DNA from: a virus
Length of the DNA stretch: 64,000 nt
IMG/VR virus record: IMGVR_UViG_3300034283_001603
Coordinates: 1 to 64,000 of that record
Strand: one strand, 5' to 3'
Position numbers and translations under genes: made by a program. Every line of letters begins with the position of its first letter. The stretch's first letter is position 1. A model generated the notes under the pieces. It was given only the letters and a program-made list of their open reading frames with translations. It was not told the DNA's origin and made no database searches. Of this stretch, positions 1 through 64,000 are shown piece after piece.

Positions 1-343
1 CCCACCGTTCTTCCCACCACACTTCCCACCGTTCTTCCCACCACACTTCCCACCGTTCTTCCCACCGTTCTTCCCACCGTTCTTCCCACCGTTCTTCCCA
101 CCACACTTCCCACCGTTCTTCCCTCCACATTTCCCACCGTTCTTCCCACCATTCTTCCCACCGTTCTTCCCACCGTTCTTCCCACCACACTTCCCACCGT
201 TCTTCCCACCACACTTCCCACCATTCTTCCCACCATTCTTCCCACCACACTTTGTTGGCGGAGGTTGCGGTGGAAACTGTGCCGCAGTATACGGATCAGG
301 ATGGTCTGGATTCTATACTGGAGGATGTCAATGCGAGTTCTAA
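1..343 (+). CDS. Proline-rich PP[F/H]F repeat protein, C-terminal fragment
   Basis: The reading frame is open from base 2 and ends at TAA 341-343; the N-terminus lies before the window. About 84 residues are pure tandem tetrapeptides, PPFF or PPHF, followed by a glycine- and cysteine-rich tail with four Cys ([11 protein letters not shown] then GGCQCEF). The same tetrapeptides, in nearly identical DNA, occur inside the tail fibre encoded at 38722-43131, so this is most likely a virion tail or fibre protein. A stretch of this composition should form a stiff polyproline-II rod with exposed aromatic and His side chains. It lies directly before a cluster of prolyl-hydroxylase-like genes, which makes it a candidate substrate. 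No known domain is recognised, and the function is inferred from context only. Confidence 0.7.
2..253 (+). repeat. Tandem 12-bp coding repeat, 21 units (PPFF/PPHF)
   Basis: Twenty-one consecutive 12-base units of two main types: CCACCGTTCTTC (PPFF) and CCACCACACTTC (PPHF). A few units differ by silent or single changes (CCACCATTCTTC, CCTCCACATTTC). The first 60 bases have the order FF-HF-FF-HF-FF, the same five-unit super-period seen at 42685-42828. The array continues past the left edge of the window. Confidence 0.97.
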
Positions 344-355
344 ATAGTACCGCTA

Positions 356-385
356 TTGACAATAATATTAAATATATAGTAAAAT
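356..385 (+). promoter_or_regulatory. Promoter for the oxygenase cluster
   Basis: A perfect -35 TTGACA (356-361) and a -10 TAAAAT (380-385) are separated by 18 bases. A ribosome binding site TAAGGAG (401-407) and ATG at 413 follow. It sits in the gap after the repeat protein and should drive the run of overlapping genes from 413. Confidence 0.75.
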
Positions 386-412
386 GTACTATATAATAAT
401 TAAGGAGATTAA

Positions 413-901
413 ATGACTGTACATAAATACGCTATGTTAGTTGAAATTGATAATAACAACTATGAAGTTTTTCATGTTATTAGAGTTTCAGACGAAACGC
501 CAGAATCTTTAGAAAGAGTTAGCAGGATTGATGAAGCCCTAAACTCTGGTTACACTATTGTTGGCCAAGCAGCAAATGAAAAGCCTGGATTATTAATTGG
601 TAGTACATGGGATGGATTAAATTTTACATTGCCAAATCCTATTCCAGAAGAATTTATAGGAACTGAAGGGGAGTCTGGGGTAAGATATTCTTCTATAGAT
701 GGAACATCAATTCTTTCTGGATATACTTTGTTATGCAACAATAAAGTATTTTTTATGATGGCTCCAATCAAAGGCAGCATACTTGATGAAAAGTTTGAAG
801 CTGCATTTTCTGGAAATGTAACATTGAAAAAAATAGATCAAGACGCAAGCGTAACAGTTGGTTACATTTGGGACGGCACAAACTTTACCTACACAGCATA
901 A
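413..901 (+). CDS. Hypothetical protein with two WDG-NFT motifs
   Basis: This 162-residue protein is not recognised. It carries a repeated short motif, GSTWDGLNFT around residue 63 and GYIWDGTNFT at the C-terminus, suggesting two similar beta units. No signal peptide or membrane segment is seen. The start has a good RBS (TAAGGAG) six bases upstream. It is the first gene after a consensus promoter and overlaps the next gene by one base (TAATG), so it is the head of the oxygenase operon. Its position between the repeat protein and the oxygenases suggests a virion-associated or modification-related role, but this is not shown by the sequence. Confidence 0.75.
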   Translation: MTVHKYAMLVEIDNNNYEVFHVIRVSDETPESLERVSRIDEALNSGYTIVGQAANEKPGLLIGSTWDGLNFTLPNPIPEEFIGTEGESGVRYSSIDGTSILSGYTLLCNNKVFFMMAPIKGSILDEKFEAAFSGNVTLKKIDQDASVTVGYIWDGTNFTYTA

Positions 902-1143
902 TGTCTAAATGGGAAGAATGGAAAAAAGCCGTAGGTGACACACGCCCATGGCACATATTTGATCCCAATAGGCATGTTTCAGACAATAAGATTGCTGAAA
1001 ATAGATTAAGTATTTGTAAAGGCTGCGAATTTTATTTAAAAACTACACAATGTTCAAAATGTAATTGTATTATGCCAATCAAAGTTCAACTTGCCGAAGC
1101 TGAATGTCCTGTAGGAAAATGGGGAAAAGAAAATTTACAATAA
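901..1143 (+). CDS. Small zinc-ribbon protein
   Basis: An 80-residue protein with CKGCEF around residue 38, CSKCNC around residue 50 and CPVGKW near the end, so five to six cysteines placed to bind zinc. Short Cys-rich proteins of the pattern CxxC, CxxCxC, K, CPxGxW occur in T4-like and marine phages near tail and oxygenase genes; this comparison is from memory. ATG 901 overlaps the preceding stop (TAATG). A longer frame from 868 is possible but would overlap the upstream gene by 34 bases. The molecular role is unknown. Confidence 0.75.
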   Translation: MSKWEEWKKAVGDTRPWHIFDPNRHVSDNKIAENRLSICKGCEFYLKTTQCSKCNCIMPIKVQLAEAECPVGKWGKENLQ

Positions 1144-1150
1144 AGAAGAG

Positions 1151-1792
1151 TTGTTCCCAGGACTTTGGGTTTATAGAAATGTAATTACTCCAGAAATGGA
1201 TATAATCAACAGGCTTGAAAGTGCAATACTTGATTCTAAAGGAATGCATACTTGGAAAGAAGCAACCGTCGGATATAGAGAAAAAATGCCTGACTATAGA
1301 GACTGTGTAGACTTTAAATGGAAAAAATTTGAAAACCATATTCCTGATAAATACAATCAAGAAGTAGATGCAATTTGGCAAGATGTTTATGATGCACAGG
1401 CAATTGCATTAAATGATTATTCTTCTTTTTACAATATTGAATTAAAATATTGGGAAGCAATGAATTTTATTAAATATGGAGAAGGTCAACATTTCTCTTA
1501 TCATTCAGATCATGGTTGGTCATATATATCAACAGTATCAATGGTTGCTTATATTAATGATGATTATGAAGAAGGCGGATTAAGATTTGATAAACTGGAT
1601 TTAACTATTAAGCCAAAGGCTGGAGATCTGTATATATTCCCATCTACATATTTGTTCTCTCATGCCGCCCTTCCAGTAAAATCTGGACTAAAATATTCAA
1701 TTGTTACTATGACAGATTATAACGATGCAACTCATACAGAGTCTTTTTATAGACAGTTTATGTCTGATAAATCAATGAAAGATGGGTACTGA
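1151..1792 (+). CDS. 2OG-Fe(II) oxygenase, prolyl-4-hydroxylase type (copy 1)
   Basis: A 213-residue oxygenase that should hydroxylate a protein side chain using 2-oxoglutarate, O2 and Fe(II). The iron triad is visible: His118-x-Asp120 (YHSDH) and distal His171 (FSHAA). Lys181, ten residues after the distal His (PVKSGLKY), fits the lysine that binds the 2-oxoglutarate carboxylate in prolyl 4-hydroxylases. The family marker YINDDYEEGGLRF and KPKAGDLYIFPS lie between them. The start is TTG 1151, eight bases after the preceding stop, behind AAAGAAG; ATG 1199 would remove a conserved N-terminal strand. It is the first of seven tandem paralogues. Confidence 0.88.
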   Translation: MFPGLWVYRNVITPEMDIINRLESAILDSKGMHTWKEATVGYREKMPDYRDCVDFKWKKFENHIPDKYNQEVDAIWQDVYDAQAIALNDYSSFYNIELKYWEAMNFIKYGEGQHFSYHSDHGWSYISTVSMVAYINDDYEEGGLRFDKLDLTIKPKAGDLYIFPSTYLFSHAALPVKSGLKYSIVTMTDYNDATHTESFYRQFMSDKSMKDGY

Positions 1793-2526
1793 TGAACTTT
1801 GATGTATACAAAGTTTATCCAAATCAATCAGCAGATATTCAGCCTCTAGGAGTAAAAAGAGAATGGATGGATGAAACATCTGATAAGCATGCCTATCATT
1901 GTTTTCCAGTAAGCCTTTCAAATACCTTGGGATGGGGAGTTTCTTTTCCAGTAGATATTGAATTTATTTGGGACGGCATATCAGATTCAACAGACACTCA
2001 CGTTAAAGTTTTAAAAGGTAAGGATTACGTTTCAACATCAAGAGCCAATGCAACAATTAGCTTTAATACAAATTTAGTTATAAAAACTGAAGAAAATGTA
2101 AGCATGCTAGCAATGCCAACACCAAACTGGCCAATAGATGGTGTTTGGCCTTTTACAACACTAATAAGCACTTCGTTTTTTAAAGGCACTTTTCCAATTG
2201 CATGGAGAATAACAAAGGCCAATGAAGTTATTACTATTCCAGCAAATACTCCAGTTGCATCAATTATCCCAATATCTTTATCTAATTTAAACAATTCAGT
2301 AGCAACAATAAAAGGATATAAGGATTTACCAATAGATTTTTTTCCAAAAGAAGACTATGGCAAAATTGTTAGCGATATTAATAAATCTGGAAAGTGGACT
2401 GATTTTTACAGAAATGCTGTAGACCATAAAAACAATAAAATAGGATCTCATGAAGTAAAATCGTTACGATTAAAAAATGATGAAACTTCTTTAACTGGAC
2501 CAGAAGGCTGTGGAATACCCCAATGA
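1792..2526 (+). CDS. DUF6065-like protein
   Basis: A 244-residue soluble protein resembling the uncharacterised DUF6065 family: the segment around residues 24-60 (REWMDET, then FPVSLSNTLGWGVSFP) and the late IPANTPVASIIP motif are typical. The next gene has a similar IIPFKREDW-type motif (PAGTPYLQIIP), so the two look like distant relatives. The ATG overlaps the previous stop, placing it in the oxygenase operon. Members of this group often lie near oxygenase or capsule-like modification genes, but no activity is known. No catalytic residues can be assigned. Confidence 0.6.
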   Translation: MNFDVYKVYPNQSADIQPLGVKREWMDETSDKHAYHCFPVSLSNTLGWGVSFPVDIEFIWDGISDSTDTHVKVLKGKDYVSTSRANATISFNTNLVIKTEENVSMLAMPTPNWPIDGVWPFTTLISTSFFKGTFPIAWRITKANEVITIPANTPVASIIPISLSNLNNSVATIKGYKDLPIDFFPKEDYGKIVSDINKSGKWTDFYRNAVDHKNNKIGSHEVKSLRLKNDETSLTGPEGCGIPQ

Positions 2527-3242
2527 ACAAAATAATATTTCATTCAAACAAGCATTACAATGATGTCGAAACCGCTCCATGCCCAGCTGCAAGAGTTATT
2601 CCTAAGTGGTGGCAAGATGCTGACATATATATAAAAGATTTTTATGGGAATCCAGTTTCTAATGCAAATAAAGACGGCGGCAAAATGCTAAACTTTAAAG
2701 CATGTCCAGCCATGCTAGATACATTTACATCTGGATATACACTTGTAACCCCATGCGACATAGAATTTTATGAAAAAAACAATAGGATAAAAGCAAAGGT
2801 GCCTTTAAAATTTGATGATTTTGTAGGAGAAAGACCAGAGTCTACTGGATTTCAAGTTCCTCCTGGTTATGAAAAAAATCATTTTCATTGGTATGCCAAT
2901 TGGGCTCCACAGCTTCCAGAAGGATATAGCTCCTTATACATACAGCCGATAAATCATTTTGACTTACCTTGGCTTACAGTCGGTGGTATAATAGACAGTG
3001 ATAAGGTTACAACATCTGGATTAATACCATTTTTTATAAAAAATGGATTTGCTGGGATTGTACCTGCAGGAACACCATATTTGCAGATAATACCATTTAA
3101 AAGGGAAGACTGGGAATCAGAGTTGATATTTCATAAGCCAATTGATATTATGCAAAAAGCAATGGAAACATCAGAAATTTTTAGAACACCAGAAGGTGGA
3201 GTCTATAAAAAAAGATTTTGGACAAGAAGGAAGTATAAATAA
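2523..3242 (+). CDS. Conserved phage protein, DUF6065-related
   Basis: This 239-residue protein begins with PCPAARVIPKWWQDA and contains KACPAMLDTFTSGYTLVTP around residues 60-80, a pattern I associate with uncharacterised proteins of cyanophages and other large marine phages (IPKWW, K-C-P, D, GY, P-D). The late motif PAGTPYLQIIPFKREDW links it to the upstream DUF6065-like gene. ATGA overlaps with its neighbour indicate translational coupling. There is no HxD metal motif, so it is not another oxygenase. The function is unknown; a binding or scaffolding partner for the oxygenases is only a guess. Confidence 0.6.
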   Translation: MNKIIFHSNKHYNDVETAPCPAARVIPKWWQDADIYIKDFYGNPVSNANKDGGKMLNFKACPAMLDTFTSGYTLVTPCDIEFYEKNNRIKAKVPLKFDDFVGERPESTGFQVPPGYEKNHFHWYANWAPQLPEGYSSLYIQPINHFDLPWLTVGGIIDSDKVTTSGLIPFFIKNGFAGIVPAGTPYLQIIPFKREDWESELIFHKPIDIMQKAMETSEIFRTPEGGVYKKRFWTRRKYK

Positions 3243-3243
3243 T

Positions 3244-3933
3244 ATGGAACAAAGATTAAATACTAATAACACTCATGACTACAGATCTCTAGGGTCCATA
3301 ACACCATCTGGCTTTTTTGGCACAGGTCCAGAAAATATTGTAGAGCTAAAAAACTTTTTAACAGACCAAGAAAGAACAAGACTCACCAACTTTGCAAAAA
3401 CCAATAAAACATGGGATATTACTGATTCTCACGTAAATGAAAATGGTACAGTAATCTATGATGCAAACGCATGGTTCGATAGAGTTTGCACACGTAAATC
3501 TATGGAAATTTCCGCAGATCCAGATATTGTATATGTTGTTGATAATCTTATATCAAGACTGCAAGTAGAGGTAGAAAAGTTTTTTAATGTAAAGGTTCAG
3601 GCTACAGGACCAGCAATTGTTAGATGGCCTGTAGGATCAAGACAAGATCCTCATGCAGACAAAGAGCTGCATGAAGGCCCAGACGCAGGTACACCTAATG
3701 ATTTTCCTCATTACGATATCGCTTCATTATTTTATTTTAACGATGATTACGAAGGAGGAGAATTGTTTTTCCCTGTTCAAGGAATAGAATTTAAACCCGT
3801 TGGCGGATCAGCATACTTTTTCCCAGGTGATAAAGGTTATATTCACGGAGTTAGACCAATTATTTCTGGAGGAAGATATACGTCACCATTCTTTTGGCAG
3901 ATACTTGAGCATACTGGTGATATAAAGCCATGA
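3244..3933 (+). CDS. 2OG-Fe(II) oxygenase, prolyl-4-hydroxylase type (copy 2)
   Basis: A 229-residue oxygenase with His137-x-Asp139 (PHADKE), distal His201 (YIHGV) and Arg211 ten residues later (SGGRYTSPFFW) for 2-oxoglutarate binding. The core strand reads FYFNDDYEGGELFFP. An acidic loop of about 15 residues follows the HxD motif. I chose ATG 3244, two bases after the upstream stop; a frame continuing upstream to 3142 only reads through the end of the previous gene. It is one of the canonical P4H-like copies and overlaps the next gene as ATGA. Confidence 0.87.
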   Translation: MEQRLNTNNTHDYRSLGSITPSGFFGTGPENIVELKNFLTDQERTRLTNFAKTNKTWDITDSHVNENGTVIYDANAWFDRVCTRKSMEISADPDIVYVVDNLISRLQVEVEKFFNVKVQATGPAIVRWPVGSRQDPHADKELHEGPDAGTPNDFPHYDIASLFYFNDDYEGGELFFPVQGIEFKPVGGSAYFFPGDKGYIHGVRPIISGGRYTSPFFWQILEHTGDIKP

Positions 3934-4784
3934 CACTTAAATATAGAGAGATATACCCAAAAATATGGGTATTCAAAAATCCCTGGAAAGATATTGATTT
4001 GTTAACAAAAACAATTATGGATTCTGAAAAGAACCCAGAAGGATCTGCTTTAAATTGGCATGGTTGGTATACTTTTGGCAAAGAGGCGGATCAGTTTGAC
4101 AACTCTGTTGAATCTTCTGAAAGAACATCACTAGAAAGACTTTGCTGGGAAGAGCTAATTGAAGTATTTGATAAAACAACAAATCAGTATGCAGAAACAT
4201 TTGGTGTACCAATTGATCGTGATGCTGAAGTTTTTAATGAAGAAGAAGGATCTCTAACTCAACTATGGAAAAGAATGGGTCCTTCTATATGCAAGTATGA
4301 AGTTGAAGGCGGTATAGAAGAGTCCGATCTCGCTATGCATGTACACACAGACTATCAGAGAGATTATCATGACTTTAGAGGATACAAGTTTACATTTACA
4401 TGTACAATGTATTTAAATGGAGATTACGAAGGCGGTGGCCTGACATTCTTGGTAGACAACAAAACATTCTATTACAAGCCAGAAAAGGGTGATGTACTTT
4501 TGTTCCCAGCAGGAGACCCAGATTTCCTTTCTGATGCTGGTCAATTCTATATGCATGGAGTTGAAAAGGTAAAGGGCACACCTAAATATTTTGTAAGAAA
4601 TCATTGGGTAAGATTTTATCCTGGCTCGAAAGAATGGCTAGAAAACGAAAAGCTTTATGGTAAAGAGATATGGAAAGAAATGGAAATTGCCAGAACTAAA
4701 GAAGAAAGAAAGTCTGGAGCTTATCAAACAATAAACTATGATGAACTTAAAAAGCTAGAAAGGATTAATTTAAATGACATTTAA
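3930..4784 (+). CDS. 2OG-Fe(II) oxygenase, prolyl-4-hydroxylase type (copy 3)
   Basis: The largest of the set at 284 residues. Metal ligands are His139-x-Asp141 (HVHTDYQ) and distal His209 (YMHGVEKV), with Lys219 (GTPKYFV) ten residues on for 2-oxoglutarate. The core is MYLNGDYEGGGLTF. It has a charged C-terminal extension of about 50 residues (WLENEKLYGKEIWKEME) absent from most siblings, possibly for partner binding. The start overlaps the preceding stop as ATGA and the stop overlaps the next start by 11 bases. Confidence 0.87.
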   Translation: MTLKYREIYPKIWVFKNPWKDIDLLTKTIMDSEKNPEGSALNWHGWYTFGKEADQFDNSVESSERTSLERLCWEELIEVFDKTTNQYAETFGVPIDRDAEVFNEEEGSLTQLWKRMGPSICKYEVEGGIEESDLAMHVHTDYQRDYHDFRGYKFTFTCTMYLNGDYEGGGLTFLVDNKTFYYKPEKGDVLLFPAGDPDFLSDAGQFYMHGVEKVKGTPKYFVRNHWVRFYPGSKEWLENEKLYGKEIWKEMEIARTKEERKSGAYQTINYDELKKLERINLNDI

Positions 4785-5526
4785 TTTAGAAAATCAAAAT
4801 AGAATTAAAGAAGACATAGTGTTTTTTGAAAACTTTCTTAGTCCAGAAGATTGCGAAAAAGTTATTAAATACTGGGAACATTCTGTAGAAAAAGGAACTC
4901 TTCCGTGGGCACCAATATCATTTTATGACTCATTTGCATCTAACTTGCCAGACGATGAAGATAAAGAAAAGTTTGGTTTATCGCCTGATTTTTTTATTAC
5001 ACTTCAAGATAAAATACAGGAAGCTACAGAGATATGTAGAGGTGATAAAGTTAGACTAGTTAGCTATCATGCACAAAAATGGGTAGAGGGAGCATACGCT
5101 GGTTATCATTCAGACAATACACCAATAGACTCACCAGAGTATAATTCTTTTGAAAGAAGCAAGTGGGCAGCATTTCTTTATTTAAATGATGATTTTGAAG
5201 GTGGCGTTTTAAACTTTAGAGATCATGATATTTCTTTGCAGCCAAAAACTGGAATGCTAGCAGCATTTGCTGGAGGTCATCACAATATACATGAAGTACA
5301 AATGATTACTAAAGGAACAAGAATAACTATAGGATCATTTTGGGATAATGAAGAGGCTGTTTATAGCGAAGAAAAGCAGGCTATGTGGGAAACCGATATA
5401 GCAGATCAAAGAAAAAGACAGGCAGAGGACGCAGAGCTTTGGGCAGAACTTAAAGCAAGAGGTGAAAGACTAAAGCCTGGACCAGATCAAACTGCTAAAA
5501 AAGAAGTAGCATTGGAGATAGAATGA
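4774..5526 (+). CDS. 2OG-Fe(II) oxygenase, prolyl-4-hydroxylase type (copy 4)
   Basis: A 250-residue oxygenase beginning directly with the family N-terminal strand (IVFFENFLSPEDCEKVI). Ligands are His112-x-Asp114 (GYHSDNT), distal His173 (NIHEVQM) and Arg183 (GTRITIGSFW). The core is YLNDDFEGGVLNF. The last 45 residues are highly charged and probably helical (EKQAMWETDIADQRKRQAED). It is the copy most like standalone bacterial/viral prolyl 4-hydroxylases in layout. ATG 4774 lies inside the previous gene; the stop overlaps the next ATG. Confidence 0.88.
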   Translation: MTFNLENQNRIKEDIVFFENFLSPEDCEKVIKYWEHSVEKGTLPWAPISFYDSFASNLPDDEDKEKFGLSPDFFITLQDKIQEATEICRGDKVRLVSYHAQKWVEGAYAGYHSDNTPIDSPEYNSFERSKWAAFLYLNDDFEGGVLNFRDHDISLQPKTGMLAAFAGGHHNIHEVQMITKGTRITIGSFWDNEEAVYSEEKQAMWETDIADQRKRQAEDAELWAELKARGERLKPGPDQTAKKEVALEIE

Positions 5527-6332
5527 TAAAAACGACTGTATTAGAAAACGGAATGATTAGAGAAGAGCTTCACCCGCAAGTTTATTATTATAGAAATGCT
5601 ATTCCTAATGTAAAAGAATGGCTAGATCTTGTAAATGATTCTGAAAATAATCCTGATATATACCCTGTATTAACACCGTGGAATCAGTGGGATGTAGACG
5701 AAAACAGATCTATGGGGCACCCATATGTTTATGGATATAAAAAATTATGTTTATTAAATAATGTATATAACATAGATAAAGACGTTTCTGAAGAAACAAA
5801 AGAAATGTTTATTAAAATAAGAGACCCATTATTTAATGCCATAAGATATGTATGTGAAGATTATAAAAAAGAACAAGGCATAGATAAAGAACTTACCCTA
5901 TTAGAACAGTTTGGTGTTCATAGATATAGGGCTGGCAACTATATGGGAGTTCATCACGACTCTCAAGAAGGTGACACAAGGCTTCTTTATTCTTTAGTAG
6001 TTTGGCCAAATGATGACTATGAAGGCGGAGAGCTTTCTTTTTCTATAAAAGAAGGAGTTTTGACTGCCACAGAACTTTCTTTGCAGGGTGACCTTATGCA
6101 TCCTGCTAATGAGGGATTGTACGACTTCTATATTAAACCAGAAGCTGGTAGCATAGTTATATTCCCATCACCCTCACCATTTAGTCATACAGCGCATGAA
6201 GTAAAATCAGGATGGAAATACATGCTTCCGATGTTTTGGATAGATCCAACTGGAGAAGATGTTTTGTTTAAGCAAGATCCCAATTGGGAGCCAGAGTTTG
6301 TTTACCCAGATAAAGAAGATTTATTTAAGTAA
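5523..6332 (+). CDS. 2OG-Fe(II) oxygenase, prolyl-4-hydroxylase type (copy 5)
   Basis: A 269-residue oxygenase. Metal ligands are His144-x-Asp146 in GVHHDSQEGD and distal His222 in FSHTAHEV; Lys232 (SGWKYML) follows by ten residues. The core WPNDDYEGGELSF is followed by an insertion of about 25 residues (EGVLTATELSLQGDLMHP) shared only with copy 6, so copies 5 and 6 are a recent duplication pair. It ends the first transcription segment of the cluster: a promoter-like element starts eight bases past its stop. Confidence 0.88.
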   Translation: MIKTTVLENGMIREELHPQVYYYRNAIPNVKEWLDLVNDSENNPDIYPVLTPWNQWDVDENRSMGHPYVYGYKKLCLLNNVYNIDKDVSEETKEMFIKIRDPLFNAIRYVCEDYKKEQGIDKELTLLEQFGVHRYRAGNYMGVHHDSQEGDTRLLYSLVVWPNDDYEGGELSFSIKEGVLTATELSLQGDLMHPANEGLYDFYIKPEAGSIVIFPSPSPFSHTAHEVKSGWKYMLPMFWIDPTGEDVLFKQDPNWEPEFVYPDKEDLFK

Positions 6333-6339
6333 CAATATC

Positions 6340-6348
6340 TGGTACAAT
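6340..6348 (+). promoter_or_regulatory. Extended -10 promoter inside the oxygenase cluster
   Basis: TGGTACAAT, an extended -10, lies in the 45-base gap between oxygenase copies 5 and 6 and is followed by a strong RBS (AGGAGG, 6368-6373) and ATG 6378. No clear -35 is seen. Confidence 0.55.
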
Positions 6349-6377
6349 TATTACAAAAGTTATAAGTAGGAGGAAGT

Positions 6378-7094
6378 ATGAAAAGCGAAGAATTATTTGA
6401 TAAGGTGTATTACTACACTGATGTTATAAAGGAGCCTAAAAAGCTTGTTGATTTAATCGAATCAACAGAATCTGATAAATACTCAAGCTTCATCACCCCC
6501 TGGGAAGAGTGGGGTGCATGTAGTGGACAAATGTACATTTATGGATCACACAAAAGAATAAAGTGTTTGTCTTCTGAAGATATAGAAAAAAATATATCCG
6601 AAGATGTTATAGATGATTGCAACTATATTTTCAATGAGATATTTGATGGTATGAAAAATGTCTGTGAAGATTATGCTTCAAAAATCGGTGATGATGCTGA
6701 GATAATTTTAATGACAGATACAGCAATTAAAAAATACATGCCTGGAACTTTTATGGGATCCCACTTTGATCAGCAAGAGGGGGATAGAAGACTTAGGTAT
6801 TCTATGGTAATGTATTTAAATGATGATTACGAAGGCGGAGAAATATCTTTTAATGTAAAAGATGGAGTATTGACTTCTACAGATGATGCCGCTGCAGAAG
6901 ATTTTGATAGCCCACTTAATCATGATAGAATTATGTTTCACGTTAAGCCGAAGGCTGGAAGCGTAATAATCTTTCCTTCAACAGATCCATATAGTCATAC
7001 AGCACACCTTATAAAAGGCGGATCTAAATATATGGTTCCTTCGTTTTGGCTTAACACTGGTAAATTCGTAGATGGCGTTTTTATTCCAAACTAG
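6378..7094 (+). CDS. 2OG-Fe(II) oxygenase, prolyl-4-hydroxylase type (copy 6)
   Basis: A 238-residue oxygenase, closest to copy 5. Ligands are His129-x-Asp131 (GSHFDQQEGD), distal His207 (YSHTAHLI) and Lys217 (GGSKYMV). The core MYLNDDYEGGEISF is followed by the same insertion as copy 5 (DGVLTSTDDAAAED). It has the best ribosome binding site of the cluster (AGGAGG) and its own promoter-like element, so it may be made at a different time or level from copies 1-5. Confidence 0.88.
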   Translation: MKSEELFDKVYYYTDVIKEPKKLVDLIESTESDKYSSFITPWEEWGACSGQMYIYGSHKRIKCLSSEDIEKNISEDVIDDCNYIFNEIFDGMKNVCEDYASKIGDDAEIILMTDTAIKKYMPGTFMGSHFDQQEGDRRLRYSMVMYLNDDYEGGEISFNVKDGVLTSTDDAAAEDFDSPLNHDRIMFHVKPKAGSVIIFPSTDPYSHTAHLIKGGSKYMVPSFWLNTGKFVDGVFIPN

Positions 7095-7106
7095 AAAGAG
7101 TTAATT

Positions 7107-7652
7107 ATGGCAATGTACGTTTTTCAAGAAATTGCACCAAAGACATTTTATTTTACATATTGTCTTCAAGAGATTGGGAATTATATAAGCTTCCTTGAAG
7201 AAAGCGAAAACAATACAACCAACTTAATTAGTAAGTGGCACGATACAGAATATGGTTATGAAAAAAGAATATCTTCTGATTTCTCAAATGAAACAGAAAC
7301 CGTAGATACTCGTAGTCTTTTTATAATTAATAATCTAAAAGCCACATTTCATCATTGCTTTAGTCAATATAGGCTGTTTAATAACATAGAAGAGCAGGTT
7401 AACTTAAGCACGAAGTACTTTGTAAGAAAGCATGATGAGGGCCAAGTAAAGAACAACTGCGGGGCAAATGGAAAGTATACGGCCAGAATGTACATTAATG
7501 ATTCTTTTTCAAATGGAGAGATTTTAATACCTGGAAAGCCTAAGTTTAAGCCTGAAGCGGGCAGCATAATTATAGCCCCATCAGAAATGCAGGTATCTGC
7601 AGATCCAGCTTATGGTAATTCTAGATACATTGCAATAGGTCATTGGGTTTAA
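7107..7652 (+). CDS. Degenerate 2OG oxygenase-like protein (copy 7, catalytic residues lost)
   Basis: A 181-residue protein aligning with the C-terminal half of its neighbours: RMYINDSFSNGEILI matches YLNDDYEGGEISF, FKPEAGSIIIAPS matches KPKAGSVIIFPS, and GNSRYIAIGHW matches GSKYMVPSFW. The HxD site is replaced by VRKHDEGQ without correct spacing and the distal SHTAH is replaced by VSADP, so no iron site can form; the 2OG-binding Arg (NSRY) survives. The N-terminal region is also shorter. The frame is intact with a start behind GAAAGAG, so it is likely a functional non-catalytic paralogue (binding or regulatory subunit) rather than a fresh pseudogene. Confidence 0.7.
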   Translation: MAMYVFQEIAPKTFYFTYCLQEIGNYISFLEESENNTTNLISKWHDTEYGYEKRISSDFSNETETVDTRSLFIINNLKATFHHCFSQYRLFNNIEEQVNLSTKYFVRKHDEGQVKNNCGANGKYTARMYINDSFSNGEILIPGKPKFKPEAGSIIIAPSEMQVSADPAYGNSRYIAIGHWV

Positions 7653-7663
7653 CTAATACCCTC

Positions 7664-7672
7664 TGATATAAT
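7664..7672 (+). promoter_or_regulatory. Extended -10 promoter, apparently leaderless
   Basis: TGATATAAT: the last T is seven bases before the A of ATG 7679, exactly where transcription should start, so the mRNA would begin at the start codon. A weak TTGGGT lies 18 bases upstream of the hexamer. No Shine-Dalgarno precedes the gene. Confidence 0.6.
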
Positions 7673-7678
7673 TAAAAT

Positions 7679-9442
7679 ATGTCCTACTACCTTGATGTAA
7701 TAAAAGATTCTCCTACTGGCTTATGGAAGCTAGATGAGACATCTGGGTCTGTAGCCTATGATAGTTCTGGATGTGGAAATAACGGATCGTATGTAGGTGG
7801 AATTGGAATATCTGGAATGCCAATAGTTGATGGTGGCACACACACAAATAAAATAGATAGCTCTAAATCAATACAGTTTGCTATTTCAAAAGATTTTTCT
7901 GGCACCACTGGTACTGGAGGATTTGCAACCGTTTCAACCTCTGATAAAGATTTTACCCTCGAGGCATGGTTTCATCCAAAAACATTAACATCAGTAACTC
8001 CAATATTTGCAGATTCTGACGGCATTGGTTTGTATTGGGATAATGGCAATGTAGTGTTTAAATTAGAAAATGAAAGAGTTGATTACTCTGTTCCTAATTC
8101 AAATAGAGTAATTCATGTTGTTGGTGTATATTCAGTAGACTCAATGAGTTTGTATGTAGACGGATTGCTAGTTGCAAATAAGACGATATCAATATCTTTT
8201 ACAAACACAAGCATAACCTTGTCATGTGGCCCAGCCACAGGAGATCAATATTTTTTAATTGATTGCCCAGCGGTTTATAGATATGCTCTTTCTGCAAATT
8301 CAATATTATCTCACTACAATAATTTATTTTTAATTAATGATGAGCAAATCCCAGGACCAGATCTGGGAGAGCTATTTAGGGGCGCAGAAAGATATCAAGA
8401 TATAAAGACCAGATATGTTTATCCCGTTCAAATATTATGGAAAGATCTTATATACGACAATGAGGCATTGGCTTACAACTCAATTAACAATAGTTTGTAT
8501 TTAAATTCAGGATTTACTACTGGAGAATTTGTAGAAGATTTAGTATTAAATATTACAAATGAATATGTATCTTCAAAAATAGAATGGATGGCATCAAAAG
8601 GGGTTTCGGTATATGTATCAGAAACATCCGAGACTGGCCCATGGACTATATGTGTAAATGGATCATCTATACCAGGATTTACACAGGGCTCTAGCTTTTC
8701 TTCACAAAAAATATTGTATTTTAAAGTAGTTTTTTCATCAACTAATTCAGACAGATACATTCCAGAGCTATATTATTTAAAAATTTATTTTCATTCTGAA
8801 AAGAAAATGTTTTCTCACAACGGTAGCGGCATCTTGTCTACATCACAGCCCACTACTGGAACTATCTGGGATTTTGACATATCAAATAATAAATATCCAG
8901 TTAGAACTAGAAATTATGATAATGGAATAAGACCAAAGTCTTCAGCATTTTTTATAAACTCATCAAATGATGTTAGAAATATTGAAATGATATTTACTCC
9001 AAAATCATTGTCTAGCGGACATTTGATATTCAACAAACCTGGATCTACAGAGACCTCACTCTCCTGGGCGGCAGGCGGGGTGATATCAAAATCCAACATT
9101 AGTAATATCTATATAAATGGGCAAGATGCATCTTCAGCAACAAACATATCCTCATACTTATATATAGATGAGCCCAATTATATACTTATAAAAACAGATT
9201 CTGTAATAAGTGGACAAATTTGGTTTAACGGAAAGCAACTATTAGGAGTGAGATCTGGTGTGCTTGATGATAACCTTTATCAGAATATTGCCCTATACTC
9301 AGACCCATTAGTTAGCCACCAGGAGCATTATGACCTTTACACAGGCAAAACTTTATCTGTTGGGAGGGGTTCGTCAATGAGCATGACAGAAGACTCAGTC
9401 TCAACCTACTCTAGAGACAGGGTTGTGTTCCAGATTATATAA
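7679..9442 (+). CDS. LamG/concanavalin-like minor structural protein
   Basis: A 587-residue protein whose first 220 residues form a LamG jelly-roll: DSPTGLWKLDETSG and YDSSGCGNNGSYVGG at the start, FTLEAWFHPKT in the middle and a late YVDGLLVANKT are classic signatures of sugar-binding phage and cell-surface domains. A second beta-rich half (residues about 370-560) has similar elements (FINSSNDVRNIEMIFTPKS, IWFNGKQLLG), suggesting a second, diverged jelly-roll. No signal peptide. It likely decorates the virion or tail and binds glycans. It is expressed from its own leaderless-type promoter. Confidence 0.8.
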   Translation: MSYYLDVIKDSPTGLWKLDETSGSVAYDSSGCGNNGSYVGGIGISGMPIVDGGTHTNKIDSSKSIQFAISKDFSGTTGTGGFATVSTSDKDFTLEAWFHPKTLTSVTPIFADSDGIGLYWDNGNVVFKLENERVDYSVPNSNRVIHVVGVYSVDSMSLYVDGLLVANKTISISFTNTSITLSCGPATGDQYFLIDCPAVYRYALSANSILSHYNNLFLINDEQIPGPDLGELFRGAERYQDIKTRYVYPVQILWKDLIYDNEALAYNSINNSLYLNSGFTTGEFVEDLVLNITNEYVSSKIEWMASKGVSVYVSETSETGPWTICVNGSSIPGFTQGSSFSSQKILYFKVVFSSTNSDRYIPELYYLKIYFHSEKKMFSHNGSGILSTSQPTTGTIWDFDISNNKYPVRTRNYDNGIRPKSSAFFINSSNDVRNIEMIFTPKSLSSGHLIFNKPGSTETSLSWAAGGVISKSNISNIYINGQDASSATNISSYLYIDEPNYILIKTDSVISGQIWFNGKQLLGVRSGVLDDNLYQNIALYSDPLVSHQEHYDLYTGKTLSVGRGSSMSMTEDSVSTYSRDRVVFQII

Positions 9443-9468
9443 TTTTGTCAGGTTGAGTGACAAAAAGC

Positions 9469-9497
9469 TGGACTTATGGATATAAGAATGGTAAAAT
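9469..9497 (+). promoter_or_regulatory. Promoter of the head gene module
   Basis: TGGACT (9469-9474), 17-base spacer, and extended -10 TGGTAAAAT (hexamer 9492-9497). Transcription should begin at about 9504, within two bases of ATG 9506, and there is no Shine-Dalgarno, so the transcript is probably leaderless. Confidence 0.6.
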
Positions 9498-9505
9498 AAT
9501 TAACT

Positions 9506-9850
9506 ATGGACATAAAAAGAATTAACGCTCAAATGAAATCTGGCGAGACTAGATTAGGAGTCTATGTCTGGGAGATGCCTGACGGCAGATGGATTGGCGA
9601 CGAAGACAACAACTTCTTGTCTATACAATCAATGCTGGGCAATAAAGAAAGAATTGATTTGTTAGCAAAAGCGGTTGCTCATTATGGAATTGAAGAAGGC
9701 CAGCCTAAATTTATTGAAGGAAGCCGACAAATTGATGAAGAAGAGTTTGAATACCAGAAGCAAAGATTAAGATGGGGTCTTACCCCAGATCCGTTGGACA
9801 TAGGAGTTCACAAGGAAGAGATGGCTAAACTTAGGGGTCCTCAAAAATGA
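9506..9850 (+). CDS. Hypothetical protein upstream of portal
   Basis: A 114-residue soluble, charged protein not recognised beyond resemblance to small proteins lying next to portal genes in actinobacteriophages. It has a compact N-terminal segment (LGVYVWEMPDGRWIGDEDNNFLS) and a probable helical C-terminus. It overlaps the portal gene as ATGA, so the two are translationally coupled. It could be a head assembly factor; no motif supports a specific role. Confidence 0.7.
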   Translation: MDIKRINAQMKSGETRLGVYVWEMPDGRWIGDEDNNFLSIQSMLGNKERIDLLAKAVAHYGIEEGQPKFIEGSRQIDEEEFEYQKQRLRWGLTPDPLDIGVHKEEMAKLRGPQK

Positions 9851-11427
9851 TTGAATCTAAAGACGAAATTTTTAGCGAAAATATTGACATTTCAAATGCA
9901 GCAGACTGGGTAAGATTTAATAACCCTACGACTCAAAAGTCTGACGACCTGTTTGATATAGATGCAGAAGAAGTATTAAAGCTTTCAGGCCTTGGAGCTT
10001 CATTTAGAAGAAAAGTATCGAGAGACTTGCAAAAAGCTTTTACTGGAAAAGATGGTTCTGTAAGCCAGCAACTTCAACATCAACAGGCAGTTAGCGGGTA
10101 CGCAACATTTGACTTAATTCAACCAGAATACAACTTAGACTATCTTTCAACAATTTATGAAATTTCACCTTACAACTACGCAGCAATAAATGCAAAGGTT
10201 GCTAATATTGTAGGTTTAGGATTTGACTTTATTGAATCAAAAAAAACTACAGACACTCTTGAAGATATCGAAGATGAAAAGCAATTAGAAAGAGCACGTA
10301 AAAAGCTAAATAGAATTAAGCAAGACCTACATCGTTGGCTAGAAGATTGCAACGAAGATGAAACATTTAAAGAAACACTTATAAAATTCTACACTGACAT
10401 AGAGGCTACTGGTAATGGCTATCTGGAGGTCGGTAGAACAACGACTGGCAAGATAGGGTACATCGGTCATATACCTTCAAAGACAATGCGTGTGAGGCGC
10501 CTCAGAGACGGTTTTATACAGCTTCTATATGGTAAGGCAGTATTCTTTAGAAACTTCGGAGACACAGAAACCGTAAACCCAATTGCTGGCCAAGAGGATA
10601 GACCTAATGAAATTATTCATTTAAAGAAGTACACTCCAAAAAATAATTATTATGGAATCCCAGATATTATTGCTGCACAAAATGCTATGGCAGGCAATGA
10701 ATTTGCTGGTAAGTATAATCTGGACTACTTTGAAAATAAAGCGGTACCAAGATATATTATTACAGTAAAGGGGGCAAAGCTTTCCCCAGAGTCAGAGCGT
10801 AAATTGCTTGAATTTTTTCAGGTTGGGCTTAAAGGAAAAAATCATAGATCCCTGTATATTCCACTCCCACCAGACTCATCAGATTCAAAAACTGAATTTA
10901 AAATGGAGCCAATTGAAGCAGGGGCACAAGAAGGCTCTTTTGAAAAGTACAGAAATTCAAATCGAGATGAAATATTGATGGCTCACAGAGTCCCAATTAA
11001 TAAAATTGGCACACCAGCAGGAATTAATTTAGCTGCTGCTAGAGACGCAGATAAGACATTTAAAGAGCAGGTTTGCAGACCAGCACAGGAAAACCTAGAA
11101 AAGAAATTAAATAAAATAATCCAGGAAATGACTGATGCCCTAGAACTTAAATTTAATGAATTAAGTTTAACTGATGCGGACACACAGTCTAAAATAGATG
11201 AAAGATATCTTAGATTCCAGGTAATAACTCCAAATGAAATTAGAGTTAGAATGGGCATGGTCCCAAGAGAAGGCGGGGACGTACCAGTCGATCTTGCAGC
11301 CCAAGCCGCAGAAATTAAAGCCCAAGCAACCCAAAGCAGAACCCGTGATCAAGAAAGATCTGCTAATTCACCAGATAAATCTGGGGAGGGCAGAAATGCA
11401 AAGGGAGATGGAAGACAAGTCAACTAG
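9847..11427 (+). CDS. Phage portal protein (PBSX/HK97-like family)
   Basis: A 526-residue portal subunit, forming the dodecameric ring through which DNA enters the head. The PBSX-family portal pattern is clear: YNYAAINAKVANIVGLGFDF near residue 110, NGYLEVGRTTTGKIGYIGHIP around residue 195, IIHLKKYTPKNNYYGIPDI around residue 260 and MAHRVPINKIGTPAG around 380. The C-terminus is Gln/Ala- and charge-rich, as usual for portal tails. It precedes protease and capsid genes in the standard order. The terminase is unusually far away, near 58 kb. Confidence 0.92.
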   Translation: MIESKDEIFSENIDISNAADWVRFNNPTTQKSDDLFDIDAEEVLKLSGLGASFRRKVSRDLQKAFTGKDGSVSQQLQHQQAVSGYATFDLIQPEYNLDYLSTIYEISPYNYAAINAKVANIVGLGFDFIESKKTTDTLEDIEDEKQLERARKKLNRIKQDLHRWLEDCNEDETFKETLIKFYTDIEATGNGYLEVGRTTTGKIGYIGHIPSKTMRVRRLRDGFIQLLYGKAVFFRNFGDTETVNPIAGQEDRPNEIIHLKKYTPKNNYYGIPDIIAAQNAMAGNEFAGKYNLDYFENKAVPRYIITVKGAKLSPESERKLLEFFQVGLKGKNHRSLYIPLPPDSSDSKTEFKMEPIEAGAQEGSFEKYRNSNRDEILMAHRVPINKIGTPAGINLAAARDADKTFKEQVCRPAQENLEKKLNKIIQEMTDALELKFNELSLTDADTQSKIDERYLRFQVITPNEIRVRMGMVPREGGDVPVDLAAQAAEIKAQATQSRTRDQERSANSPDKSGEGRNAKGDGRQVN

Positions 11428-11445
11428 TCCTACTCAACTGGTTAT

Positions 11446-11474
11446 TTGCCTTTTGATACAACAATCTCTATAAT
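11446..11474 (+). promoter_or_regulatory. Promoter upstream of protease-scaffold gene
   Basis: TTGCCT (11446-11451), 17-base spacer, TATAAT (11469-11474). The expected start lies at about 11481, three bases before ATG 11484; there is no Shine-Dalgarno, so the mRNA is leaderless or nearly so. Confidence 0.6.
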
Positions 11475-11483
11475 ATATAACAT

Positions 11484-12800
11484 ATGATCATAGAAAAGTC
11501 ACATTGGTCTTCTAATGGAAATGCTATTAATTTATCAGTTCCATTTACAAAGGTCAATAGAGAAAAAAGAACAGTCTCGGGTTTTGCAACATTAGACAAC
11601 CTGGATCAGACTGGTGACGTCGTTACACAAGAAGCAAGTATGAAAGCATTTGAAAGTTTCAGAGGAAACCTAAGAGAAATGCATCAGCCACTTGCAGTTG
11701 GCAAGGTTGCTTCATTCAGACCAGAAACTTTTTACGACCCAATAACAAAAGAATTTTACAACGGAGTTTACGTTGATGCATACATTTCAAAAGGCGCTCA
11801 GGATACATGGGAGAAAGTTTTAGACGGAACTCTCACTGGATTCTCAATTGGCGGAAAGATTCTTGAATCAGATAACGAAGTAAACAAATCAACAGGAGCA
11901 TCAGTAAGATTTATTAAAGATTATGCACTAGTTGAACTATCAATCGTTGATTCACCAGCAAACGAACTATGTAACATTTTTTCTATTGAAAAAGTAAACG
12001 GACAAATGATTTTTAAAGGCATCGCAGCAGATGTTAAAATGGAAAATATTTTTTATTGTGCAGACAGCGATTCTGTTTTTATGTCAACAGAATCAGAATA
12101 CCTATCTCCAGTTACTGGCAAAAAGACAGAGCTTATTGGGTGGGTAGAATCAAACGACGTAAACAAAGGAAAAGAAATAGAGAAGATTCTTGATTCACGT
12201 AGATCAAGATTGCAAACATTGCCTGAAACACAAAATATAAATACGGCAATTGCAGAAGGAGGAAATGAAGTGGAAAAGCTTAATGTAACAGAAGCAACTC
12301 CAGTAGTAGAAGAAGCAGTAGCTCCAGAAGCACCTGCAGAAATTATTGAAGAAGTTGCCCCAGTAGAACAAGATTCTGCTGAAATTGTAGCTGAAGTAAC
12401 TTCTGCCGAAGTTCTGGAAAAATCAGCAGAACTAACAGCTCAGGAGTCACCTGACTTTGTTAAAATGCTAGGCGACCTTAAGGGTTTCTTCTCAGAGACT
12501 TTGGAAAAGGCCTCTGAGGCAAACGCTGCTCAGGTTTCAACAATCAAGGAGACAGTCGAAGCTTTTAGCAAGAATGTCGATTTGAGAATTTCAGAATTAG
12601 CAGAAAAGCACACAGAACTCTCAACAGCAGTTGATTCAATTAAGTCTATAATGGACACAGTTGAAAAAAGAGTAGACGCAGTAGAATCAGACACTGCAAT
12701 CAAGAAGTCCTCTGACCTTGGCGGGTCAACAGGAGTAACAATCAAAAAATCAAAATGGAACGGCACTTTCCTCGGTTCCGTTAGCGAATTAACAAAATAA
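11484..12800 (+). CDS. Prohead protease fused to scaffold domain
   Basis: A 438-residue capsid maturation protein. Residues 1-175 match the XkdF/HK97-type prohead serine protease fold: VNREKRTVSGFATLDNLDQ, then GNLREMHQPLAVGKV with the probable catalytic His, TGFSIGGKI with the probable Ser, and YALVELSIVDSPAN. Residues about 185-250 form an inserted segment. From 255 onward the chain is Glu/Ala/Val-rich and then a predicted coiled coil (about 330-410), as expected of a scaffolding region that is later cut. It is followed immediately by the major capsid gene. Fusion of protease and scaffold in one frame is known in other phages. Confidence 0.85.
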   Translation: MIIEKSHWSSNGNAINLSVPFTKVNREKRTVSGFATLDNLDQTGDVVTQEASMKAFESFRGNLREMHQPLAVGKVASFRPETFYDPITKEFYNGVYVDAYISKGAQDTWEKVLDGTLTGFSIGGKILESDNEVNKSTGASVRFIKDYALVELSIVDSPANELCNIFSIEKVNGQMIFKGIAADVKMENIFYCADSDSVFMSTESEYLSPVTGKKTELIGWVESNDVNKGKEIEKILDSRRSRLQTLPETQNINTAIAEGGNEVEKLNVTEATPVVEEAVAPEAPAEIIEEVAPVEQDSAEIVAEVTSAEVLEKSAELTAQESPDFVKMLGDLKGFFSETLEKASEANAAQVSTIKETVEAFSKNVDLRISELAEKHTELSTAVDSIKSIMDTVEKRVDAVESDTAIKKSSDLGGSTGVTIKKSKWNGTFLGSVSELTK

Positions 12801-12817
12801 GGGTATGGTGAAAACTA

Positions 12818-13867
12818 ATGAGTAATGAACTATTAGCAAAAGCAGCAGAAGCAGGCACAACACTAACAGGTGGAATGACTGGCGCTGCATCCCCTACAGA
12901 CGGAATTCACGTAGGTTCCGAGGGTAAGGGAGGCTTGCTCAATCCTGAGCAATCCGCAAGATTCCTAGATTACATGTTCGATGCAACAGTAATCGGTAAA
13001 GTAGCACGTACAGTTCGAATGAGAGCTGACACTACAGAGATTGATCGTATCGGCGTCGGAGAGAAGCTTATGAAGCTTGCATCCGAAGCAGAGAACACTG
13101 GCACAAATTCAGCCGTACAGTTCTCAAAGATTTCTCTCACAACAAAGAAGCTTCGCCTAGATTGGGAACTTTCAACTGAGTCTCTAGAAGACAATATTGA
13201 AGGCGCTGACCTAGAAGATCACATTGCAAGACTTATGGCAACACAGGCTGGTAACGACCTAGAGGACGTAGTCCTTAACGGTAACACAGCACTATCTTCA
13301 GATAACCTTTACAAGGCATTTGATGGTATTGTCAAGATTGCAAAGACAAATGGTCGTGTAGTAGCTGGAGCGGGCGCAGCAGTGTCTCGTGACATCTTCA
13401 ACAAGGCTCTAAAGGCAATGCCACGTAAGTACAAGCAACGTCGTCCAGACCTACGCTTCCTTGCAGGCTCAAACCTTATACAAGATTACTTGTATTCAAC
13501 TTCACAGAACATCCAGAACGTTAACCCACAGGATATTGCTTCAAGCATCATCCGTGGAGACCAGGGTGGTCTAGGTGGTCCAGCAGGATATGTTGCACCA
13601 TTTGCATTTGGTATTCCAATTGTTGAAGTTCCACTACTTAAGGAAACTCAGGTAGGATCATATGCAACACCAACAGGAGAGCACGGAGACGTCCACTTGA
13701 CATTCCCAAATAACGTTGTTATTGGTATCAAGCGTGATGTAACTGTTTACCGCTTCTTCTGGCCAAAGAAGGACTCAATCGAATATACAATGTATACTCG
13801 CGTGGGTACCCAAATTGAGCAGGCAGATGCATGGGTAGTCGTAAAAGACGTTAAGGTTGCTTCTTAA
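12818..13867 (+). CDS. Major capsid protein (HK97 fold)
   Basis: A 349-residue shell protein. The segment KGGLLNPEQSARFLDYMFDATVIGK near residue 30, the middle WELSTESLEDNIEG, DLEDVVLNGNT and the later NNVVIGIKRDVTVYRFFWP are typical of HK97-fold capsid proteins. The N-terminus lacks a long delta domain, in line with a separate scaffold upstream. Codon choice differs from most of the window: Arg is often CGT and Lys often AAG, as expected for a highly expressed gene. A strong terminator follows 22 bases after the stop. Confidence 0.92.
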   Translation: MSNELLAKAAEAGTTLTGGMTGAASPTDGIHVGSEGKGGLLNPEQSARFLDYMFDATVIGKVARTVRMRADTTEIDRIGVGEKLMKLASEAENTGTNSAVQFSKISLTTKKLRLDWELSTESLEDNIEGADLEDHIARLMATQAGNDLEDVVLNGNTALSSDNLYKAFDGIVKIAKTNGRVVAGAGAAVSRDIFNKALKAMPRKYKQRRPDLRFLAGSNLIQDYLYSTSQNIQNVNPQDIASSIIRGDQGGLGGPAGYVAPFAFGIPIVEVPLLKETQVGSYATPTGEHGDVHLTFPNNVVIGIKRDVTVYRFFWPKKDSIEYTMYTRVGTQIEQADAWVVVKDVKVAS

Positions 13868-13888
13868 TTAAATAAGAAATAACTACCG

Positions 13889-13918
13889 AAAGGCCCCCAA
13901 TTAATTTTGGGGGCTTTT
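13889..13918 (+). terminator. Rho-independent terminator after capsid gene
   Basis: A 12-bp stem (AAAGGCCCCCAA paired with TTGGGGGCTTTT, one G-U pair) with loop TTAATT, followed by a T-rich tract (CATTTTAATTTT). In this AT-rich genome it is a conspicuous GC block. Confidence 0.93.
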
Positions 13919-13934
13919 CATTTTAATTTTATAG

Positions 13935-13943
13935 TGCTATAAT
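13935..13943 (+). promoter_or_regulatory. Extended -10 promoter for connector genes
   Basis: TGCTATAAT just after the capsid terminator. An RBS AAAGGAG (13957-13963) precedes ATG 13971. No -35 is recognisable. Confidence 0.65.
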
Positions 13944-13970
13944 TTGTATACATACCAAAGGAGTATATAT

Positions 13971-14369
13971 ATGTCATTTGACACACTTAAGGTCAAGGAA
14001 CTAAAGACATTAGCAGCGGACTTCGCAGTTGATGTTGATGGCCTAAAAAATAAAGCAGATGTTATTGCAGCCCTAACAGAAGAAGGAGTAACTTGGTCAG
14101 TATACCAAGGCACACTTAAAAACATAGAGAACGCAAAAGAAGATGCAGATGAAATTCTTCCTAGACTAGATCCAAATCAAAAGCTTGATGAAGATATGGT
14201 TCTTGTAAAGATGGATCGACCAAACTACAGATATGATGCACTTGGATTTACATTTACGATTGAGCACCCATTTGTAGCAATGAAGCCAGATTTGGCTCAA
14301 GAAATTTTTGATAAGGAGGAAGGGTTTAGATTGGCTACACCTAGAGAAGTACAGGAGTACTACAACTAA
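13971..14369 (+). CDS. Head protein with SAP/HeH-like N-terminal domain
   Basis: A 132-residue protein. Its first 45 residues (LKVKELKTLAADFAVDV then LKNKADVIAALTEEG) match the helix-extension-helix pattern of SAP/HeH/Rho-N-like domains, which often occur in small proteins encoded right after capsid genes. The remainder ends with HPFVAMKPDLAQEIFDKEEGFR, a beta-type segment. I chose ATG 13971 with RBS AAAGGAG seven bases upstream; a TTG at 13944 in frame overlaps the promoter and lacks an RBS. It is likely a head-tail joining or capsid decoration protein. Confidence 0.75.
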   Translation: MSFDTLKVKELKTLAADFAVDVDGLKNKADVIAALTEEGVTWSVYQGTLKNIENAKEDADEILPRLDPNQKLDEDMVLVKMDRPNYRYDALGFTFTIEHPFVAMKPDLAQEIFDKEEGFRLATPREVQEYYN

Positions 14370-14378
14370 GCCTAACAC

Positions 14379-15362
14379 ATGGCAGAGATATACATAAACA
14401 CAAGCACGGCAGCAACAACAAAACTTTACGTAAAAGGTGAAGCTATAACGCCAACATCATCAGTAGTTGTAAAATTTTATGACATAACTGGCGATCCGCT
14501 TGTTTCTCCACAGATTAATCCTTCATCAATTATTGCAACTGTAACAGCAGAAGCAAGCGAAGTTGATCAAGGATCGTTTAGTGTTTATCTGCCAGTCCAG
14601 AATGCAACAAGAAATAGAAAGTTTAAGTTAGTATGGGATTGGCAGTTCAACTCAGTTGCATACTCAACTACAACCTACCTAGATATTGTTACTCCATACG
14701 TTGATATTCAAGAGGCAGCTCAAGAGATGGGTCTTGGTTCAGATGCAAATGATCCAAATCATAAAACATTCCAGGAATTAAAGCTAGCTGAAAGATATGC
14801 TAGAAATATAATTGAAGGGCACACAGGACAAAAGTTTTATTTGCATGATGATAGCTTCTTTACAATAGGAAGTGATTCAGATACACTTTCAATGCCTAAA
14901 AAAATAAATAGGCTACATACTCTATATGCCAATGATGAATTGCTTATAGACAATATCAATGGTATTAATAACTTAGGCATAACTGTTGAAAATACAGTAA
15001 GTGGATTTGGAATAAGAGCCAATCATTTTGCTGGCATCAATGATGATGTATATATTGCAAATGGAATGGTTCCTCCCTCTATTAATGATTCATCTCCAAA
15101 TATTTTTAGAAGATCAAAGTCTTATAAGGTTTATGCTAGATTTGGTTGGGATTATATTCCAAATGAAATTAGAGATGCAGCAGTTGAACTAATGAAGATG
15201 TATTTTGCAAAAGATCGTATATGGAGAGAAAGATATGTTAAAAAGATATCTACAACAGACTGGGATTTTGAATATTCTTCAGAGGCCTTTGGTGGAACTG
15301 GATCTTCTTACGCAGATAAACTTCTAGCAGATTATGTTATAACACAAATGGTATTGGTGTAA
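14379..15362 (+). CDS. Head-tail connector (adaptor) protein
   Basis: A 327-residue protein in the position of the first head-tail adaptor. Residues 1-110 form an all-beta extension (TTKLYVKGEAITPTSSVVVKF). From residue 115 the helical adaptor pattern begins: DIQEAAQEMGLG, LKLAERYARNIIEGHTGQKF, and later EIRDAAVELMKMYFAKDRIWRERY, as in gp6/gp15-type adaptors. It overlaps the next gene by one base. The beta domain is an unusual N-terminal addition to this family. Confidence 0.65.
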   Translation: MAEIYINTSTAATTKLYVKGEAITPTSSVVVKFYDITGDPLVSPQINPSSIIATVTAEASEVDQGSFSVYLPVQNATRNRKFKLVWDWQFNSVAYSTTTYLDIVTPYVDIQEAAQEMGLGSDANDPNHKTFQELKLAERYARNIIEGHTGQKFYLHDDSFFTIGSDSDTLSMPKKINRLHTLYANDELLIDNINGINNLGITVENTVSGFGIRANHFAGINDDVYIANGMVPPSINDSSPNIFRRSKSYKVYARFGWDYIPNEIRDAAVELMKMYFAKDRIWRERYVKKISTTDWDFEYSSEAFGGTGSSYADKLLADYVITQMVLV

Positions 15363-15787
15363 TGTTTGAAATAGTTGATGGTTTAATGACCATGAAAATG
15401 GATGTCTATCGTCAATCTGAACGGCAAGACCCAAACACTGGTGCAATGATTAGAGAGTTTTCTTATATTAAAACAATAGATTGCTACGCTAGAGGAGTAA
15501 TTACAGAAAGCCGAAATAGGTCAAATGATAGCCAAAAGTTTTCAAATAAATATTCAAACAACCAGTATATAGAAGTTAGAACATCTGAAAGACTAACTGC
15601 TAGAGATAAAGTTAAGAATATTGTTGATGTAAATGGCAAACCGATTTGGTATGAGCTAAATTACCCAAATGATACAGACACAGTCTTTGATGTTGTAGGA
15701 ACAACTCCAATAGCAGAACCATTTGGAAATGTAGTTGGATATAACTCATCACTACAAAGAGCGGAGAATCAGCAAATTGGCATCTGA
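15362..15787 (+). CDS. Head closure (stopper) protein candidate
   Basis: A 141-residue, beta-rich protein located between the adaptor and tail-terminator candidates, the usual place of the head closure protein. The opening MTMKMDVYRQSERQDPNTGAM, describing a typical 'diagnostic' strand of head closure proteins, and the late strand IWYELNYPND support this weakly. Its 3' end overlaps the next gene by 11 bases if that gene starts at TTG 15777. The assignment rests mostly on gene order. Confidence 0.55.
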   Translation: MFEIVDGLMTMKMDVYRQSERQDPNTGAMIREFSYIKTIDCYARGVITESRNRSNDSQKFSNKYSNNQYIEVRTSERLTARDKVKNIVDVNGKPIWYELNYPNDTDTVFDVVGTTPIAEPFGNVVGYNSSLQRAENQQIGI

Positions 15788-16568
15788 AATTTTAGCAATT
15801 AGAGCAGCAAGCGGATTAGTTAACTTAATGTCTAATAGGCCAGCCAGTGGTGCAATAAAAGACAGTACAGTTGCACAGATATCTGCTGCACTGTTTTACA
15901 AAACAAATGTCATGGCAAAATTAGCATCAAATGCACAATTTCAATCTGCATTTAGAAATGTAATATTTGATCAGCTTCAAGTTGATTTTGGAGATTATGT
16001 AGATGCAAAATCAAGAACATCTCCAAAGTCTTTTCATCATGTTTATGAATGGGGTAGAATTGGAGAAGATGAAGCTAGACTATTTAAACTAAAAAAGCTT
16101 CCAGCCGATGGCCTATCTTTAAAGGTTAACTATGAACTAATTGATTCTAAGTCATTTGTACCATCTGAAAATTCTAATAACAAACACGTATTTGTAAAAA
16201 AAGCCTCCGTTATGGAAGATGGAAAGACTGTAGTTATTGCACCTAGGTTCTCAGAAAGACTAGTGTTTGATGTAGATGGATATACAGTTTTTATGCCAAA
16301 GGGAGAATCTGTTACTGTCAGAAAGCCAGGCGGGGCAGGAGTTAAAAATTCTTTCTTTTCTGCTTACAGATATTTCTTTACTGGTCAGCTAGTTAATATG
16401 TCTATAAAAAAATCGGGATTCCAAAGACTTTTTAATTCATCATTATCTAGAGCTCTAGGAGTTCCAGCACAAGTTAAGACGGTTAAGTACAGCTTCTCTG
16501 CAAATCAGTTAGCAAATGAAGCCGACGCCGCAACATCAGCAGCATTTGCGAGGTTAGCAAATGGCTAA
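15777..16568 (+). CDS. Neck / tail-connector protein of unknown type
   Basis: A 263-residue protein lying between head closure and tail terminator genes. Its N-terminal half is helical (SEILAIRAASGLVNLMS, then AQISAALFYKTNVMAKLAS), with a later beta-rich part and an Ala-rich C-terminus. It probably belongs to the neck. Start: the frame is open upstream to a TTG at 15735, but TTG 15777 follows GAGCGGAG at proper spacing and gives a short 11-base overlap with the upstream gene, so I prefer it; ATG 15829 is another option. No family is recognised. Confidence 0.6.
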   Translation: MASEILAIRAASGLVNLMSNRPASGAIKDSTVAQISAALFYKTNVMAKLASNAQFQSAFRNVIFDQLQVDFGDYVDAKSRTSPKSFHHVYEWGRIGEDEARLFKLKKLPADGLSLKVNYELIDSKSFVPSENSNNKHVFVKKASVMEDGKTVVIAPRFSERLVFDVDGYTVFMPKGESVTVRKPGGAGVKNSFFSAYRYFFTGQLVNMSIKKSGFQRLFNSSLSRALGVPAQVKTVKYSFSANQLANEADAATSAAFARLANG

Positions 16569-17070
16569 TTACAAATTAGATGCTATGTTTGAAATAAGAA
16601 AATTCTTATGGAGTAGACTTACAGCCGTCAGCATATTTGATGCAGATGACTACTACTCCGACAACCTTAATGAAACCCTTGTTCCAATTGTTCCAGTACA
16701 GCAACAGCCAGAAATGAATCAATTTTTGAGCGGGAAGAAGCACATAGTCTATGATAAGATAGGAACGTCTTATGAGAATAACTGGATGATATGTTGCGAA
16801 CAAATCCTATTGACCCTATATTCACCAGATCTGCTTGATATTGTTGAAATAAGAAACTTCCTAACTGATGAGTTTAGAAGAATGGATGAGTCTGCAAGGG
16901 ATGTTAATAAATGGGCGGGGCTATCTAATAAATTTAAGTTTCATAGCATCCATATAGCAGACATATCATCTACAGCCCCATCAGAAGAGATACAAGGATT
17001 CTATGGAGCAGATGTAATATTAGAGGTAAAATACTCTAGAATAACAGATGGTAAAGGCAGATTTTCCTGA
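16561..17070 (+). CDS. Tail terminator / tail completion protein candidate
   Basis: A 169-residue protein immediately before the tail tube gene, the standard place for the tail terminator. The pattern IRKFLWSRLTAVSIFDADDYY, a central PEMNQFLSGKKHIVYDKIG and an ILLTLYSPDLLDIVEIRNFLTDEF helix fits the alpha/beta fold of this family, but sequence support is weak. It overlaps the previous gene by 8 bases. Its stop is inside the stem region of a possible terminator. Confidence 0.55.
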   Translation: MANYKLDAMFEIRKFLWSRLTAVSIFDADDYYSDNLNETLVPIVPVQQQPEMNQFLSGKKHIVYDKIGTSYENNWMICCEQILLTLYSPDLLDIVEIRNFLTDEFRRMDESARDVNKWAGLSNKFKFHSIHIADISSTAPSEEIQGFYGADVILEVKYSRITDGKGRFS

Positions 17071-17085
17071 TTTGCCTTTTATAAT
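17053..17085 (+). promoter_or_regulatory. Hairpin overlapping a TATAAT promoter before the tail tube gene
   Basis: AAAGGCA (17053-17059) and TGCCTTT (17073-17079) can pair around a 13-base loop and are followed by a short T run; the last T starts the -10 hexamer TATAAT (17080-17085). The hairpin could end connector transcription while the promoter restarts it for the tail tube gene. The stem is only 7 bp, so termination may be weak. Confidence 0.45.
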
Positions 17086-17173
17086 GTAGTAGAGTAAAAT
17101 TAGAACAGAGGAAAGGGCCTAGCCAGCCAAATAGATATATCAATTTCATATGAAATCAGGAGGAAATACAATT

Positions 17174-17935
17174 ATGGCATATCAAAATACAGGTGACGCT
17201 AAGAATATTCTTGTTGGCGCATCACCACTATTTTTGTCAGTAGAAGATTCAACAGTAGGAGGTTATGATTCAAGCATGGATGCAGGCGTCGCAAACGCTT
17301 TCGTTGCATCAAAGAATCGTTTTGTACCAGCATTCTTACAAGGAGAGTCTTATACTACAACACTAAACAAAGTTTTAACAACAACAGGTGCTACTCAAAC
17401 AGCAACACCTACAGAATCAACACCAGCAATTGGTGGAGCTTACCGCAACGTAGGTTACACAAATAATGGTCTTCAGATCAGCTACCAGCCAACATTTGAC
17501 TCAGTAACTGTTGATCAGTTGCTAGATACAGCTAAGCTGTTTAAGTCTGCAATGATGGTTCAGATCTCAACAGAAATGGCAGAAGGTACTCTAGAGAACG
17601 TTCTTGCAGTATTTGGTCAAAAGGGATCAACACTTACATCAACAGGCTCTGATCTAACAGCAGTTGACACACTAGGTTTGGAAGCAGGTGCACTAGGTGC
17701 AGCTCCAACAGAGCGTCAGCTAATTGCAATTGGACAGGCTCCAACATCAGAAGCAGTATCAACTGAGCGTGTATACTATGCACGTCGTGTTTTGTCTGTA
17801 GAACAGTCACAGTTCTCTTTGGCTCGTACAGCAGCAACAACATTCCCAGTAACATTCCGTCTTCTACCATCTGGTAATTCAGACCATATTGGTTCAGAGT
17901 ACGGTAAGATTATTGACCGCGTTCTAGCAATTTAA
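17174..17935 (+). CDS. Major tail tube protein
   Basis: A 253-residue protein with a Thr/Ala/Gly-rich, beta-type composition typical of siphovirus tail tubes; it is placed just before the frameshifted chaperone genes and the tape measure gene. Segments such as NTGDAKNILVGASPLFLS at the N-terminus and GTLENVLAVFGQKGSTLTS in the middle are consistent. ATG 17174 has an AGGAGG site 10 bases upstream; an in-frame ATG at 17150 lacks one. Codon use is like the capsid gene (frequent CGT, CTA/CTT), indicating high expression. A perfect 12-bp-stem terminator follows. Confidence 0.85.
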   Translation: MAYQNTGDAKNILVGASPLFLSVEDSTVGGYDSSMDAGVANAFVASKNRFVPAFLQGESYTTTLNKVLTTTGATQTATPTESTPAIGGAYRNVGYTNNGLQISYQPTFDSVTVDQLLDTAKLFKSAMMVQISTEMAEGTLENVLAVFGQKGSTLTSTGSDLTAVDTLGLEAGALGAAPTERQLIAIGQAPTSEAVSTERVYYARRVLSVEQSQFSLARTAATTFPVTFRLLPSGNSDHIGSEYGKIIDRVLAI

Positions 17936-17954
17936 TTATATTAATAATTAATAT

Positions 17955-17982
17955 CAAAGCCCCCAAGAAATTGGGGGCTTTG
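17955..17982 (+). terminator. Rho-independent terminator after tail tube gene
   Basis: A perfect 12-bp stem, CAAAGCCCCCAA and TTGGGGGCTTTG, closed by a GAAA tetraloop. The T tract is short (CTTTGCTGTTGT). Its GCCCCC/GGGGGC core is the same as that of the capsid terminator. Confidence 0.9.
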
Positions 17983-17985
17983 CTG

Positions 17986-18014
17986 TTGTATCCGTATAAT
18001 GGTTATGCTATAAT
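17986..18014 (+). promoter_or_regulatory. Promoter for the tail assembly and tape measure genes
   Basis: TTGTAT (17986-17991), 17-base spacer, extended -10 TGCTATAAT (hexamer 18009-18014). A second TATAAT lies at 17995-18000. The RBS AAGGAGG (18031-18037) and ATG 18043 follow. Confidence 0.7.
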
Positions 18015-18042
18015 AATTTAGACAATCCTTAAGGAGGATAAA

Positions 18043-18375
18043 ATGGCAACAACAGTATATGATGTAGAAGAGATTCAGCTACAAAGCGGAGCTAATGTAA
18101 AGCTTAAGCCTCTCTCAATCAAACAACTAAGAAAGTTTATGGAAGTAATTAAGAAAGTACAAGACGCAGAAGACGAAGCTGCAACACTTGGAATTTTAGT
18201 TGAAGCATGCGGAGTAGCATTGGAAGTTCAACTACCTGATCTTGTTAAAGACATAGAGAAGCTTGAAGAAGCATTAGATGTTCCAACAATTAACCGCATC
18301 CTTGAAGTTTGCGGAGGAATTAAGATGGACGACCCAAACCTGATAGCGGCAGCGGTACTGGCTGGCCAGAACTAG
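18043..18375 (+). CDS. Tail assembly chaperone, short (G-like) product
   Basis: A 110-residue acidic helical protein (KQLRKFMEVIKKVQDAEDEAATLGILVEACGVAL) between tail tube and tape measure genes, matching the conserved place and look of the G-type tail assembly chaperone. It is the zero-frame product; a canonical -1 slippery heptamer near its end allows synthesis of a longer form. The RBS AAGGAGG is strong. Confidence 0.85.
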   Translation: MATTVYDVEEIQLQSGANVKLKPLSIKQLRKFMEVIKKVQDAEDEAATLGILVEACGVALEVQLPDLVKDIEKLEEALDVPTINRILEVCGGIKMDDPNLIAAAVLAGQN

Positions 18376-18710
18376 ATTTAGCCGCTTTAGAGGGTCAAGT
18401 TTTTCTTCTGGGTCACTGGAAGAATTACGAAGAACTAGAAGAAACTTTATCACTGCCAGAATTGATTCAAACAATTACAGCGATAAATGAAAGAGAGCAC
18501 AACCAAAGAAAGTTTGCAGCATCACTAAAAGGGATACAATTAGATGATGATGTAGAAGAAGAAAAAAAAGGTTCTACCTTTGAAGATATCCAAAGAAGAG
18601 CACTTGGAATAAATGCATCACCAGATGATGTTGTTGGTTTACAAGGGCCCTTAGCGGCGCAAGCTGGATTTGGAATTGGAGCAGGGTTAGGATATTCTAG
18701 GAGTAATTAG
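18043..18710 (+). CDS. Tail assembly chaperone, -1 frameshift (G-T like) product
   Basis: Joining 18043-18339 to the -1 frame re-read from base 18339 to the stop at 18708-18710 gives a protein of about 222 residues. The -1 frame is closed by TAA at 18321, and the zero frame by TAG at 18373, so the shift must occur between them; the only ideal heptamer in that interval is C-CCA-AAC (18333-18339). The extension reads WPELDLAALEGQVFLLGHW and includes EREHNQRKFAASL and a Gly-rich end. Such fusions bind the tape measure protein during assembly. The extension has no start codon of its own that would give the whole segment. Confidence 0.85.
18333..18339 (+). promoter_or_regulatory. Programmed -1 ribosomal frameshift site CCCAAAC
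   Basis: The heptamer fits X-XXY-YYZ in the zero frame (third base C of GAC, then CCA, AAC). After slippage the next codon is CCT and the -1 frame stays open for 123 codons. Confidence 0.88.
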
Positions 18711-21700
18711 TGGCTGACGAACAAATTGTAACCAGTATAGTCGCCAAAGCCGACTTGTCTAGCCTTGTGTCTGAAGTACACAGGGCTAGTTCTAGTCTCC
18801 AACAATTACAAAGAGAGCTTCTTGCATCAAACAAAGCAATTTCTTCTTCAACAAAATTAGCAAACAATTTATTTAGAGATACATTAACTGGAAGCGGACA
18901 GTTCTCCAGTCACTTTGTAAACCTTAATTCTGATGTAGACAAGTTCGGTAAGAACTTAGATGCTGGTAGATTAAAGCTTAAAAATTATTTTTCTACATTT
19001 AGAGAGCATACTACTACTCAAAAGGGTATGATCAGGGAGCTTGCCAAAGAACAGGTAATGCTTCAAAATTCAGTACTGCAACCACTAGGTAGAAATGCTC
19101 AGGGGTTAATGCAGTATAACGTAATGATTCCTAGAGGATTAGATGCTGTAGCAAATAGTGGAAAACTAGCTCGAATGGAAATGCAGATTATGAATCGTGC
19201 ATTGTCTGAGGGAGCAGGATCTTTAATTAACTGGGGTAAGAATACTCAGTGGGCTGGTAGACAGCTTACTGTAGGACTTACTGTGCCAATCACAATGTTT
19301 GGAGCAGCAGCTGGTAAAGCATTTAAAGAAGCAGACCAAGAGCTTGTAAGATTAACAAAAGTTTACGGTGGTCTTGCAGCTACATCTGCTTCAGATTTAA
19401 AAGCAATTAGAGAAGAAGTTGTTGAGACTGCAAAAACATTATCTAAAACAATGGGTGCATCATTTAAGGATACTATTGCATTAGGTGCTGATATTGCAGC
19501 AACAGGACAAACTGGAAACGAACTTCTAGGATCAATTGCAGAAACAACAAGACTTGCTATTCTGGGTGAAGTTGATAGACAAGATGCAATGAAAGCAACA
19601 TTATCAATTCAAACAGCTTTTAAGCAAAATACTCAAGAGCTAACAGAATCTATTAACTTTCTAAACGCAGTTGAAAACCAGACATCAACAACTCTTAATG
19701 ACCTAGTAGAAGCAATTCCAAAAGCTGGTCCAGTGATTCAGCAGCTAGGTGGAGATGTTAAAGACTTAGCCCTATATCTAACTGCAATGCGTGAAGGTGG
19801 TGTTAGCGCTTCAGAAGGTGCCAACGCTTTGAAGTCTGGTTTAGCATCTCTTATTAACCCAACAAAACAAACCGTAGGGATGATGTCAGATTTTGGCATA
19901 GATGTTATGGGCATGGTTGCAAAAAATACTGGAGACACTACTGGTTTATTGATGGATCTGCAAAAAGCTTTAGACTCCCTTGACCCACTAAGTAAAGCAA
20001 GAGCAATGGAGCAAATGTTTGGAAAGTTCCAGTTTGCAAGAATGAGCGCATTGCTTAATAATCTAGGTAAACAGGGTAGCCAGACGCTTCAAGTTTTAGA
20101 ATTGATGAAAGCAAGTACTGGAGATTTAGCAGATATAGCAAGCCGAGAATTAAAAATGGTTACAGAGTCTGCATCTGGTAAATACAAGAGAGCCATAGAA
20201 GGACTAAAAGCAGAGCTTGCAGATGTAGGACAGGAATTTCTTGGAGTTGCAACTAAGCTTATAAGCGCAGCAACAAAAATCTTAGATTTCTTTACTAAAT
20301 TGCCAGACCCAATTAAAAAAGGATTGACCTTCCTTGCTGGATTTACAGCATTAGTTGGACCACTTATTATGTTAACTGGTTTACTCGCAAACTTCTTTGG
20401 ATATATAACTAAGGGTGTTGTCCAGCTAAGAGCATTCTTTATGAAAGCAAATGGCTGGAAGATGCTTACTCCAGAAATTATTGCCGCACAAAAAGCAGCA
20501 GAGCTAGTCGAGAATGCATTTTATTCTGATGCAGCTGCGGCTCAAGTTCTTCACAATGCACTTCAAAAACTTGTTTTAGATTATCAAAATCTTCAAGCAG
20601 CATCAATGAAGGGTGCAGTTCCAGTAAACGCAGGAGTCTCTACTGTTGCTGGAAATACAATTGTTGCTCCTGCTCATGGAAGAAGAGTTGTTGACCCTAA
20701 CGATCCTTATGTAGGAGATCCTAACACAAGAGCAATGTCTCATATTAATCCTAGAGACCCAAATAAGCCAGCAACAATATTTGGCGGGGTACCAGGAGCA
20801 ATACCAGTAAATAGAGGAATATCAAGAACTCCTCAAATGTATATGCATGATAGACTACCTAACATTGAAGGTCTAACAAGCGTAAAGGGAATATCTACAG
20901 GAATTGTTCCAGGAGAAGCAGCCAAGTTCCATGCATTAATGGCAACACTTGGAATGCAAACAGAGCAAGAAATTGCAGCATTAAAGAAAACAATTATGAT
21001 GGGCGGAACAGTCAGTAGAGAACTCCTTGACACATTTGATGACATTCTTCCTATAACTCAAAGATTTGCAGATAGTGCAGCTACACAGTCTGGATTAATA
21101 GTTCAGCAAATGAGAAGTGCAGAAATAACAGTTGATCAAGCAAAGGCAAGAATTATTGCTTTAAATGCACAGATAGAAGCAGACATGGGCGCTGCTGTAA
21201 GTATGTACGCTGCAGGACGTGGAAGAAGCCTTGATTTAACAAGAGCCCCAATGATGGATCAACCAGTTGTTGATGCAAATGGTCAATTTACATTAAGAGA
21301 TCTTTATAAGAAAAAAAATAACGCAGCTGTAATGACCGAGTTTGGTAGACTGCGTGGAATCAGAACGTTTGGTGCTCCGTATAGCATGCAGACAACAAGA
21401 ATGCCTAAGTTTAATACTGGTGGAGACATTGAATCATTTGGCCCAGGCAAGACTATGGTTTCTGGTCCATCTTCTATTAACTATGACGATAGACTTGGAA
21501 GTGTTCCAGTTGGTGGATACGTATTAAACCAATCAGCATCTATGGACCCAGCAAATGCACCGCTTGTTGCAATGGCTTCTGCTACATATGAAAATGGTGG
21601 AGAGATAACAGCAGCACTCACACCACGGGAAGTAGTGTTTGGTCCTAAGATTCAAAGAATGCCTGAACTGTATGCAGCTGTAGATGCCGCAAATAGCGGT

Positions 21701-24700
21701 TACAATTTCGGCGGGCAGATAATGAATGGAGTTACTGGATATGGAAAGAAGACAGGCAAAACTCCACAAGTAGAAAATAAAGCCTATTATAAGAGAAGGC
21801 TAAGAGAATATCTAAGATTTATTAATAACCCAAGATACGCAGACGACATTAGAGTAAGAATGATCATGTTAGATGCTGCTGAATTAGCAGGCAAAGCTAA
21901 AATGCCTATTGATAAAGCTATTAATATTGCAACTAGTAACTTTGATAAAGCTATAGGAAAATCAGGCGGATCTATTGAGAAGTTTATAGACATAAGAATT
22001 AAACAGGTTCAAGGTTTAGAAGGAGCTAAAGATGCTAATGGTAATCTTAAATTCCCTGGATTAAAGCTAAATGATCCTACAAATACTAGAAGCACTGGCG
22101 GAAGCACAGCCCTAAACTATGAACTAAATAATGTAAGATCCGCTATGCTTAAGAATCGAAAGTTTAAAGATGTATTTGATTTGATTGAAGGGGTTACTCC
22201 TACTGATCTTAAGAATTCAAAGGGCATGCCTTATATAGAAGGCTTGCATGCTAGAGGCCATATTACACGTCATGGAAATGTTGGGTATGCCACTAGCGGT
22301 CACATGGGAGTTGCCGCAGTAATTCCAAACGGTATTAACAGCATAATGGCTAGACTTCAAGATATAGGAATATCTCCAGACATACTTCACTTGAGCGGAG
22401 AAGATGCTAGAAAGAATTTTCAGATAGCACTTAAATCTGTTGGAATGCACAAGATGACAACAGTAGATGATATTGCTACAGCGCTTGAAGAAAATAATTT
22501 GTTTAAAACTAAAGAACAAATTGCATCTGGTTCAGTTGTAAGAGCAACACCAAAGCAAAGAAACGATCTTCAGATGTTCCTTGAAGCCGTTATGGAAAGA
22601 AAGAGATGGATGTTAATCCCTAGAGGAAGACCTCCTATAATGACACCAGTACTTGCTAAACTTAACATGGGAGGTATGATTCCAGGTGGATCTGTATCTC
22701 CAGGTAGATTTTCATACGGAGTGGTTCCTCCACTCTCTGCAAGACTAGAGTCTATTAGATTGGCTCAGCAAGCTCAATATGCTAAAAAGCGTGAAGCCGA
22801 TATGATTAAGTACCCGTGGATTAAAGAAGCAGTAGCGGGCAGAGATAGAGGGACTAGCATATCCCCATTGTTAAAATTATTACCGCCAGGTAAGCAACTT
22901 GATATTTTAGAGCAATCTCGTGAAATGTCAAGGGCTACAGCAACTGGATCGTTTAAAGATTTGCCTCCCGTTAAATATGGACACATGGTTTCACCAAGCT
23001 CTGGAATGAGTTATCCAATACCTGGTGTTTCTGGATTATACAGAGACTCCGAAGGTAGACTTAAGTTCTTTAAGGGTGTTCCAAATGAAATATCTGCTAA
23101 AGCTGAGGTATACGGAACTAGAATGGCTAGAGAAGTGTTTGGGCTTGATGCTCCTGAGCAAACAATTAAAACAATATCAAATCCATTAGACCCAAGTGGC
23201 AAATCAAAGTTGCTCGGTGTTGAGTCACCGTTTGATAAAAGGTTTACTACTGGAGGAACAGTCTTTACCGAAGATGAAATGATTAGACAAACAATTGCAT
23301 CTTTAGTTATGAATAATAAGGATTTATCTCCAAGCAATGTTTATGGAAATGTTTTGGCAGATGTCGGAGCAGCAGGAGTATTCCCTAAAGCTTCACGCAA
23401 TACCGCACACGCAGAGTCTCTTCCTTCTATGATAGATCAAGCTATGATAAATCTGCTTGGAGTTAAAGGCGGAGCCAGGAAAGACTTTGCAGTAAACACA
23501 GCACCAATTGCTGCAGGAATGACATCTAAGCAGTATAACAGAAAAATAAAAGCCGCAATGAAAAAGATGCATCCAAAACTTATTAAGTTTGTTGCAACGT
23601 TGCCGAGAGAAGACAGAGCCCCATATATCAAATTGCTACAAAGATTTGAAAATGGAATGGATGATGCAACTGATTTTGGTCCGCTGCATGCAGTTCATGT
23701 TGCAGCTAAAAGAAATAGTGGTGGCCCAATCGGCGGAGGCCCAGTTAGATCAGGAAGATATGCATATGGCGCTAAGAATAAAAAAGGGTCACAGAGATCA
23801 GGAAACCCAGCAAAAAGAGCTGAAGATGATAGATTAAGAGCAGCAAGAACTGCATCTTATAATCCTCCATCTGGATCTGGATACACATCTTCAGGAAACC
23901 CTCAAATGCAGGTCATCCGAGTTCCTTATGTTGGAGGATCTGGAGTTGCTGGTAACGCTTTTGGTTCAGTAGCAACTGGTCAATCTCAACAGATTATAGA
24001 TACCTTAAAGCTTTCTCAAATAGGTCAGCTACCAGCAGGAGTAACTAGAGCGTTTGATTCTTTAACTAAATCAATTAAGGTCGGCACAGTAGGTTTAAGA
24101 TATGGAATTGCAACATCAGCAACTCACATTAATAGCGCATATAGAGATTTTGCAAAATCCCAAGTAGCATCTGCAAGACTAAATGCTTCATTCCTTTCTA
24201 ATTGGGTAAAAACAAATACAAGAGATATTAAGGACGGTATATTAAGACATCAAGCTAGAAGCTATTCGGCTGCATATCCAGGTGCAAACTATCTAATGGG
24301 ACCTGGCCAAATTATGCCAATATCTATGTCTGGTCCTGGAATGGTTGGCGATTGGAAAGAGACTGGGCAAGATGGAACAAAGAGCCGTAAAGTTGGAACC
24401 TTGGGCTACAGAAAACGTGAGTACATGGACGCCGACGGATATATCCATGATAAAAAGTCTGCACAAGCAGCAGGGCTTGATACCAAAATAAGAGGCGGAA
24501 TGGGAATGGGTGCCCAGATGGGTATCGGTATGGCTGGCAACATGGGCGGAATGTACATGATGCAGCAGGAAAAAGTTAATATGCTTGGCATGGAAATGTC
24601 TGGAATGAATGCTGGATTAGGTATTATGGCCGCATCAACTATAATCCCTATGGTCCCATGGTTAACAGTTGGAAACAAAATAAAAACAACCACTAGTGCA

Positions 24701-27700
24701 ACTATGGCTGCAATTAAAGCTGCTAAAGGCTTTAAAGATGCAATATCTAAGTTAGGAGCACAATTAGGTAAATATATTAAAATTCTTAAAGGTGTTGGTG
24801 TAGTCATATCAGTTCTTTTAATTGGCTTTGATGTTTGGAAGAAATATAATAATGCTCAACAGGATGCCGCAATGTCTTTGGGCATTACTAAAGACGGTGC
24901 TGAACAAGCTGGAATATCATACTTTAATCTTAATAACTACCTTACAGAGTATATTGAAAAACAAAAATTGGCAAATGCTGCGGCACAAGGAGGAAGAAGC
25001 AGCTCCATAGGAATGCCTGGTATACCACAATCAGTAGAAGACATGAAGAAAGCAAAAGAAGAAGGCGCGGCTCTTAAAGATTTAATTGAATCAATTAATA
25101 GAACTTCAAGCACTGGAGAGCTTCAAACTTTAATAAACAACCAAAAAGCACAATTTATTGCAGGAGGCTTGAGTGTAGAGCAAGCAAATAGAATGATTTA
25201 CGGAGCAATTGCTAATAGCGAGAAAGCCACAAAATCTTATGAATTGTTGGCCAATAGCGGATTTGGTGCAATTACAGATAAAGCCACAGCGGCTGAGTTT
25301 GCTGTTAAAAATTTACTAGAAACATTAAAGCCTGAACCAAAAACTGGTTGGTCAAAGGGATCTTTTGAGTATAATCTTGCAAAACAACCAATGTGGTTTA
25401 CTAAGCAATGGAAGGAAGAAAATAACTTATTTGAAAGAGGCGTAGATTTAACATTCATTGGCCTAATTGATAGATATGCCAATGCTTTTGCAGATACTAA
25501 TGCATACAAGAAGGGTGTTATATCTGGTCTTGAAAGTGTTATAAGTACATTTGACTCTAGTACTAAAGCACTTATTGGAACAAAGAATGCAACTGGTGAA
25601 GTCATTGATGAGTATGAGGCATATCAAATATCTTTAGCAAATCTAGAAAAAGATGTTCCTAATTTTAATGCTGCAATAGGAGAAGAAACTTTTAAAGTAA
25701 TACAAGATATGAGTCCAGAGTTAGCAAAAATTACAAATAAATTTGATTCAATAAAATCAATTTTAGCAAAAATAAAACTATCTACTTCTGGAATCGGTCT
25801 AGACCTTAAGTACCTTGATGGCGAATTAGCTATAAAGCTAGCTGGATTTACTGCAGCAGTTGGAGAAGGAATTGATGGATTAACTAAAGCCGCTGGGGAC
25901 GGAAGCACATATGGATCTGTTGGAAAGATATTAAATAAGCTACAAAAATCAATTGCAGCTACTTCCGCCGCATCACAAAAAGCTGCTGCTGCCACACAGA
26001 AAAATATTCAAGAAGAATTAAAATTAATTGCTAAAAAAATTAGTCTTATTGAAGATGAAAAAAATAAAAAATTAGAGTCTTTAAGAGCAACTCAAGATGC
26101 ATCAAACTATGCGTTAGAATTACAAAAGCTTCAAATAGAATATGCAGACGCTATATCTCGTGGAGATCAGGCTGGCGCAGCTAGAGCAAGAATAGAAATA
26201 GATCAACTTACTAGTAATAGACAGTTTGACCTAACTCAAAAAGCAATAGAGGACGAAGCAGCTAGACTAAAGGCTATTGAGCAAAAGAAAATAGATGCAA
26301 AACAAGCAAAAGCCGATGCAGCAGCCCAAAAGTTCGAGGGAGCGCAAGATGGCGCAGCAAGCGCAACTAAAATTGCAGATCTAATTAAAGGCTTTAAAGA
26401 TACTTATGATGAGATAACTACACTAAGAATAACAAATAATCTGTTACCAGATAGCAAAGCAAAAAGAGATTCAGAGGTACAACTTCTGGGCAGACTTGAT
26501 AATTTGCTTAAACAAATTGGTGTGGCAGGAACTGGAAATAGCCAAACTGCAAAGGACATAAGATCAGCCTTTGCTGAATATTTTAATAAAGATGGAACTG
26601 TAAAGAAAGTATATGTAGAATCTAAACCTGCTGGATTGCCAGACGCTGGCACTGCAGGAATAGTTCCAAGAGTATCTGTAAATAAAGACACACTTTCTAT
26701 ATTTGATAGAGATGTTGCCGCAGTAACAAAGTTTGCTGATCAGATTACTGGTGGCAAGGGGTACTCAATAAAGAAAATGACCGAAGAAATAGTTGCAGCA
26801 ATTCGTGGTGGCGGAACTTATAAAGATCCAATAAATGCTGGAACCGCAAAGGACGCGGTAGGTAAAAAATATATTGATTGGAACACACCATTATTTAATG
26901 ATAGAAGCGCAGTAAAGTACTTTGCAGCAAAAAAGGGATATAAACCAGGACAACAATTTACTTTAGAAGAAGCTAATGGAGTTAAAAAACAATTCTTAGT
27001 TTTAAATGATGGAAGTATTCAGTACCAAAGAGATATCAGTCCAACATATGCTAGCGGAGGTAAGGTTAGAGGTCCAGGAACTGCAACATCAGACTCTATT
27101 CCAGCGATGCTTTCACATGGAGAATATGTGATCAAGGCATCTTCTGTTGCAAAGTATGGCGTAAAAGCAATGGATGATATAAATGCTGGTCGGTTTGCAA
27201 ATGGAGGCCAAGTTCAAAAATTTTCAACTGGCGGACAAGCATTACTAAAAGAAATAGGTAAAGATCCAACATTAAAAGATGTTAAATCACCACTTGGTAC
27301 TGCTAAAAGATTTATAGATACAGCAATTTCTCAACTTGGAACTGAAGAAGAAGTAATGGGCAAAACATATGGCGCAGAGGGTAATAATATAACAAAATAT
27401 TCAAGATGGCTCAATAGCATAAAAGACCTTGGAGCAAAAGCATTTGCATGGTGTGGAACATTTGTTCAGTGGGCCGCACACATGTCTGGCGTTAAAATAC
27501 CAGATACTTTTTATACAGCAGACGGTGCTAAAAGTTTTGCAGGATTAGGTCAGCTTGTAGATGTTGCTACAACAATACCAACAAAAATAGATGATCGATC
27601 TGCTTCGGATGATGTAGGCGAATCGCCAAGAGCTTCTGACTTTAACGTTGGAGTAAATTATGATACTGGAAAATACTATGGGAATCCAAAAGATATTGAA

Positions 27701-30382
27701 AGGTATGAAAAAGCTGCGGATGAGTATTATAAAAAATATCATGCCTATCAAGCAAAAAGAGAAAAATCTAAACAGGATAAAGCAAAAGCTGGCTGGGCTA
27801 GGATTTTAAAAAATCCTCCAAAGCCTGGCGACATTATGTATTTAAATTGGGCTCAGCAAAGTTCTGATTCTGATACGAATAGAATAAGACATGCCGCAAT
27901 TGCAACTGAAGTTAAAAGAGAAAAGAGTTATAGCGGCGTAGAACAATTTAGTATATCTACTGTTGATGGAAATATAAGAGACAGAGTTAGCCAAAGTGGG
28001 TATTACTTAACAAAAGAATCTGTAGGGGACAATGCCCTAGTAGCCTATGCAAGACCCAACTTTATGCCTTCTCCACTTACAGCAATTGAAGATGCTATAT
28101 CTGCAGCTGTAAATCAACGAACAACTCATGTGGTAGAAAAAGATCAAACTTTATCACAAATTGCAAAAAGTCTTAATATTGATTCAAAAGTACTTGCTGA
28201 ATTAAATCCTGATTATCTTTTAGGCAATACAGTTTACAAAGGCAGTAGGATAAATATCCCTAAAAAGTTTGCAGGTGGAGGAATGGTTCAAGCCTTTGGC
28301 GAAGGTGGCGGACCAGGCATTCCTTCTTGGCCTAAGAAGAGAAAGAAATTCAAGTCTCCAGGAATGGGTATAGACAAGTATACTCCTCCACTAATTGGCT
28401 CTGGCGCATCTGCATGGTCTGGCGGATTGTTAGGCGGCGGCGGAGGATTTACGGTTGGTATGCACGACGGTGGCTATGTCCATCCACATCCTCATGACGC
28501 TCTTACAAATACACTAATACAAGCACCTCGTAAAGGTACTACTGCCTATGCTAAGTACGCATACGAAATGGCTAGGAACTACGGAGGGGCAGCAAAGACT
28601 GCTGCTAAACTTACTAAGCCAATAAAAGTTTCTGACGGTCCTGCATACTCGTGGCTAGGTAGCGATGGAACTATAGGCTATAGTAGACACGATAAGTATA
28701 AGTACGTAGATGCTGGCATGGGTTCTGCAAGTGAGGTAGCAAGCCAAATCCTTAACGATTTATCTAAGACCGCAATGCGAGCCAAGATTATTGAAATGAA
28801 CGCTAAGCGATTCCACAAAGGTGGTCCAGTAGGACATAAGCATAAGTATGGAGAGCCAACATCTAAAAAACAAAATTGGCTACAAAGATATGTATCTGGA
28901 TTAACTGAATCACAAGATGAAGCTCAAGCAATTCTTTCTAGATCACCACTTACTTCATGGATGGCCTCAGACCCACTTGGAGCAGTTGCTGCTTTAAGAA
29001 AAGCTACTGGCCAAAGCAGAGAGGGAGATAACTTATCTGCATCATTGCTGCCATTTAATTTTATGGGATTTGGTCTCGGCGCAAGAGTTGGAATGGGAGC
29101 TACTGGTGTAGCAAACTCTGCACGTTTGGCAAATGCTACAACTGGTGCTGGCGGACCTGCTGTCTCATCAATGAAATCCTCTAAAGCAAGTAAAACAATT
29201 ATTAGAAACTTACAGAAAAAAGCAATGGAGTATGCTGAAGCAAGGGGAGCTTCTATTCCAGAGATGGTTTTATCTGGAGATCGTGCACTAACTGATGCCC
29301 CAACTACATTTTTTAGTCCGCCAGGAACAGATTTGTCTAGAGCTTACAATTATTATTGGGGAGAAGCGTGGGAAATATTAAACAAAAACGGAGACCCAGC
29401 AATTAAAGACGTGTCAAAAGAATATTTTATGACAATGCTAGGCTTAATGGGTAAAGGACAAATTAGCAGAGCTGAAACTGCAGAAACAGTCACCACGGAG
29501 TTTTCTAAAGCTGCAAATAAAGCATACGCCGCAGCCCACGGACTAGATCCAAATCAACCCCTTGCAATGTATAAAGCTACCGAAGCACATAGCAAGCTTG
29601 GTGGATACTGGAGTTTGTCTTCAAAAATGGCAGCACACTATGCTAGCGATGCTCATTTAAACCTTACAGGAGATAAAGCAGGAAACTGGATGGGTGGAAG
29701 CAATGCTGGTCTTTATAAGATAGACGTACTCCCAGAACAAGTTCCGACACCACTTTCTATTGGTGGAATGTATGATGAATTTACATCAACCTTACCCCCA
29801 GAATTAGTAGAATTACTTGGCGGAGGACAAAGAATTGCAGTTGGGGGCAAAAAATTTACTGTAAGAGGGGACAAGAGGGGAACACCTGGACCACAAAGAG
29901 CTAACACTGCAGATGAATTCTACTCTGTAGTTAGAGGCGCGGCTTTGCCCCAAGGAATTTACCCACATGATTTATCCCGATTAATGAAAACGGATTTACA
30001 TAGCAGGAACCTTCCATTCATGGATGCTATTAATAATACTTTTAAAAAATTGCTTGAGTTTGGTTCAATTAGACCAAAATTTGCAAATGGTGGAATGGTT
30101 AATTCTCTTTCAAATCTAGGTGTTCCAATGTTTGAAAATGGAATCAATATGGTTCCTGCAAATATGCTGGCAATGCTTCATAAAAATGAAGCAGTAATTC
30201 CAGCCAATATGAACCCATTTAATCCAAATGCATCGGCGGCTGTATCAGGTTCAGTATATAATATTAGTGTAGAATTAAATGGAACTAATGTAACAGCACA
30301 AGATGTTGCAACTCAAATACATAAAGAAATGAGATTAAAAGAAATGGCAGCGGGAGTAAATAGAAGAGTAGGTAATGGATAA
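18710..30382 (+). CDS. Giant tape measure protein with CHAP and LysM domains
   Basis: A 3890-residue protein that sets tail length and is carried to the cell wall during infection. Residues about 160-500 carry the TP901-type tape measure core (LTVGLTVPITMFGAAAGKAFKEAD, then EGANALKSGLASLI). Hydrophobic segments lie at about 537-572, 1965-1985 and 2023-2045. Gly-Gly linkers recur between modules (SGGKVRGPGTATSDSIPAML is typical). Around 2905-3100 is a CHAP amidase/peptidase: WCGTFVQWAAHMSGV with the Cys, RHAAIATEV with the His. A LysM domain follows at about 3138-3185 (VVEKDQTLSQIAKSLNIDS, GSRINIP). Residues about 1437-1640 resemble a kinase-like fold and 3510-3720 an ADP-ribosyltransferase-like fold (both tentative). 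The start GTG/ATG region overlaps the upstream stop by one base (start codon GTG at 18710). Confidence 0.9.
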   Translation: MADEQIVTSIVAKADLSSLVSEVHRASSSLQQLQRELLASNKAISSSTKLANNLFRDTLTGSGQFSSHFVNLNSDVDKFGKNLDAGRLKLKNYFSTFREHTTTQKGMIRELAKEQVMLQNSVLQPLGRNAQGLMQYNVMIPRGLDAVANSGKLARMEMQIMNRALSEGAGSLINWGKNTQWAGRQLTVGLTVPITMFGAAAGKAFKEADQELVRLTKVYGGLAATSASDLKAIREEVVETAKTLSKTMGASFKDTIALGADIAATGQTGNELLGSIAETTRLAILGEVDRQDAMKATLSIQTAFKQNTQELTESINFLNAVENQTSTTLNDLVEAIPKAGPVIQQLGGDVKDLALYLTAMREGGVSASEGANALKSGLASLINPTKQTVGMMSDFGIDVMGMVAKNTGDTTGLLMDLQKALDSLDPLSKARAMEQMFGKFQFARMSALLNNLGKQGSQTLQVLELMKASTGDLADIASRELKMVTESASGKYKRAIEGLKAELADVGQEFLGVATKLISAATKILDFFTKLPDPIKKGLTFLAGFTALVGPLIMLTGLLANFFGYITKGVVQLRAFFMKANGWKMLTPEIIAAQKAAELVENAFYSDAAAAQVLHNALQKLVLDYQNLQAASMKGAVPVNAGVSTVAGNTIVAPAHGRRVVDPNDPYVGDPNTRAMSHINPRDPNKPATIFGGVPGAIPVNRGISRTPQMYMHDRLPNIEGLTSVKGISTGIVPGEAAKFHALMATLGMQTEQEIAALKKTIMMGGTVSRELLDTFDDILPITQRFADSAATQSGLIVQQMRSAEITVDQAKARIIALNAQIEADMGAAVSMYAAGRGRSLDLTRAPMMDQPVVDANGQFTLRDLYKKKNNAAVMTEFGRLRGIRTFGAPYSMQTTRMPKFNTGGDIESFGPGKTMVSGPSSINYDDRLGSVPVGGYVLNQSASMDPANAPLVAMASATYENGGEITAALTPREVVFGPKIQRMPELYAAVDAANSGYNFGGQIMNGVTGYGKKTGKTPQVENKAYYKRRLREYLRFINNPRYADDIRVRMIMLDAAELAGKAKMPIDKAINIATSNFDKAIGKSGGSIEKFIDIRIKQVQGLEGAKDANGNLKFPGLKLNDPTNTRSTGGSTALNYELNNVRSAMLKNRKFKDVFDLIEGVTPTDLKNSKGMPYIEGLHARGHITRHGNVGYATSGHMGVAAVIPNGINSIMARLQDIGISPDILHLSGEDARKNFQIALKSVGMHKMTTVDDIATALEENNLFKTKEQIASGSVVRATPKQRNDLQMFLEAVMERKRWMLIPRGRPPIMTPVLAKLNMGGMIPGGSVSPGRFSYGVVPPLSARLESIRLAQQAQYAKKREADMIKYPWIKEAVAGRDRGTSISPLLKLLPPGKQLDILEQSREMSRATATGSFKDLPPVKYGHMVSPSSGMSYPIPGVSGLYRDSEGRLKFFKGVPNEISAKAEVYGTRMAREVFGLDAPEQTIKTISNPLDPSGKSKLLGVESPFDKRFTTGGTVFTEDEMIRQTIASLVMNNKDLSPSNVYGNVLADVGAAGVFPKASRNTAHAESLPSMIDQAMINLLGVKGGARKDFAVNTAPIAAGMTSKQYNRKIKAAMKKMHPKLIKFVATLPREDRAPYIKLLQRFENGMDDATDFGPLHAVHVAAKRNSGGPIGGGPVRSGRYAYGAKNKKGSQRSGNPAKRAEDDRLRAARTASYNPPSGSGYTSSGNPQMQVIRVPYVGGSGVAGNAFGSVATGQSQQIIDTLKLSQIGQLPAGVTRAFDSLTKSIKVGTVGLRYGIATSATHINSAYRDFAKSQVASARLNASFLSNWVKTNTRDIKDGILRHQARSYSAAYPGANYLMGPGQIMPISMSGPGMVGDWKETGQDGTKSRKVGTLGYRKREYMDADGYIHDKKSAQAAGLDTKIRGGMGMGAQMGIGMAGNMGGMYMMQQEKVNMLGMEMSGMNAGLGIMAASTIIPMVPWLTVGNKIKTTTSATMAAIKAAKGFKDAISKLGAQLGKYIKILKGVGVVISVLLIGFDVWKKYNNAQQDAAMSLGITKDGAEQAGISYFNLNNYLTEYIEKQKLANAAAQGGRSSSIGMPGIPQSVEDMKKAKEEGAALKDLIESINRTSSTGELQTLINNQKAQFIAGGLSVEQANRMIYGAIANSEKATKSYELLANSGFGAITDKATAAEFAVKNLLETLKPEPKTGWSKGSFEYNLAKQPMWFTKQWKEENNLFERGVDLTFIGLIDRYANAFADTNAYKKGVISGLESVISTFDSSTKALIGTKNATGEVIDEYEAYQISLANLEKDVPNFNAAIGEETFKVIQDMSPELAKITNKFDSIKSILAKIKLSTSGIGLDLKYLDGELAIKLAGFTAAVGEGIDGLTKAAGDGSTYGSVGKILNKLQKSIAATSAASQKAAAATQKNIQEELKLIAKKISLIEDEKNKKLESLRATQDASNYALELQKLQIEYADAISRGDQAGAARARIEIDQLTSNRQFDLTQKAIEDEAARLKAIEQKKIDAKQAKADAAAQKFEGAQDGAASATKIADLIKGFKDTYDEITTLRITNNLLPDSKAKRDSEVQLLGRLDNLLKQIGVAGTGNSQTAKDIRSAFAEYFNKDGTVKKVYVESKPAGLPDAGTAGIVPRVSVNKDTLSIFDRDVAAVTKFADQITGGKGYSIKKMTEEIVAAIRGGGTYKDPINAGTAKDAVGKKYIDWNTPLFNDRSAVKYFAAKKGYKPGQQFTLEEANGVKKQFLVLNDGSIQYQRDISPTYASGGKVRGPGTATSDSIPAMLSHGEYVIKASSVAKYGVKAMDDINAGRFANGGQVQKFSTGGQALLKEIGKDPTLKDVKSPLGTAKRFIDTAISQLGTEEEVMGKTYGAEGNNITKYSRWLNSIKDLGAKAFAWCGTFVQWAAHMSGVKIPDTFYTADGAKSFAGLGQLVDVATTIPTKIDDRSASDDVGESPRASDFNVGVNYDTGKYYGNPKDIERYEKAADEYYKKYHAYQAKREKSKQDKAKAGWARILKNPPKPGDIMYLNWAQQSSDSDTNRIRHAAIATEVKREKSYSGVEQFSISTVDGNIRDRVSQSGYYLTKESVGDNALVAYARPNFMPSPLTAIEDAISAAVNQRTTHVVEKDQTLSQIAKSLNIDSKVLAELNPDYLLGNTVYKGSRINIPKKFAGGGMVQAFGEGGGPGIPSWPKKRKKFKSPGMGIDKYTPPLIGSGASAWSGGLLGGGGGFTVGMHDGGYVHPHPHDALTNTLIQAPRKGTTAYAKYAYEMARNYGGAAKTAAKLTKPIKVSDGPAYSWLGSDGTIGYSRHDKYKYVDAGMGSASEVASQILNDLSKTAMRAKIIEMNAKRFHKGGPVGHKHKYGEPTSKKQNWLQRYVSGLTESQDEAQAILSRSPLTSWMASDPLGAVAALRKATGQSREGDNLSASLLPFNFMGFGLGARVGMGATGVANSARLANATTGAGGPAVSSMKSSKASKTIIRNLQKKAMEYAEARGASIPEMVLSGDRALTDAPTTFFSPPGTDLSRAYNYYWGEAWEILNKNGDPAIKDVSKEYFMTMLGLMGKGQISRAETAETVTTEFSKAANKAYAAAHGLDPNQPLAMYKATEAHSKLGGYWSLSSKMAAHYASDAHLNLTGDKAGNWMGGSNAGLYKIDVLPEQVPTPLSIGGMYDEFTSTLPPELVELLGGGQRIAVGGKKFTVRGDKRGTPGPQRANTADEFYSVVRGAALPQGIYPHDLSRLMKTDLHSRNLPFMDAINNTFKKLLEFGSIRPKFANGGMVNSLSNLGVPMFENGINMVPANMLAMLHKNEAVIPANMNPFNPNASAAVSGSVYNISVELNGTNVTAQDVATQIHKEMRLKEMAAGVNRRVGNG

Positions 30383-30987
30383 TGACACAGAGCCCATTGT
30401 TTCAAAATTTATCAAAGGGATCAATTCTCTATATACAAGCACCCGACCCACTTGCAATTGATACAGCTAACAACACTTTTGATTATAAGGGAGTAAATAT
30501 TCCAGCACCAGGAAATATATATGATTTTCATACAGCAGCTAAAAACGGTCTTGCAACTAGCGATAAAACAACTGCAACAAAATTTAGAAGAGTTACAGAG
30601 CACAATAGAGATCCTCTTTCTATAAGTACAAATAGAATTGAAAATAGCCAAAGAATGTCAAATGGAACATTAAGAAAGTATTTTATTGCTGATAAACTAA
30701 ACCTATCCATATCTTGGGCAATGATACCGTCATTTAGAAATGAAACAGTTGATGGTGGATGGGGAGCAGAAGATTTAAAAACTTTTTATGAAAGCGCAGC
30801 TGGTCAAGGTGCATTTTTAATTAAATTAAACCCAACAGTATTTCCAGTAGATATGATAGAGGAATCATCTGGCCTCTTGGCAAATAAATATACTTACAAT
30901 ATGATGTTTACCTCATGCGACTTTACTGTAATAAAAAGAGGCATACAACCCTTTTGGAGTGTTAACATAAGCCTGGAGCAAGTATGA
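30382..30987 (+). CDS. Distal tail protein candidate
   Basis: A 201-residue beta-rich protein directly after the tape measure gene, the usual position of the distal tail (Dit) protein. It is not recognised by motif; it has a central NLSISWAMIPSF strand and a C-terminal strand pair (CDFTVIKRGIQPFWSVNISLEQ). It overlaps the neighbouring genes by 1 and 4 bases. The role is inferred from order only. Confidence 0.6.
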   Translation: MTQSPLFQNLSKGSILYIQAPDPLAIDTANNTFDYKGVNIPAPGNIYDFHTAAKNGLATSDKTTATKFRRVTEHNRDPLSISTNRIENSQRMSNGTLRKYFIADKLNLSISWAMIPSFRNETVDGGWGAEDLKTFYESAAGQGAFLIKLNPTVFPVDMIEESSGLLANKYTYNMMFTSCDFTVIKRGIQPFWSVNISLEQV

Positions 30988-33900
30988 TATCCATAAACGC
31001 TTCAAATAAAGACTTGCTTAAAAAGGGGTCATCTATAAAAACTTCAGCAGGTGCAACAATGGAGTATAACTTAAACTCTATGGTTGAATATATAAAAGCA
31101 ACATCTACAGCTGCAAAACATACTTATACAGATGCATATAAAAAACTATTTCCAATCGATACAATCTATAAGCCATTTAGACCTCTAGCCCCAGGAATTA
31201 AATATTTAGTTTATACAAAAGATCCTATAACTGGCAAGCAGACAGACACACCAGACCAGAGTTTTTATGAAAAGCCTAGAGACGTAGCTATTGGAGACAA
31301 GCCAAGACTATATTATCCTGGCCCAAGCATGGTGTATAAATATTGGCTGGCACCTAAAGATGAAGACATTAGTGTTTCTTTAGAATATTTTTTAGATGAA
31401 GCAAAGACTACAGTAAAGCTAGTTCCTGCAAATAAAATTATTGCAAGGTTTGAAACTAATCACTCCAGCCCAACTTCATGGACCATAACTGGGGTTAGGG
31501 CAGATAATACAACTATATCTGTCACTGGAACCACACTTGTTAACGGGGAAGCAATAATATATTATAATGGAACTGGATGGTCAACAAGCAAGCCTCCTAC
31601 ATATACAACAACGGAATATTTAAAGAAGATAACATTAACTGCAGTTAATTCAAAAGCGGGTAAACTATTAGGGGTAATCGAATTTAGTCCAAGATGGGTA
31701 AAACCAATAGACTCAGACATAGTATCATTTTCTGTTAATAAAGAAACAACAGCAGATGATAATTCAATTGTTCCAGTTGGAGTGATTACAGCAAACTACT
31801 TGAGCTTAGCTTTGTTTAAACCTCATTCTCCTACATCTAGATCAATTTTAGAATATAACATAAAAGATCCCATTATAGACGATACTAAGGTTTATCTATT
31901 TAAAAACACCATCATAGAACCATACGTATATCTTGGAGAAGGCGTATCGCTAGAACAAATAAAACAAGGTGTATTTTATGCTAACTCCTGGACAATTTCT
32001 GAGTTTGGAGACGTATCTATTGATGCAACTGATGCAGCAAAAATATTACAAGATACTATGTGCCCACAATTATTAGTTCAAGATTCACCAGTAACTTCAG
32101 TAATAAAAAGAATACTTGACTCGATTGGTTTTTCCACATATAAATTTAATATAAAAATGACCGATGGAAAAGCTGATGATGATTCAATTACATCTTTACT
32201 TTACTGGTGGTGTGACGGAGACAAAACGGTTTGGGAAACATTGCAAGAGCTATGCAGAGATATTCAAATGAATGCATTTGTAGATGAAAATAATGTTTTA
32301 AATTTTTACAGCAGAAATGTTATATACGACAACACAATTGCTCCTAAATGGGTGTTTACAAGCGAAGAAGTTAAAACTGCAAATGTTCTTGACTATGCCC
32401 CAAATATAATTGATTTATCATCTAGAGAAATATTTTCTGCAAATCAAGTTACAGTTAGATACTCTTCGGCATCTGTTGCTGTAAATAGTAATTCTAGCTC
32501 GCCACTTTGGACTTCAGCAGATTCTTTTCTTGGAGCTGGAAAACTTGATGAAGATATTAATGACAATAGTACAACATTTAAGCTAACTCCAAACACAATA
32601 AATTCAGCAAGAATTGACAAGGTCCTTGATGCTTTTAGCGGATACGTTTTAATTAATGACGAGATCATTGAGTACGACGGACTTTGGTATCAATATGTTC
32701 CCGCAGAAAAAGATTACTCTTTTACTCCAGCACGTGACAAGCCTCCAGTTAGAGTTCTAATGAAAACCCAGTCAGATTTTTGGAAGTATCAAGCTTTGGC
32801 AAAACCAGGATATAAAAATTTTTATCCAACTGGGGAGTATAATATTAAAACAAGGGAAGCTTTTAAAACATCTAAAAAGAATCACAAAAAAAGTTTATCC
32901 TCTTACATTAATAATCCAGGCGAAACAGATGCGAATAAATTTAACAGGTACACAGTTACGTTAGCGACTCCAGATGTTGCACAATTAAAAGTTCGTGAAG
33001 GGTATATAACTGCACCAGCAAATTCAAAATTTGATACACTGTCCAAAAGCTTTCTTATGGTATCAAATTTAGACAGAGATAAAAAAATGTATAGCTTGGT
33101 GTTGAAGCCATTTAATTCAATTAATACAGGATCTTTATACATGGCTTGCGGTACTAGAATGTTTTTTGATAGTCAGGCTATGAGCCCAGAACAGGTTGGA
33201 GGCATAGGATTTTGCCTAGACTCAACTGGCAAAAATGGTTATTATGTAATAGTTCGTACATCAGCTTTTGCAAAATTAGAAAAAGATATAATGATTGTCA
33301 AGATTCAAAATAATAAACTTACTGTTTTAAAAGATAGTCAACAATCTGATTCAACAAAGCTGAGTGGAATAATGGCAGGTAGTTCTTACAGCATAGACGT
33401 GCTTGTTAAGGCGCAAACCACGTCGGGGCAATTAGTTAAAAATACAATTACTGTTTTTATTAATGGGTTTAAGATAGTAGCAGTTGATCAGGGAAATGAT
33501 TCTTTTAATCAATATATCCCACCAATTGGTATAACAAAAAATTTAGCGCTGCATTGTGGGCAGGGAATTGCCTTCTTTGATTTCTTATACGGGAAAAGTA
33601 TCAATGAAGATCTTTATAAAAAAAATAGTAGTTTGCAGTCATACAGGCACAATGGAAATTATTCTGACGATACAATTTCTATGTTATATGGAGATATAAT
33701 TTATAATGATGCGGACACTACTCCTGAACAGGAGGTGGGCCTTATGGAGTTTGGAACAACTGCAAGAGAAATAAGAAAAATAAAAGTTCCTTATGACGAC
33801 AGGCCAGCCCTGCCTATTATGGTTAGAACTCCCAATAATCCTTACGTCACAGTACTTGATAAAAGGTTGCAGCCATTTACAGCTGAGGCATACGTTTTAA

Positions 33901-34295
33901 ACAACACCTCTACTTCAGTTGTTTTACACGATAGTAATTATACAACCTTCTATATACTTGGAAATAGTATTAGTAGATCCTCCGCCATAGATTATAATAC
34001 AGATCAGTCAGATGACCCTAAAAATAAAGAGTCTGTAATATTTGATTCCTCATGGATTCAAAATGAACAGGACGCAGAAAAGCTTGCAAATTGGATTAAA
34101 TCAAACTCTTTAAATAAAGGTAGATTTGTTGATATGACAGTCTTTGGAAATCCAATTTTATCTGCTGGGGATATTGTTAGCATAAATTATCCGATATTAG
34201 GAATGACTCAGTCTAGCAATAAGTATGTAATAACTAAATGTACTTTAGAGTATAGGGAGGGGCTAAGTACCTCAATTTCGTGTAGAGCAATCTAA
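30984..34295 (+). CDS. Tail tip / baseplate hub protein with lectin-like insertion
   Basis: A 1103-residue protein in the place of the tail-associated hub. Residues about 250-500 contain the features expected of a hub (SLEQIKQGVFYANSWTISEFGDVSIDATDAAKIL; SVIKRILDSIGFS) and residues 1000-1100 the conserved closing strand pattern (NPILSAGDIVSINYP, EYREGLSTSISCRAI). Between about 665 and 880 lies an inserted jelly-roll-like region (SKSFLMVSNLDRDKKMYS, GGIGFCLDSTGKNGYYVIV, VFINGFKIVAVDQG), as in concanavalin-like carbohydrate-binding domains. No peptidase motif was noticed. Confidence 0.7.
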   Translation: MISINASNKDLLKKGSSIKTSAGATMEYNLNSMVEYIKATSTAAKHTYTDAYKKLFPIDTIYKPFRPLAPGIKYLVYTKDPITGKQTDTPDQSFYEKPRDVAIGDKPRLYYPGPSMVYKYWLAPKDEDISVSLEYFLDEAKTTVKLVPANKIIARFETNHSSPTSWTITGVRADNTTISVTGTTLVNGEAIIYYNGTGWSTSKPPTYTTTEYLKKITLTAVNSKAGKLLGVIEFSPRWVKPIDSDIVSFSVNKETTADDNSIVPVGVITANYLSLALFKPHSPTSRSILEYNIKDPIIDDTKVYLFKNTIIEPYVYLGEGVSLEQIKQGVFYANSWTISEFGDVSIDATDAAKILQDTMCPQLLVQDSPVTSVIKRILDSIGFSTYKFNIKMTDGKADDDSITSLLYWWCDGDKTVWETLQELCRDIQMNAFVDENNVLNFYSRNVIYDNTIAPKWVFTSEEVKTANVLDYAPNIIDLSSREIFSANQVTVRYSSASVAVNSNSSSPLWTSADSFLGAGKLDEDINDNSTTFKLTPNTINSARIDKVLDAFSGYVLINDEIIEYDGLWYQYVPAEKDYSFTPARDKPPVRVLMKTQSDFWKYQALAKPGYKNFYPTGEYNIKTREAFKTSKKNHKKSLSSYINNPGETDANKFNRYTVTLATPDVAQLKVREGYITAPANSKFDTLSKSFLMVSNLDRDKKMYSLVLKPFNSINTGSLYMACGTRMFFDSQAMSPEQVGGIGFCLDSTGKNGYYVIVRTSAFAKLEKDIMIVKIQNNKLTVLKDSQQSDSTKLSGIMAGSSYSIDVLVKAQTTSGQLVKNTITVFINGFKIVAVDQGNDSFNQYIPPIGITKNLALHCGQGIAFFDFLYGKSINEDLYKKNSSLQSYRHNGNYSDDTISMLYGDIIYNDADTTPEQEVGLMEFGTTAREIRKIKVPYDDRPALPIMVRTPNNPYVTVLDKRLQPFTAEAYVLNNTSTSVVLHDSNYTTFYILGNSISRSSAIDYNTDQSDDPKNKESVIFDSSWIQNEQDAEKLANWIKSNSLNKGRFVDMTVFGNPILSAGDIVSINYPILGMTQSSNKYVITKCTLEYREGLSTSISCRAI

Positions 34296-34303
34296 TAACG
34301 TAA

Positions 34304-34312
34304 TGGTATAAT
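34304..34312 (+). promoter_or_regulatory. Extended -10 promoter, leaderless, before 34319
   Basis: TGGTATAAT; the last T is seven bases before the A of ATG 34319, so transcription should begin on the start codon itself. No Shine-Dalgarno is present in the 23-base gap. Confidence 0.65.
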
Positions 34313-34318
34313 AAATAA

Positions 34319-34657
34319 ATGGGAATTGAAGTAGGAAAAATTGCGGTCATATTTGACGATGACCCACGCCTTGCTACAGTATGGAAGGGTAAGGTCGGAG
34401 AAACAAGAACACTTTCCAGGCCATTTCCATTTTCAACTGGAAATTCAGAGGGCGACAACGGTGGAGATCCAGACCCAAAGGAAGGCAAAAGGCCACAGCT
34501 TTCGGACATAGTTCTAAAAGGTTTTGAGTTGTATGAAGATTCATCTGGAATGCAAAGAGCAAAAGCAAAGTTTAGAATTTATAATTCAAGTGAAGAAGCA
34601 ATAGATGGCTTCCTTTATGCAATAACAATAGCAGATGCTCAAGGGGGAACAGAATGA
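34319..34657 (+). CDS. Small tail-region protein
   Basis: A 112-residue protein with N-terminal beta strand (GKIAVIFDDDP), a disordered acidic Gly/Asp/Pro-rich stretch (residues 40-60) and a C-terminal beta part. Not recognised. It overlaps the next tail gene as ATGA and follows a leaderless promoter, so it begins a new transcript for the fibre genes. It may be a minor tail component. Confidence 0.65.
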   Translation: MGIEVGKIAVIFDDDPRLATVWKGKVGETRTLSRPFPFSTGNSEGDNGGDPDPKEGKRPQLSDIVLKGFELYEDSSGMQRAKAKFRIYNSSEEAIDGFLYAITIADAQGGTE

Positions 34658-35514
34658 TAACTAAGTTTGGAAAAAGATTCTTAACCAACTTTGTTGCTGG
34701 CAATTCCTCTTTTAGTTCAAAAGAGATGGCATTAGGAATTTCAACAAATGCCGAGTATGCTTTATCTGATACAAACTCAAGATTAGGATTTGAATTTTAT
34801 AGAGTTCCAATTAGACAAGGCGGAATAGATATAGACACATCTGTATCACCAGTAAAGTATACAGTCATATATTCAGCTACACTTCCTACAAACATTGCAG
34901 GCAAAATTAATGAGATTGGAATATACTCTGGGCAATCTTATACAAGAAATTTATATGATAGCAAGTTCTTGTCTGATTTTGAATTGCCATACAAATGGAG
35001 CCCAGAGCCAGCATTAGATCAAACTGATTATAGAGTTGGAGATAGCTCATTAATATTTACATCAAATGCGGCGTTGCCAAAAGAATACACATATGATCTT
35101 GGAACAATGGATGTATCTGGATACAATCCATCAGATACATTATCATTTTCTTATAAGGTAAACGATGCAAATCTTTCATCATTAAAGGTTAAGTTGTATA
35201 GCTCAGATACGGATTACTTGCAATTCACATTTACTGGACATTCACTTGGATATAATATAAAGAATTTAAATATGTCTACTGGAGTATCAACAGGAACATT
35301 TAATCCACAAAGTGTTGTTAAGCTAGGTATTGTTGTTACACCAACAACTGCTCAAACATCTGTATCAATGGATGGTCTTAGAATCAATGATGAGGACACC
35401 TTTGATCCAGCATACGGATTAATTGCTAGATCTATTTTAGATTCAACCATGATCAAAGTAATTGGAAGAGAAGCATCAATAGAATTTAAACTAGACCTAT
35501 CGTTCGGAGTTTAG
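34654..35514 (+). CDS. Tail/baseplate structural protein
   Basis: A 286-residue protein. The N-terminus, MITKFGKRFLTNFVAG then KEMALGISTNAE, is the common opening of a phage tail protein family in which an ordered trimer platform precedes fibre attachment; the INEIGIYSG element near residue 88 is also typical. The second half is a beta sandwich (residues about 115-240, DPSLIFTSNAAL-like, DTLSFSYKVND). It lies one base before the fibre gene start. Confidence 0.7.
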   Translation: MITKFGKRFLTNFVAGNSSFSSKEMALGISTNAEYALSDTNSRLGFEFYRVPIRQGGIDIDTSVSPVKYTVIYSATLPTNIAGKINEIGIYSGQSYTRNLYDSKFLSDFELPYKWSPEPALDQTDYRVGDSSLIFTSNAALPKEYTYDLGTMDVSGYNPSDTLSFSYKVNDANLSSLKVKLYSSDTDYLQFTFTGHSLGYNIKNLNMSTGVSTGTFNPQSVVKLGIVVTPTTAQTSVSMDGLRINDEDTFDPAYGLIARSILDSTMIKVIGREASIEFKLDLSFGV

Positions 35515-35515
35515 T

Positions 35516-38500
35516 ATGTCAGAACAATATGAAGATCTAGGAATAACTCAAAAGCAAGATGGAGATTACTGGGATGTTGTAATCCCAGACTTAGATTGTA
35601 GTACTGACTACGCCCTTCAAATAGCATGGATATTTAGTGACAAGTCTTCTGGAACAAGCGAATTTTCTGATAGGTTTAACTTTAGAACTCCTGGACCAAG
35701 AAGAACATGCCCAATCAATGTTGTTGCAGTATGGAATGATGCAACTGCAGACTTAAAGGTTTCCTGGGAGAAACCATTTTTAGCAGACAATGTAACTCGT
35801 GACAACAGGATAAAACTTTTTCAACTTACCTTAACGGCAGCTGGTGAAGAGCCAATCTTTATTCCTTTCGCTGCAAAATCTGGCGTTAATGAATATAGTT
35901 ATACGCTTAGCCAAGCAAATAACATGGCTAACTTTGGCGGAGTATTTCAAACAACAATAACTGGAAAGATAACAAGTATATATGGAGACGGTTCATCTGA
36001 TGATTGCCCATTTGTTATACCAGTTTATACTGATCCAGTATGTGTATCTGCAACAGCTACACCAACTGTTATAAGCGCTGATAGCGGAATAATTGTTTCA
36101 TGGCAAGACCCAGCAACCAAGCTTGGAACATATAGAGAAACTAGAGTTTATGTTTCAGAAACAGCATCTCCATATAATTGGGTTCGTAGATACACAGGCT
36201 TTGGACCAGCATCTATAACTTTATACACATTGAATACTGTATATGTTAAATTAAATCATTTGTCGGATTCTGGTTGCCAGTCTGTTGACTCGGCTATTGT
36301 TGAGGCAAAAGCCTACGACCAGATAGTTTTTGATGACATTCCACCAGACCCAGTTATAAATCCATTAGCAGCATGGAACGTAAGAGACCTAGATGTTTCA
36401 TTTACTATGCCAGCAATTAATCTTCCATCATATGTAAAGGTGCACCTAACATCTGGAACAAAAACCAGATCCTTTGAGTATCCAGTTTCTGCAGCAGCTT
36501 CTGCTTCTACCTCAGTTAAAATTACCAGAGCTAAACTTATTGAATCTTTCGGAGAAAGCCCAAGCTCTTTTTCAGGCGGCTACGTAACTGATTTAGATAT
36601 ATATAGAAATGAAAATACAACACAGGTTGCCATATCTAATATAGCAACTCAAGTAAAACCAAACCCACTTACTGGAATTATTACAACAATATCTGTTACT
36701 CCAGCAGCTAATGGATATACTGTTTCTTCAAATTTTAATGCAGCTGCTACTGGAATTATAATCTATCAAAGCTCATCTGAAAATGGTACATATTCACAAG
36801 TTGGCTCTTCAAATTCAAGCCCCGTAGCAATTTATGATGACCTAAATGCTGGTACTGAAGTTTGGGTAAAGGGACTATGGAATTGCGAAGAAGGTATATC
36901 AGCACTATCTATCGCACATGCAGTAACCCCAATTGATGTAGGAGCACTTTCTTTAATTGAAAATCCAATCAAGATAAAAACAGAGGGTTCTATATTTGCG
37001 GGAACGCTAGATGAAAATGATGATCCAGTTTTATCTGGAGCAAGAATGTTAATAAACAAACGTGGTTTATTCTTGTATGACGATAACGATTTAAATGGAA
37101 CAAATCCAACAACCCAAATTATTGGAAAGTATGATCCTGCATATCCAAACCTAACGCCTGCTACATTTATTACACAAAAAGCTAAGATAGCAGATTGGAT
37201 TATATCTACTAGTAAAATTGAAAATACTGGTAACGCTATAGCAAACGTTGGAGCAGTCGCTGGAACATTTACTGGTTTATCTCCTAGTGGTACTTATTCT
37301 TTTTGGGCGGGCGCAGGAGTACCTGGAGGATATTCTGTTAATGCTAATCAAGATGCAAAATTTTCTGTAAAGCCAGATGGATCTGTTATAGCAAGAAATA
37401 TAAATGTTTTAGGCGGAACTATAAAAGTTGGATCTAATTTTGAAGTTAATACAAACGGACTAGTCAAAGCTATAGATGCAGAGCTTAGTGGAACAATAAA
37501 AGCTTCATCTGGTATTTTGGGATCAATGGATATTGGTGGAACCATTAAAGTTAATGGACAGGATACTCTAGTGGCTGGTCAGTTAAGAGTTACCGTTCCT
37601 GGTACAACAGGTGGAAAGATAGAGGTAGGAACATTATCTTCACAAAGCCTTGGAGCCACAGTTGGGGCTGGTATCCAAGTAACAAATACAACAAATGGTG
37701 TTTACGCACAACTAGATCCTATTAACGGAATTATAGCCAAGAAGGGAAGCATCGGCGGATGGACTATTGATGCTAATTCAATTAATAATGGAGAAGATAT
37801 TGGCTTTTATAATACAACAACTTTATCAGATATTGCTATTTGGGCAGGCGGAAGTAGAACAGGAACACCTGGTCCTAATTTCTCAGTAACATATGGTGGT
37901 TCTTTAATTGCAAAGGAAGCAACAATATATGGAGTAATCCAAGCCCGCGCTGGGTATTTTGGATTATATAATACAACAAGCAAAAAGATAACTAGCGGAT
38001 GGAAGATAAATGGACCATCCATACAGTCTTTTATGGACTCTGATGAAAATCCAAATGCTACTCCAAAAGTAAAACTTGATGGCCTCCAGGGATCTATTAT
38101 TGGTGGAAACATAGTTGGATCAAATCATTATTTTATGGACCCTGCAGTTTGGAACACAACTTACCCTGGTGAAGGAAGCGGAAACCCAGGAGGCGTTGAT
38201 TACATATCTTCTACTGGAGCATTTAGATTAGCAGGAGGAAAAATAACTTATGCAACACCTACTACACAAAATCCAAATGGAACCTTTAATGTTCAAACAG
38301 ATTTAGTTGCATCTAATATATTTTTAGGAACAGGAGAAAGTTTTTCAAATGATTTTATATTAGGTGCAAGCAAAATGTTGCCATCTGTAAACGGAATAAC
38401 AAAACCAGCGGGGTCTTTTAGACTAGCAGGAGGAATGATTACTTATGATGGATCTACATTAACATTTAATCCAGGTGCCGAAGCTATATCTAAATTTAGA

Positions 38501-38722
38501 ATTAAGATGAATGTCCAAGATAATGGAGATGGAACTGCTGGAGATCCAACAATAGTACAGGCTGCGGACGGAACATTGACAGTTGGCAGAGCATTCTTTT
38601 ATGCTGGAAATAATTATCCTGGAAACGCACTAACTAGAGGCGATATTCCTTCATTCCCTGGAAAAGAGCAAGGAACTAAAGCGTTTTCTGTTGGAGACAT
38701 AGTATTAAGTAGGAAAGCTTAA
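35516..38722 (+). CDS. Tail fibre with fibronectin III-like domains and beta-helix
   Basis: A 1068-residue fibre or tail tip extension. Residues 10-480 hold four or so fibronectin type III-like units (PINVVAVWNDATADLKVSW; VSATATPTVIS; NPLAAWNVRDLDVSF; GIITTISVTPAANGYTVSS). From about 600 to 1000 the chain is Gly/Ile/Ser-rich with repeating short strands (SVIARNINVLGGTIKVGS, IKASSGILGSMDIGGTIKV), as in trimeric beta-helical fibres. A conserved FRLAGGxITY phrase occurs twice near the end (residues about 900 and 970). It overlaps the next fibre gene by one base. Confidence 0.75.
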   Translation: MSEQYEDLGITQKQDGDYWDVVIPDLDCSTDYALQIAWIFSDKSSGTSEFSDRFNFRTPGPRRTCPINVVAVWNDATADLKVSWEKPFLADNVTRDNRIKLFQLTLTAAGEEPIFIPFAAKSGVNEYSYTLSQANNMANFGGVFQTTITGKITSIYGDGSSDDCPFVIPVYTDPVCVSATATPTVISADSGIIVSWQDPATKLGTYRETRVYVSETASPYNWVRRYTGFGPASITLYTLNTVYVKLNHLSDSGCQSVDSAIVEAKAYDQIVFDDIPPDPVINPLAAWNVRDLDVSFTMPAINLPSYVKVHLTSGTKTRSFEYPVSAAASASTSVKITRAKLIESFGESPSSFSGGYVTDLDIYRNENTTQVAISNIATQVKPNPLTGIITTISVTPAANGYTVSSNFNAAATGIIIYQSSSENGTYSQVGSSNSSPVAIYDDLNAGTEVWVKGLWNCEEGISALSIAHAVTPIDVGALSLIENPIKIKTEGSIFAGTLDENDDPVLSGARMLINKRGLFLYDDNDLNGTNPTTQIIGKYDPAYPNLTPATFITQKAKIADWIISTSKIENTGNAIANVGAVAGTFTGLSPSGTYSFWAGAGVPGGYSVNANQDAKFSVKPDGSVIARNINVLGGTIKVGSNFEVNTNGLVKAIDAELSGTIKASSGILGSMDIGGTIKVNGQDTLVAGQLRVTVPGTTGGKIEVGTLSSQSLGATVGAGIQVTNTTNGVYAQLDPINGIIAKKGSIGGWTIDANSINNGEDIGFYNTTTLSDIAIWAGGSRTGTPGPNFSVTYGGSLIAKEATIYGVIQARAGYFGLYNTTSKKITSGWKINGPSIQSFMDSDENPNATPKVKLDGLQGSIIGGNIVGSNHYFMDPAVWNTTYPGEGSGNPGGVDYISSTGAFRLAGGKITYATPTTQNPNGTFNVQTDLVASNIFLGTGESFSNDFILGASKMLPSVNGITKPAGSFRLAGGMITYDGSTLTFNPGAEAISKFRIKMNVQDNGDGTAGDPTIVQAADGTLTVGRAFFYAGNNYPGNALTRGDIPSFPGKEQGTKAFSVGDIVLSRKA

Positions 38723-41700
38723 TGTCTTGGTGGAGAAAAGCAAGTGCAGTAGATAACGGTTCTCATAATATTAATGGCTGGATCAAAATTCAAAGCATAT
38801 GGAGAAAGGCTTCTATTTCGGATACCATATCTTCTGCATCGAGCTCAAATCCATGGATTGTAGATGGTTGGCTAAGAATAAAAACTGCTTGGAGGTATGC
38901 TGGCGCAGGACTATGGGATTTAATATTTACTTCCTTATCTGTACCAGCACCATTAGTTCCATACCCGTACCTTGTTGCAGTTAATACAGACCCAGACAAC
39001 CCTATGCTCCAGCCAAATACTAAGCTGTATACAACTCGTGGATACTGGGCGGAAGAGCCAATTAACTTTAATATTCAAATACAAGAAAAGCCTCCAGGCG
39101 GATCATGGTCTGCGATACAGACACACATAAAAAATTATGATGAATACTTATCCTCAGATGGTTTAGATCAATTCCCACCACTTGCCTCTAATAGATATAC
39201 TATACCAAAATCAAGAGTTAGGCAAGGATACTCATATAGAACTAAGCATGTTGCAACAAATGCACAAAATCTTGAAGGTACATATATAACAGAAGCAATA
39301 ATGCCAAGAATGACGCATGGCCCAATAATAAATACATTTACTGTAAGTAATGAGACTTCATATGGAGCTAAGTTTTCTTGGACATTAGATGGAAATGTTG
39401 TAGATTCACCAGTTGAAGATTTATTTAAACAAACAATTAGAATTTATGATTATGAAACTGATGAGCTTATATATGACGATGATGTGTTAATTAATCAGCA
39501 AACTATAACTATAAACGAACCAACTCTTTTAGAAACTGGAGTAACGTATACTGCAGAAATTACAGTTATATGTCAAGATGGTTGGTCATCAACAGCCAAT
39601 CCTACACAAGATTTTATGAGAGTAGATTTTACAACAGGAGTTTCTTTGCCAGGACCAGTAAGAAATGTTGTAGCAACACAAACTTCGGGAAGACCTTATA
39701 ATAATGCAGAGATTACTGTAACATGGAGCCCTCCACTTTTAGACCCTCAAGCAGTTGATTACTATAGAGTTCAGTATGCTTACGTTAATTCTTCTGGAAA
39801 TTATGGCGGAGTAACATGGAACACTTTGTCTGATACATGGCCAAATACAAGTATTACTAGCTCCCCATATGCAGCAAATTATGGAGGGTATTTTGTTACT
39901 CATAAGATTTGGTCTCATAACTCAGCTGGCTATACCCTAACAAGCGTAACTTCAAACGAAATTCTTACATCTACTAAAGCGGAAAAACCAGTAATTCTTA
40001 ATGCAACAAAAGCTTCTAATACCTCAATCTCTGTATACTTTGACCCACTGTGGGACTATGGTGGCAATAAGGGAGATGGCGGGTCTGTAACAACCTACCG
40101 TCTTTACGCCACATCAGACACAGGCCAATTTAATAAACTGATTACAACATCTCCAACTACAATTACGGGACTTACGGCAAATAAATCTTATGAGCTAAAA
40201 ATAAAAGCTACCAATAACGAAGGAGATGAATATTCAGATGGATTTATTTTAGACATAACAGATAGAACGCCAGTAGCAACTCCTGTATCTGCAGTACTAT
40301 CTTTACAGGCGGGGCCTGCAGGGCGTCCTGGATCTACATATAGAATTACAGCTCCATCATTTACGAATTTACCAACTGAATATTATTTTCAATATGAAGT
40401 AAATAATCAAGGTGCGAATAGCTATGTTAACAGTGGGTGGATATCTAATAGCTATTGGGATTACACTTTTTTAACCGAGACATCAAACACCTTATCTGGT
40501 ATCGTTTATGCAAGAAATATTTATGCAACAAGCGCTGGAGTTTATACATCAACATCTGTTCCTGTGCTTAAATATAAACCTTCTGATCCAACAATAACAA
40601 CATCTTCAACTACATCAAGCTGGTCTATTGGGGTCGTATTTGGAGCAAACACAACATCGGTTGAAATTGAATATGGATCAACTATAAATTATGGAACAAT
40701 TGCAACACTTACATCTTCTAGAACATTTACACCAGTAGGACCATTTCCTAGTAATACAACATATTACTATAGAATCACACCATTTAATTCATCTTCTCCT
40801 GGAGATTCAATAACTGGATCAGTAACTACACAAGTTATATTAACTGCTCCTGGGCCAGCAAGAAATGTTTCAATACAAAACGTTGCTTTCAGAAGTTATG
40901 GTGAAGGTCAGATATCTATATCCTGGGAAGCTCCATTAAACAATGGAGGATCTGCGATAGATTACTATAGGGTTCAGTATGCTTATGATTATGATTTAAG
41001 TACATGGTACACTCTATCAGATACTTGGGCAGCAACATCAATGACGGCTGGCCCATTTCCAGATTCATATACAATTAGGGCAAAAGTTTTTGCACACAAT
41101 GCACAGGGATATTCTGTTAGTGAAGTTTCACCAGCACCAGGAGCGTACATAAACACAAAAGCAGAAGCACCTAGCCTTTTGACTGCAACAAAATCATCTT
41201 CAACATCTATTGCAACAACTTTTACTCCAAGTATTATATACGGAGGAACAAAAAATACTGGAGGCAGTGATGTTATATACTACCTAAGAACATCATCAAT
41301 CTTAGGACCTACATCTAAACAGGTTACAACATCTCCTTCAACAATTACTGGATTAACAGCTGGATACGACTATACTGTTTTTATAAGAGCATCAAATGAT
41401 CAAGGAACGGTTGATTCAAATACTATTACTGTTGGTCTTGTAAATGCACCATCACTTATTTCTGCACCAGAGGTAACCCCTAGTTCTGGTACTGCAGGTT
41501 CTACTCAATACTCAACGACAAATGGTTCATGGAGTGGAAGCCCAACTGGATACACGTATTCATGGAGATACAGGGAGACAAGCGTTATATACCCAGCTGC
41601 ACCTGGCACAAATAATCAAAGTACGTATACTCCACCTGCAAATTTTGTTTCCTTGTACGGAAACACATTAAGATGCGTTGTTACAGCAATTAATGGTGGG

Positions 41701-43131
41701 GGATCAACACCAGCTAATTCAAATGACGTAACCGTTTCTGCTCCAGTATCTGCACCAGTAGGTTCTGTATCTATTTCTCCATCTGGTACAGTTCAAGCAC
41801 GTACTCAAATAACTGCAACTTCTTCATTTACAAATTCTCCAACCTCATCTTACATTGAAATAAGAAAGGCAACTGGTGCAAACCCAACACAGTCAAGCAC
41901 ACTAGTCACTTCGTCTGCATCTACTCAAGTTTCACATACAATTACAGACTCTGAAGCTTCTGGTACTCCAGATCGGTTTATTGCATTTGCATATGCTTCA
42001 AATTCAGGTGGAACCTCACCAACATATTCTTCAAATATTATTACCTCTACGCCATACGTACCCCCAGCACTTGCACCAACTGGAGGCTCAGCATCGGTTA
42101 GCCCAGCTAGCGGAACATACGGATCCACAACATTTACTGCATCAACTTCAGGATGGAGTGGATCTCAAACTATAACTTATGCATATTCTTGGCAGAGATT
42201 TTTAAGCAATGGGTCTTGGCAAGAAGTTGCGACAGGATCTACATTTTCTCCAACTGTAGCTCAAGGGACCACAGCACTTTCCTGGAGACTTTTTGTAACA
42301 GCATCAAATGGAATTTCTCCTAACGGAACAGCAACTGCAACGTTTACAGTTCAAAATCCAACAGTGGCAATACCTTCTGGAGGATCGGTTACTTTAACTG
42401 GAACATCAACCGTTGGAAGTATTATATCCGCAGCAACTTCTGGATGGTCTCCAACGCCAACTTCGTATGAAACAATTATTACAACTGCGCTTTATCCTAC
42501 TATACCAACAGATTTAAGTACAGTTGTTGCAACTGGAACAACATCTGCTTCTTATACAATTACATCAAATGATGCAATTTCGCCAGAAAATATATTCAGA
42601 TCTTTTGCCAGAGCAACTAACTCTTCTGGTACATCTTCTTATGTTTCTTCAACAAATACTATTACTGCAACAGCTGCAAATACACCACCGTTCTTCCCAC
42701 CACACTTCCCACCGTTCTTCCCACCGTTCTTCCCACCACACTTCCCACCGTTCTTCCCACCACACTTCCCACCGTTCTTCCCACCGTTCTTCCCACCACA
42801 CTTCCCACCGTTCTTCCCACCACACTTCCCGTCTACAACACCAGCAGTTCCAACAGGTTTAACAGCTTACCTATCTGGTTCTAATACACAGCTTTCCTGG
42901 AATGCAGTATCTGGAGCAACTAGCTATGAGTTGTATTGGGGAACAAGTGCAACAAAACCTTCAAGCTCAGCGACTATAGATTATCCACAACCTGGACAGC
43001 CTCTTATCACATCAGAAGTATTTACTGCTCCAATATCTAATCAATATTATTGGTTTATTAGAGCAAGGAATTCTGCTGGGGTTAGCGGCTGGTCTAATGG
43101 GGCTTTCACATCTGCAATAGGGCCATCTTAA
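38722..43131 (+). CDS. Tail fibre with FN3/Ig modules and embedded PP[F/H]F repeats
   Basis: A 1469-residue fibre. The N-terminus has three Trp-Arg repeats (WWRKAS, IWRKAS, AWRYAG) that may anchor it. A two-domain fibronectin III module occurs twice, near residues 312-515 and 712-905, both with the hallmark IDYYRVQYAY and TTSPTTITGLTA-type lines, showing internal duplication. Ig-like repeats follow (about 910-1310). At residues 1322-1369 lies an array of 12 PPFF/PPHF units, then a final FN3-like domain (VPTGLTAYLSGSNTQLSWN) to the C-terminus. The rod is thus a linker between shaft and a terminal, probably receptor-binding, domain. Confidence 0.8.
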   Translation: MSWWRKASAVDNGSHNINGWIKIQSIWRKASISDTISSASSSNPWIVDGWLRIKTAWRYAGAGLWDLIFTSLSVPAPLVPYPYLVAVNTDPDNPMLQPNTKLYTTRGYWAEEPINFNIQIQEKPPGGSWSAIQTHIKNYDEYLSSDGLDQFPPLASNRYTIPKSRVRQGYSYRTKHVATNAQNLEGTYITEAIMPRMTHGPIINTFTVSNETSYGAKFSWTLDGNVVDSPVEDLFKQTIRIYDYETDELIYDDDVLINQQTITINEPTLLETGVTYTAEITVICQDGWSSTANPTQDFMRVDFTTGVSLPGPVRNVVATQTSGRPYNNAEITVTWSPPLLDPQAVDYYRVQYAYVNSSGNYGGVTWNTLSDTWPNTSITSSPYAANYGGYFVTHKIWSHNSAGYTLTSVTSNEILTSTKAEKPVILNATKASNTSISVYFDPLWDYGGNKGDGGSVTTYRLYATSDTGQFNKLITTSPTTITGLTANKSYELKIKATNNEGDEYSDGFILDITDRTPVATPVSAVLSLQAGPAGRPGSTYRITAPSFTNLPTEYYFQYEVNNQGANSYVNSGWISNSYWDYTFLTETSNTLSGIVYARNIYATSAGVYTSTSVPVLKYKPSDPTITTSSTTSSWSIGVVFGANTTSVEIEYGSTINYGTIATLTSSRTFTPVGPFPSNTTYYYRITPFNSSSPGDSITGSVTTQVILTAPGPARNVSIQNVAFRSYGEGQISISWEAPLNNGGSAIDYYRVQYAYDYDLSTWYTLSDTWAATSMTAGPFPDSYTIRAKVFAHNAQGYSVSEVSPAPGAYINTKAEAPSLLTATKSSSTSIATTFTPSIIYGGTKNTGGSDVIYYLRTSSILGPTSKQVTTSPSTITGLTAGYDYTVFIRASNDQGTVDSNTITVGLVNAPSLISAPEVTPSSGTAGSTQYSTTNGSWSGSPTGYTYSWRYRETSVIYPAAPGTNNQSTYTPPANFVSLYGNTLRCVVTAINGGGSTPANSNDVTVSAPVSAPVGSVSISPSGTVQARTQITATSSFTNSPTSSYIEIRKATGANPTQSSTLVTSSASTQVSHTITDSEASGTPDRFIAFAYASNSGGTSPTYSSNIITSTPYVPPALAPTGGSASVSPASGTYGSTTFTASTSGWSGSQTITYAYSWQRFLSNGSWQEVATGSTFSPTVAQGTTALSWRLFVTASNGISPNGTATATFTVQNPTVAIPSGGSVTLTGTSTVGSIISAATSGWSPTPTSYETIITTALYPTIPTDLSTVVATGTTSASYTITSNDAISPENIFRSFARATNSSGTSSYVSSTNTITATAANTPPFFPPHFPPFFPPFFPPHFPPFFPPHFPPFFPPFFPPHFPPFFPPHFPSTTPAVPTGLTAYLSGSNTQLSWNAVSGATSYELYWGTSATKPSSSATIDYPQPGQPLITSEVFTAPISNQYYWFIRARNSAGVSGWSNGAFTSAIGPS
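42685..42828 (+). repeat. Second tandem 12-bp coding repeat, 12 units (PPFF/PPHF)
   Basis: Twelve units in the order FF-HF-FF-FF-HF-FF-HF-FF-FF-HF-FF-HF, which fits a 60-base super-period FF-HF-FF-HF-FF. All units use the same two DNA sequences, CCACCGTTCTTC and CCACCACACTTC, as the array at the left edge of the window. Confidence 0.97.
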
Positions 43132-43165
43132 TAAATAGTTAATCTGTAATTAAATTTTGATCATA

Positions 43166-43195
43166 TTGCTAAATGGTATATGATAATGGTATAAT
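43166..43195 (+). promoter_or_regulatory. Promoter for small coiled-coil genes
   Basis: TTGCTA (43166-43171), 18-base spacer, extended -10 TGGTATAAT (hexamer 43190-43195). A strong RBS AAAGGAGG (43199-43206) precedes ATG 43213. Confidence 0.65.
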
Positions 43196-43212
43196 ATGAA
43201 AGGAGGCACAAA

Positions 43213-43431
43213 ATGACATATGAATTAACAAATGAAGAAAAAGAAGCAGTAATAAATCAGCATTCAAGATCACTAGAATATGCAAAGTATAATGTTCAGG
43301 TATCTTTGAAGGTTGAAAATGCTGTGTCCACACCAAACACAACAACAATTGCTGATCTAAATACACAGCTTGCAGATATAAATGCAAAGCTAGTTGTTCT
43401 CGCCGCAGAATTAACATTAATCGCAGAATAA
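43213..43431 (+). CDS. Small helical protein
   Basis: A 72-residue protein, almost entirely helical, ending in a heptad-like run (LNTQLADINAKLVVLAAELT). Strong RBS AAAGGAGG. It lies after the fibre genes and may be a minor tail or chaperone component. Not recognised. Confidence 0.65.
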   Translation: MTYELTNEEKEAVINQHSRSLEYAKYNVQVSLKVENAVSTPNTTTIADLNTQLADINAKLVVLAAELTLIAE

Positions 43432-43440
43432 GGTAAACAA

Positions 43441-43629
43441 ATGGAAGAAAAATCTCAGCTAGTAATATCTGCTATGCAAGAAAGAATTGGCCAGCTTGCT
43501 GCTAATTATGAGTTACAAATTGCAATGCTAAGAGCAGAGCTAACAGTTCTATCTAATCAATCAGATGATAAGCAAAAAGCTTTAGATTCTTATTCAGAAG
43601 AAATTGCAGCAAAGATGGGGGATTCATAA
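43441..43629 (+). CDS. Small coiled-coil protein
   Basis: A 62-residue protein predicted as one long helix (MQERIGQLAANYELQIAML then LRAELTVLSNQS). It follows a similar helical protein by 9 bases, behind AAGG, and ends just before the next ATG. Possibly a structural or chaperone partner; the family is unknown. Confidence 0.6.
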   Translation: MEEKSQLVISAMQERIGQLAANYELQIAMLRAELTVLSNQSDDKQKALDSYSEEIAAKMGDS

Positions 43630-43630
43630 T

Positions 43631-44068
43631 ATGGGTGAAACGTTTGCAGACGGAGAGCCAGTAGATCCAAAAAAATTAGAGAACCTACAAAATCAGATAG
43701 ATGCCATCAAGATGAGATCTGATGAGTCTTATGACTTGAGTAAGGCTACCGCAGGCGATGTTTCAAAACTTGCCGTGATGCACTTAAGAGCGGGCTTTGT
43801 TAGCTTTGACAATGGCATAGGTAAGGGTAAATCAAACTCAAGAAACATACCACTTGCGTGGGAGCCAGAATACGAAGCAGTATTTGTAGTTGCAACACCA
43901 AGATTTCAGGACCCATCAAAAAATGATCTTAGGTATTCTATTACTGGTACTGGAACTTCAGGTGGAACTACAACGCTGCATGTTTATTCTAGTACAGGTA
44001 TAGCTGGAAAAGTTGAATTTCATTGGCTAAGCGCTGGTAGAAAGCCTGTTTCAGATTCATCTTCATAG
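43631..44068 (+). CDS. Minor virion protein with helical stem and beta domain
   Basis: A 145-residue protein: an N-terminal helix (DPKKLENLQNQIDAIKMRSDES) followed by a beta sandwich (LRAGFVSFDNGIGKGKSNS ... VEFHWLSAG). The arrangement of a trimerising helix before a small beta domain resembles short tail spikes or capsid/neck decorations. I use ATG 43631 with GGGGG upstream; the frame extends to an ATG at 43604 that overlaps the previous gene. Confidence 0.65.
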   Translation: MGETFADGEPVDPKKLENLQNQIDAIKMRSDESYDLSKATAGDVSKLAVMHLRAGFVSFDNGIGKGKSNSRNIPLAWEPEYEAVFVVATPRFQDPSKNDLRYSITGTGTSGGTTTLHVYSSTGIAGKVEFHWLSAGRKPVSDSSS

Positions 44069-44076
44069 AATTGCTA

Positions 44077-44104
44077 TTGACACACTGCACCAATATGTTA
44101 CAAT
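44077..44104 (+). promoter_or_regulatory. Promoter of the replication module
   Basis: TTGACA (44077-44082), 16-base spacer, TACAAT (44099-44104) with an upstream TG (extended -10). A long palindrome begins ten bases downstream. Confidence 0.75.
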
Positions 44105-44113
44105 TACTATAAC

Positions 44114-44139
44114 ATTAAGCCACGATATCGTGGCTTAAT
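44114..44139. promoter_or_regulatory. 26-base perfect palindrome, candidate operator
   Basis: Arms ATTAAGCCACG and CGTGGCTTAAT around a central ATAT form an uninterrupted inverted repeat of 26 bases. It covers roughly +3 to +28 of the preceding promoter, a classic repressor-binding position. As RNA it could form an 11-bp hairpin with an ATAT loop; no T tract follows, so a terminator is unlikely. Confidence 0.7.
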
Positions 44140-44158
44140 ATATATATTAAGGGTTTTA

Positions 44159-44959
44159 ATGACTAACGATTTAAAGTGGATGATTTCATCCGACCAACAA
44201 TTTCCATATCAGGATGATAAGATGATAGCACTTTGGTTCAAAGTCATGAAGTGGTTTAAACCAGATGTTGTAGATTATCTTGGAGATACAGATGACCAAG
44301 CATGTTATAGCAAGTACACAGAAGGAAGATCAGCAGAGTTTTTAAACCTTCACAAGACTGATAGTAGAGACCTGATTGTTCCAATGATGCGTCATGAAGC
44401 AAAAGGCGCTAGAGATTTTTACACAAAAACACGAGAGATGCTACCAGAAGCACAATTATTTTCTGCTTTAGGCAACCATGATGTTAGAATTTTTAATTAT
44501 GTAGACGCAAAGCTTCCTGATTATATTAATGAAGTTACTCCAGAAGCATTGTGGGGCTTAGACTCATTGGGTTACGAGTATATTCATTATAATGAATTAC
44601 CTAAGCGCCGCTTTGGAGATATACATGTTCACCATGGACTTTCAATTGCAGCAACTGGATCTGTTCGTAAAGACATGGAAGACCTGCAGGTATCTTTAAT
44701 TAGAGGACACTCGCACAGAATTGCCTCCCACCTTGTAACATACGAACTAAGAAATGGCGGAGAAGGAGAAACTCTTCGTGGTTATGAGCTTGGCCACATG
44801 TGTGATGAAAAAGGTCCAGGAATGAAATATATGCAGCACCACGATTGGCAAAAAGGTTTTGCTATTGCACATATTGTAAATGATTATCCACATATTCAGA
44901 TGATACATGTGGCTCCAGATTACTCATGTGTTGTTGATGGGAAGCTATTTACACTATGA
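44159..44959 (+). CDS. Calcineurin-like metallophosphoesterase
   Basis: A 266-residue enzyme with the metallophosphoesterase motifs in order: SSDQQFP near residue 11, GDTDDQ around residue 42, GNHDVR around residue 105, VHHG around residue 160 and GHSHRIA near residue 183. It should hydrolyse phosphomono- or diesters using a dinuclear metal centre. Phage members of this family sit near replication or end-processing genes; the substrate is not known. It is the first gene after a TTGACA promoter and palindrome; its RBS is weak (AAGGG). Confidence 0.85.
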   Translation: MTNDLKWMISSDQQFPYQDDKMIALWFKVMKWFKPDVVDYLGDTDDQACYSKYTEGRSAEFLNLHKTDSRDLIVPMMRHEAKGARDFYTKTREMLPEAQLFSALGNHDVRIFNYVDAKLPDYINEVTPEALWGLDSLGYEYIHYNELPKRRFGDIHVHHGLSIAATGSVRKDMEDLQVSLIRGHSHRIASHLVTYELRNGGEGETLRGYELGHMCDEKGPGMKYMQHHDWQKGFAIAHIVNDYPHIQMIHVAPDYSCVVDGKLFTL

Positions 44960-45144
44960 TGAAATGCAATAAGTGTCAAGGAAGAGTTTTTGTTGATAGA
45001 GTGTTTTCGCAAAAACTACACGTAGAGCTTTTCTGCATGATGTGCGGTAAAAGATGGATGATTAATAAGGATACGAGTGCACTAGGTAAATGGATAGAAA
45101 AAAGAGAAAACAGTCAGCTAAAAGCATTCGGTATTTCTTCTTAA
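44956..45144 (+). CDS. Small zinc-ribbon protein
   Basis: A 62-residue protein with CNKCQGRVF near the N-terminus and CMMCGKRW about 28 residues later, forming a four-Cys zinc ribbon. The start overlaps the phosphoesterase stop (ATGA). Its end overlaps the next gene by 55 bases. Probably a nucleic-acid- or protein-binding accessory. Confidence 0.7.
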   Translation: MMKCNKCQGRVFVDRVFSQKLHVELFCMMCGKRWMINKDTSALGKWIEKRENSQLKAFGISS

Positions 45145-45572
45145 ATAACAAGATACATAAAGTATTAAGTCATTCAAGATCTAAAGATCAAATGGTTGCC
45201 TGGTGCTACCCAGATAAAAAAAGATTGCTATATTCTTATTCACAAGTTTTAAAAACTATGGAGAATGCATATTCAACTAGTCAGGTAGCCCAGATGCTTG
45301 GCAAGCATAAGGTTACAATAGAAGATTATATTTTGGACGGGAAGATAAGATATCCTCAAAAAGTATATCCAATAGGTAATCCAGATAGCACATGGTATAA
45401 GTTTATGTATAGCGAATCGGACATTATGGACATTCATGAGTTTATATTAGAATCAGGATACTCTAATAATATGCCTTCAAAAAATGAGATGAAAGCTCTT
45501 CTCAAACACAACACTATATTGTATACTAAGACCACTGAAGGAAAATTTGTACCAGTATGGAAAGCAGAATAA
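45090..45572 (+). CDS. MerR/excisionase-type HTH DNA-binding protein
   Basis: A 160-residue protein with a basic N-terminus and a winged-helix HTH around residues 55-85 (AYSTSQVAQMLGKHKVTIEDYIL, then GKIRYPQ). The N-terminal line YFFLNNKIHKVLSHSR is a recurrent feature of a family of HTH proteins in actinobacteriophages as I recall them, which supports ATG 45090 despite the 55-base overlap. It might regulate the early region or recognise the replication origin. Confidence 0.7.
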   Translation: MDRKKRKQSAKSIRYFFLNNKIHKVLSHSRSKDQMVAWCYPDKKRLLYSYSQVLKTMENAYSTSQVAQMLGKHKVTIEDYILDGKIRYPQKVYPIGNPDSTWYKFMYSESDIMDIHEFILESGYSNNMPSKNEMKALLKHNTILYTKTTEGKFVPVWKAE

Positions 45573-45679
45573 TGTCAAGCAGAGTAGTGGTATGTGATAT
45601 ATGTAAAAAAGAAATAGAATTACGTTGGGGCATTTTTGCTCATGACAGTTTAAGCAGGCATAGAAAGGCTGAGCACTAA
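45572..45679 (+). CDS. 35-residue zinc-finger mini-protein
   Basis: ATG 45572 overlaps the upstream stop as TAATG and the stop TAA (45677-45679) overlaps the next ATG, so this short frame is perfectly nested in the operon. The protein contains CDICKK and a later His-x3-x-x-x-His pair (SRHRKAEH), a Cys2-His2 arrangement. Its size and couplings suggest a real gene; the function is unknown. Confidence 0.65.
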   Translation: MSSRVVVCDICKKEIELRWGIFAHDSLSRHRKAEH

Positions 45680-45888
45680 TGGAAAAAGGAACTCAAGTTA
45701 GAGTAGACTTATCTTTTACACGCAATCTGGGTAATTTTGAAAGCATCAAGATTGGTATTGGCGTAGACGATTTTGTTAGAGAAGGCGAAACAGTTGATGC
45801 CGCAGCAGATAGAGTATATAAGTTTGTTGAAGATAAGCTAATTCAAAAGACACAAGAAGTAGAAGAGGAATTGCGTGGCAGTAAATAA
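45679..45888 (+). CDS. Hypothetical protein
   Basis: A 69-residue alpha/beta protein: a strand rich in alternate hydrophobics (KIGIGVDDFVREGETV) followed by an acidic helix (AADRVYKFVEDKLIQKTQEVEEEL). It is coupled at both ends to neighbours in the replication operon. Not recognised. Confidence 0.65.
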   Translation: MEKGTQVRVDLSFTRNLGNFESIKIGIGVDDFVREGETVDAAADRVYKFVEDKLIQKTQEVEEELRGSK

Positions 45889-46189
45889 AGAACCCTACAT
45901 CCTACTTTCTTTGTATTCTAATCTATATGAGGAGGCTTATAAAACAAAGCCAACTATCAATAGGTATAAGGAAAAGTGGGCAATGCAAGATGTAATAGAC
46001 AGCATAGGGTTTGATCGATCTAAAGATGTGTTAGAGTATTACTTTAAAACTGGAAAGAATAGGCACCCGCTTAATTTCTTTTACAACAACTTTGATCGAA
46101 TAGAGGACATGATGATTCAGATTAAAGAAGATAAAATTAACAGAAGCCGTCTGTTGCAGGAGACTAAAAGAATGGTTGAGGATAACTAA
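45875..46189 (+). CDS. Hypothetical protein upstream of helicase
   Basis: A 104-residue basic/helical protein starting at GTG 45875 behind GAGGAA and overlapping the next gene by one base (TAATG). It is in the position where small helicase loaders or accessory proteins often lie, but no AAA+ or loader motif is visible in it (for example IDSIGFDRSKDVLEYYF). The function is unknown. Confidence 0.65.
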   Translation: MAVNKEPYILLSLYSNLYEEAYKTKPTINRYKEKWAMQDVIDSIGFDRSKDVLEYYFKTGKNRHPLNFFYNNFDRIEDMMIQIKEDKINRSRLLQETKRMVEDN

Positions 46190-47424
46190 TGAATACAGAA
46201 GCAGAACTCATTTCGGCAGTTTGTAAAAACAAAGATATCAGCACCATTCTTGCAGACAATTCGGACGACCTGTTTGTATCCCATAAGGATATCTGGGAAG
46301 GCCTTAAGTCATACTACTATAAGTTTAGAGCAGTACCAGAGGCTGGAATCCTACAAGATAAATTTAAAGACTTTGAGCCAGTTGAAACAAAAGGTGAGAC
46401 GGGATATTATCTAGATAAACTAAAGAATGAATTTGTAGGCAATAAGTTAAAGACAATTCTTATGCAGGCTGGTTCATCTTTAAAAGAAGATGCTCCATCT
46501 AGAGTGCTTGGAACAATGCAATCGCAACTTGCAAATTTGAGTAGGTACACAAACAATGTTAAAGACCTAGATATAACAGATTTAGATTCAGCAGAAAGAC
46601 ACTATGAGTCAGTAAGAACTAGATCTTTAGCGATGGGTGGAAGTCCAGGAATCCTAACAGGGTTTGATGCAATTGATAAGGCATACCCAACTGGAATGGC
46701 TCCAGGACACCTCATTGTGGCAATTGGCTGGCCAGGACGTGGTAAGACTTGGTTTACATCGTATCTTGCATGCAAAGCTTGGGAGCAAGGCTTTAAGCCT
46801 ATGATTGTGTCTCTTGAAATGGCACCAGAGAATATGCGAGATAGAATTTATACTATGCTTGGCTCTGGTTTATTTAGAGCAAGTGACCTGTCTAAGGGCG
46901 ACATTAACATTGACGATTTTAAAACATGGGGAAAGAAAAAAACTGAAGGCAAAAACAGTTTCATTCTTGTTTCAAATGAAGGTGCAGGAGAAGTAACTCC
47001 AGCAACTATTCAGGGAAAGATTGATCAGCATAAGCCAGACTTAGTTATTCTTGATTACCATCAATTGTTTAATGATAATAAGAGAAGCAATTCTGAAGTT
47101 GAAAGAAATAGAAATATTTCAAGAGATTTTAAGTTGTTGGCTGTAACAAATGGAATTCCTATTATTGATATTACCGCTGCTACGGCAGATGATATTTCAG
47201 ATCAAAAAGAACCTCCAATGATGAGCCAAGTTGCATGGTCAAAGGCTATTGAGTATGATGCTGATATGGCTATTGCTATTCATAAGCATGCCAATACAGA
47301 TTTAATTGAGGTTGTGTCTAGAAAGAATAGGCATGGACATGACTTTAGATTCTTCCTTGACTGGGATATAAATAGAGGAGTTATCACTCCGATCTATGAA
47401 GACTTGCCAGAGTTGAGCAAGTGA
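46189..47424 (+). CDS. DnaB-like replicative helicase
   Basis: A 411-residue RecA-fold helicase. An N-terminal helical domain (residues 1-130) is followed by the ATPase core: Walker A GWPGRGKTWFTSYLA around residue 180, IVSLEMAPENMRDR (H1a region) near 207 and Walker B LVILDYHQLF near 285, then the RxH-type GQVxGxK equivalent SKAIEYDADMAIAIH around 350. The linker matches GFDAIDKAYPTGMAPG of the family. It is slightly shorter than bacterial DnaB. It unwinds the fork with the primase encoded next. Confidence 0.92.
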   Translation: MNTEAELISAVCKNKDISTILADNSDDLFVSHKDIWEGLKSYYYKFRAVPEAGILQDKFKDFEPVETKGETGYYLDKLKNEFVGNKLKTILMQAGSSLKEDAPSRVLGTMQSQLANLSRYTNNVKDLDITDLDSAERHYESVRTRSLAMGGSPGILTGFDAIDKAYPTGMAPGHLIVAIGWPGRGKTWFTSYLACKAWEQGFKPMIVSLEMAPENMRDRIYTMLGSGLFRASDLSKGDINIDDFKTWGKKKTEGKNSFILVSNEGAGEVTPATIQGKIDQHKPDLVILDYHQLFNDNKRSNSEVERNRNISRDFKLLAVTNGIPIIDITAATADDISDQKEPPMMSQVAWSKAIEYDADMAIAIHKHANTDLIEVVSRKNRHGHDFRFFLDWDINRGVITPIYEDLPELSK

Positions 47425-47711
47425 CTCATCAAAATATTAAAAGGTTTCAAATAAGAGTTGAGTTTTTAGATGATTCTGATATGATCAGGATAAAAAAACA
47501 ATACGAAGATTTGCTTGTAGGACAAATGAAAGATTCTGGATACGCTAGGGCACTTGACATAGACCCAGCTTTTTCGGTAGAATTTGACGGACAAACATGG
47601 AAGTTCTTAATGACCCTCCATGGAGTTTATGTAGGAAAGAAGAAGGCATGGCAATTAGAGGGTATGACACAAGGAAAGTTGATACATCGGAATACTCCTC
47701 TGCCCACATAA
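47421..47711 (+). CDS. Hypothetical protein between helicase and primase
   Basis: A 96-residue protein starting at GTG 47421, overlapping the helicase stop as GTGA. It has an alpha/beta look (FQIRVEFLDDSDMIRIKKQYEDLL, then FSVEFDGQTWKFLMTL). Its 3' part overlaps the primase start. Not recognised; a replication accessory is plausible from position. Confidence 0.6.
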   Translation: MTHQNIKRFQIRVEFLDDSDMIRIKKQYEDLLVGQMKDSGYARALDIDPAFSVEFDGQTWKFLMTLHGVYVGKKKAWQLEGMTQGKLIHRNTPLPT

Positions 47712-48637
47712 AATCAATAGTCCAAAGTCTAGGTATAGATATGGTTGGAGAAACATCCAACGACTTCCTTGCGTATTGCCCATTCCATTCAAACAGACAT
47801 ACATCAAGCTTTAGCATAAGTAAAACAAAGGGTGCTTATATTTGTTTTAATCCTTCATGCGGTGAATCTGGAACAATGAGCGATCTAGTAAAAAAGATTT
47901 TAAATAAAAATGAGTTTCAATCCTTGAGGTATATTGAATCAAAACAGTCTCAGGCCCTAGAAAACTTTGATGAATCGCTTAAGGATATTCTAGAAGACAA
48001 GCCAGACTTTGTTGAATTTTCAGAAGAAAAATTAAAGAGTTTATATAATGGATTAATTGTAAATGATAAAGCAAAGGAGTACTTAAAATCACGTGGTATT
48101 AATTTGCAATCAATTGACCATTTCTCATTAGGGTATTCTGAAAACATGGACATGATAACTGTCCCAGTTCATAGTCCAGATGGAATACCAGTCGGAGTTG
48201 TTGGGAGATCTATTTCTGATAAAAGATTTAAGAATAGCAAAGACTTGCCAAGAAGCAAAACTATGTTTAATATCCATCGTGCTAAAAAAATTGGAGATAG
48301 GGTTATAGTTGTAGAGTCTAGCTTTGATGCGATTCGTGTTCATCAGGCTGGCTTCCCGAATGTTGTTGCCACCCTGGGGGGTCACATATCTGGACAAAAC
48401 CTTAACCTGTTAAATAGATACTTCAATACAGTTATTATTATGACTGATGCAGATAAGGCGGGAAGAGATTTAGGCTCAACAATTGCATATAAACTAAGTA
48501 ATAAAAACATCTTGTGGGCATCGCATTCTTATGGTAGAATATATCCAGAGGGTGTAAAAGATGCAGGTGACATGTCTGATGAAGACATTAAAGCCTGTAT
48601 AACAAATGCCATATCTAATTTCGAATATAAAAATTAA
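47648..48637 (+). CDS. DNA primase with zinc finger and Toprim domain
   Basis: A primase of about 330 residues. Residues about 38-75 form a CHC2-type zinc finger (YCPFHSN, then CFNPSCGESG), and the Toprim domain is at about 215-300, with the acidic motif VVVESSFDAIRVHQAG and the DxD line IIMTDADKAGRD. It makes RNA primers for the DnaE-type polymerase. I prefer ATG 47648 behind AAGAAGG; ATG 47597 would deepen the overlap with the previous gene to 115 bases. No helicase domain is fused; the helicase is two genes upstream. Confidence 0.87.
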   Translation: MAIRGYDTRKVDTSEYSSAHIKSIVQSLGIDMVGETSNDFLAYCPFHSNRHTSSFSISKTKGAYICFNPSCGESGTMSDLVKKILNKNEFQSLRYIESKQSQALENFDESLKDILEDKPDFVEFSEEKLKSLYNGLIVNDKAKEYLKSRGINLQSIDHFSLGYSENMDMITVPVHSPDGIPVGVVGRSISDKRFKNSKDLPRSKTMFNIHRAKKIGDRVIVVESSFDAIRVHQAGFPNVVATLGGHISGQNLNLLNRYFNTVIIMTDADKAGRDLGSTIAYKLSNKNILWASHSYGRIYPEGVKDAGDMSDEDIKACITNAISNFEYKN

Positions 48638-48658
48638 ACAATAATATAAGTGATTACA

Positions 48659-48675
48659 AACGGATATATACCGTT
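48659..48675. promoter_or_regulatory. Short inverted repeat upstream of ssDNA-binding protein
   Basis: AACGG and CCGTT flank ATATATA in the 58-base gap before ATG 48696. It may be an operator or a small RNA hairpin. An RBS AAGGAG follows (48684-48689). The stem is only 5 bp, so support is weak. Confidence 0.35.
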
Positions 48676-48695
48676 ACATACATAAGGAGAATAAA

Positions 48696-49370
48696 ATGGG
48701 AATAGTAAAAGGTTTGTCAGGAATGACAAAGGCAATGGACAAGGTTACGTATACTAGTTCAGAAGATAGCAAGGCAAAGTGGTTAAAGATTGAAGACGGA
48801 GAAGCAGTCAAGATTCGCTTTCTGCAAGAATTAGATCCAGATTCACCACACTATAATGAAAAAATGGGTTGCGGATTTTTTGCAATTGAGCACACAAACC
48901 CTAAAGATTATCGCCGTAAGGCACTAGACACAATGGAAGATGAAGGCCGTGACTGGGCTCAAGAACAGCACCGTAAAGATCCAAAGGCTGGCTGGGGTGC
49001 AAGAAAGCGCCTATATATTAATGTCCTAGTTGATGACGGAAAGACTGAGCCATATGTAGCAATTCTTTCTCAAGGAGTAAGCGGTAAAACAATTACACCA
49101 ACACTGATTGAATATGCAAATGAAATGGGAAGCATCACAAATCTAATGTGGCGTGTAAAGCGTAGTGGTCTTAAGACAGACACAAGCTACACAATTATAC
49201 CGTTGGCTAAAGATGAAAAGCCATTCGACTTTTCTGCTGTTGAGCTGTTTGATTTAGAAAAAACAGCAGTGCGTAGCGTTCCATACGCAGAGCAGGAAGC
49301 ATTCTATACTGGTGAGTCATCTCCAGAAGAACGAGAGTCATCCTCAACAAGTAGCAGCGTAGACTGGTAA
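48696..49370 (+). CDS. ssDNA-binding protein of the gp32/gp2.5 type
   Basis: A 224-residue protein with a central beta-rich region containing WLKIEDGEAVKIRFLQELD (OB-strand-like) and KRLYINVLVDDGKTEPYV, and an acidic, serine-rich C-terminus (SSPEERESSSTSSSVDW) as in phage single-strand binding proteins, which use such tails to contact polymerase and helicase. A Cys-His cluster (MGCGFFAIEHT) might bind zinc like gp32. Arg codons are often CGT, indicating good expression. A second, bacterial-type SSB is encoded at 54374. Confidence 0.7.
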   Translation: MGIVKGLSGMTKAMDKVTYTSSEDSKAKWLKIEDGEAVKIRFLQELDPDSPHYNEKMGCGFFAIEHTNPKDYRRKALDTMEDEGRDWAQEQHRKDPKAGWGARKRLYINVLVDDGKTEPYVAILSQGVSGKTITPTLIEYANEMGSITNLMWRVKRSGLKTDTSYTIIPLAKDEKPFDFSAVELFDLEKTAVRSVPYAEQEAFYTGESSPEERESSSTSSSVDW

Positions 49371-49395
49371 GAGAGAGTATAGGCGGAGAATTAAG

Positions 49396-52300
49396 TTGAA
49401 CTTTACACATTTGCATGTGCATTCTTTCTATTCATTAATGGATGGGCTTAATTCTCCTGCCGAACTTGTAAAGGCTGCGAAAGAAGCTGGTCAGACTTCT
49501 CTGGCTATTACTGACCACGGAACATTATCTTCACACCGTGAAATGCAAATTGCATGTAAAGAGCAAGGAATCAAGCCAATTCTTGGAGTGGAAGCATACA
49601 TTTCTCCAACAGATAGATTTGATAGGTCTTCAAAGACAGATAAATCAATTCAGGCCTATAACCATATTATTCTTTTAGCTAAGAATAAAAAGGGTCTAGA
49701 GAATATCAACACCCTTCAGGAGCTTGCATGGACAGAAGGCTTTTATCATAAGCCACGTATTGATAGAGAGGTATTGAAAGAGTATGCAGAAGGTATTATT
49801 GTATTGTCTGGATGCCTTAACGGGCTTATTAGTAAGGCTATTGAACGCCAGGAATTCTCAGAAGCAAAACTTGTACTTCAAGACTTTAAGAAAACTTTTG
49901 GTGAAGACTTTTACGTTGAGGTCCAATCTCATAACCCGACAGAAATCAACTCAAAGCTTTTGGAGCTGGCTGATCAACTCAAGATAAAAGCGGTGGCAAC
50001 AGGAGATGCTCACTTTGCTAAAGAAGAAGATAGAGTATTAGAAGAAGCAATGCTTATTCTATCAACATCTCCTAAGTCAGATAAAGATGCAGACTTTGAA
50101 ATGTCCAGACAAATGCCAGACATGATTGATAGATTTAATTACTTATATCCAGACCGTAGAATATCATTTCAAGACTATAATCTATTTATTCAGAGTAGGT
50201 CTGAAATTGAGGCGGACTTTAATAAGGCAGGAATTACTCGTACAGATATATATGATAATACAATGGAGATTGCTGATAAAATTGGCGAGTATGACTTCCA
50301 TGAGGGGCTAGATCTGCTACCTATCCCAAAGACCAATGCTGACAAGAAACTGTCTGATATGGCCTTAGAAGGCCTTAAAAGACTATCCCTAGACAAAGAT
50401 CAGGTCTACCTGGATAGAATTGCAGAAGAATTATCTATAATTAAAGATAAGGCATTTGCTTCATATTTCCTAGTTGTAGCAGATATGATTACATGGGCTA
50501 AGTCAAATAATATTATGGTTGGCCCAGGACGTGGCTCTGCAGCTGGATCATTAGTTTGCTATGCCCTTGGAATTACAGATGTGGATCCAATTAAATATGA
50601 TCTTCTATTCTTCCGATTTATTAACCCAGAGCGCAATGACTTCCCAGATATAGATACAGACTTTGAAGACCGACGTCGCAAAGAGGTAAAGGATTATCTA
50701 AAGAAAAAGTTTAAGCACGTTGCTTCTATTTCTACATATACTTATTTTAAAGATAAGGGTGTAATTAGAGATGCTGCTCGTGTATTCATGGTTCCACTTT
50801 CAGATGTTAATCGTGCAATGAAATCGATTGATACATTTGAAGACTTTATGGATTCGCCAAATACAAAAGAGTTTAGAGCAAAGTATCCAGAAGTAACTTG
50901 GCTTGCAGAAAGACTTCGTGGAAAGATTCGAAGTGTTGGAGTCCATGCTGCAGGTGTTGTAGTTGCAAAAGATGATTTAAGAAAGTACGCACCAATAGAG
51001 TCCAGAGCTGATGCAAATGATGAAGTCTCTGGAAGAATTCCAGTCGTGGCATACGATATGGATACGGTTGCAGATATAGGTCTTATTAAGCTAGATGCCC
51101 TAGGTCTTAAGACTTTATCTGTGATCTCTGATACTTTAAAATCAATTAAGAGTAGATATGACAAAGACATTAATCTTTATGACATTGCTTTAGATGATGA
51201 GAATGTTTATAAGATTTTTAACGATGGATACACAAAGGGAATATTCCAGGCAGAAGCAACACCATATACAAACTTACTTATAAAAATGCGTGTCGATAAA
51301 TTTGAAGACTTAGCTGCATCAAATGCTTTGGTTAGACCAGGAGCTATGAATACAGTTGGAGCCTCTTACATCAAGCGTAAGCACGGTAATGAAGCAGTTA
51401 ATTATATCCATCCAATTATGAAACCTTTTACAGAAAATACATACGGGGTGATTATATATCAAGAGCAGGTTATGCAAGCATGCGTACACCTAGGAGGAAT
51501 GACTTGGTCAGAGGCTGACAAGGTTAGAAAGGTTATTGGTAAAAAGCAAGATGCAAAAGAACTCAGTCCATTCAAAGATAAATTTATTCAGGGCGCTAAA
51601 AAGCATATCAGCGCAGAAGAAGCAGACAATCTCTGGAAAACATTCGAAGCTCACGCTGGATACTCATTCAATCGTAGTCACGCTGTCGCTTATTCTATGC
51701 TTTCTTATTATACCGCTTGGCTTAAGTGCTATTATCCTTTGGAATTTTTATTCTCGATCCTTAAAAATGAAGGGGACAAAGACGCCAGAACAGGCTATTT
51801 GATTGAGGCTAAGAGGCTTGGGATTAAAGTTAAGCTGCCACATGTAAATGAATCAGATGTAAATTTTTCACTACAAAAAGATTCAATTAGATTTGGTTTA
51901 GCTGAAGTTAAATTTATTTCAGACAGCATTGCAAATAAAATTATTGAAAAGAGACCTTATGAAAACTATAAAGATTTTGTTGACAAAGCATCCAAAAAGG
52001 GTAGCGGCATTAACTCTAGGGCCGTTAATTCTCTTAATGCTATTGGGGGCGCTGCTTTTGATGATAACCCTAGAAGCGGTAAAGAAGCAGAGTCTTATTA
52101 CGAGTTTTTAGGAATACCTTCCTTTAACCTCTCCAACTTAGAGCCAAGAGTAAAGGCACAAGCTAGACCTATTGATGAGTTTGAAGAGCTAGGATCTTTT
52201 GTTATGTTTGGGATGGCTAAAAGTATAAAGCGTGGGAATGGCTGGTCACGAATAGAGTTAGTCGATGAAAGTGGATCTGTTGGACTGTTTGATATCGAGC

Positions 52301-52665
52301 AGACAAAAATAGAAACAAACAAAATGTATTTTGTTTTAGTTGGAGACAATCGAATATCTAGATATATAGATGTAGATTCTATTACCAAAGATTCAGATGA
52401 TCCATTTGTAAAGTATTTATATGCAAAGTCTTACCCCATTGACGAAAATCAAAGGTTTGTGATAAGCTATACTCCATATAAAACAAAAGCTGGCAAAACC
52501 ATGGCTCACCTTGTAATGTCAGATAAAGATAAGAATCTAAATAGAGCAATTGTATTTTCAAGCATGTATCCAATTTCTTTGGCAAAAATGCGAGAAGGAA
52601 TGATATGCGAGCCAGTTCTAAAAACTTTAGAAGATGGAACACTTATGGTTAAGGAAGTAAAATGA
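49396..52665 (+). CDS. DNA polymerase III alpha subunit (DnaE-like)
   Basis: A 1089-residue C-family polymerase. The PHP domain opens the protein (FTHLHVHSFYSLMDGLNSP, ITDHGTLS) and keeps most metal ligands, so a proofreading or pyrophosphatase role is possible. The catalytic motifs follow: GPGRGSAAGSLVCYALGITD near residue 380 and PDIDTDFEDRRR near residue 420. FNRSHAVAYSMLSYYTAWLK near 755 belongs to the fingers and helix-hairpin-helix region. An OB-type domain lies near residues 940-1020. The length is close to bacterial DnaE. TTG 49396 behind GGCGGAG is the start; nothing better is present. Confidence 0.93.
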   Translation: MNFTHLHVHSFYSLMDGLNSPAELVKAAKEAGQTSLAITDHGTLSSHREMQIACKEQGIKPILGVEAYISPTDRFDRSSKTDKSIQAYNHIILLAKNKKGLENINTLQELAWTEGFYHKPRIDREVLKEYAEGIIVLSGCLNGLISKAIERQEFSEAKLVLQDFKKTFGEDFYVEVQSHNPTEINSKLLELADQLKIKAVATGDAHFAKEEDRVLEEAMLILSTSPKSDKDADFEMSRQMPDMIDRFNYLYPDRRISFQDYNLFIQSRSEIEADFNKAGITRTDIYDNTMEIADKIGEYDFHEGLDLLPIPKTNADKKLSDMALEGLKRLSLDKDQVYLDRIAEELSIIKDKAFASYFLVVADMITWAKSNNIMVGPGRGSAAGSLVCYALGITDVDPIKYDLLFFRFINPERNDFPDIDTDFEDRRRKEVKDYLKKKFKHVASISTYTYFKDKGVIRDAARVFMVPLSDVNRAMKSIDTFEDFMDSPNTKEFRAKYPEVTWLAERLRGKIRSVGVHAAGVVVAKDDLRKYAPIESRADANDEVSGRIPVVAYDMDTVADIGLIKLDALGLKTLSVISDTLKSIKSRYDKDINLYDIALDDENVYKIFNDGYTKGIFQAEATPYTNLLIKMRVDKFEDLAASNALVRPGAMNTVGASYIKRKHGNEAVNYIHPIMKPFTENTYGVIIYQEQVMQACVHLGGMTWSEADKVRKVIGKKQDAKELSPFKDKFIQGAKKHISAEEADNLWKTFEAHAGYSFNRSHAVAYSMLSYYTAWLKCYYPLEFLFSILKNEGDKDARTGYLIEAKRLGIKVKLPHVNESDVNFSLQKDSIRFGLAEVKFISDSIANKIIEKRPYENYKDFVDKASKKGSGINSRAVNSLNAIGGAAFDDNPRSGKEAESYYEFLGIPSFNLSNLEPRVKAQARPIDEFEELGSFVMFGMAKSIKRGNGWSRIELVDESGSVGLFDIEQTKIETNKMYFVLVGDNRISRYIDVDSITKDSDDPFVKYLYAKSYPIDENQRFVISYTPYKTKAGKTMAHLVMSDKDKNLNRAIVFSSMYPISLAKMREGMICEPVLKTLEDGTLMVKEVK

Positions 52666-52886
52666 CATATAATGCAGAAGATGTATTTAAAACAATGAAC
52701 GCCTCTAGGGTTTTAGTGGCTATATTAAGTAAAATAGGTTCTGTTGAAATATCAACGGAAGACTTTATGAAGACAACCAATGATGATATGCAACTTTCAG
52801 TTACATATAATGATGAAGGCTTGTCATTTGAATTTAAGCTAGAGCCACTAGGATTTAAATCTGACTACGAATTGGCTAACGAATAA
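52662..52886 (+). CDS. Hypothetical protein
   Basis: A 74-residue acidic protein, helix then beta hairpin (MQLSVTYNDEGLSFEFKLEP). It overlaps the polymerase stop as ATGA and ends four bases before recA. Not recognised; a small polymerase or RecA partner is possible from position only. Confidence 0.6.
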   Translation: MTYNAEDVFKTMNASRVLVAILSKIGSVEISTEDFMKTTNDDMQLSVTYNDEGLSFEFKLEPLGFKSDYELANE

Positions 52887-52890
52887 ATAA

Positions 52891-53895
52891 ATGGAAATGA
52901 ACCTAAATGATATTTTAGCAAAGCTTGACCCTAAGACTAGAGCAAGGGTACAGTCTGCAGTTGATATTCAAGTAGACAAGCAGCCAACACCAAGCATAGG
53001 ATTAACCTTTGCTTTAAATGGCGGCTTTGCCTATGGTCGACAGATATTAGTTTGGGGAAACAAGTCAGCAGGAAAATCTTCGTTCTGTCTACAAATGATT
53101 GCACTTGCACAAAAAGAAGGAAAGACTTGTGCTTGGATTGATGCAGAGCATTCTTATGATCCAGAATGGGCAGAGAAACTGGGAGTTGACTCAAAAGAAT
53201 TGATATACTCACCAGCTAAAACTGTTAATGACATGGTGGATGTTGCAACAAAACTTATGGAGGCTGGTGTAGATCTAATTGTAGTTGATTCAATCTCAGC
53301 ACTTCTTCCAGCCATATACTTTGAAAAAGATGGAAATGAAATGAAGGATTTGCAAGACACAAAGCAAATTGGCGCAGAAGCTAAGGACATGACCCACGCA
53401 GTCAAAATGTTAAATTATGCAAACAAAAATACGCTACTCGTTCTTATATCGCAGCAAAGAAATCAGTTTGGATCTATGCATGCCAGCCACATCCCAACAG
53501 GAGGAATGGCTGTTAAGTTCTTCTCCTCTACCGTTATCAAGCTCTGGTCTTCAGAGGCTGAGGCTAATGCTATTAAAGCAGGTGTTAAGGTTGGCGACAA
53601 GATTATTGAACAAAGAGTTGGAAGGCCCGTTAACTGGATTGTTGATTATAACAAACTCGGTCCCCCTAACCTCTCTGGCCAATACGACTTCTACTATCAA
53701 GGAGAGTCACTTGGCATAGATCTTGTTGGAGAAACCCTTGACGTTGCAGAAATGTGCGGGATAATAGAAAAAGGTGGAGCATGGTATACAGTAAATGGAG
53801 AACGTTTTCAAGGACGTGCAAAGGCTGTGGCATATTTAAAGGAAAATCCAGATGTTGTAGACAAATTAATAGGAGAAATAAATGCCAAATCTTAA
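52891..53895 (+). CDS. RecA-like recombinase
   Basis: A 334-residue recombinase. Walker A is GNKSAGKSS (residues 52-60), followed by CAWIDAEHSYDPEWAEKLGVD, Walker B LIVVDSISALLP near 135, and the L1/L2 region with GAEAKDMTHAVKML and LVLISQQRNQFG. It should carry out strand exchange for recombination-dependent replication and repair. It lacks the long acidic C-terminus of bacterial RecA. It sits in the replication operon, overlapping the next gene by 14 bases. Confidence 0.92.
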   Translation: MEMNLNDILAKLDPKTRARVQSAVDIQVDKQPTPSIGLTFALNGGFAYGRQILVWGNKSAGKSSFCLQMIALAQKEGKTCAWIDAEHSYDPEWAEKLGVDSKELIYSPAKTVNDMVDVATKLMEAGVDLIVVDSISALLPAIYFEKDGNEMKDLQDTKQIGAEAKDMTHAVKMLNYANKNTLLVLISQQRNQFGSMHASHIPTGGMAVKFFSSTVIKLWSSEAEANAIKAGVKVGDKIIEQRVGRPVNWIVDYNKLGPPNLSGQYDFYYQGESLGIDLVGETLDVAEMCGIIEKGGAWYTVNGERFQGRAKAVAYLKENPDVVDKLIGEINAKS

Positions 53896-54073
53896 TGAAT
53901 TTTTTGCTTCTCAACCTAAAGATGTTCAAGATCAAAGGATTGAGAAAATAGAGCAAGAAAGACCGTGTAGCAAATGTGAGTTGTCTGCTCCATTTTATAA
54001 TTTTAATCAAGCTACATTAGAAATGTATTGGACATGCTCTAATGGACATGAAACAAAGCATAAGCTTAATTAA
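53882..54073 (+). CDS. Small zinc-ribbon protein
   Basis: A 63-residue protein with CSKCEL and a later CSNGHE about 25 residues on, a Cys2-Cys/His arrangement that probably binds zinc. It overlaps recA by 14 bases and the next gene by one base. Function unknown; one of five small zinc proteins in the window. Confidence 0.65.
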   Translation: MPNLNEFFASQPKDVQDQRIEKIEQERPCSKCELSAPFYNFNQATLEMYWTCSNGHETKHKLN

Positions 54074-54381
54074 TGTCGGAGAGAGCAGAAGTAAAACGAG
54101 ATGGCGCCAAGGCACAAAAAAATAGTGGTCGCGGTGAATATCAAAAAGGTGATGCTAAATGGAAAAATTTTGTAGTAGACTACAAAGAGGCCAAAGCATC
54201 ATTTACTTTAAACAAAGATGTATGGGCTAAAATCTGTACAGATACTTTTAAGGTAAGCAGGGACATGCATCCTGCTCTTAAAATTATTATAGGAGGGGAT
54301 TCCAAGGTCCGTCTTGGAATCATAGAGTGGTCAGTCTTAGAAGAACTGATTACATTTTGGGAGGAAAATAAAAATGGCTAA
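54073..54381 (+). CDS. Conserved hypothetical protein
   Basis: A 102-residue protein with an N-terminal basic tail (MSERAEVKRDGAKAQKNSGRG), then WKNFVVDYKEAKASFTLNKDVWAKICTD and a helical C-terminus. I recall similar small proteins next to ssb/recA in actinobacteriophages but do not know a function. It overlaps ssb by 8 bases. It could act with RecA or SSB in recombination. Confidence 0.65.
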   Translation: MSERAEVKRDGAKAQKNSGRGEYQKGDAKWKNFVVDYKEAKASFTLNKDVWAKICTDTFKVSRDMHPALKIIIGGDSKVRLGIIEWSVLEELITFWEENKNG

Positions 54382-54766
54382 TCCAATTATTACAATCGTA
54401 GGCAGAGTTGGCAGCGAACCAGAAACTGTAGGATCTAATGGTCTTCGTTTTAGAGTTGCAACAAATGATCGTGTTAAGAATGATACTACTGGTGAGTGGG
54501 AAGATAAGAACACCTCTTGGTGGACAGTAAAGGCTTGGCGCACACTTGCAGAGCAATCAAAGTCTGTAATTAAAAAGGGCATGGAAGTTATTATTGTAGG
54601 AAAGATTTATGAAGAAAGCTGGACAGATAAAGAAGGAACAAAGCGAACCTCATATGAGATCAATGCTGATTCTATTTCTGTAACAGCATACACACTATCT
54701 AAAGATAAGGCTCCAAGCAGCAACGATTTCCCTTCATATAAAACATATGCTGAGGTTCCATTCTAG
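54374..54766 (+). CDS. Single-stranded DNA-binding protein (bacterial OB type)
   Basis: A 130-residue SSB: the OB fold reads NPIITIVGRVGSEPETVGSNGLRFRVATNDRVK, then WWTVKAWRTLAEQSKSVIKKGMEVIIVGKIYEE. The C-terminus ends in the PF-type tail (EVPF) used by bacterial SSB to recruit partners, although the tail is short. It is distinct from the gp32-like protein at 48696. It overlaps the upstream gene by 8 bases. Confidence 0.92.
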   Translation: MANPIITIVGRVGSEPETVGSNGLRFRVATNDRVKNDTTGEWEDKNTSWWTVKAWRTLAEQSKSVIKKGMEVIIVGKIYEESWTDKEGTKRTSYEINADSISVTAYTLSKDKAPSSNDFPSYKTYAEVPF

Positions 54767-54870
54767 TGATATACTTTGTATATGGCACCCTGCTTGGCTT
54801 TGTTGTTGGGTATGGGGTAGGTTTACTAATGGATAAATGGGATAAAAAGATTAAAAATGACAGAGGATAA
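54766..54870 (+). CDS. 34-residue single-span membrane peptide
   Basis: Starting at GTG 54766, overlapping the ssb stop (TAGTG), the frame gives a peptide with one membrane span (YFVYGTLLGFVVGYGVGLLM) followed by a basic tail (DKWDKKIKNDRG) that would face the cytoplasm. Its stop overlaps the next ATG (54857) by 14 bases. The precise fit between neighbours supports a real gene; the role is unknown. Confidence 0.6.
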   Translation: MIYFVYGTLLGFVVGYGVGLLMDKWDKKIKNDRG

Positions 54871-55195
54871 AAACACATTAGAGTTGATTAACTCTATAAC
54901 CGAGTTCAATGATCTGCATGAGTACATGAATGATGCTCAGCTAGATAGAGCATTGGCTGTTATCGTAAAGCTTTTGTTGAACCCAGATGTTCCTGCGGCT
55001 AAAGCCCCACAGCTTATTATTGAGTTGCAGGCAATGTCAACTAAGTTTGCCATGATGGCTTCTTACTATTCAACAATAGCAAAAGATAAAGCGGGAACCA
55101 CGAATAACAATAAGAAAAATATATATTATTCAGCAAAGGAGTCCATAGACAAACTTGTAGATGCACTTAAGTATGTCGTTAGGTATAATTTGTAA
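54857..55195 (+). CDS. Hypothetical helical protein
   Basis: A 112-residue, largely helical protein (LHEYMNDAQLDRALAVIVKLL; ELQAMSTKFAMMASYYSTIA). It lies between ssb and a Cas4-like nuclease and overlaps the latter by one base. Not recognised; it may be an accessory of the recombination proteins. Confidence 0.65.
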   Translation: MTEDKNTLELINSITEFNDLHEYMNDAQLDRALAVIVKLLLNPDVPAAKAPQLIIELQAMSTKFAMMASYYSTIAKDKAGTTNNNKKNIYYSAKESIDKLVDALKYVVRYNL

Positions 55196-55983
55196 TGGGT
55201 AGAAACATAGTTAAAAATTTAAAGTTTAAGAAGCACACTGGTAAGTTCTTTGACCCAGAGCTTTTTGCATCAATGCTTGACGAGTCATATAAAAATACTA
55301 AAAGGGCAGATGGAGAAATGACTAAGAAGTCTTTTAGCCCAAGCTCTTTAGGTTATGGTCATGGAACATGCCCTAGGTATTGGTATATGGCTTTTTCGGG
55401 TGCTGTATTTATTGACAATAATGATGCAGTTGCAGTTGCAAACATGGCTCAGGGAACTCAAGCTCATGAAAGACTTCAAAACTTAATTAAAACTATGCCG
55501 CAATGGATTGCAGAAGAAGAAGAAATCGTTAACGAATATCCACCAATCCGTGGGTTCATTGATCTAATAATGGAATATGACAATGAAACAGTAATTGGTG
55601 AAATAAAGACTGCAAAGCAAGAGGTGTGGGATACAAGGCAGGCAGAGATGAGCCCATCGCCAAATCACTTACTTCAGCTGTTAACTTACATGAAGCTTAA
55701 GAATGCTAAAGAAGGATTTTTTCTGTATGAGAATAAAAATACTCAAGAGATACTGATAATTCCAGTATCAATGAACGAAAGAAACACAAAGATTATTGAA
55801 GACACATTCCTTTGGATGAGAGAGGTTTGGGATAATTTTAAAGATGGCGACCTTCCTATGAAGCCAGAAGGTGCAACAAAAACTAAAATGCCATGCACTT
55901 ATTGTCCAATTAAAAAGGAATGCTATTCAAAGGATACACCTACTGGAACAGTTCAGATAGAAAGATTTAAGGTGCCTTTATAA
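55195..55983 (+). CDS. Cas4/RecB-like nuclease (PD-(D/E)XK) with Fe-S-type cysteines
   Basis: A 262-residue exonuclease-like protein. Catalytic residues are visible: H near residue 85 (GTQAHERL), D in IRGFIDLIM around residue 121 and E-x-K in GEIKTAKQ around residue 132. One Cys near residue 60 (GTCPRYW) and three at the C-terminus (CTYCPIKKEC) match the four ligands of the 4Fe-4S cluster in Cas4/AddB-type nucleases. It should process DNA ends for recombination and lies beside SSB and a RuvC-like resolvase. Confidence 0.87.
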   Translation: MGRNIVKNLKFKKHTGKFFDPELFASMLDESYKNTKRADGEMTKKSFSPSSLGYGHGTCPRYWYMAFSGAVFIDNNDAVAVANMAQGTQAHERLQNLIKTMPQWIAEEEEIVNEYPPIRGFIDLIMEYDNETVIGEIKTAKQEVWDTRQAEMSPSPNHLLQLLTYMKLKNAKEGFFLYENKNTQEILIIPVSMNERNTKIIEDTFLWMREVWDNFKDGDLPMKPEGATKTKMPCTYCPIKKECYSKDTPTGTVQIERFKVPL

Positions 55984-56276
55984 TGATATGCGCTAATTCA
56001 GATTGCCCAAATGGTAAAGAGTTTACTCCAAAGACTCATAACCAAAAATATTGTGGTGATGATTGCTGCAGAGTTGCAACAAATAAAAAAATCATGGAAA
56101 AATACTATGAGAAAAAAGCAATTAGATCTGGCCAAAAAAGATACTGCAAGTCATGCAAAGCATCTTTAAGTAGATATAATACTTTAGATATATGCTCTAA
56201 GTGTGAAAAAGATAATTCTAAATCTGATAGAAACAAAATATTGAGGATGATAAATGACGCTAGCGAAGCTATCTAG
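55983..56276 (+). CDS. Double zinc-finger protein
   Basis: A 97-residue protein with two Cys clusters: CANSDCPNG ... KYCGDDCCR and, after a basic helix, RYCKSCKA ... CSKCEK. It likely binds two zinc ions and nucleic acid. The start overlaps the nuclease stop as ATGA region and the end overlaps the resolvase gene by 23 bases. Function unknown. Confidence 0.7.
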   Translation: MICANSDCPNGKEFTPKTHNQKYCGDDCCRVATNKKIMEKYYEKKAIRSGQKRYCKSCKASLSRYNTLDICSKCEKDNSKSDRNKILRMINDASEAI

Positions 56277-56820
56277 GACTAAGGCAAGCAGGGTTCTCGG
56301 AATAGACGCATCAACATCTTCTGTCGCCTTTTGTCTTATTGAAGGAGATAAGCCAGTCAAGTGGGGAAAGATTAACTTAGTAGGCAATGATATATATGAA
56401 AAAATATATAATGCTAAAACTAGAGTAGCAATGATGCTAGATGAACTAAAAAGTGATTATATTGCAATTGAAGGTGCGATACTTGTCAGATCACCTGATG
56501 CTGTGATAAAATTATCTTATGTTTATGGAGTTGTCATTGCTGAACTAATGTCTACTGGAGCTTCTGTTATAACCATATCACCAAGTTCCTGGCAAGCCTT
56601 TATTGGAAATAAGAATCCAACCAAGGAAGAGAAGGCATCTATAAGGTTGCTAAATCCAGGATATGCAGATTCATGGTATAAAAATCAATTAAGAAATATG
56701 AGAAAGCAAAGAACGGCAGATTACTTTAATAAAAAGCATGGATTAGATATAAAAGATTTTGATGTGGCTGATGCATTTGGCATAGCTTACTACGCTAGAG
56801 AGGTCCTAACAAACAAATGA
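56254..56820 (+). CDS. RuvC-like Holliday junction resolvase
   Basis: A 188-residue RNase H-fold nuclease with the acidic residues in the RuvC order: VLGIDASTSSVAF (Asp around residue 17), YIAIEGAILV (Glu around 70) and FDVADAFGIAYYA (Asp near 173). It should resolve four-way junctions made by RecA during replication and packaging. It overlaps the previous gene by 23 bases and the next as ATGA. Confidence 0.85.
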   Translation: MTLAKLSRTKASRVLGIDASTSSVAFCLIEGDKPVKWGKINLVGNDIYEKIYNAKTRVAMMLDELKSDYIAIEGAILVRSPDAVIKLSYVYGVVIAELMSTGASVITISPSSWQAFIGNKNPTKEEKASIRLLNPGYADSWYKNQLRNMRKQRTADYFNKKHGLDIKDFDVADAFGIAYYAREVLTNK

Positions 56821-57407
56821 CACAAATATGGAATGATATAAGCGCACAGGAAGAGTTTGTTTTAGACCTCCTTGAAAATAAAAAGGGTGGCTACTATGTT
56901 GAGCTGGGAGCATTCCATTCAGAAAATGGAAGCAACACAAATAAATTAGAAAAGCAATTTGATTGGAAAGGTGTTTCTTTTGAAATAAGAGAAGACTTTA
57001 GAAAAGAATTTAATGAAAATAGATCCAATCCTTGTATGGGCGACGCTTTAGATTTTAATTATATATCCTACTTTGAAGAAAATTTATTCCCAAAACAAAT
57101 AGATTATTTGCAGGTGGATATTGATTCTGGGTATCAGGGAAACGGGAGATCCATCGGAAGTGCATACACAAGCCTTCATGGACTTTTGGCTGTCCCGCTA
57201 AACTCATATAGATTTACGGTTATAACATTTGAGCATGATGCCAATATGTATTGGAGAAATATTGTAATGCGAGATGTTCAAAGAGAAATACTAGACTCAC
57301 TTGGGTATTCAATTGTTGTTAGAACAGAATCAGAAGATTGGTGGGTTGATCCAAACGTTATTGATTTAGAGTCATATCGAAAGCATTTCAAATGGGATCA
57401 CCTATGA
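56817..57407 (+). CDS. FkbM-like methyltransferase domain protein
   Basis: A 196-residue protein resembling the FkbM group of SAM-dependent methyltransferases: the glycine loop YYVELGAFHSENGSNTNKLE near residue 27, the WKGVSFEI strand where an acidic residue would hold the ribose, and IDYLQVDIDSGYQG around residue 97. FkbM enzymes methylate sugars or small molecules, so it may act on a glycan. It lies between nuclease and terminase genes, away from the glycosyltransferase at 61752. The substrate is unknown. Confidence 0.65.
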   Translation: MTQIWNDISAQEEFVLDLLENKKGGYYVELGAFHSENGSNTNKLEKQFDWKGVSFEIREDFRKEFNENRSNPCMGDALDFNYISYFEENLFPKQIDYLQVDIDSGYQGNGRSIGSAYTSLHGLLAVPLNSYRFTVITFEHDANMYWRNIVMRDVQREILDSLGYSIVVRTESEDWWVDPNVIDLESYRKHFKWDHL

Positions 57408-57544
57408 AATTATATAAAAATAAAGACTGGCTTTATAGAAGATATGTAGTACAGAAAAAAACTATGGAAAATATAGCGCAAGAGTGTGGCGTAACCGTTA
57501 TGACCATATATAGAGCTTTAAAAGAAAAGGGATTAATAAAATGA
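57404..57544 (+). CDS. 46-residue helix-turn-helix mini-protein
   Basis: ATG 57404 overlaps the upstream stop (ATGA) and the stop overlaps the next ATG, a tight fit on both sides. The protein has one HTH in its second half (MENIAQECGVTVMTIYRALK, then KGLIK), like the recognition domains of resolvase-type proteins. It may bind DNA near the packaging or replication sites; too short to be assigned. Confidence 0.7.
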   Translation: MKLYKNKDWLYRRYVVQKKTMENIAQECGVTVMTIYRALKEKGLIK

Positions 57545-57882
57545 AACCAGCACCAATTTTTGAAGACTCAAAAGAATTTAGATACGATGACCTTTATTTG
57601 CTTACAGTTGGAACTGAAGCAGGGCATGAGATTTTAACAACCTGTCTTGACATTGCTCATATGCTAATTAAAAAGAATATATCGTATGGAAATTCAGCCC
57701 TAGACCCAGTTCGTATATTTTCTAAGGCGGGACCAAAAGAACAACTATACGTTAGAATTGATGATAAATTAAATAGACTTATTAAGGGTGAAGAATACCC
57801 AGGAGATAATGATATTGATGATCTAATTGGATATTTAATCCTATTAAAGGTTGCCAAGGAATTTGCTATTTCAGTCGACTAG
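57541..57882 (+). CDS. Nucleotide-modification-associated (Nmad1/DUF1599-like) protein
   Basis: A 113-residue helical protein. KKNISYGNSALDPVRIFS, LYVRIDDKLNRLIKGEEY and DDLIGYLILLKVAK match the pattern of DUF1599/Nmad1 proteins, which relate to MazG-type all-alpha nucleotide hydrolases and are common in phages with altered bases. Which nucleotide it acts on is unknown. It lies just before a terminase promoter. A MazG-like pyrophosphohydrolase is the alternative. Confidence 0.7.
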   Translation: MKPAPIFEDSKEFRYDDLYLLTVGTEAGHEILTTCLDIAHMLIKKNISYGNSALDPVRIFSKAGPKEQLYVRIDDKLNRLIKGEEYPGDNDIDDLIGYLILLKVAKEFAISVD

Positions 57883-57885
57883 AAG

Positions 57886-57891
57886 TATAAT
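57886..57891 (+). promoter_or_regulatory. TATAAT -10 before terminase genes
   Basis: TATAAT ends nine bases before ATG 57900, so transcription should start at about 57898, two bases before the start codon. No Shine-Dalgarno or clear -35 is seen; likely a leaderless transcript. Confidence 0.5.
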
Positions 57892-57899
57892 GTACCTAT

Positions 57900-58436
57900 A
57901 TGGAAATTGAATTAGCTGATCATTTTGATCGCATGAACATGGTAGTTGAAGAACTTCTTAAGGGAAGTACTCCAACTCAAATTGCTACAACTACTGGACT
58001 TAAAAGAGCAGAGGTTCTAGAGCATATTGACGAATGGAAAGAGTTTGTAAAGAACGACTCTGGTGCTCGTGACAAGGCAAAGGAAGCCATATCTGCGGCT
58101 GATCAACACTATGCAATGCTTATTAGCGAAGCTTGGGATCTAGCAAAAGAAGCAAAGATGCAGGGCCAGTTAAATGTACAGAACTCAACACTTAAATTAA
58201 TAGCAGACATACAGGGTAAAAAAGTTGCCATGCTTCAAGATGTTGGGCTGCTTGAAAACAACGAGATTGCTTCTCAAATAGCAGAGTCAGAAAGAAAGCA
58301 AGAACTGCTCGTAAAGATATTAAAAGAAGTAACTGCGACTTGCCCAAAATGTAAGCTAGAAGTTGCAAAACGTTTATCTCAAATTACTGGAATTGTTGAG
58401 CCAATAGAGATTATTGAGGAAGTCAGTGGAATTTGA
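57900..58436 (+). CDS. Terminase small subunit candidate
   Basis: A 178-residue protein directly before the large terminase, with an HTH-like N-terminus (LLKGSTPTQIATTTGLKRAEVLEHI), a long helical middle and a C-terminal CPKCKLEVAKR motif. This is the layout of small terminases that recognise the packaging site. The gene overlaps the large subunit by 11 bases. The start is ATG 57900 on a likely leaderless mRNA. Confidence 0.75.
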   Translation: MEIELADHFDRMNMVVEELLKGSTPTQIATTTGLKRAEVLEHIDEWKEFVKNDSGARDKAKEAISAADQHYAMLISEAWDLAKEAKMQGQLNVQNSTLKLIADIQGKKVAMLQDVGLLENNEIASQIAESERKQELLVKILKEVTATCPKCKLEVAKRLSQITGIVEPIEIIEEVSGI

Positions 58437-60216
58437 TTTTAATGATCTCATCGATATCTTGGATGGCGAAGAGTTTGATGAAAGACCAGTAGATTTAAGA
58501 ACTTTTGTAACAGACAAAAATTACTTAGGTCTGCCCGATCTATCAGAACACCAATACACACTTATTGAAAAATCATCTCAGATATACAAAGAGTCTACAT
58601 TAATAAAATTATTTGGTGAAAAAGAAGGATCTATAAGATTTAAGCAAACAGCCAATGAAGTTGTTGCTCAATTAGGTAAGGGCAGTGGAAAAGATTATTG
58701 TTCTACCATATCAGTTGCATATATAGTATATTTACTATTATGCTTAAGAGACCCAGCGTCATATTATGGAAAGCCACCTGGAGACTCAATAGATATTATT
58801 AACATTGCTATTAACGCTCAACAGGCAAACAATGTATTCTTTAAAGGATTTAAGAACAGGGTTACTCACTCACCCTGGTTTACTGGTAAGTATTTTGAAA
58901 AAGCATCAGAGATTAAGTTTGATAAAAATGTTACAGTGTATTCTGGACACTCAGAAAGAGAAGCCTTCGAGGGATATAACGTATTGGTTGCGGTGCTCGA
59001 TGAAATTTCTGGCTTTGCACTAGATAGCACAAGCGGTCATGATCAAGCAAAAACAGGAAGCGGAATATATGATATGTACAGGGCATCTGTAGATTCTCGT
59101 TTTCCAGATTATGGCAAGGTAATACTTCTTTCTTTCCCAAGATTTAAAAATGATTATATTCAGCAAAGATATGACGACATCATATCTGAAAAAGAAGTCA
59201 TATCTAGGTCACATAGGTTTAAGTTAGATCCAGATTTGCCAGATAACACAGTAGGCAACGAGTTTGATATATTTTGGGATGAAGACCAAATAATTTCTTA
59301 TAAGTATCCTAGAGTATATGCAATTCGTAGACCAACATGGGAAGTTAATCCCACAAGAAGTATTGAAGATTTTAAAATTGCTTTCTATAGAGATGTTACT
59401 GATGCGCTAGGAAGATTTGCATGCATGCCACCAGAAGCAATAGATGCCTTCTTTAAGTCTCGTGAAAAGATTGAAATGGCCTTTAACGATCTTTCTGTAG
59501 CGGTAGATAGCTTTGGAAGATTTGAAGAGTGGTTCTTGCCAAAAGATGACACAGAATATTTTATACATGTTGACTTAGCTCAAAAGCATGACCATTGTGC
59601 TGTGTCTATGGCTCACATTGAAAAGTTTGTTAGTGTTAAGGTTACTGACACATATTCTCAGCCAGCACCAATTGTTAAAGTGGATGCCGTTATGTATTGG
59701 ACTCCTACTTCAGACAAGTCGGTTGACTTTAGCGAAGTAAGAGATTACATATTGTCTTTAAGATCAAGAGGGTTTAATATTAGGGTATGTACATTTGACA
59801 GATGGAACTCCCACGACATGATGCAACAGCTGAAGCAATATGGAATTAACACGGAAACTTTATCTGTAGCTAAAAAACATTACGATGATATGGCCATGGT
59901 TGTTCTGGAAGAAAGATTAAATGGGCCACACATACCTCTCCTTGTCGATGAATTGCTGGAGCTAAGAATTATGAGAGATAAGGTCGACCACCCCAGAAAA
60001 GGTTCTAAGGACTTGGCTGATGCAGTATGTGGATCCATCTACAATGCAATTAGTTTAACTAGAGCAGCGTTTGGCGATATAGAAGTACACGACTATTCAT
60101 CTGTTAAGAAACAATATAGAGAGTCTTTGGTCGTAGATAGTCCTAATCTAATTAGAGCACCATCTCCTATGCCAAGAGATCTTTCTGATGCATTAAGTGG
60201 AATGGAAATACTATGA
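58426..60216 (+). CDS. Terminase large subunit
   Basis: A 596-residue packaging motor ATPase/nuclease. Walker A QLGKGSGKDYCST near residue 88, then NIAINAQQANNVFFKG, and Walker B VLVAVLDEISGF near residue 190 define the ATPase. The nuclease domain begins near FIHVDLAQKHDHCAVSMA (first Asp around residue 383) and includes later acidic residues (SKDLADAVCG). GTG 58426 behind GAGGA is the preferred start; an in-frame TTG lies 12 bases upstream. It is split from portal and capsid by almost 47 kb here. Confidence 0.92.
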   Translation: MEFDFNDLIDILDGEEFDERPVDLRTFVTDKNYLGLPDLSEHQYTLIEKSSQIYKESTLIKLFGEKEGSIRFKQTANEVVAQLGKGSGKDYCSTISVAYIVYLLLCLRDPASYYGKPPGDSIDIINIAINAQQANNVFFKGFKNRVTHSPWFTGKYFEKASEIKFDKNVTVYSGHSEREAFEGYNVLVAVLDEISGFALDSTSGHDQAKTGSGIYDMYRASVDSRFPDYGKVILLSFPRFKNDYIQQRYDDIISEKEVISRSHRFKLDPDLPDNTVGNEFDIFWDEDQIISYKYPRVYAIRRPTWEVNPTRSIEDFKIAFYRDVTDALGRFACMPPEAIDAFFKSREKIEMAFNDLSVAVDSFGRFEEWFLPKDDTEYFIHVDLAQKHDHCAVSMAHIEKFVSVKVTDTYSQPAPIVKVDAVMYWTPTSDKSVDFSEVRDYILSLRSRGFNIRVCTFDRWNSHDMMQQLKQYGINTETLSVAKKHYDDMAMVVLEERLNGPHIPLLVDELLELRIMRDKVDHPRKGSKDLADAVCGSIYNAISLTRAAFGDIEVHDYSSVKKQYRESLVVDSPNLIRAPSPMPRDLSDALSGMEIL

Positions 60217-60452
60217 GTATATATCAAGAAAAAGCTAAAGAGTGCAAGTGCTGTAGCAAGCACGTCCCTTTGCCAACAAGACTAAAGGATTATGATGGCA
60301 TACTTGTATGCCCAACAACATTTGACAACATTCATGAATATAAAAGAGTGTGGTCTGATATTGGCAAAAGACCGCCTGGCAGCATAAGAAAACATTTTTC
60401 AGAGTATGTTCAACAAATAGTAGAGCAGTCTATTGACAAAATCGGTAACTAA
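60213..60452 (+). CDS. Small zinc-binding protein
   Basis: A 79-residue protein with CKCCSKHVPLPTR near residue 11 and a lone later Cys (VCPTTFDN), so a likely zinc knuckle. It overlaps the terminase stop as ATGA. It ends just before a consensus promoter for a tRNA. Function unknown. Confidence 0.7.
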   Translation: MSIYQEKAKECKCCSKHVPLPTRLKDYDGILVCPTTFDNIHEYKRVWSDIGKRPPGSIRKHFSEYVQQIVEQSIDKIGN

Positions 60453-60462
60453 ATAATATAAT
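60433..60462 (+). promoter_or_regulatory. Consensus promoter for tRNA and downstream genes
   Basis: Perfect TTGACA (60433-60438) and TATAAT (60457-60462) with an 18-base spacer; the -35 lies inside the end of the preceding gene. The first tRNA begins at 60471, nine bases after the -10. Confidence 0.85.
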
Positions 60463-60470
60463 TAGGCTAA

Positions 60471-60544
60471 GCAACAATAGCTTAGTTGGTTAAAGCCCCG
60501 AACTCATAATTCGGTAATCGTAGGTTCAAGTCCTACTTGTTGCA
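60471..60544 (+). tRNA. tRNA with CAT anticodon (Met or lysidine-type Ile)
   Basis: Cloverleaf of 74 bases: acceptor GCAACAA with TTGTTGC plus discriminator A, D stem GCTT/AAGC, anticodon stem CCGAA/TTCGG with loop CTCATAA, and T stem GTAGG/CCTAC around TTCAAGT. CCA is not encoded. The paired first base and the stem lacking three GC pairs argue against an initiator. CAT could be elongator Met or, with lysidine modification, Ile reading ATA, a common codon in this genome. Confidence 0.93.
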
Positions 60545-60557
60545 CAGAAAGGTAGCA

Positions 60558-60896
60558 ATGTCAAAACCATTTGATGAAGAAGATGAAGAAGATCTAATGA
60601 TTAAGATTCAGCACTATCTAGATATTGGTGCAATTAAAATTGTTGGATTCTCAAAAGACGGAGAAGCAATTTTTGAGTTAAATGAAAATGTAACTCCATT
60701 ACTTGCACCAGATTTGTGGGAAGCTCATGAGCATTATGTAGAATCCGAACTAATAGATCTATTAAATAGTGATTTAATGCAGGTTGAGTATGATGAAAAT
60801 CTTCGGGTAACATATAACTTTACAGAAGAAGGATATAATATAGCAAAGCAAAAGGGAATAATTCCATTAGAGGCTATTGAAGATTTTGATTTTTAA
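60558..60896 (+). CDS. Hypothetical acidic protein
   Basis: A 112-residue protein very rich in Glu and Asp (FDEEDEEDLMIKIQHYLDIG), with a helix-turn-strand arrangement in the middle (YVESELIDLLNSDLMQVEY). Not recognised. ATG 60558 follows GAAAGG and lies 13 bases after the tRNA; a longer frame begins inside the tRNA and is rejected. A second tRNA promoter follows four bases after its stop. Confidence 0.65.
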   Translation: MSKPFDEEDEEDLMIKIQHYLDIGAIKIVGFSKDGEAIFELNENVTPLLAPDLWEAHEHYVESELIDLLNSDLMQVEYDENLRVTYNFTEEGYNIAKQKGIIPLEAIEDFDF

Positions 60897-60899
60897 TAG

Positions 60900-60905
60900 T
60901 ATAAT
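60900..60905 (+). promoter_or_regulatory. TATAAT -10 for the tRNA-Arg/tRNA-Lys pair
   Basis: TATAAT lies nine bases before tRNA-Arg. No convincing -35 is seen 16-18 bases upstream, where the coding end of the preceding gene lies. Confidence 0.5.
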
Positions 60906-60913
60906 TTAATTAT

Positions 60914-60985
60914 ACCTCTGTAGCTCAGAGGAAGAGCAACAGACTTCTAATCTGTTGGCCGCTGGTTCGATTCCAGCCAGGGGTA
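60914..60985 (+). tRNA. tRNA-Arg (TCT anticodon)
   Basis: A 72-base cloverleaf: acceptor ACCTCTG with CAGGGGT plus A, D stem and loop GCTC...GAGC, anticodon stem ACAGA/TCTGT with loop CTTCTAA, T stem GCTGG/CCAGC around TTCGATT. It decodes AGA, the dominant Arg codon in most genes here. CCA is not encoded. Confidence 0.93.
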
Positions 60986-60989
60986 CTAT

Positions 60990-61062
60990 GTTCCTATAGC
61001 TCAGCTGGTAGAGCAGCAGACTTTTAATCTGCGGGTCGATGGTTCGATACCATCTGGGGACA
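60990..61062 (+). tRNA. tRNA-Lys (TTT anticodon)
   Basis: A 73-base cloverleaf four bases after tRNA-Arg: acceptor GTTCCTA with TGGGGAC plus A, D stem GCTC/GAGC, anticodon stem GCAGA/TCTGC with loop CTTTTAA, T stem GATGG/CCATC around TTCGATA. It reads AAA, the most frequent Lys codon in this AT-rich genome. Confidence 0.93.
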
Positions 61063-61081
61063 CAAAAAATTGGAGGGTGTT

Positions 61082-61750
61082 ATGAAAAAAGCAATCATTA
61101 CGGGAGTAAGCGGTGGGGTAGGTAACCTATTAGCTTATACACTATCTAATAACGGATACCTTGTAATTGGAACATCAAGACATCCAGAAGGAATAACTAA
61201 TCTAAGCATTGAAAATGTAAAAATTGAACACTTGGACCTATCAGATGAGACAAGCATTAATAATTTTTATAACAGATATAAAGATGAAACAATAGACCTA
61301 ATTGTAAATAATGCTTCCTGTGCTGGCTTAGATGGGGCTAAAGCGCTGAGCAATGAAACTACTGATAACTTTATGCATTCATATATGGTTAATGTTGCTG
61401 GCCCAATGTATTTGTCAAAACTTTTTATACCAAACCTTAAAAAATCTGAAAATGCCACCATTATTTTTATATCTTCATTTGCAAAAAAACATTTCTATGA
61501 TGGTGGAGGAAACTATGCGACCTCAAAGCTATCAATATCTGGACTTGCAAAATTATTTAGGCTAGAGCTATCTCATTTTAAGGTAAAGGTTACAGAGGTA
61601 TGTCCAGCAGCAATTAATACCCACCAGCATAATCATGGGGCATTGGAAGCAGAAGATATAGCAAATGCTATATTGTGGGTAAGTAAATTGCCTCAGAGAT
61701 GTAATATTGATCTTATTGAGATATCCCCGTCAAACGCGGCACAGGGATAA
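61082..61750 (+). CDS. Short-chain dehydrogenase/reductase
   Basis: A 222-residue SDR enzyme. The nucleotide-binding TGVSGGVGNLLA lies at residue 7, NNAS around residue 80, and the catalytic Ser (FISSFAK) with YATSK (Tyr and Lys spaced correctly) around residue 145. It would reduce or oxidise a carbonyl/alcohol using NAD(P)H. Together with the following glycosyltransferase it may act in sugar-precursor supply, but the substrate is unknown. ATG 61082 has GGAGGG upstream; an in-frame TTG at 61070 would place the RBS inside the gene. Confidence 0.85.
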   Translation: MKKAIITGVSGGVGNLLAYTLSNNGYLVIGTSRHPEGITNLSIENVKIEHLDLSDETSINNFYNRYKDETIDLIVNNASCAGLDGAKALSNETTDNFMHSYMVNVAGPMYLSKLFIPNLKKSENATIIFISSFAKKHFYDGGGNYATSKLSISGLAKLFRLELSHFKVKVTEVCPAAINTHQHNHGALEAEDIANAILWVSKLPQRCNIDLIEISPSNAAQG

Positions 61751-61751
61751 A

Positions 61752-62903
61752 ATGAATACCATAACTAATCATGATGATGAAAAAACAATTTTTATAACTA
61801 TAGCTGCATGCGGAGAATTTTTTTTAGAGCAGACTATAAGAAGTGCAATGTCTTTAGCCAGTAATCCAAATCGTTTATACTTTGGAGTTTTTAACAACAT
61901 ATTAGACAAAAATTTAGTATCATATTGGGATGCAAATAGAGATAAATCTTTTAAATCAAAAGAAGATCTTTCCATGCTTTCAAATCCATTTTTTACTAAT
62001 AATGAACAAATAGTTTATGCAGAATTGACAACTAGTGTTCCTATGGGGGTCGGTCATGGAAGATTTAACGCAGCTCTTTTATCTTCAGAAGAAAGATATG
62101 ATTATTTTTTTCAAATTGATGCCCACACAATATTTTCTAATGATTGGGATAAAATAATAATAGAAAATTACAACACAATTAAGCGAGAAGAAGAGATTGA
62201 TAGTATCATATTGAGCTGCATTCCAGGAATCATCTGGACATATGACCCCAAAAATAGAAATGATGTGTATAGCTATCAAGAGTTACTAAATGAGAATGGT
62301 ATTAAATTTTTAAATCCTTACGAGAATAATTACAATAATCTAAATTTTGATTTTTTTAATGGCATTCCTAAGATATCATTAAATGGCTGGGCACCAAGTC
62401 ATAGCGGATCAACATTTTTATCTGAAAATATAGGTGTTCCAATTGTTATTGGTGGCGAGGGTTTTGATGATAAAGATTATAAGGAAACAAATTGCGTACA
62501 TGCATCATTTATGTTTGGAGAATATTCAATGTTAAGGGATATCATGCATGATCCCCAGGATAGTTTTAGTGGGGATCAAACAAATTATAGTTTAAGGCTG
62601 CTATCTAGAGGATACAGAATATTCTCTGTAAAAAAACCAGTACTTGGATCTTTAAATAAGTCAGATGAATATGGACTAAAAGATGTTGTTGGCGAGCCTG
62701 GAAGGGTAAAGTCTTTAGATACAGATAGTAACTGGAGAGACTTTGAATCAAAATCAAAATCAGGGCAAAGACTTTATGGATCAATTTTAATTAACTCTAA
62801 AAAAAGATGTGAAGATATTTTTTCTGGCAAGTATTTGGGTTATTGGGGAGCCCCAGATATGGACTCATTAAAAATAGCAAAGGGCAAGATGGGCCTGGAT
62901 TAA
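61752..62903 (+). CDS. GNT1/Skp1-type glycosyltransferase (GlcNAc family)
   Basis: A 383-residue glycosyltransferase of the family best known from Skp1 GlcNAc-transferase (hydroxyproline-linked GlcNAc). The N-terminus is TIFITIAACGEFFLEQTIRSA, as in that family; VPMGVGHGRFNAALL follows, and FFQIDAHTIFSNDWDK around residues 120-135 carries the D-x-H metal motif (Asp123, His125). A late FMFGEYSMLRDIMHDPQ region with acidic residues matches the acceptor-side motif. It likely transfers a sugar from UDP-GlcNAc or similar to a protein or glycan. It is predicted cytoplasmic. Its presence with prolyl-hydroxylase-like genes is the key association of this window. Confidence 0.8.
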   Translation: MNTITNHDDEKTIFITIAACGEFFLEQTIRSAMSLASNPNRLYFGVFNNILDKNLVSYWDANRDKSFKSKEDLSMLSNPFFTNNEQIVYAELTTSVPMGVGHGRFNAALLSSEERYDYFFQIDAHTIFSNDWDKIIIENYNTIKREEEIDSIILSCIPGIIWTYDPKNRNDVYSYQELLNENGIKFLNPYENNYNNLNFDFFNGIPKISLNGWAPSHSGSTFLSENIGVPIVIGGEGFDDKDYKETNCVHASFMFGEYSMLRDIMHDPQDSFSGDQTNYSLRLLSRGYRIFSVKKPVLGSLNKSDEYGLKDVVGEPGRVKSLDTDSNWRDFESKSKSGQRLYGSILINSKKRCEDIFSGKYLGYWGAPDMDSLKIAKGKMGLD

Positions 62904-62915
62904 TTTATTTTAATC

Positions 62916-62924
62916 TGATATACT
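62916..62924 (+). promoter_or_regulatory. Extended -10 promoter before halogenase
   Basis: TGATATACT in the 46-base gap after the glycosyltransferase. No -35 is clear. A weak GGGGTAG element precedes ATG 62950. Confidence 0.45.
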
Positions 62925-62949
62925 TATTAAGTCGATGGGGTAGAAAATA

Positions 62950-64000
62950 ATGTCAAAAAATATAGTTGTTGTTGGTGGAGGTAGTGCTGGCTGGCTTACT
63001 GCTTTAACAGCAAAGAAGAATTATCCAAAACTAAATGTTACTGTCATAGAATCAAAAGATATTGGCATACTTGGTGCAGGAGAAGGATCTACTCCGTATC
63101 TTCCTGCATTCTTAAAAACATTGGATATAGGGGTAGAGGATTTAGTAAAAAATTGTGATTTAACTATAAAAAATGGAATTAAGTTTACTAGATGGAACAA
63201 CCAAGATGATTTTTACTACCACGGATTTGACTTTACAGACCCAACTGTTGGAACAGAAGGACTTTCTTCTATGTTTTTGTCTTCAAGCCCCATCCTTGTT
63301 TCAAGTATTGCACTAAACAATAGCTTAAAAAATGTAGACTTTACAGAAATAGTTTCAGAAAATAACAAAGTTCCTTTCATTATTGAAAAAAATAAAGATG
63401 GAAAATCTATATCAGACTATAAACAGATAGGTCTTGTTTCTTTTCATTTTAATGCTACAAAACTTGCAGCAAGGCTTAAAGAGATAGGAATAGAAAGAGG
63501 AATTAAAGTTTTTGAAGATACAATAATCAAAGTGTCTTTAGATGAGTCAAGCAATGTAACAAGCTTAGATCTTGATAACGGAAATAGCATTCCTTCCGAT
63601 TTTGTTTTTGATTGCAGTGGATTTCATAGGCTTATTATTGGAAAAACATTTAACTCAAAATGGAAAAGCTATAAAGAATTTTTGCCAACAAACTCTGCCG
63701 TCCCATTTTTTATTGAAATGACAGATACAATTCCTCCATACACAGAAGCAATTGCAATGAAATATGGTTGGATGTGGAAAATCCCATTGCAATCAAGGTT
63801 TGGCTGTGGCTATGTGTATGACTCTTCTTTAATATCAGAGCAATCTGCCATTGAAGAGATAGAAGAATTACTAGGATTTGTTCCAACATATCCAAGAAAA
63901 GATAAAGGCGGATTTAGTTTTAGTCCAGGGTCATTCGAAGAGCCTTGGCAAAACAACTGTGTTGCCGTTGGGCTTGCAGCAAACTTTGTAGAGCCCCTAG
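62950..64000 (+). CDS. Flavin-dependent (tryptophan-type) halogenase, 5' part
   Basis: Open for 350 codons from ATG 62950 and cut by the window edge. The FAD-binding motif GGGSAG (Gly9, Gly11, Gly14, then W15) and GAGEGSTP near residue 44 are typical of flavin-dependent halogenases, and the family-specific WxWxIP motif is present (Trp274, Trp276, Pro279). GLAANFVEPL near the edge is also conserved. These enzymes use FADH2, O2 and halide to make HOX that halogenates aromatic rings. Related enzymes are known in marine viruses. The substrate and the partner reductase are not seen here. Confidence 0.88.
   Translation, partial: MSKNIVVVGGGSAGWLTALTAKKNYPKLNVTVIESKDIGILGAGEGSTPYLPAFLKTLDIGVEDLVKNCDLTIKNGIKFTRWNNQDDFYYHGFDFTDPTVGTEGLSSMFLSSSPILVSSIALNNSLKNVDFTEIVSENNKVPFIIEKNKDGKSISDYKQIGLVSFHFNATKLAARLKEIGIERGIKVFEDTIIKVSLDESSNVTSLDLDNGNSIPSDFVFDCSGFHRLIIGKTFNSKWKSYKEFLPTNSAVPFFIEMTDTIPPYTEAIAMKYGWMWKIPLQSRFGCGYVYDSSLISEQSAIEEIEELLGFVPTYPRKDKGGFSFSPGSFEEPWQNNCVAVGLAANFVEPL

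Follow-up and report, generated by a model that had tools for sequence, protein, structure and literature searches.

The window, by which we mean the whole 64,000-nucleotide stretch analysed here, belongs to a virus record of 91,959 bases. Near its start lies an array of 2OG oxygenase genes, which runs into a related gene lacking the catalytic residues and then into a LamG gene and the portal gene:

1151..1792, + strand: active 2OG oxygenase, copy 1 (Pfam match, triad kept)
3238..3933, + strand: active 2OG oxygenase, copy 2 (Pfam match, triad kept); the longest ORF opens at 3142
3930..4784, + strand: active 2OG oxygenase, copy 3 (Pfam match, triad kept)
4774..5526, + strand: active 2OG oxygenase, copy 4 (Pfam match, triad kept)
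5523..6332, + strand: active 2OG oxygenase, copy 5 (Pfam match, triad kept)
6378..7094, + strand: active 2OG oxygenase, copy 6 (Pfam match, triad kept), adjoining the triad-less gene and its proposed partner
7107..7652, + strand: putative pseudo-oxygenase gene, 181 aa (ORF, intact orthologues, AlphaFold model, fold match)
7679..9442, + strand: Laminin_G_3 (concanavalin-like) protein, here LamG, the constant downstream neighbour, followed by the portal gene (Pfam, locus comparison)

The six oxygenases (starting at 1151, 3238, 3930, 4774, 5523 and 6378) all exceed the Pfam 2OG-FeII_Oxy_3 cut-off. Those at 3238-7094 also match phrog_2297, phrog_274 ('DNA endonuclease (V)') and phrog_3531 ('ferrochelatase'), labels that look wrong, and copy 6 (6378-7094) has a sub-threshold match (E 9e-5) to Pfam Pox_C4_C10, the poxvirus family to which the dead PHD2-like protein C16 belongs. 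Positions 1792-3242 hold two tandem proteins of unknown function (DUF6065 / phrog_7084), which are found inside the oxygenase array in nearly all loci that we compared; the second of them is doubled in L046 and L050. The same phage record holds two further 2OG-oxygenase matches beyond the window, at 78695-78892 and 80036-80194, and a near-identical 106-kb relative (G006) has 12 such matches in all. The phages are presumably of freshwater origin, judging from where such arrays generally occur.

The gene at 7107-7652 is separated from copy 6 by 12 nt and forms an intact ORF of 181 aa with an ATG start and a TAA stop. The original prediction described it as an oxygenase that has lost the HxD pair and the distal His while keeping three core fold motifs in an open frame, and both halves of this description are borne out. 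YINDSFSNGE, FKPEAGSIII and NSRYIAIGHW are all present in the translation. In the alignment with active relatives the HxD site lies in a loop from which several residues have been lost and which reads KNNCGANG, and the site of the distal His is a 2-residue deletion. The HxD/E...H facial triad is absent from this protein and from every orthologue of its clade. The parts of the gene that matter for the argument are:

7107..7172, + strand: N-terminal hairpin, residues 1-22 (MAMYVFQEIAPKTFYFTYCLQE), with the highest conservation of any part and a candidate partner surface (identity comparison)
7308..7388, + strand: helix 2 region, residues 68-94 (TRSLFIINNLKATFHHCFSQYRLFNNI) (identity comparison; helix 68-91 in the model)
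7434..7472, + strand: residues 110-122, site of HxD in active relatives; shortened, hypervariable and without a ligand (alignment)
7584..7619, + strand: residues 160-171, site of the distal His in active relatives; His deleted (alignment)
7623..7625, + strand: Arg173, site of the Lys/Arg that anchors the 2OG C5-carboxylate in active relatives (alignment)

The protein has no match to a Pfam 2OG family above the gathering score, its only PHROG match is a weak one to PHROG 61 (E 0.0018), and its profile finds nothing significant among PDB sequences. Pairwise comparisons are more informative. BLASTP aligns it with copy 6 at E 2e-8, with copy 5 at E 2e-7 and with a short active paralogue from locus L048 at E 2e-19, and hhalign gives 99.3% against the active paralogues. 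The homology is significant, and on these alignments the gene shares descent with active 2OG oxygenases.

An AlphaFold2 model built from an alignment of 31 window and locus proteins has a pLDDT of 90.1 and a pTM of 0.86. Foldseek searches of the PDB with this model return 6n1f (3.3e-7), the mimivirus lysyl hydroxylase L230, PolD and PHD2, all of which are 2OG oxygenases. In BFVD the model is closest to a phage oxoglutarate/iron-dependent dioxygenase (TMq 0.84), and the active short paralogue of L048 has this same protein as its top match (TMq 0.92). Compared with the active model, a strand and a short helix at the HxD site and a short strand at the distal His are unassigned in the triad-less model. 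The predicted structure is thus the DSBH (jelly-roll) fold of 2OG oxygenases, as the original prediction had anticipated.

Orthologues were collected from IMG/VR in two scans, of which the first gave 43 loci and the second 4 more, making 47 in total. Three of these are cut by contig ends (L027, L043, L045); all other orthologues are complete frames of about 181-194 codons, down to 47% identity, and an internal stop or frameshift in the gene was found in none of the 47 loci, so that an intact frame by chance is excluded. The gene order oxygenase, triad-less gene, LamG, small gene, portal is the same in all loci, with an insert in L050 and L046. In these two loci a reverse-strand oxygenase resembling copy 1 lies beside the triad-less gene or the LamG gene (L050:7191-7775 and the region after LamG in L046), in clusters that are otherwise co-directional. 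HxD and the distal His are retained by all six active copies in these loci, apart from one copy 6, and the triad-less gene never has the triad. The exception, copy 6 of L034 (1610-2158), carries an in-frame internal deletion that shortens it to 549 bp from 717 and removes the KPxAGS motif and the distal His region; it lies directly upstream of an intact triad-less gene and reflects either a real deletion or an assembly error. No match to the triad-less protein was found among the isolated phages of INPHARED, and no relative among GTDB species genomes, which consequently give no host or prophage clue.

Selection was estimated by the Nei-Gojobori method from pairs with dS 0.05-1. The triad-less gene has a median dN/dS of 0.068 (IQR 0.059-0.080, maximum 0.13) over 68 pairs, which are not independent of each other. 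The corresponding values are 0.039-0.077 for the six active copies, 0.039 for portal and 0.127 for LamG. Purifying selection on the triad-less gene is as strong as on its active neighbours. Decay is excluded because dN/dS is some tenfold lower than 1 while synonymous distances are close to 1, and in close relatives the gene is neither frameshifted nor absent: the slot is conserved and the full-length orthologues are intact. We therefore hold with high confidence that the gene product has no triad-based 2OG-oxygenase activity and that purifying selection acts on it.

The distribution of constraint along the protein differs markedly from that in active sisters. We compared mean pairwise identities among 12 triad-less representatives with those among 11 active sisters; over the whole length these are similar, at 0.51 and 0.54, respectively. 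Residues 1-22 reach an identity of 0.86 in the triad-less proteins against 0.51 in the active sisters, and helix 2 (68-94) 0.68 against 0.45. The opposite holds for the HxD loop (110-122; 0.22 against 0.63) and for the distal-His loop (160-171; 0.24 against 0.69), where the His is missing from every triad-less member. The identities show that constraint, as read from the alignment, has shifted away from the ligand loops and towards the N-terminal hairpin and helix 2. Such a shift is what one would expect of an enzyme that has turned into a binding protein, and would agree with the non-catalytic role that was originally suggested and that is well supported by the intact, selected orthologues with a kept fold and no triad. 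Position 173, placed by alignment only, is Arg in 11 of the 12 triad-less representatives and Lys in the remaining one. Since this residue, the 2OG anchor of active relatives, is retained, a carboxylate ligand could still occupy the pocket.

The slot before LamG was also surveyed by anchoring on copy 4 as a neutral marker. The triad-less gene is present in all loci where copy 4 is at least 74% identical and the contig reaches the slot. Where copy 4 is at about 59-70%, the slot mostly holds an active oxygenase (L105, L140-L150, L155). The slot oxygenase of L105 begins MAMYEVQELAPKIFYFT, close to the N-terminal signature of the triad-less gene, and carries HADQ and YLHES; in L105 and L147, among others, the slot is held by an orthologue that has an intact triad and shares the N-terminus of the triad-less gene. 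In addition, the divergent loci L044, L046, L048 and L050 encode a short active oxygenase, OX7, which adjoins the triad-less gene on its upstream side or, in L046, lies one gene further up.

In the tree the triad-less genes form a clade with support 100/100. Together with OX7 and the active slot orthologues they make up a larger clade (95/93), apart from copies 5 and 6. A recent duplication of copy 5 or 6 is thereby ruled out, as the gene groups with the short slot oxygenases, and here the original prediction has to be amended: what it called an oxygenase copy, to be compared with copies 5 and 6, is not a duplicate of either but a separate, older paralogue. Taken together, survey and tree show the gene, in terms of sequence relationships, to be a descendant of or sister to triad-intact oxygenases still found in the same slot; a topology with the triad-less clade outside all active slot genes is not rejected by the AU test (p-AU 0.22). 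Inactivation probably took place inside this phage lineage, because the corresponding slot of sister phages holds an orthologue whose triad is intact and whose N-terminus is the same.

The deep triad-less members of L044, L046 and L048 have an HxE-like remnant (HKE, HNE and HTE) in the shortened loop and no distal His. This remnant may be a vestige of HxD. Since the distal His is gone from all triad-less members and such a remnant persists in three, the distal His was perhaps lost first. Because of these remnants, and because active single-ligand variants of 2OG oxygenases exist, the absence of activity can be asserted with less certainty for members beyond the clade to which the window's own gene belongs.

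Another copy without HxD and distal His lies at L152:6378-6920, where it overlaps the end of an active oxygenase. In the best tree it falls outside the window's triad-less clade, so that two losses are counted, and it possibly represents an independent second loss; a single origin of the L152 and window genes is not rejected (p-AU 0.40). A search with the L152 copy returned no further relatives. A contig-end fragment at L151:6618-6869 looks like a related copy.

Collagen-like G-x-y proteins resembling tail fibres directly follow the active slot oxygenase in L105 (3067-4047), L147 (7796) and L149 (7805), and are a possible hydroxylation substrate. No collagen-like repeat was found in the window's 92-kb record. 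We considered whether the triad-less gene is tied to loss of such a fibre and found no simple association: L140-L146 have the active gene and no fibre nearby, and L028 has the triad-less gene with a fibre present.

The mechanism that we consider most likely, though with no more than middling confidence, is that the protein is a non-catalytic subunit of a neighbouring active oxygenase. As a pseudo-oxygenase with the 2OG-Fe(II) fold, it would bind no iron through a triad and would have been kept for a binding role. Through the conserved face that comprises the N-terminal hairpin and helix 2, it would dock on the product of the next gene upstream, an active oxygenase (copy 6 in the window and the short active paralogue in L044, L048 and L050). 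In that position it might stabilize the enzyme, determine what the enzyme acts on or present a substrate to it. Given that the array adjoins the LamG and portal genes, a virion protein would be a plausible substrate.

The directly upstream neighbour of the triad-less gene is always a related oxygenase. In protein distances the gene co-varies best with copy 6, where rho reaches 0.71 over 19 haplotypes and 0.47 in the close set; for LamG, which is similarly near on the other side, rho in the close set is -0.08. At fourfold-degenerate sites rho is 0.30 with copy 6 and 0.34 with copy 4, which implies that the co-variation with copy 6 is partly linkage and that the excess is modest. As evidence for a partner the co-variation is therefore suggestive only, and together with the shift of constraint it may lend weak extra support to the subunit reading. 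The N-terminal hairpin could also be conserved as fold core, rather than as an interface. A single fixed partner is not implied, since the upstream active gene, copy 6 or OX7, differs between lineages. More generally, and tentatively, such arrays might encode hetero-oligomeric protein hydroxylases in which one tandem paralogue has become an obligatory subunit that provides specificity or a scaffold and has no catalytic role. The array's final slot would be prone to such inactivation, as the second triad-less copy, in L152, also follows an active paralogue.

Alternatively, the protein could act without an enzyme partner, as a stand-alone binding protein in which a dead DSBH fold serves as a small virion or assembly component, for example a LamG adaptor or chaperone. 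Its constant position directly before LamG and the portal and head genes would suit such a role, as would constraint on the N-terminal face and not on the pocket. The distances of the two proteins do not co-vary, however, LamG has twice the dN/dS of the triad-less gene, and the upstream neighbour is invariably an oxygenase relative, so we regard this explanation as unlikely. It is still less probable that the protein is a decoy or inhibitor of a host or competing oxygenase in the manner of C16, or a sensor that binds 2OG via Arg173 without turnover. The N-terminal domain of vaccinia C16 offers a precedent and Arg or Lys173 is kept in 12/12 representatives, but the loops that once held the ligands are free of constraint, there is no sign of a host target, and the position beside the portal and head genes suggests late expression. 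That the protein is still an enzyme, with an altered metal site or a different chemistry, appears very improbable. Such a reading could draw on the HxE-like motif of the three deep members and on active single-ligand 2OG oxygenase variants (PMC10947486), but the window's family has no conserved His, Asp or Glu at the former ligand positions, and the two ligand loops, both shortened, rank among the least conserved segments of the protein. A decaying pseudogene caught before disruption, or an artefact, could account for the lost catalytic residues and has a negligible chance of being correct given a dN/dS of ~0.07, synonymous distances of ~1, 47 loci with no broken frame and the same loss in all.

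Many 2OG oxygenases of unknown purpose are encoded by phages that infect aquatic bacteria, and they are usually classed as auxiliary metabolic genes. That one paralogue has lost catalysis and is still under selection argues that at least part of such an array works by protein-protein contacts, and offers a way of finding out which of the oxygenases work together, and on what. Intact-triad orthologues persist in the same slot of sister phages, which opens the change from enzyme to pseudoenzyme to direct study.

Several known systems can be compared with the protein described here. A limited literature search found nothing relevant on phage pseudoenzymes of the 2OG-oxygenase fold. Cyanophages, like the phage of the window, have several 2OG-FeII oxygenase genes per genome (PMC3037559). 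With the P4H/PHD-like members of the 2OG-Fe(II) superfamily (PF13640, PHROG 61) the protein shares the DSBH, a KPEAGS-type core motif and the 2OG-anchoring Arg/Lys; unlike them it has no Fe(II) ligands, its ligand loops are shortened and unconstrained, and it has no Pfam 2OG match. In a Phold structural survey both His ligands are highly conserved in phage EGLN3-like proteins (PMC12774648), whereas the triad-less protein has neither. The example of AspH shows that a 2OG oxygenase can stay active after losing one ligand (PMC10947486); those active variants have a single ligand, whereas the window protein retains none. The slot oxygenases of L105 and L147 and the OX7 protein of L048, encoded next to the slot, resemble the triad-less protein in length and fold, belong to the same clade and have a similar N-terminal signature (MAMY.QELAPKIFYFT in L105), but all three keep HAD and the distal His. 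The nearest precedent would be vaccinia C16, whose N-terminal domain is a dead PHD2-like fold that keeps the 2OG cleft without the cofactor residues, dimerizes and binds PHD2 (PMC9674614). The analogy extends to a viral PHD2-like 2OG-oxygenase fold lacking cofactor residues, also found in C4. The protein has no match to the Pfam family of C16 and C4, Pox_C4_C10, and C16 is a two-domain immune evasion protein of an animal virus, whereas the protein described here is a single-domain phage protein encoded in an oxygenase array.
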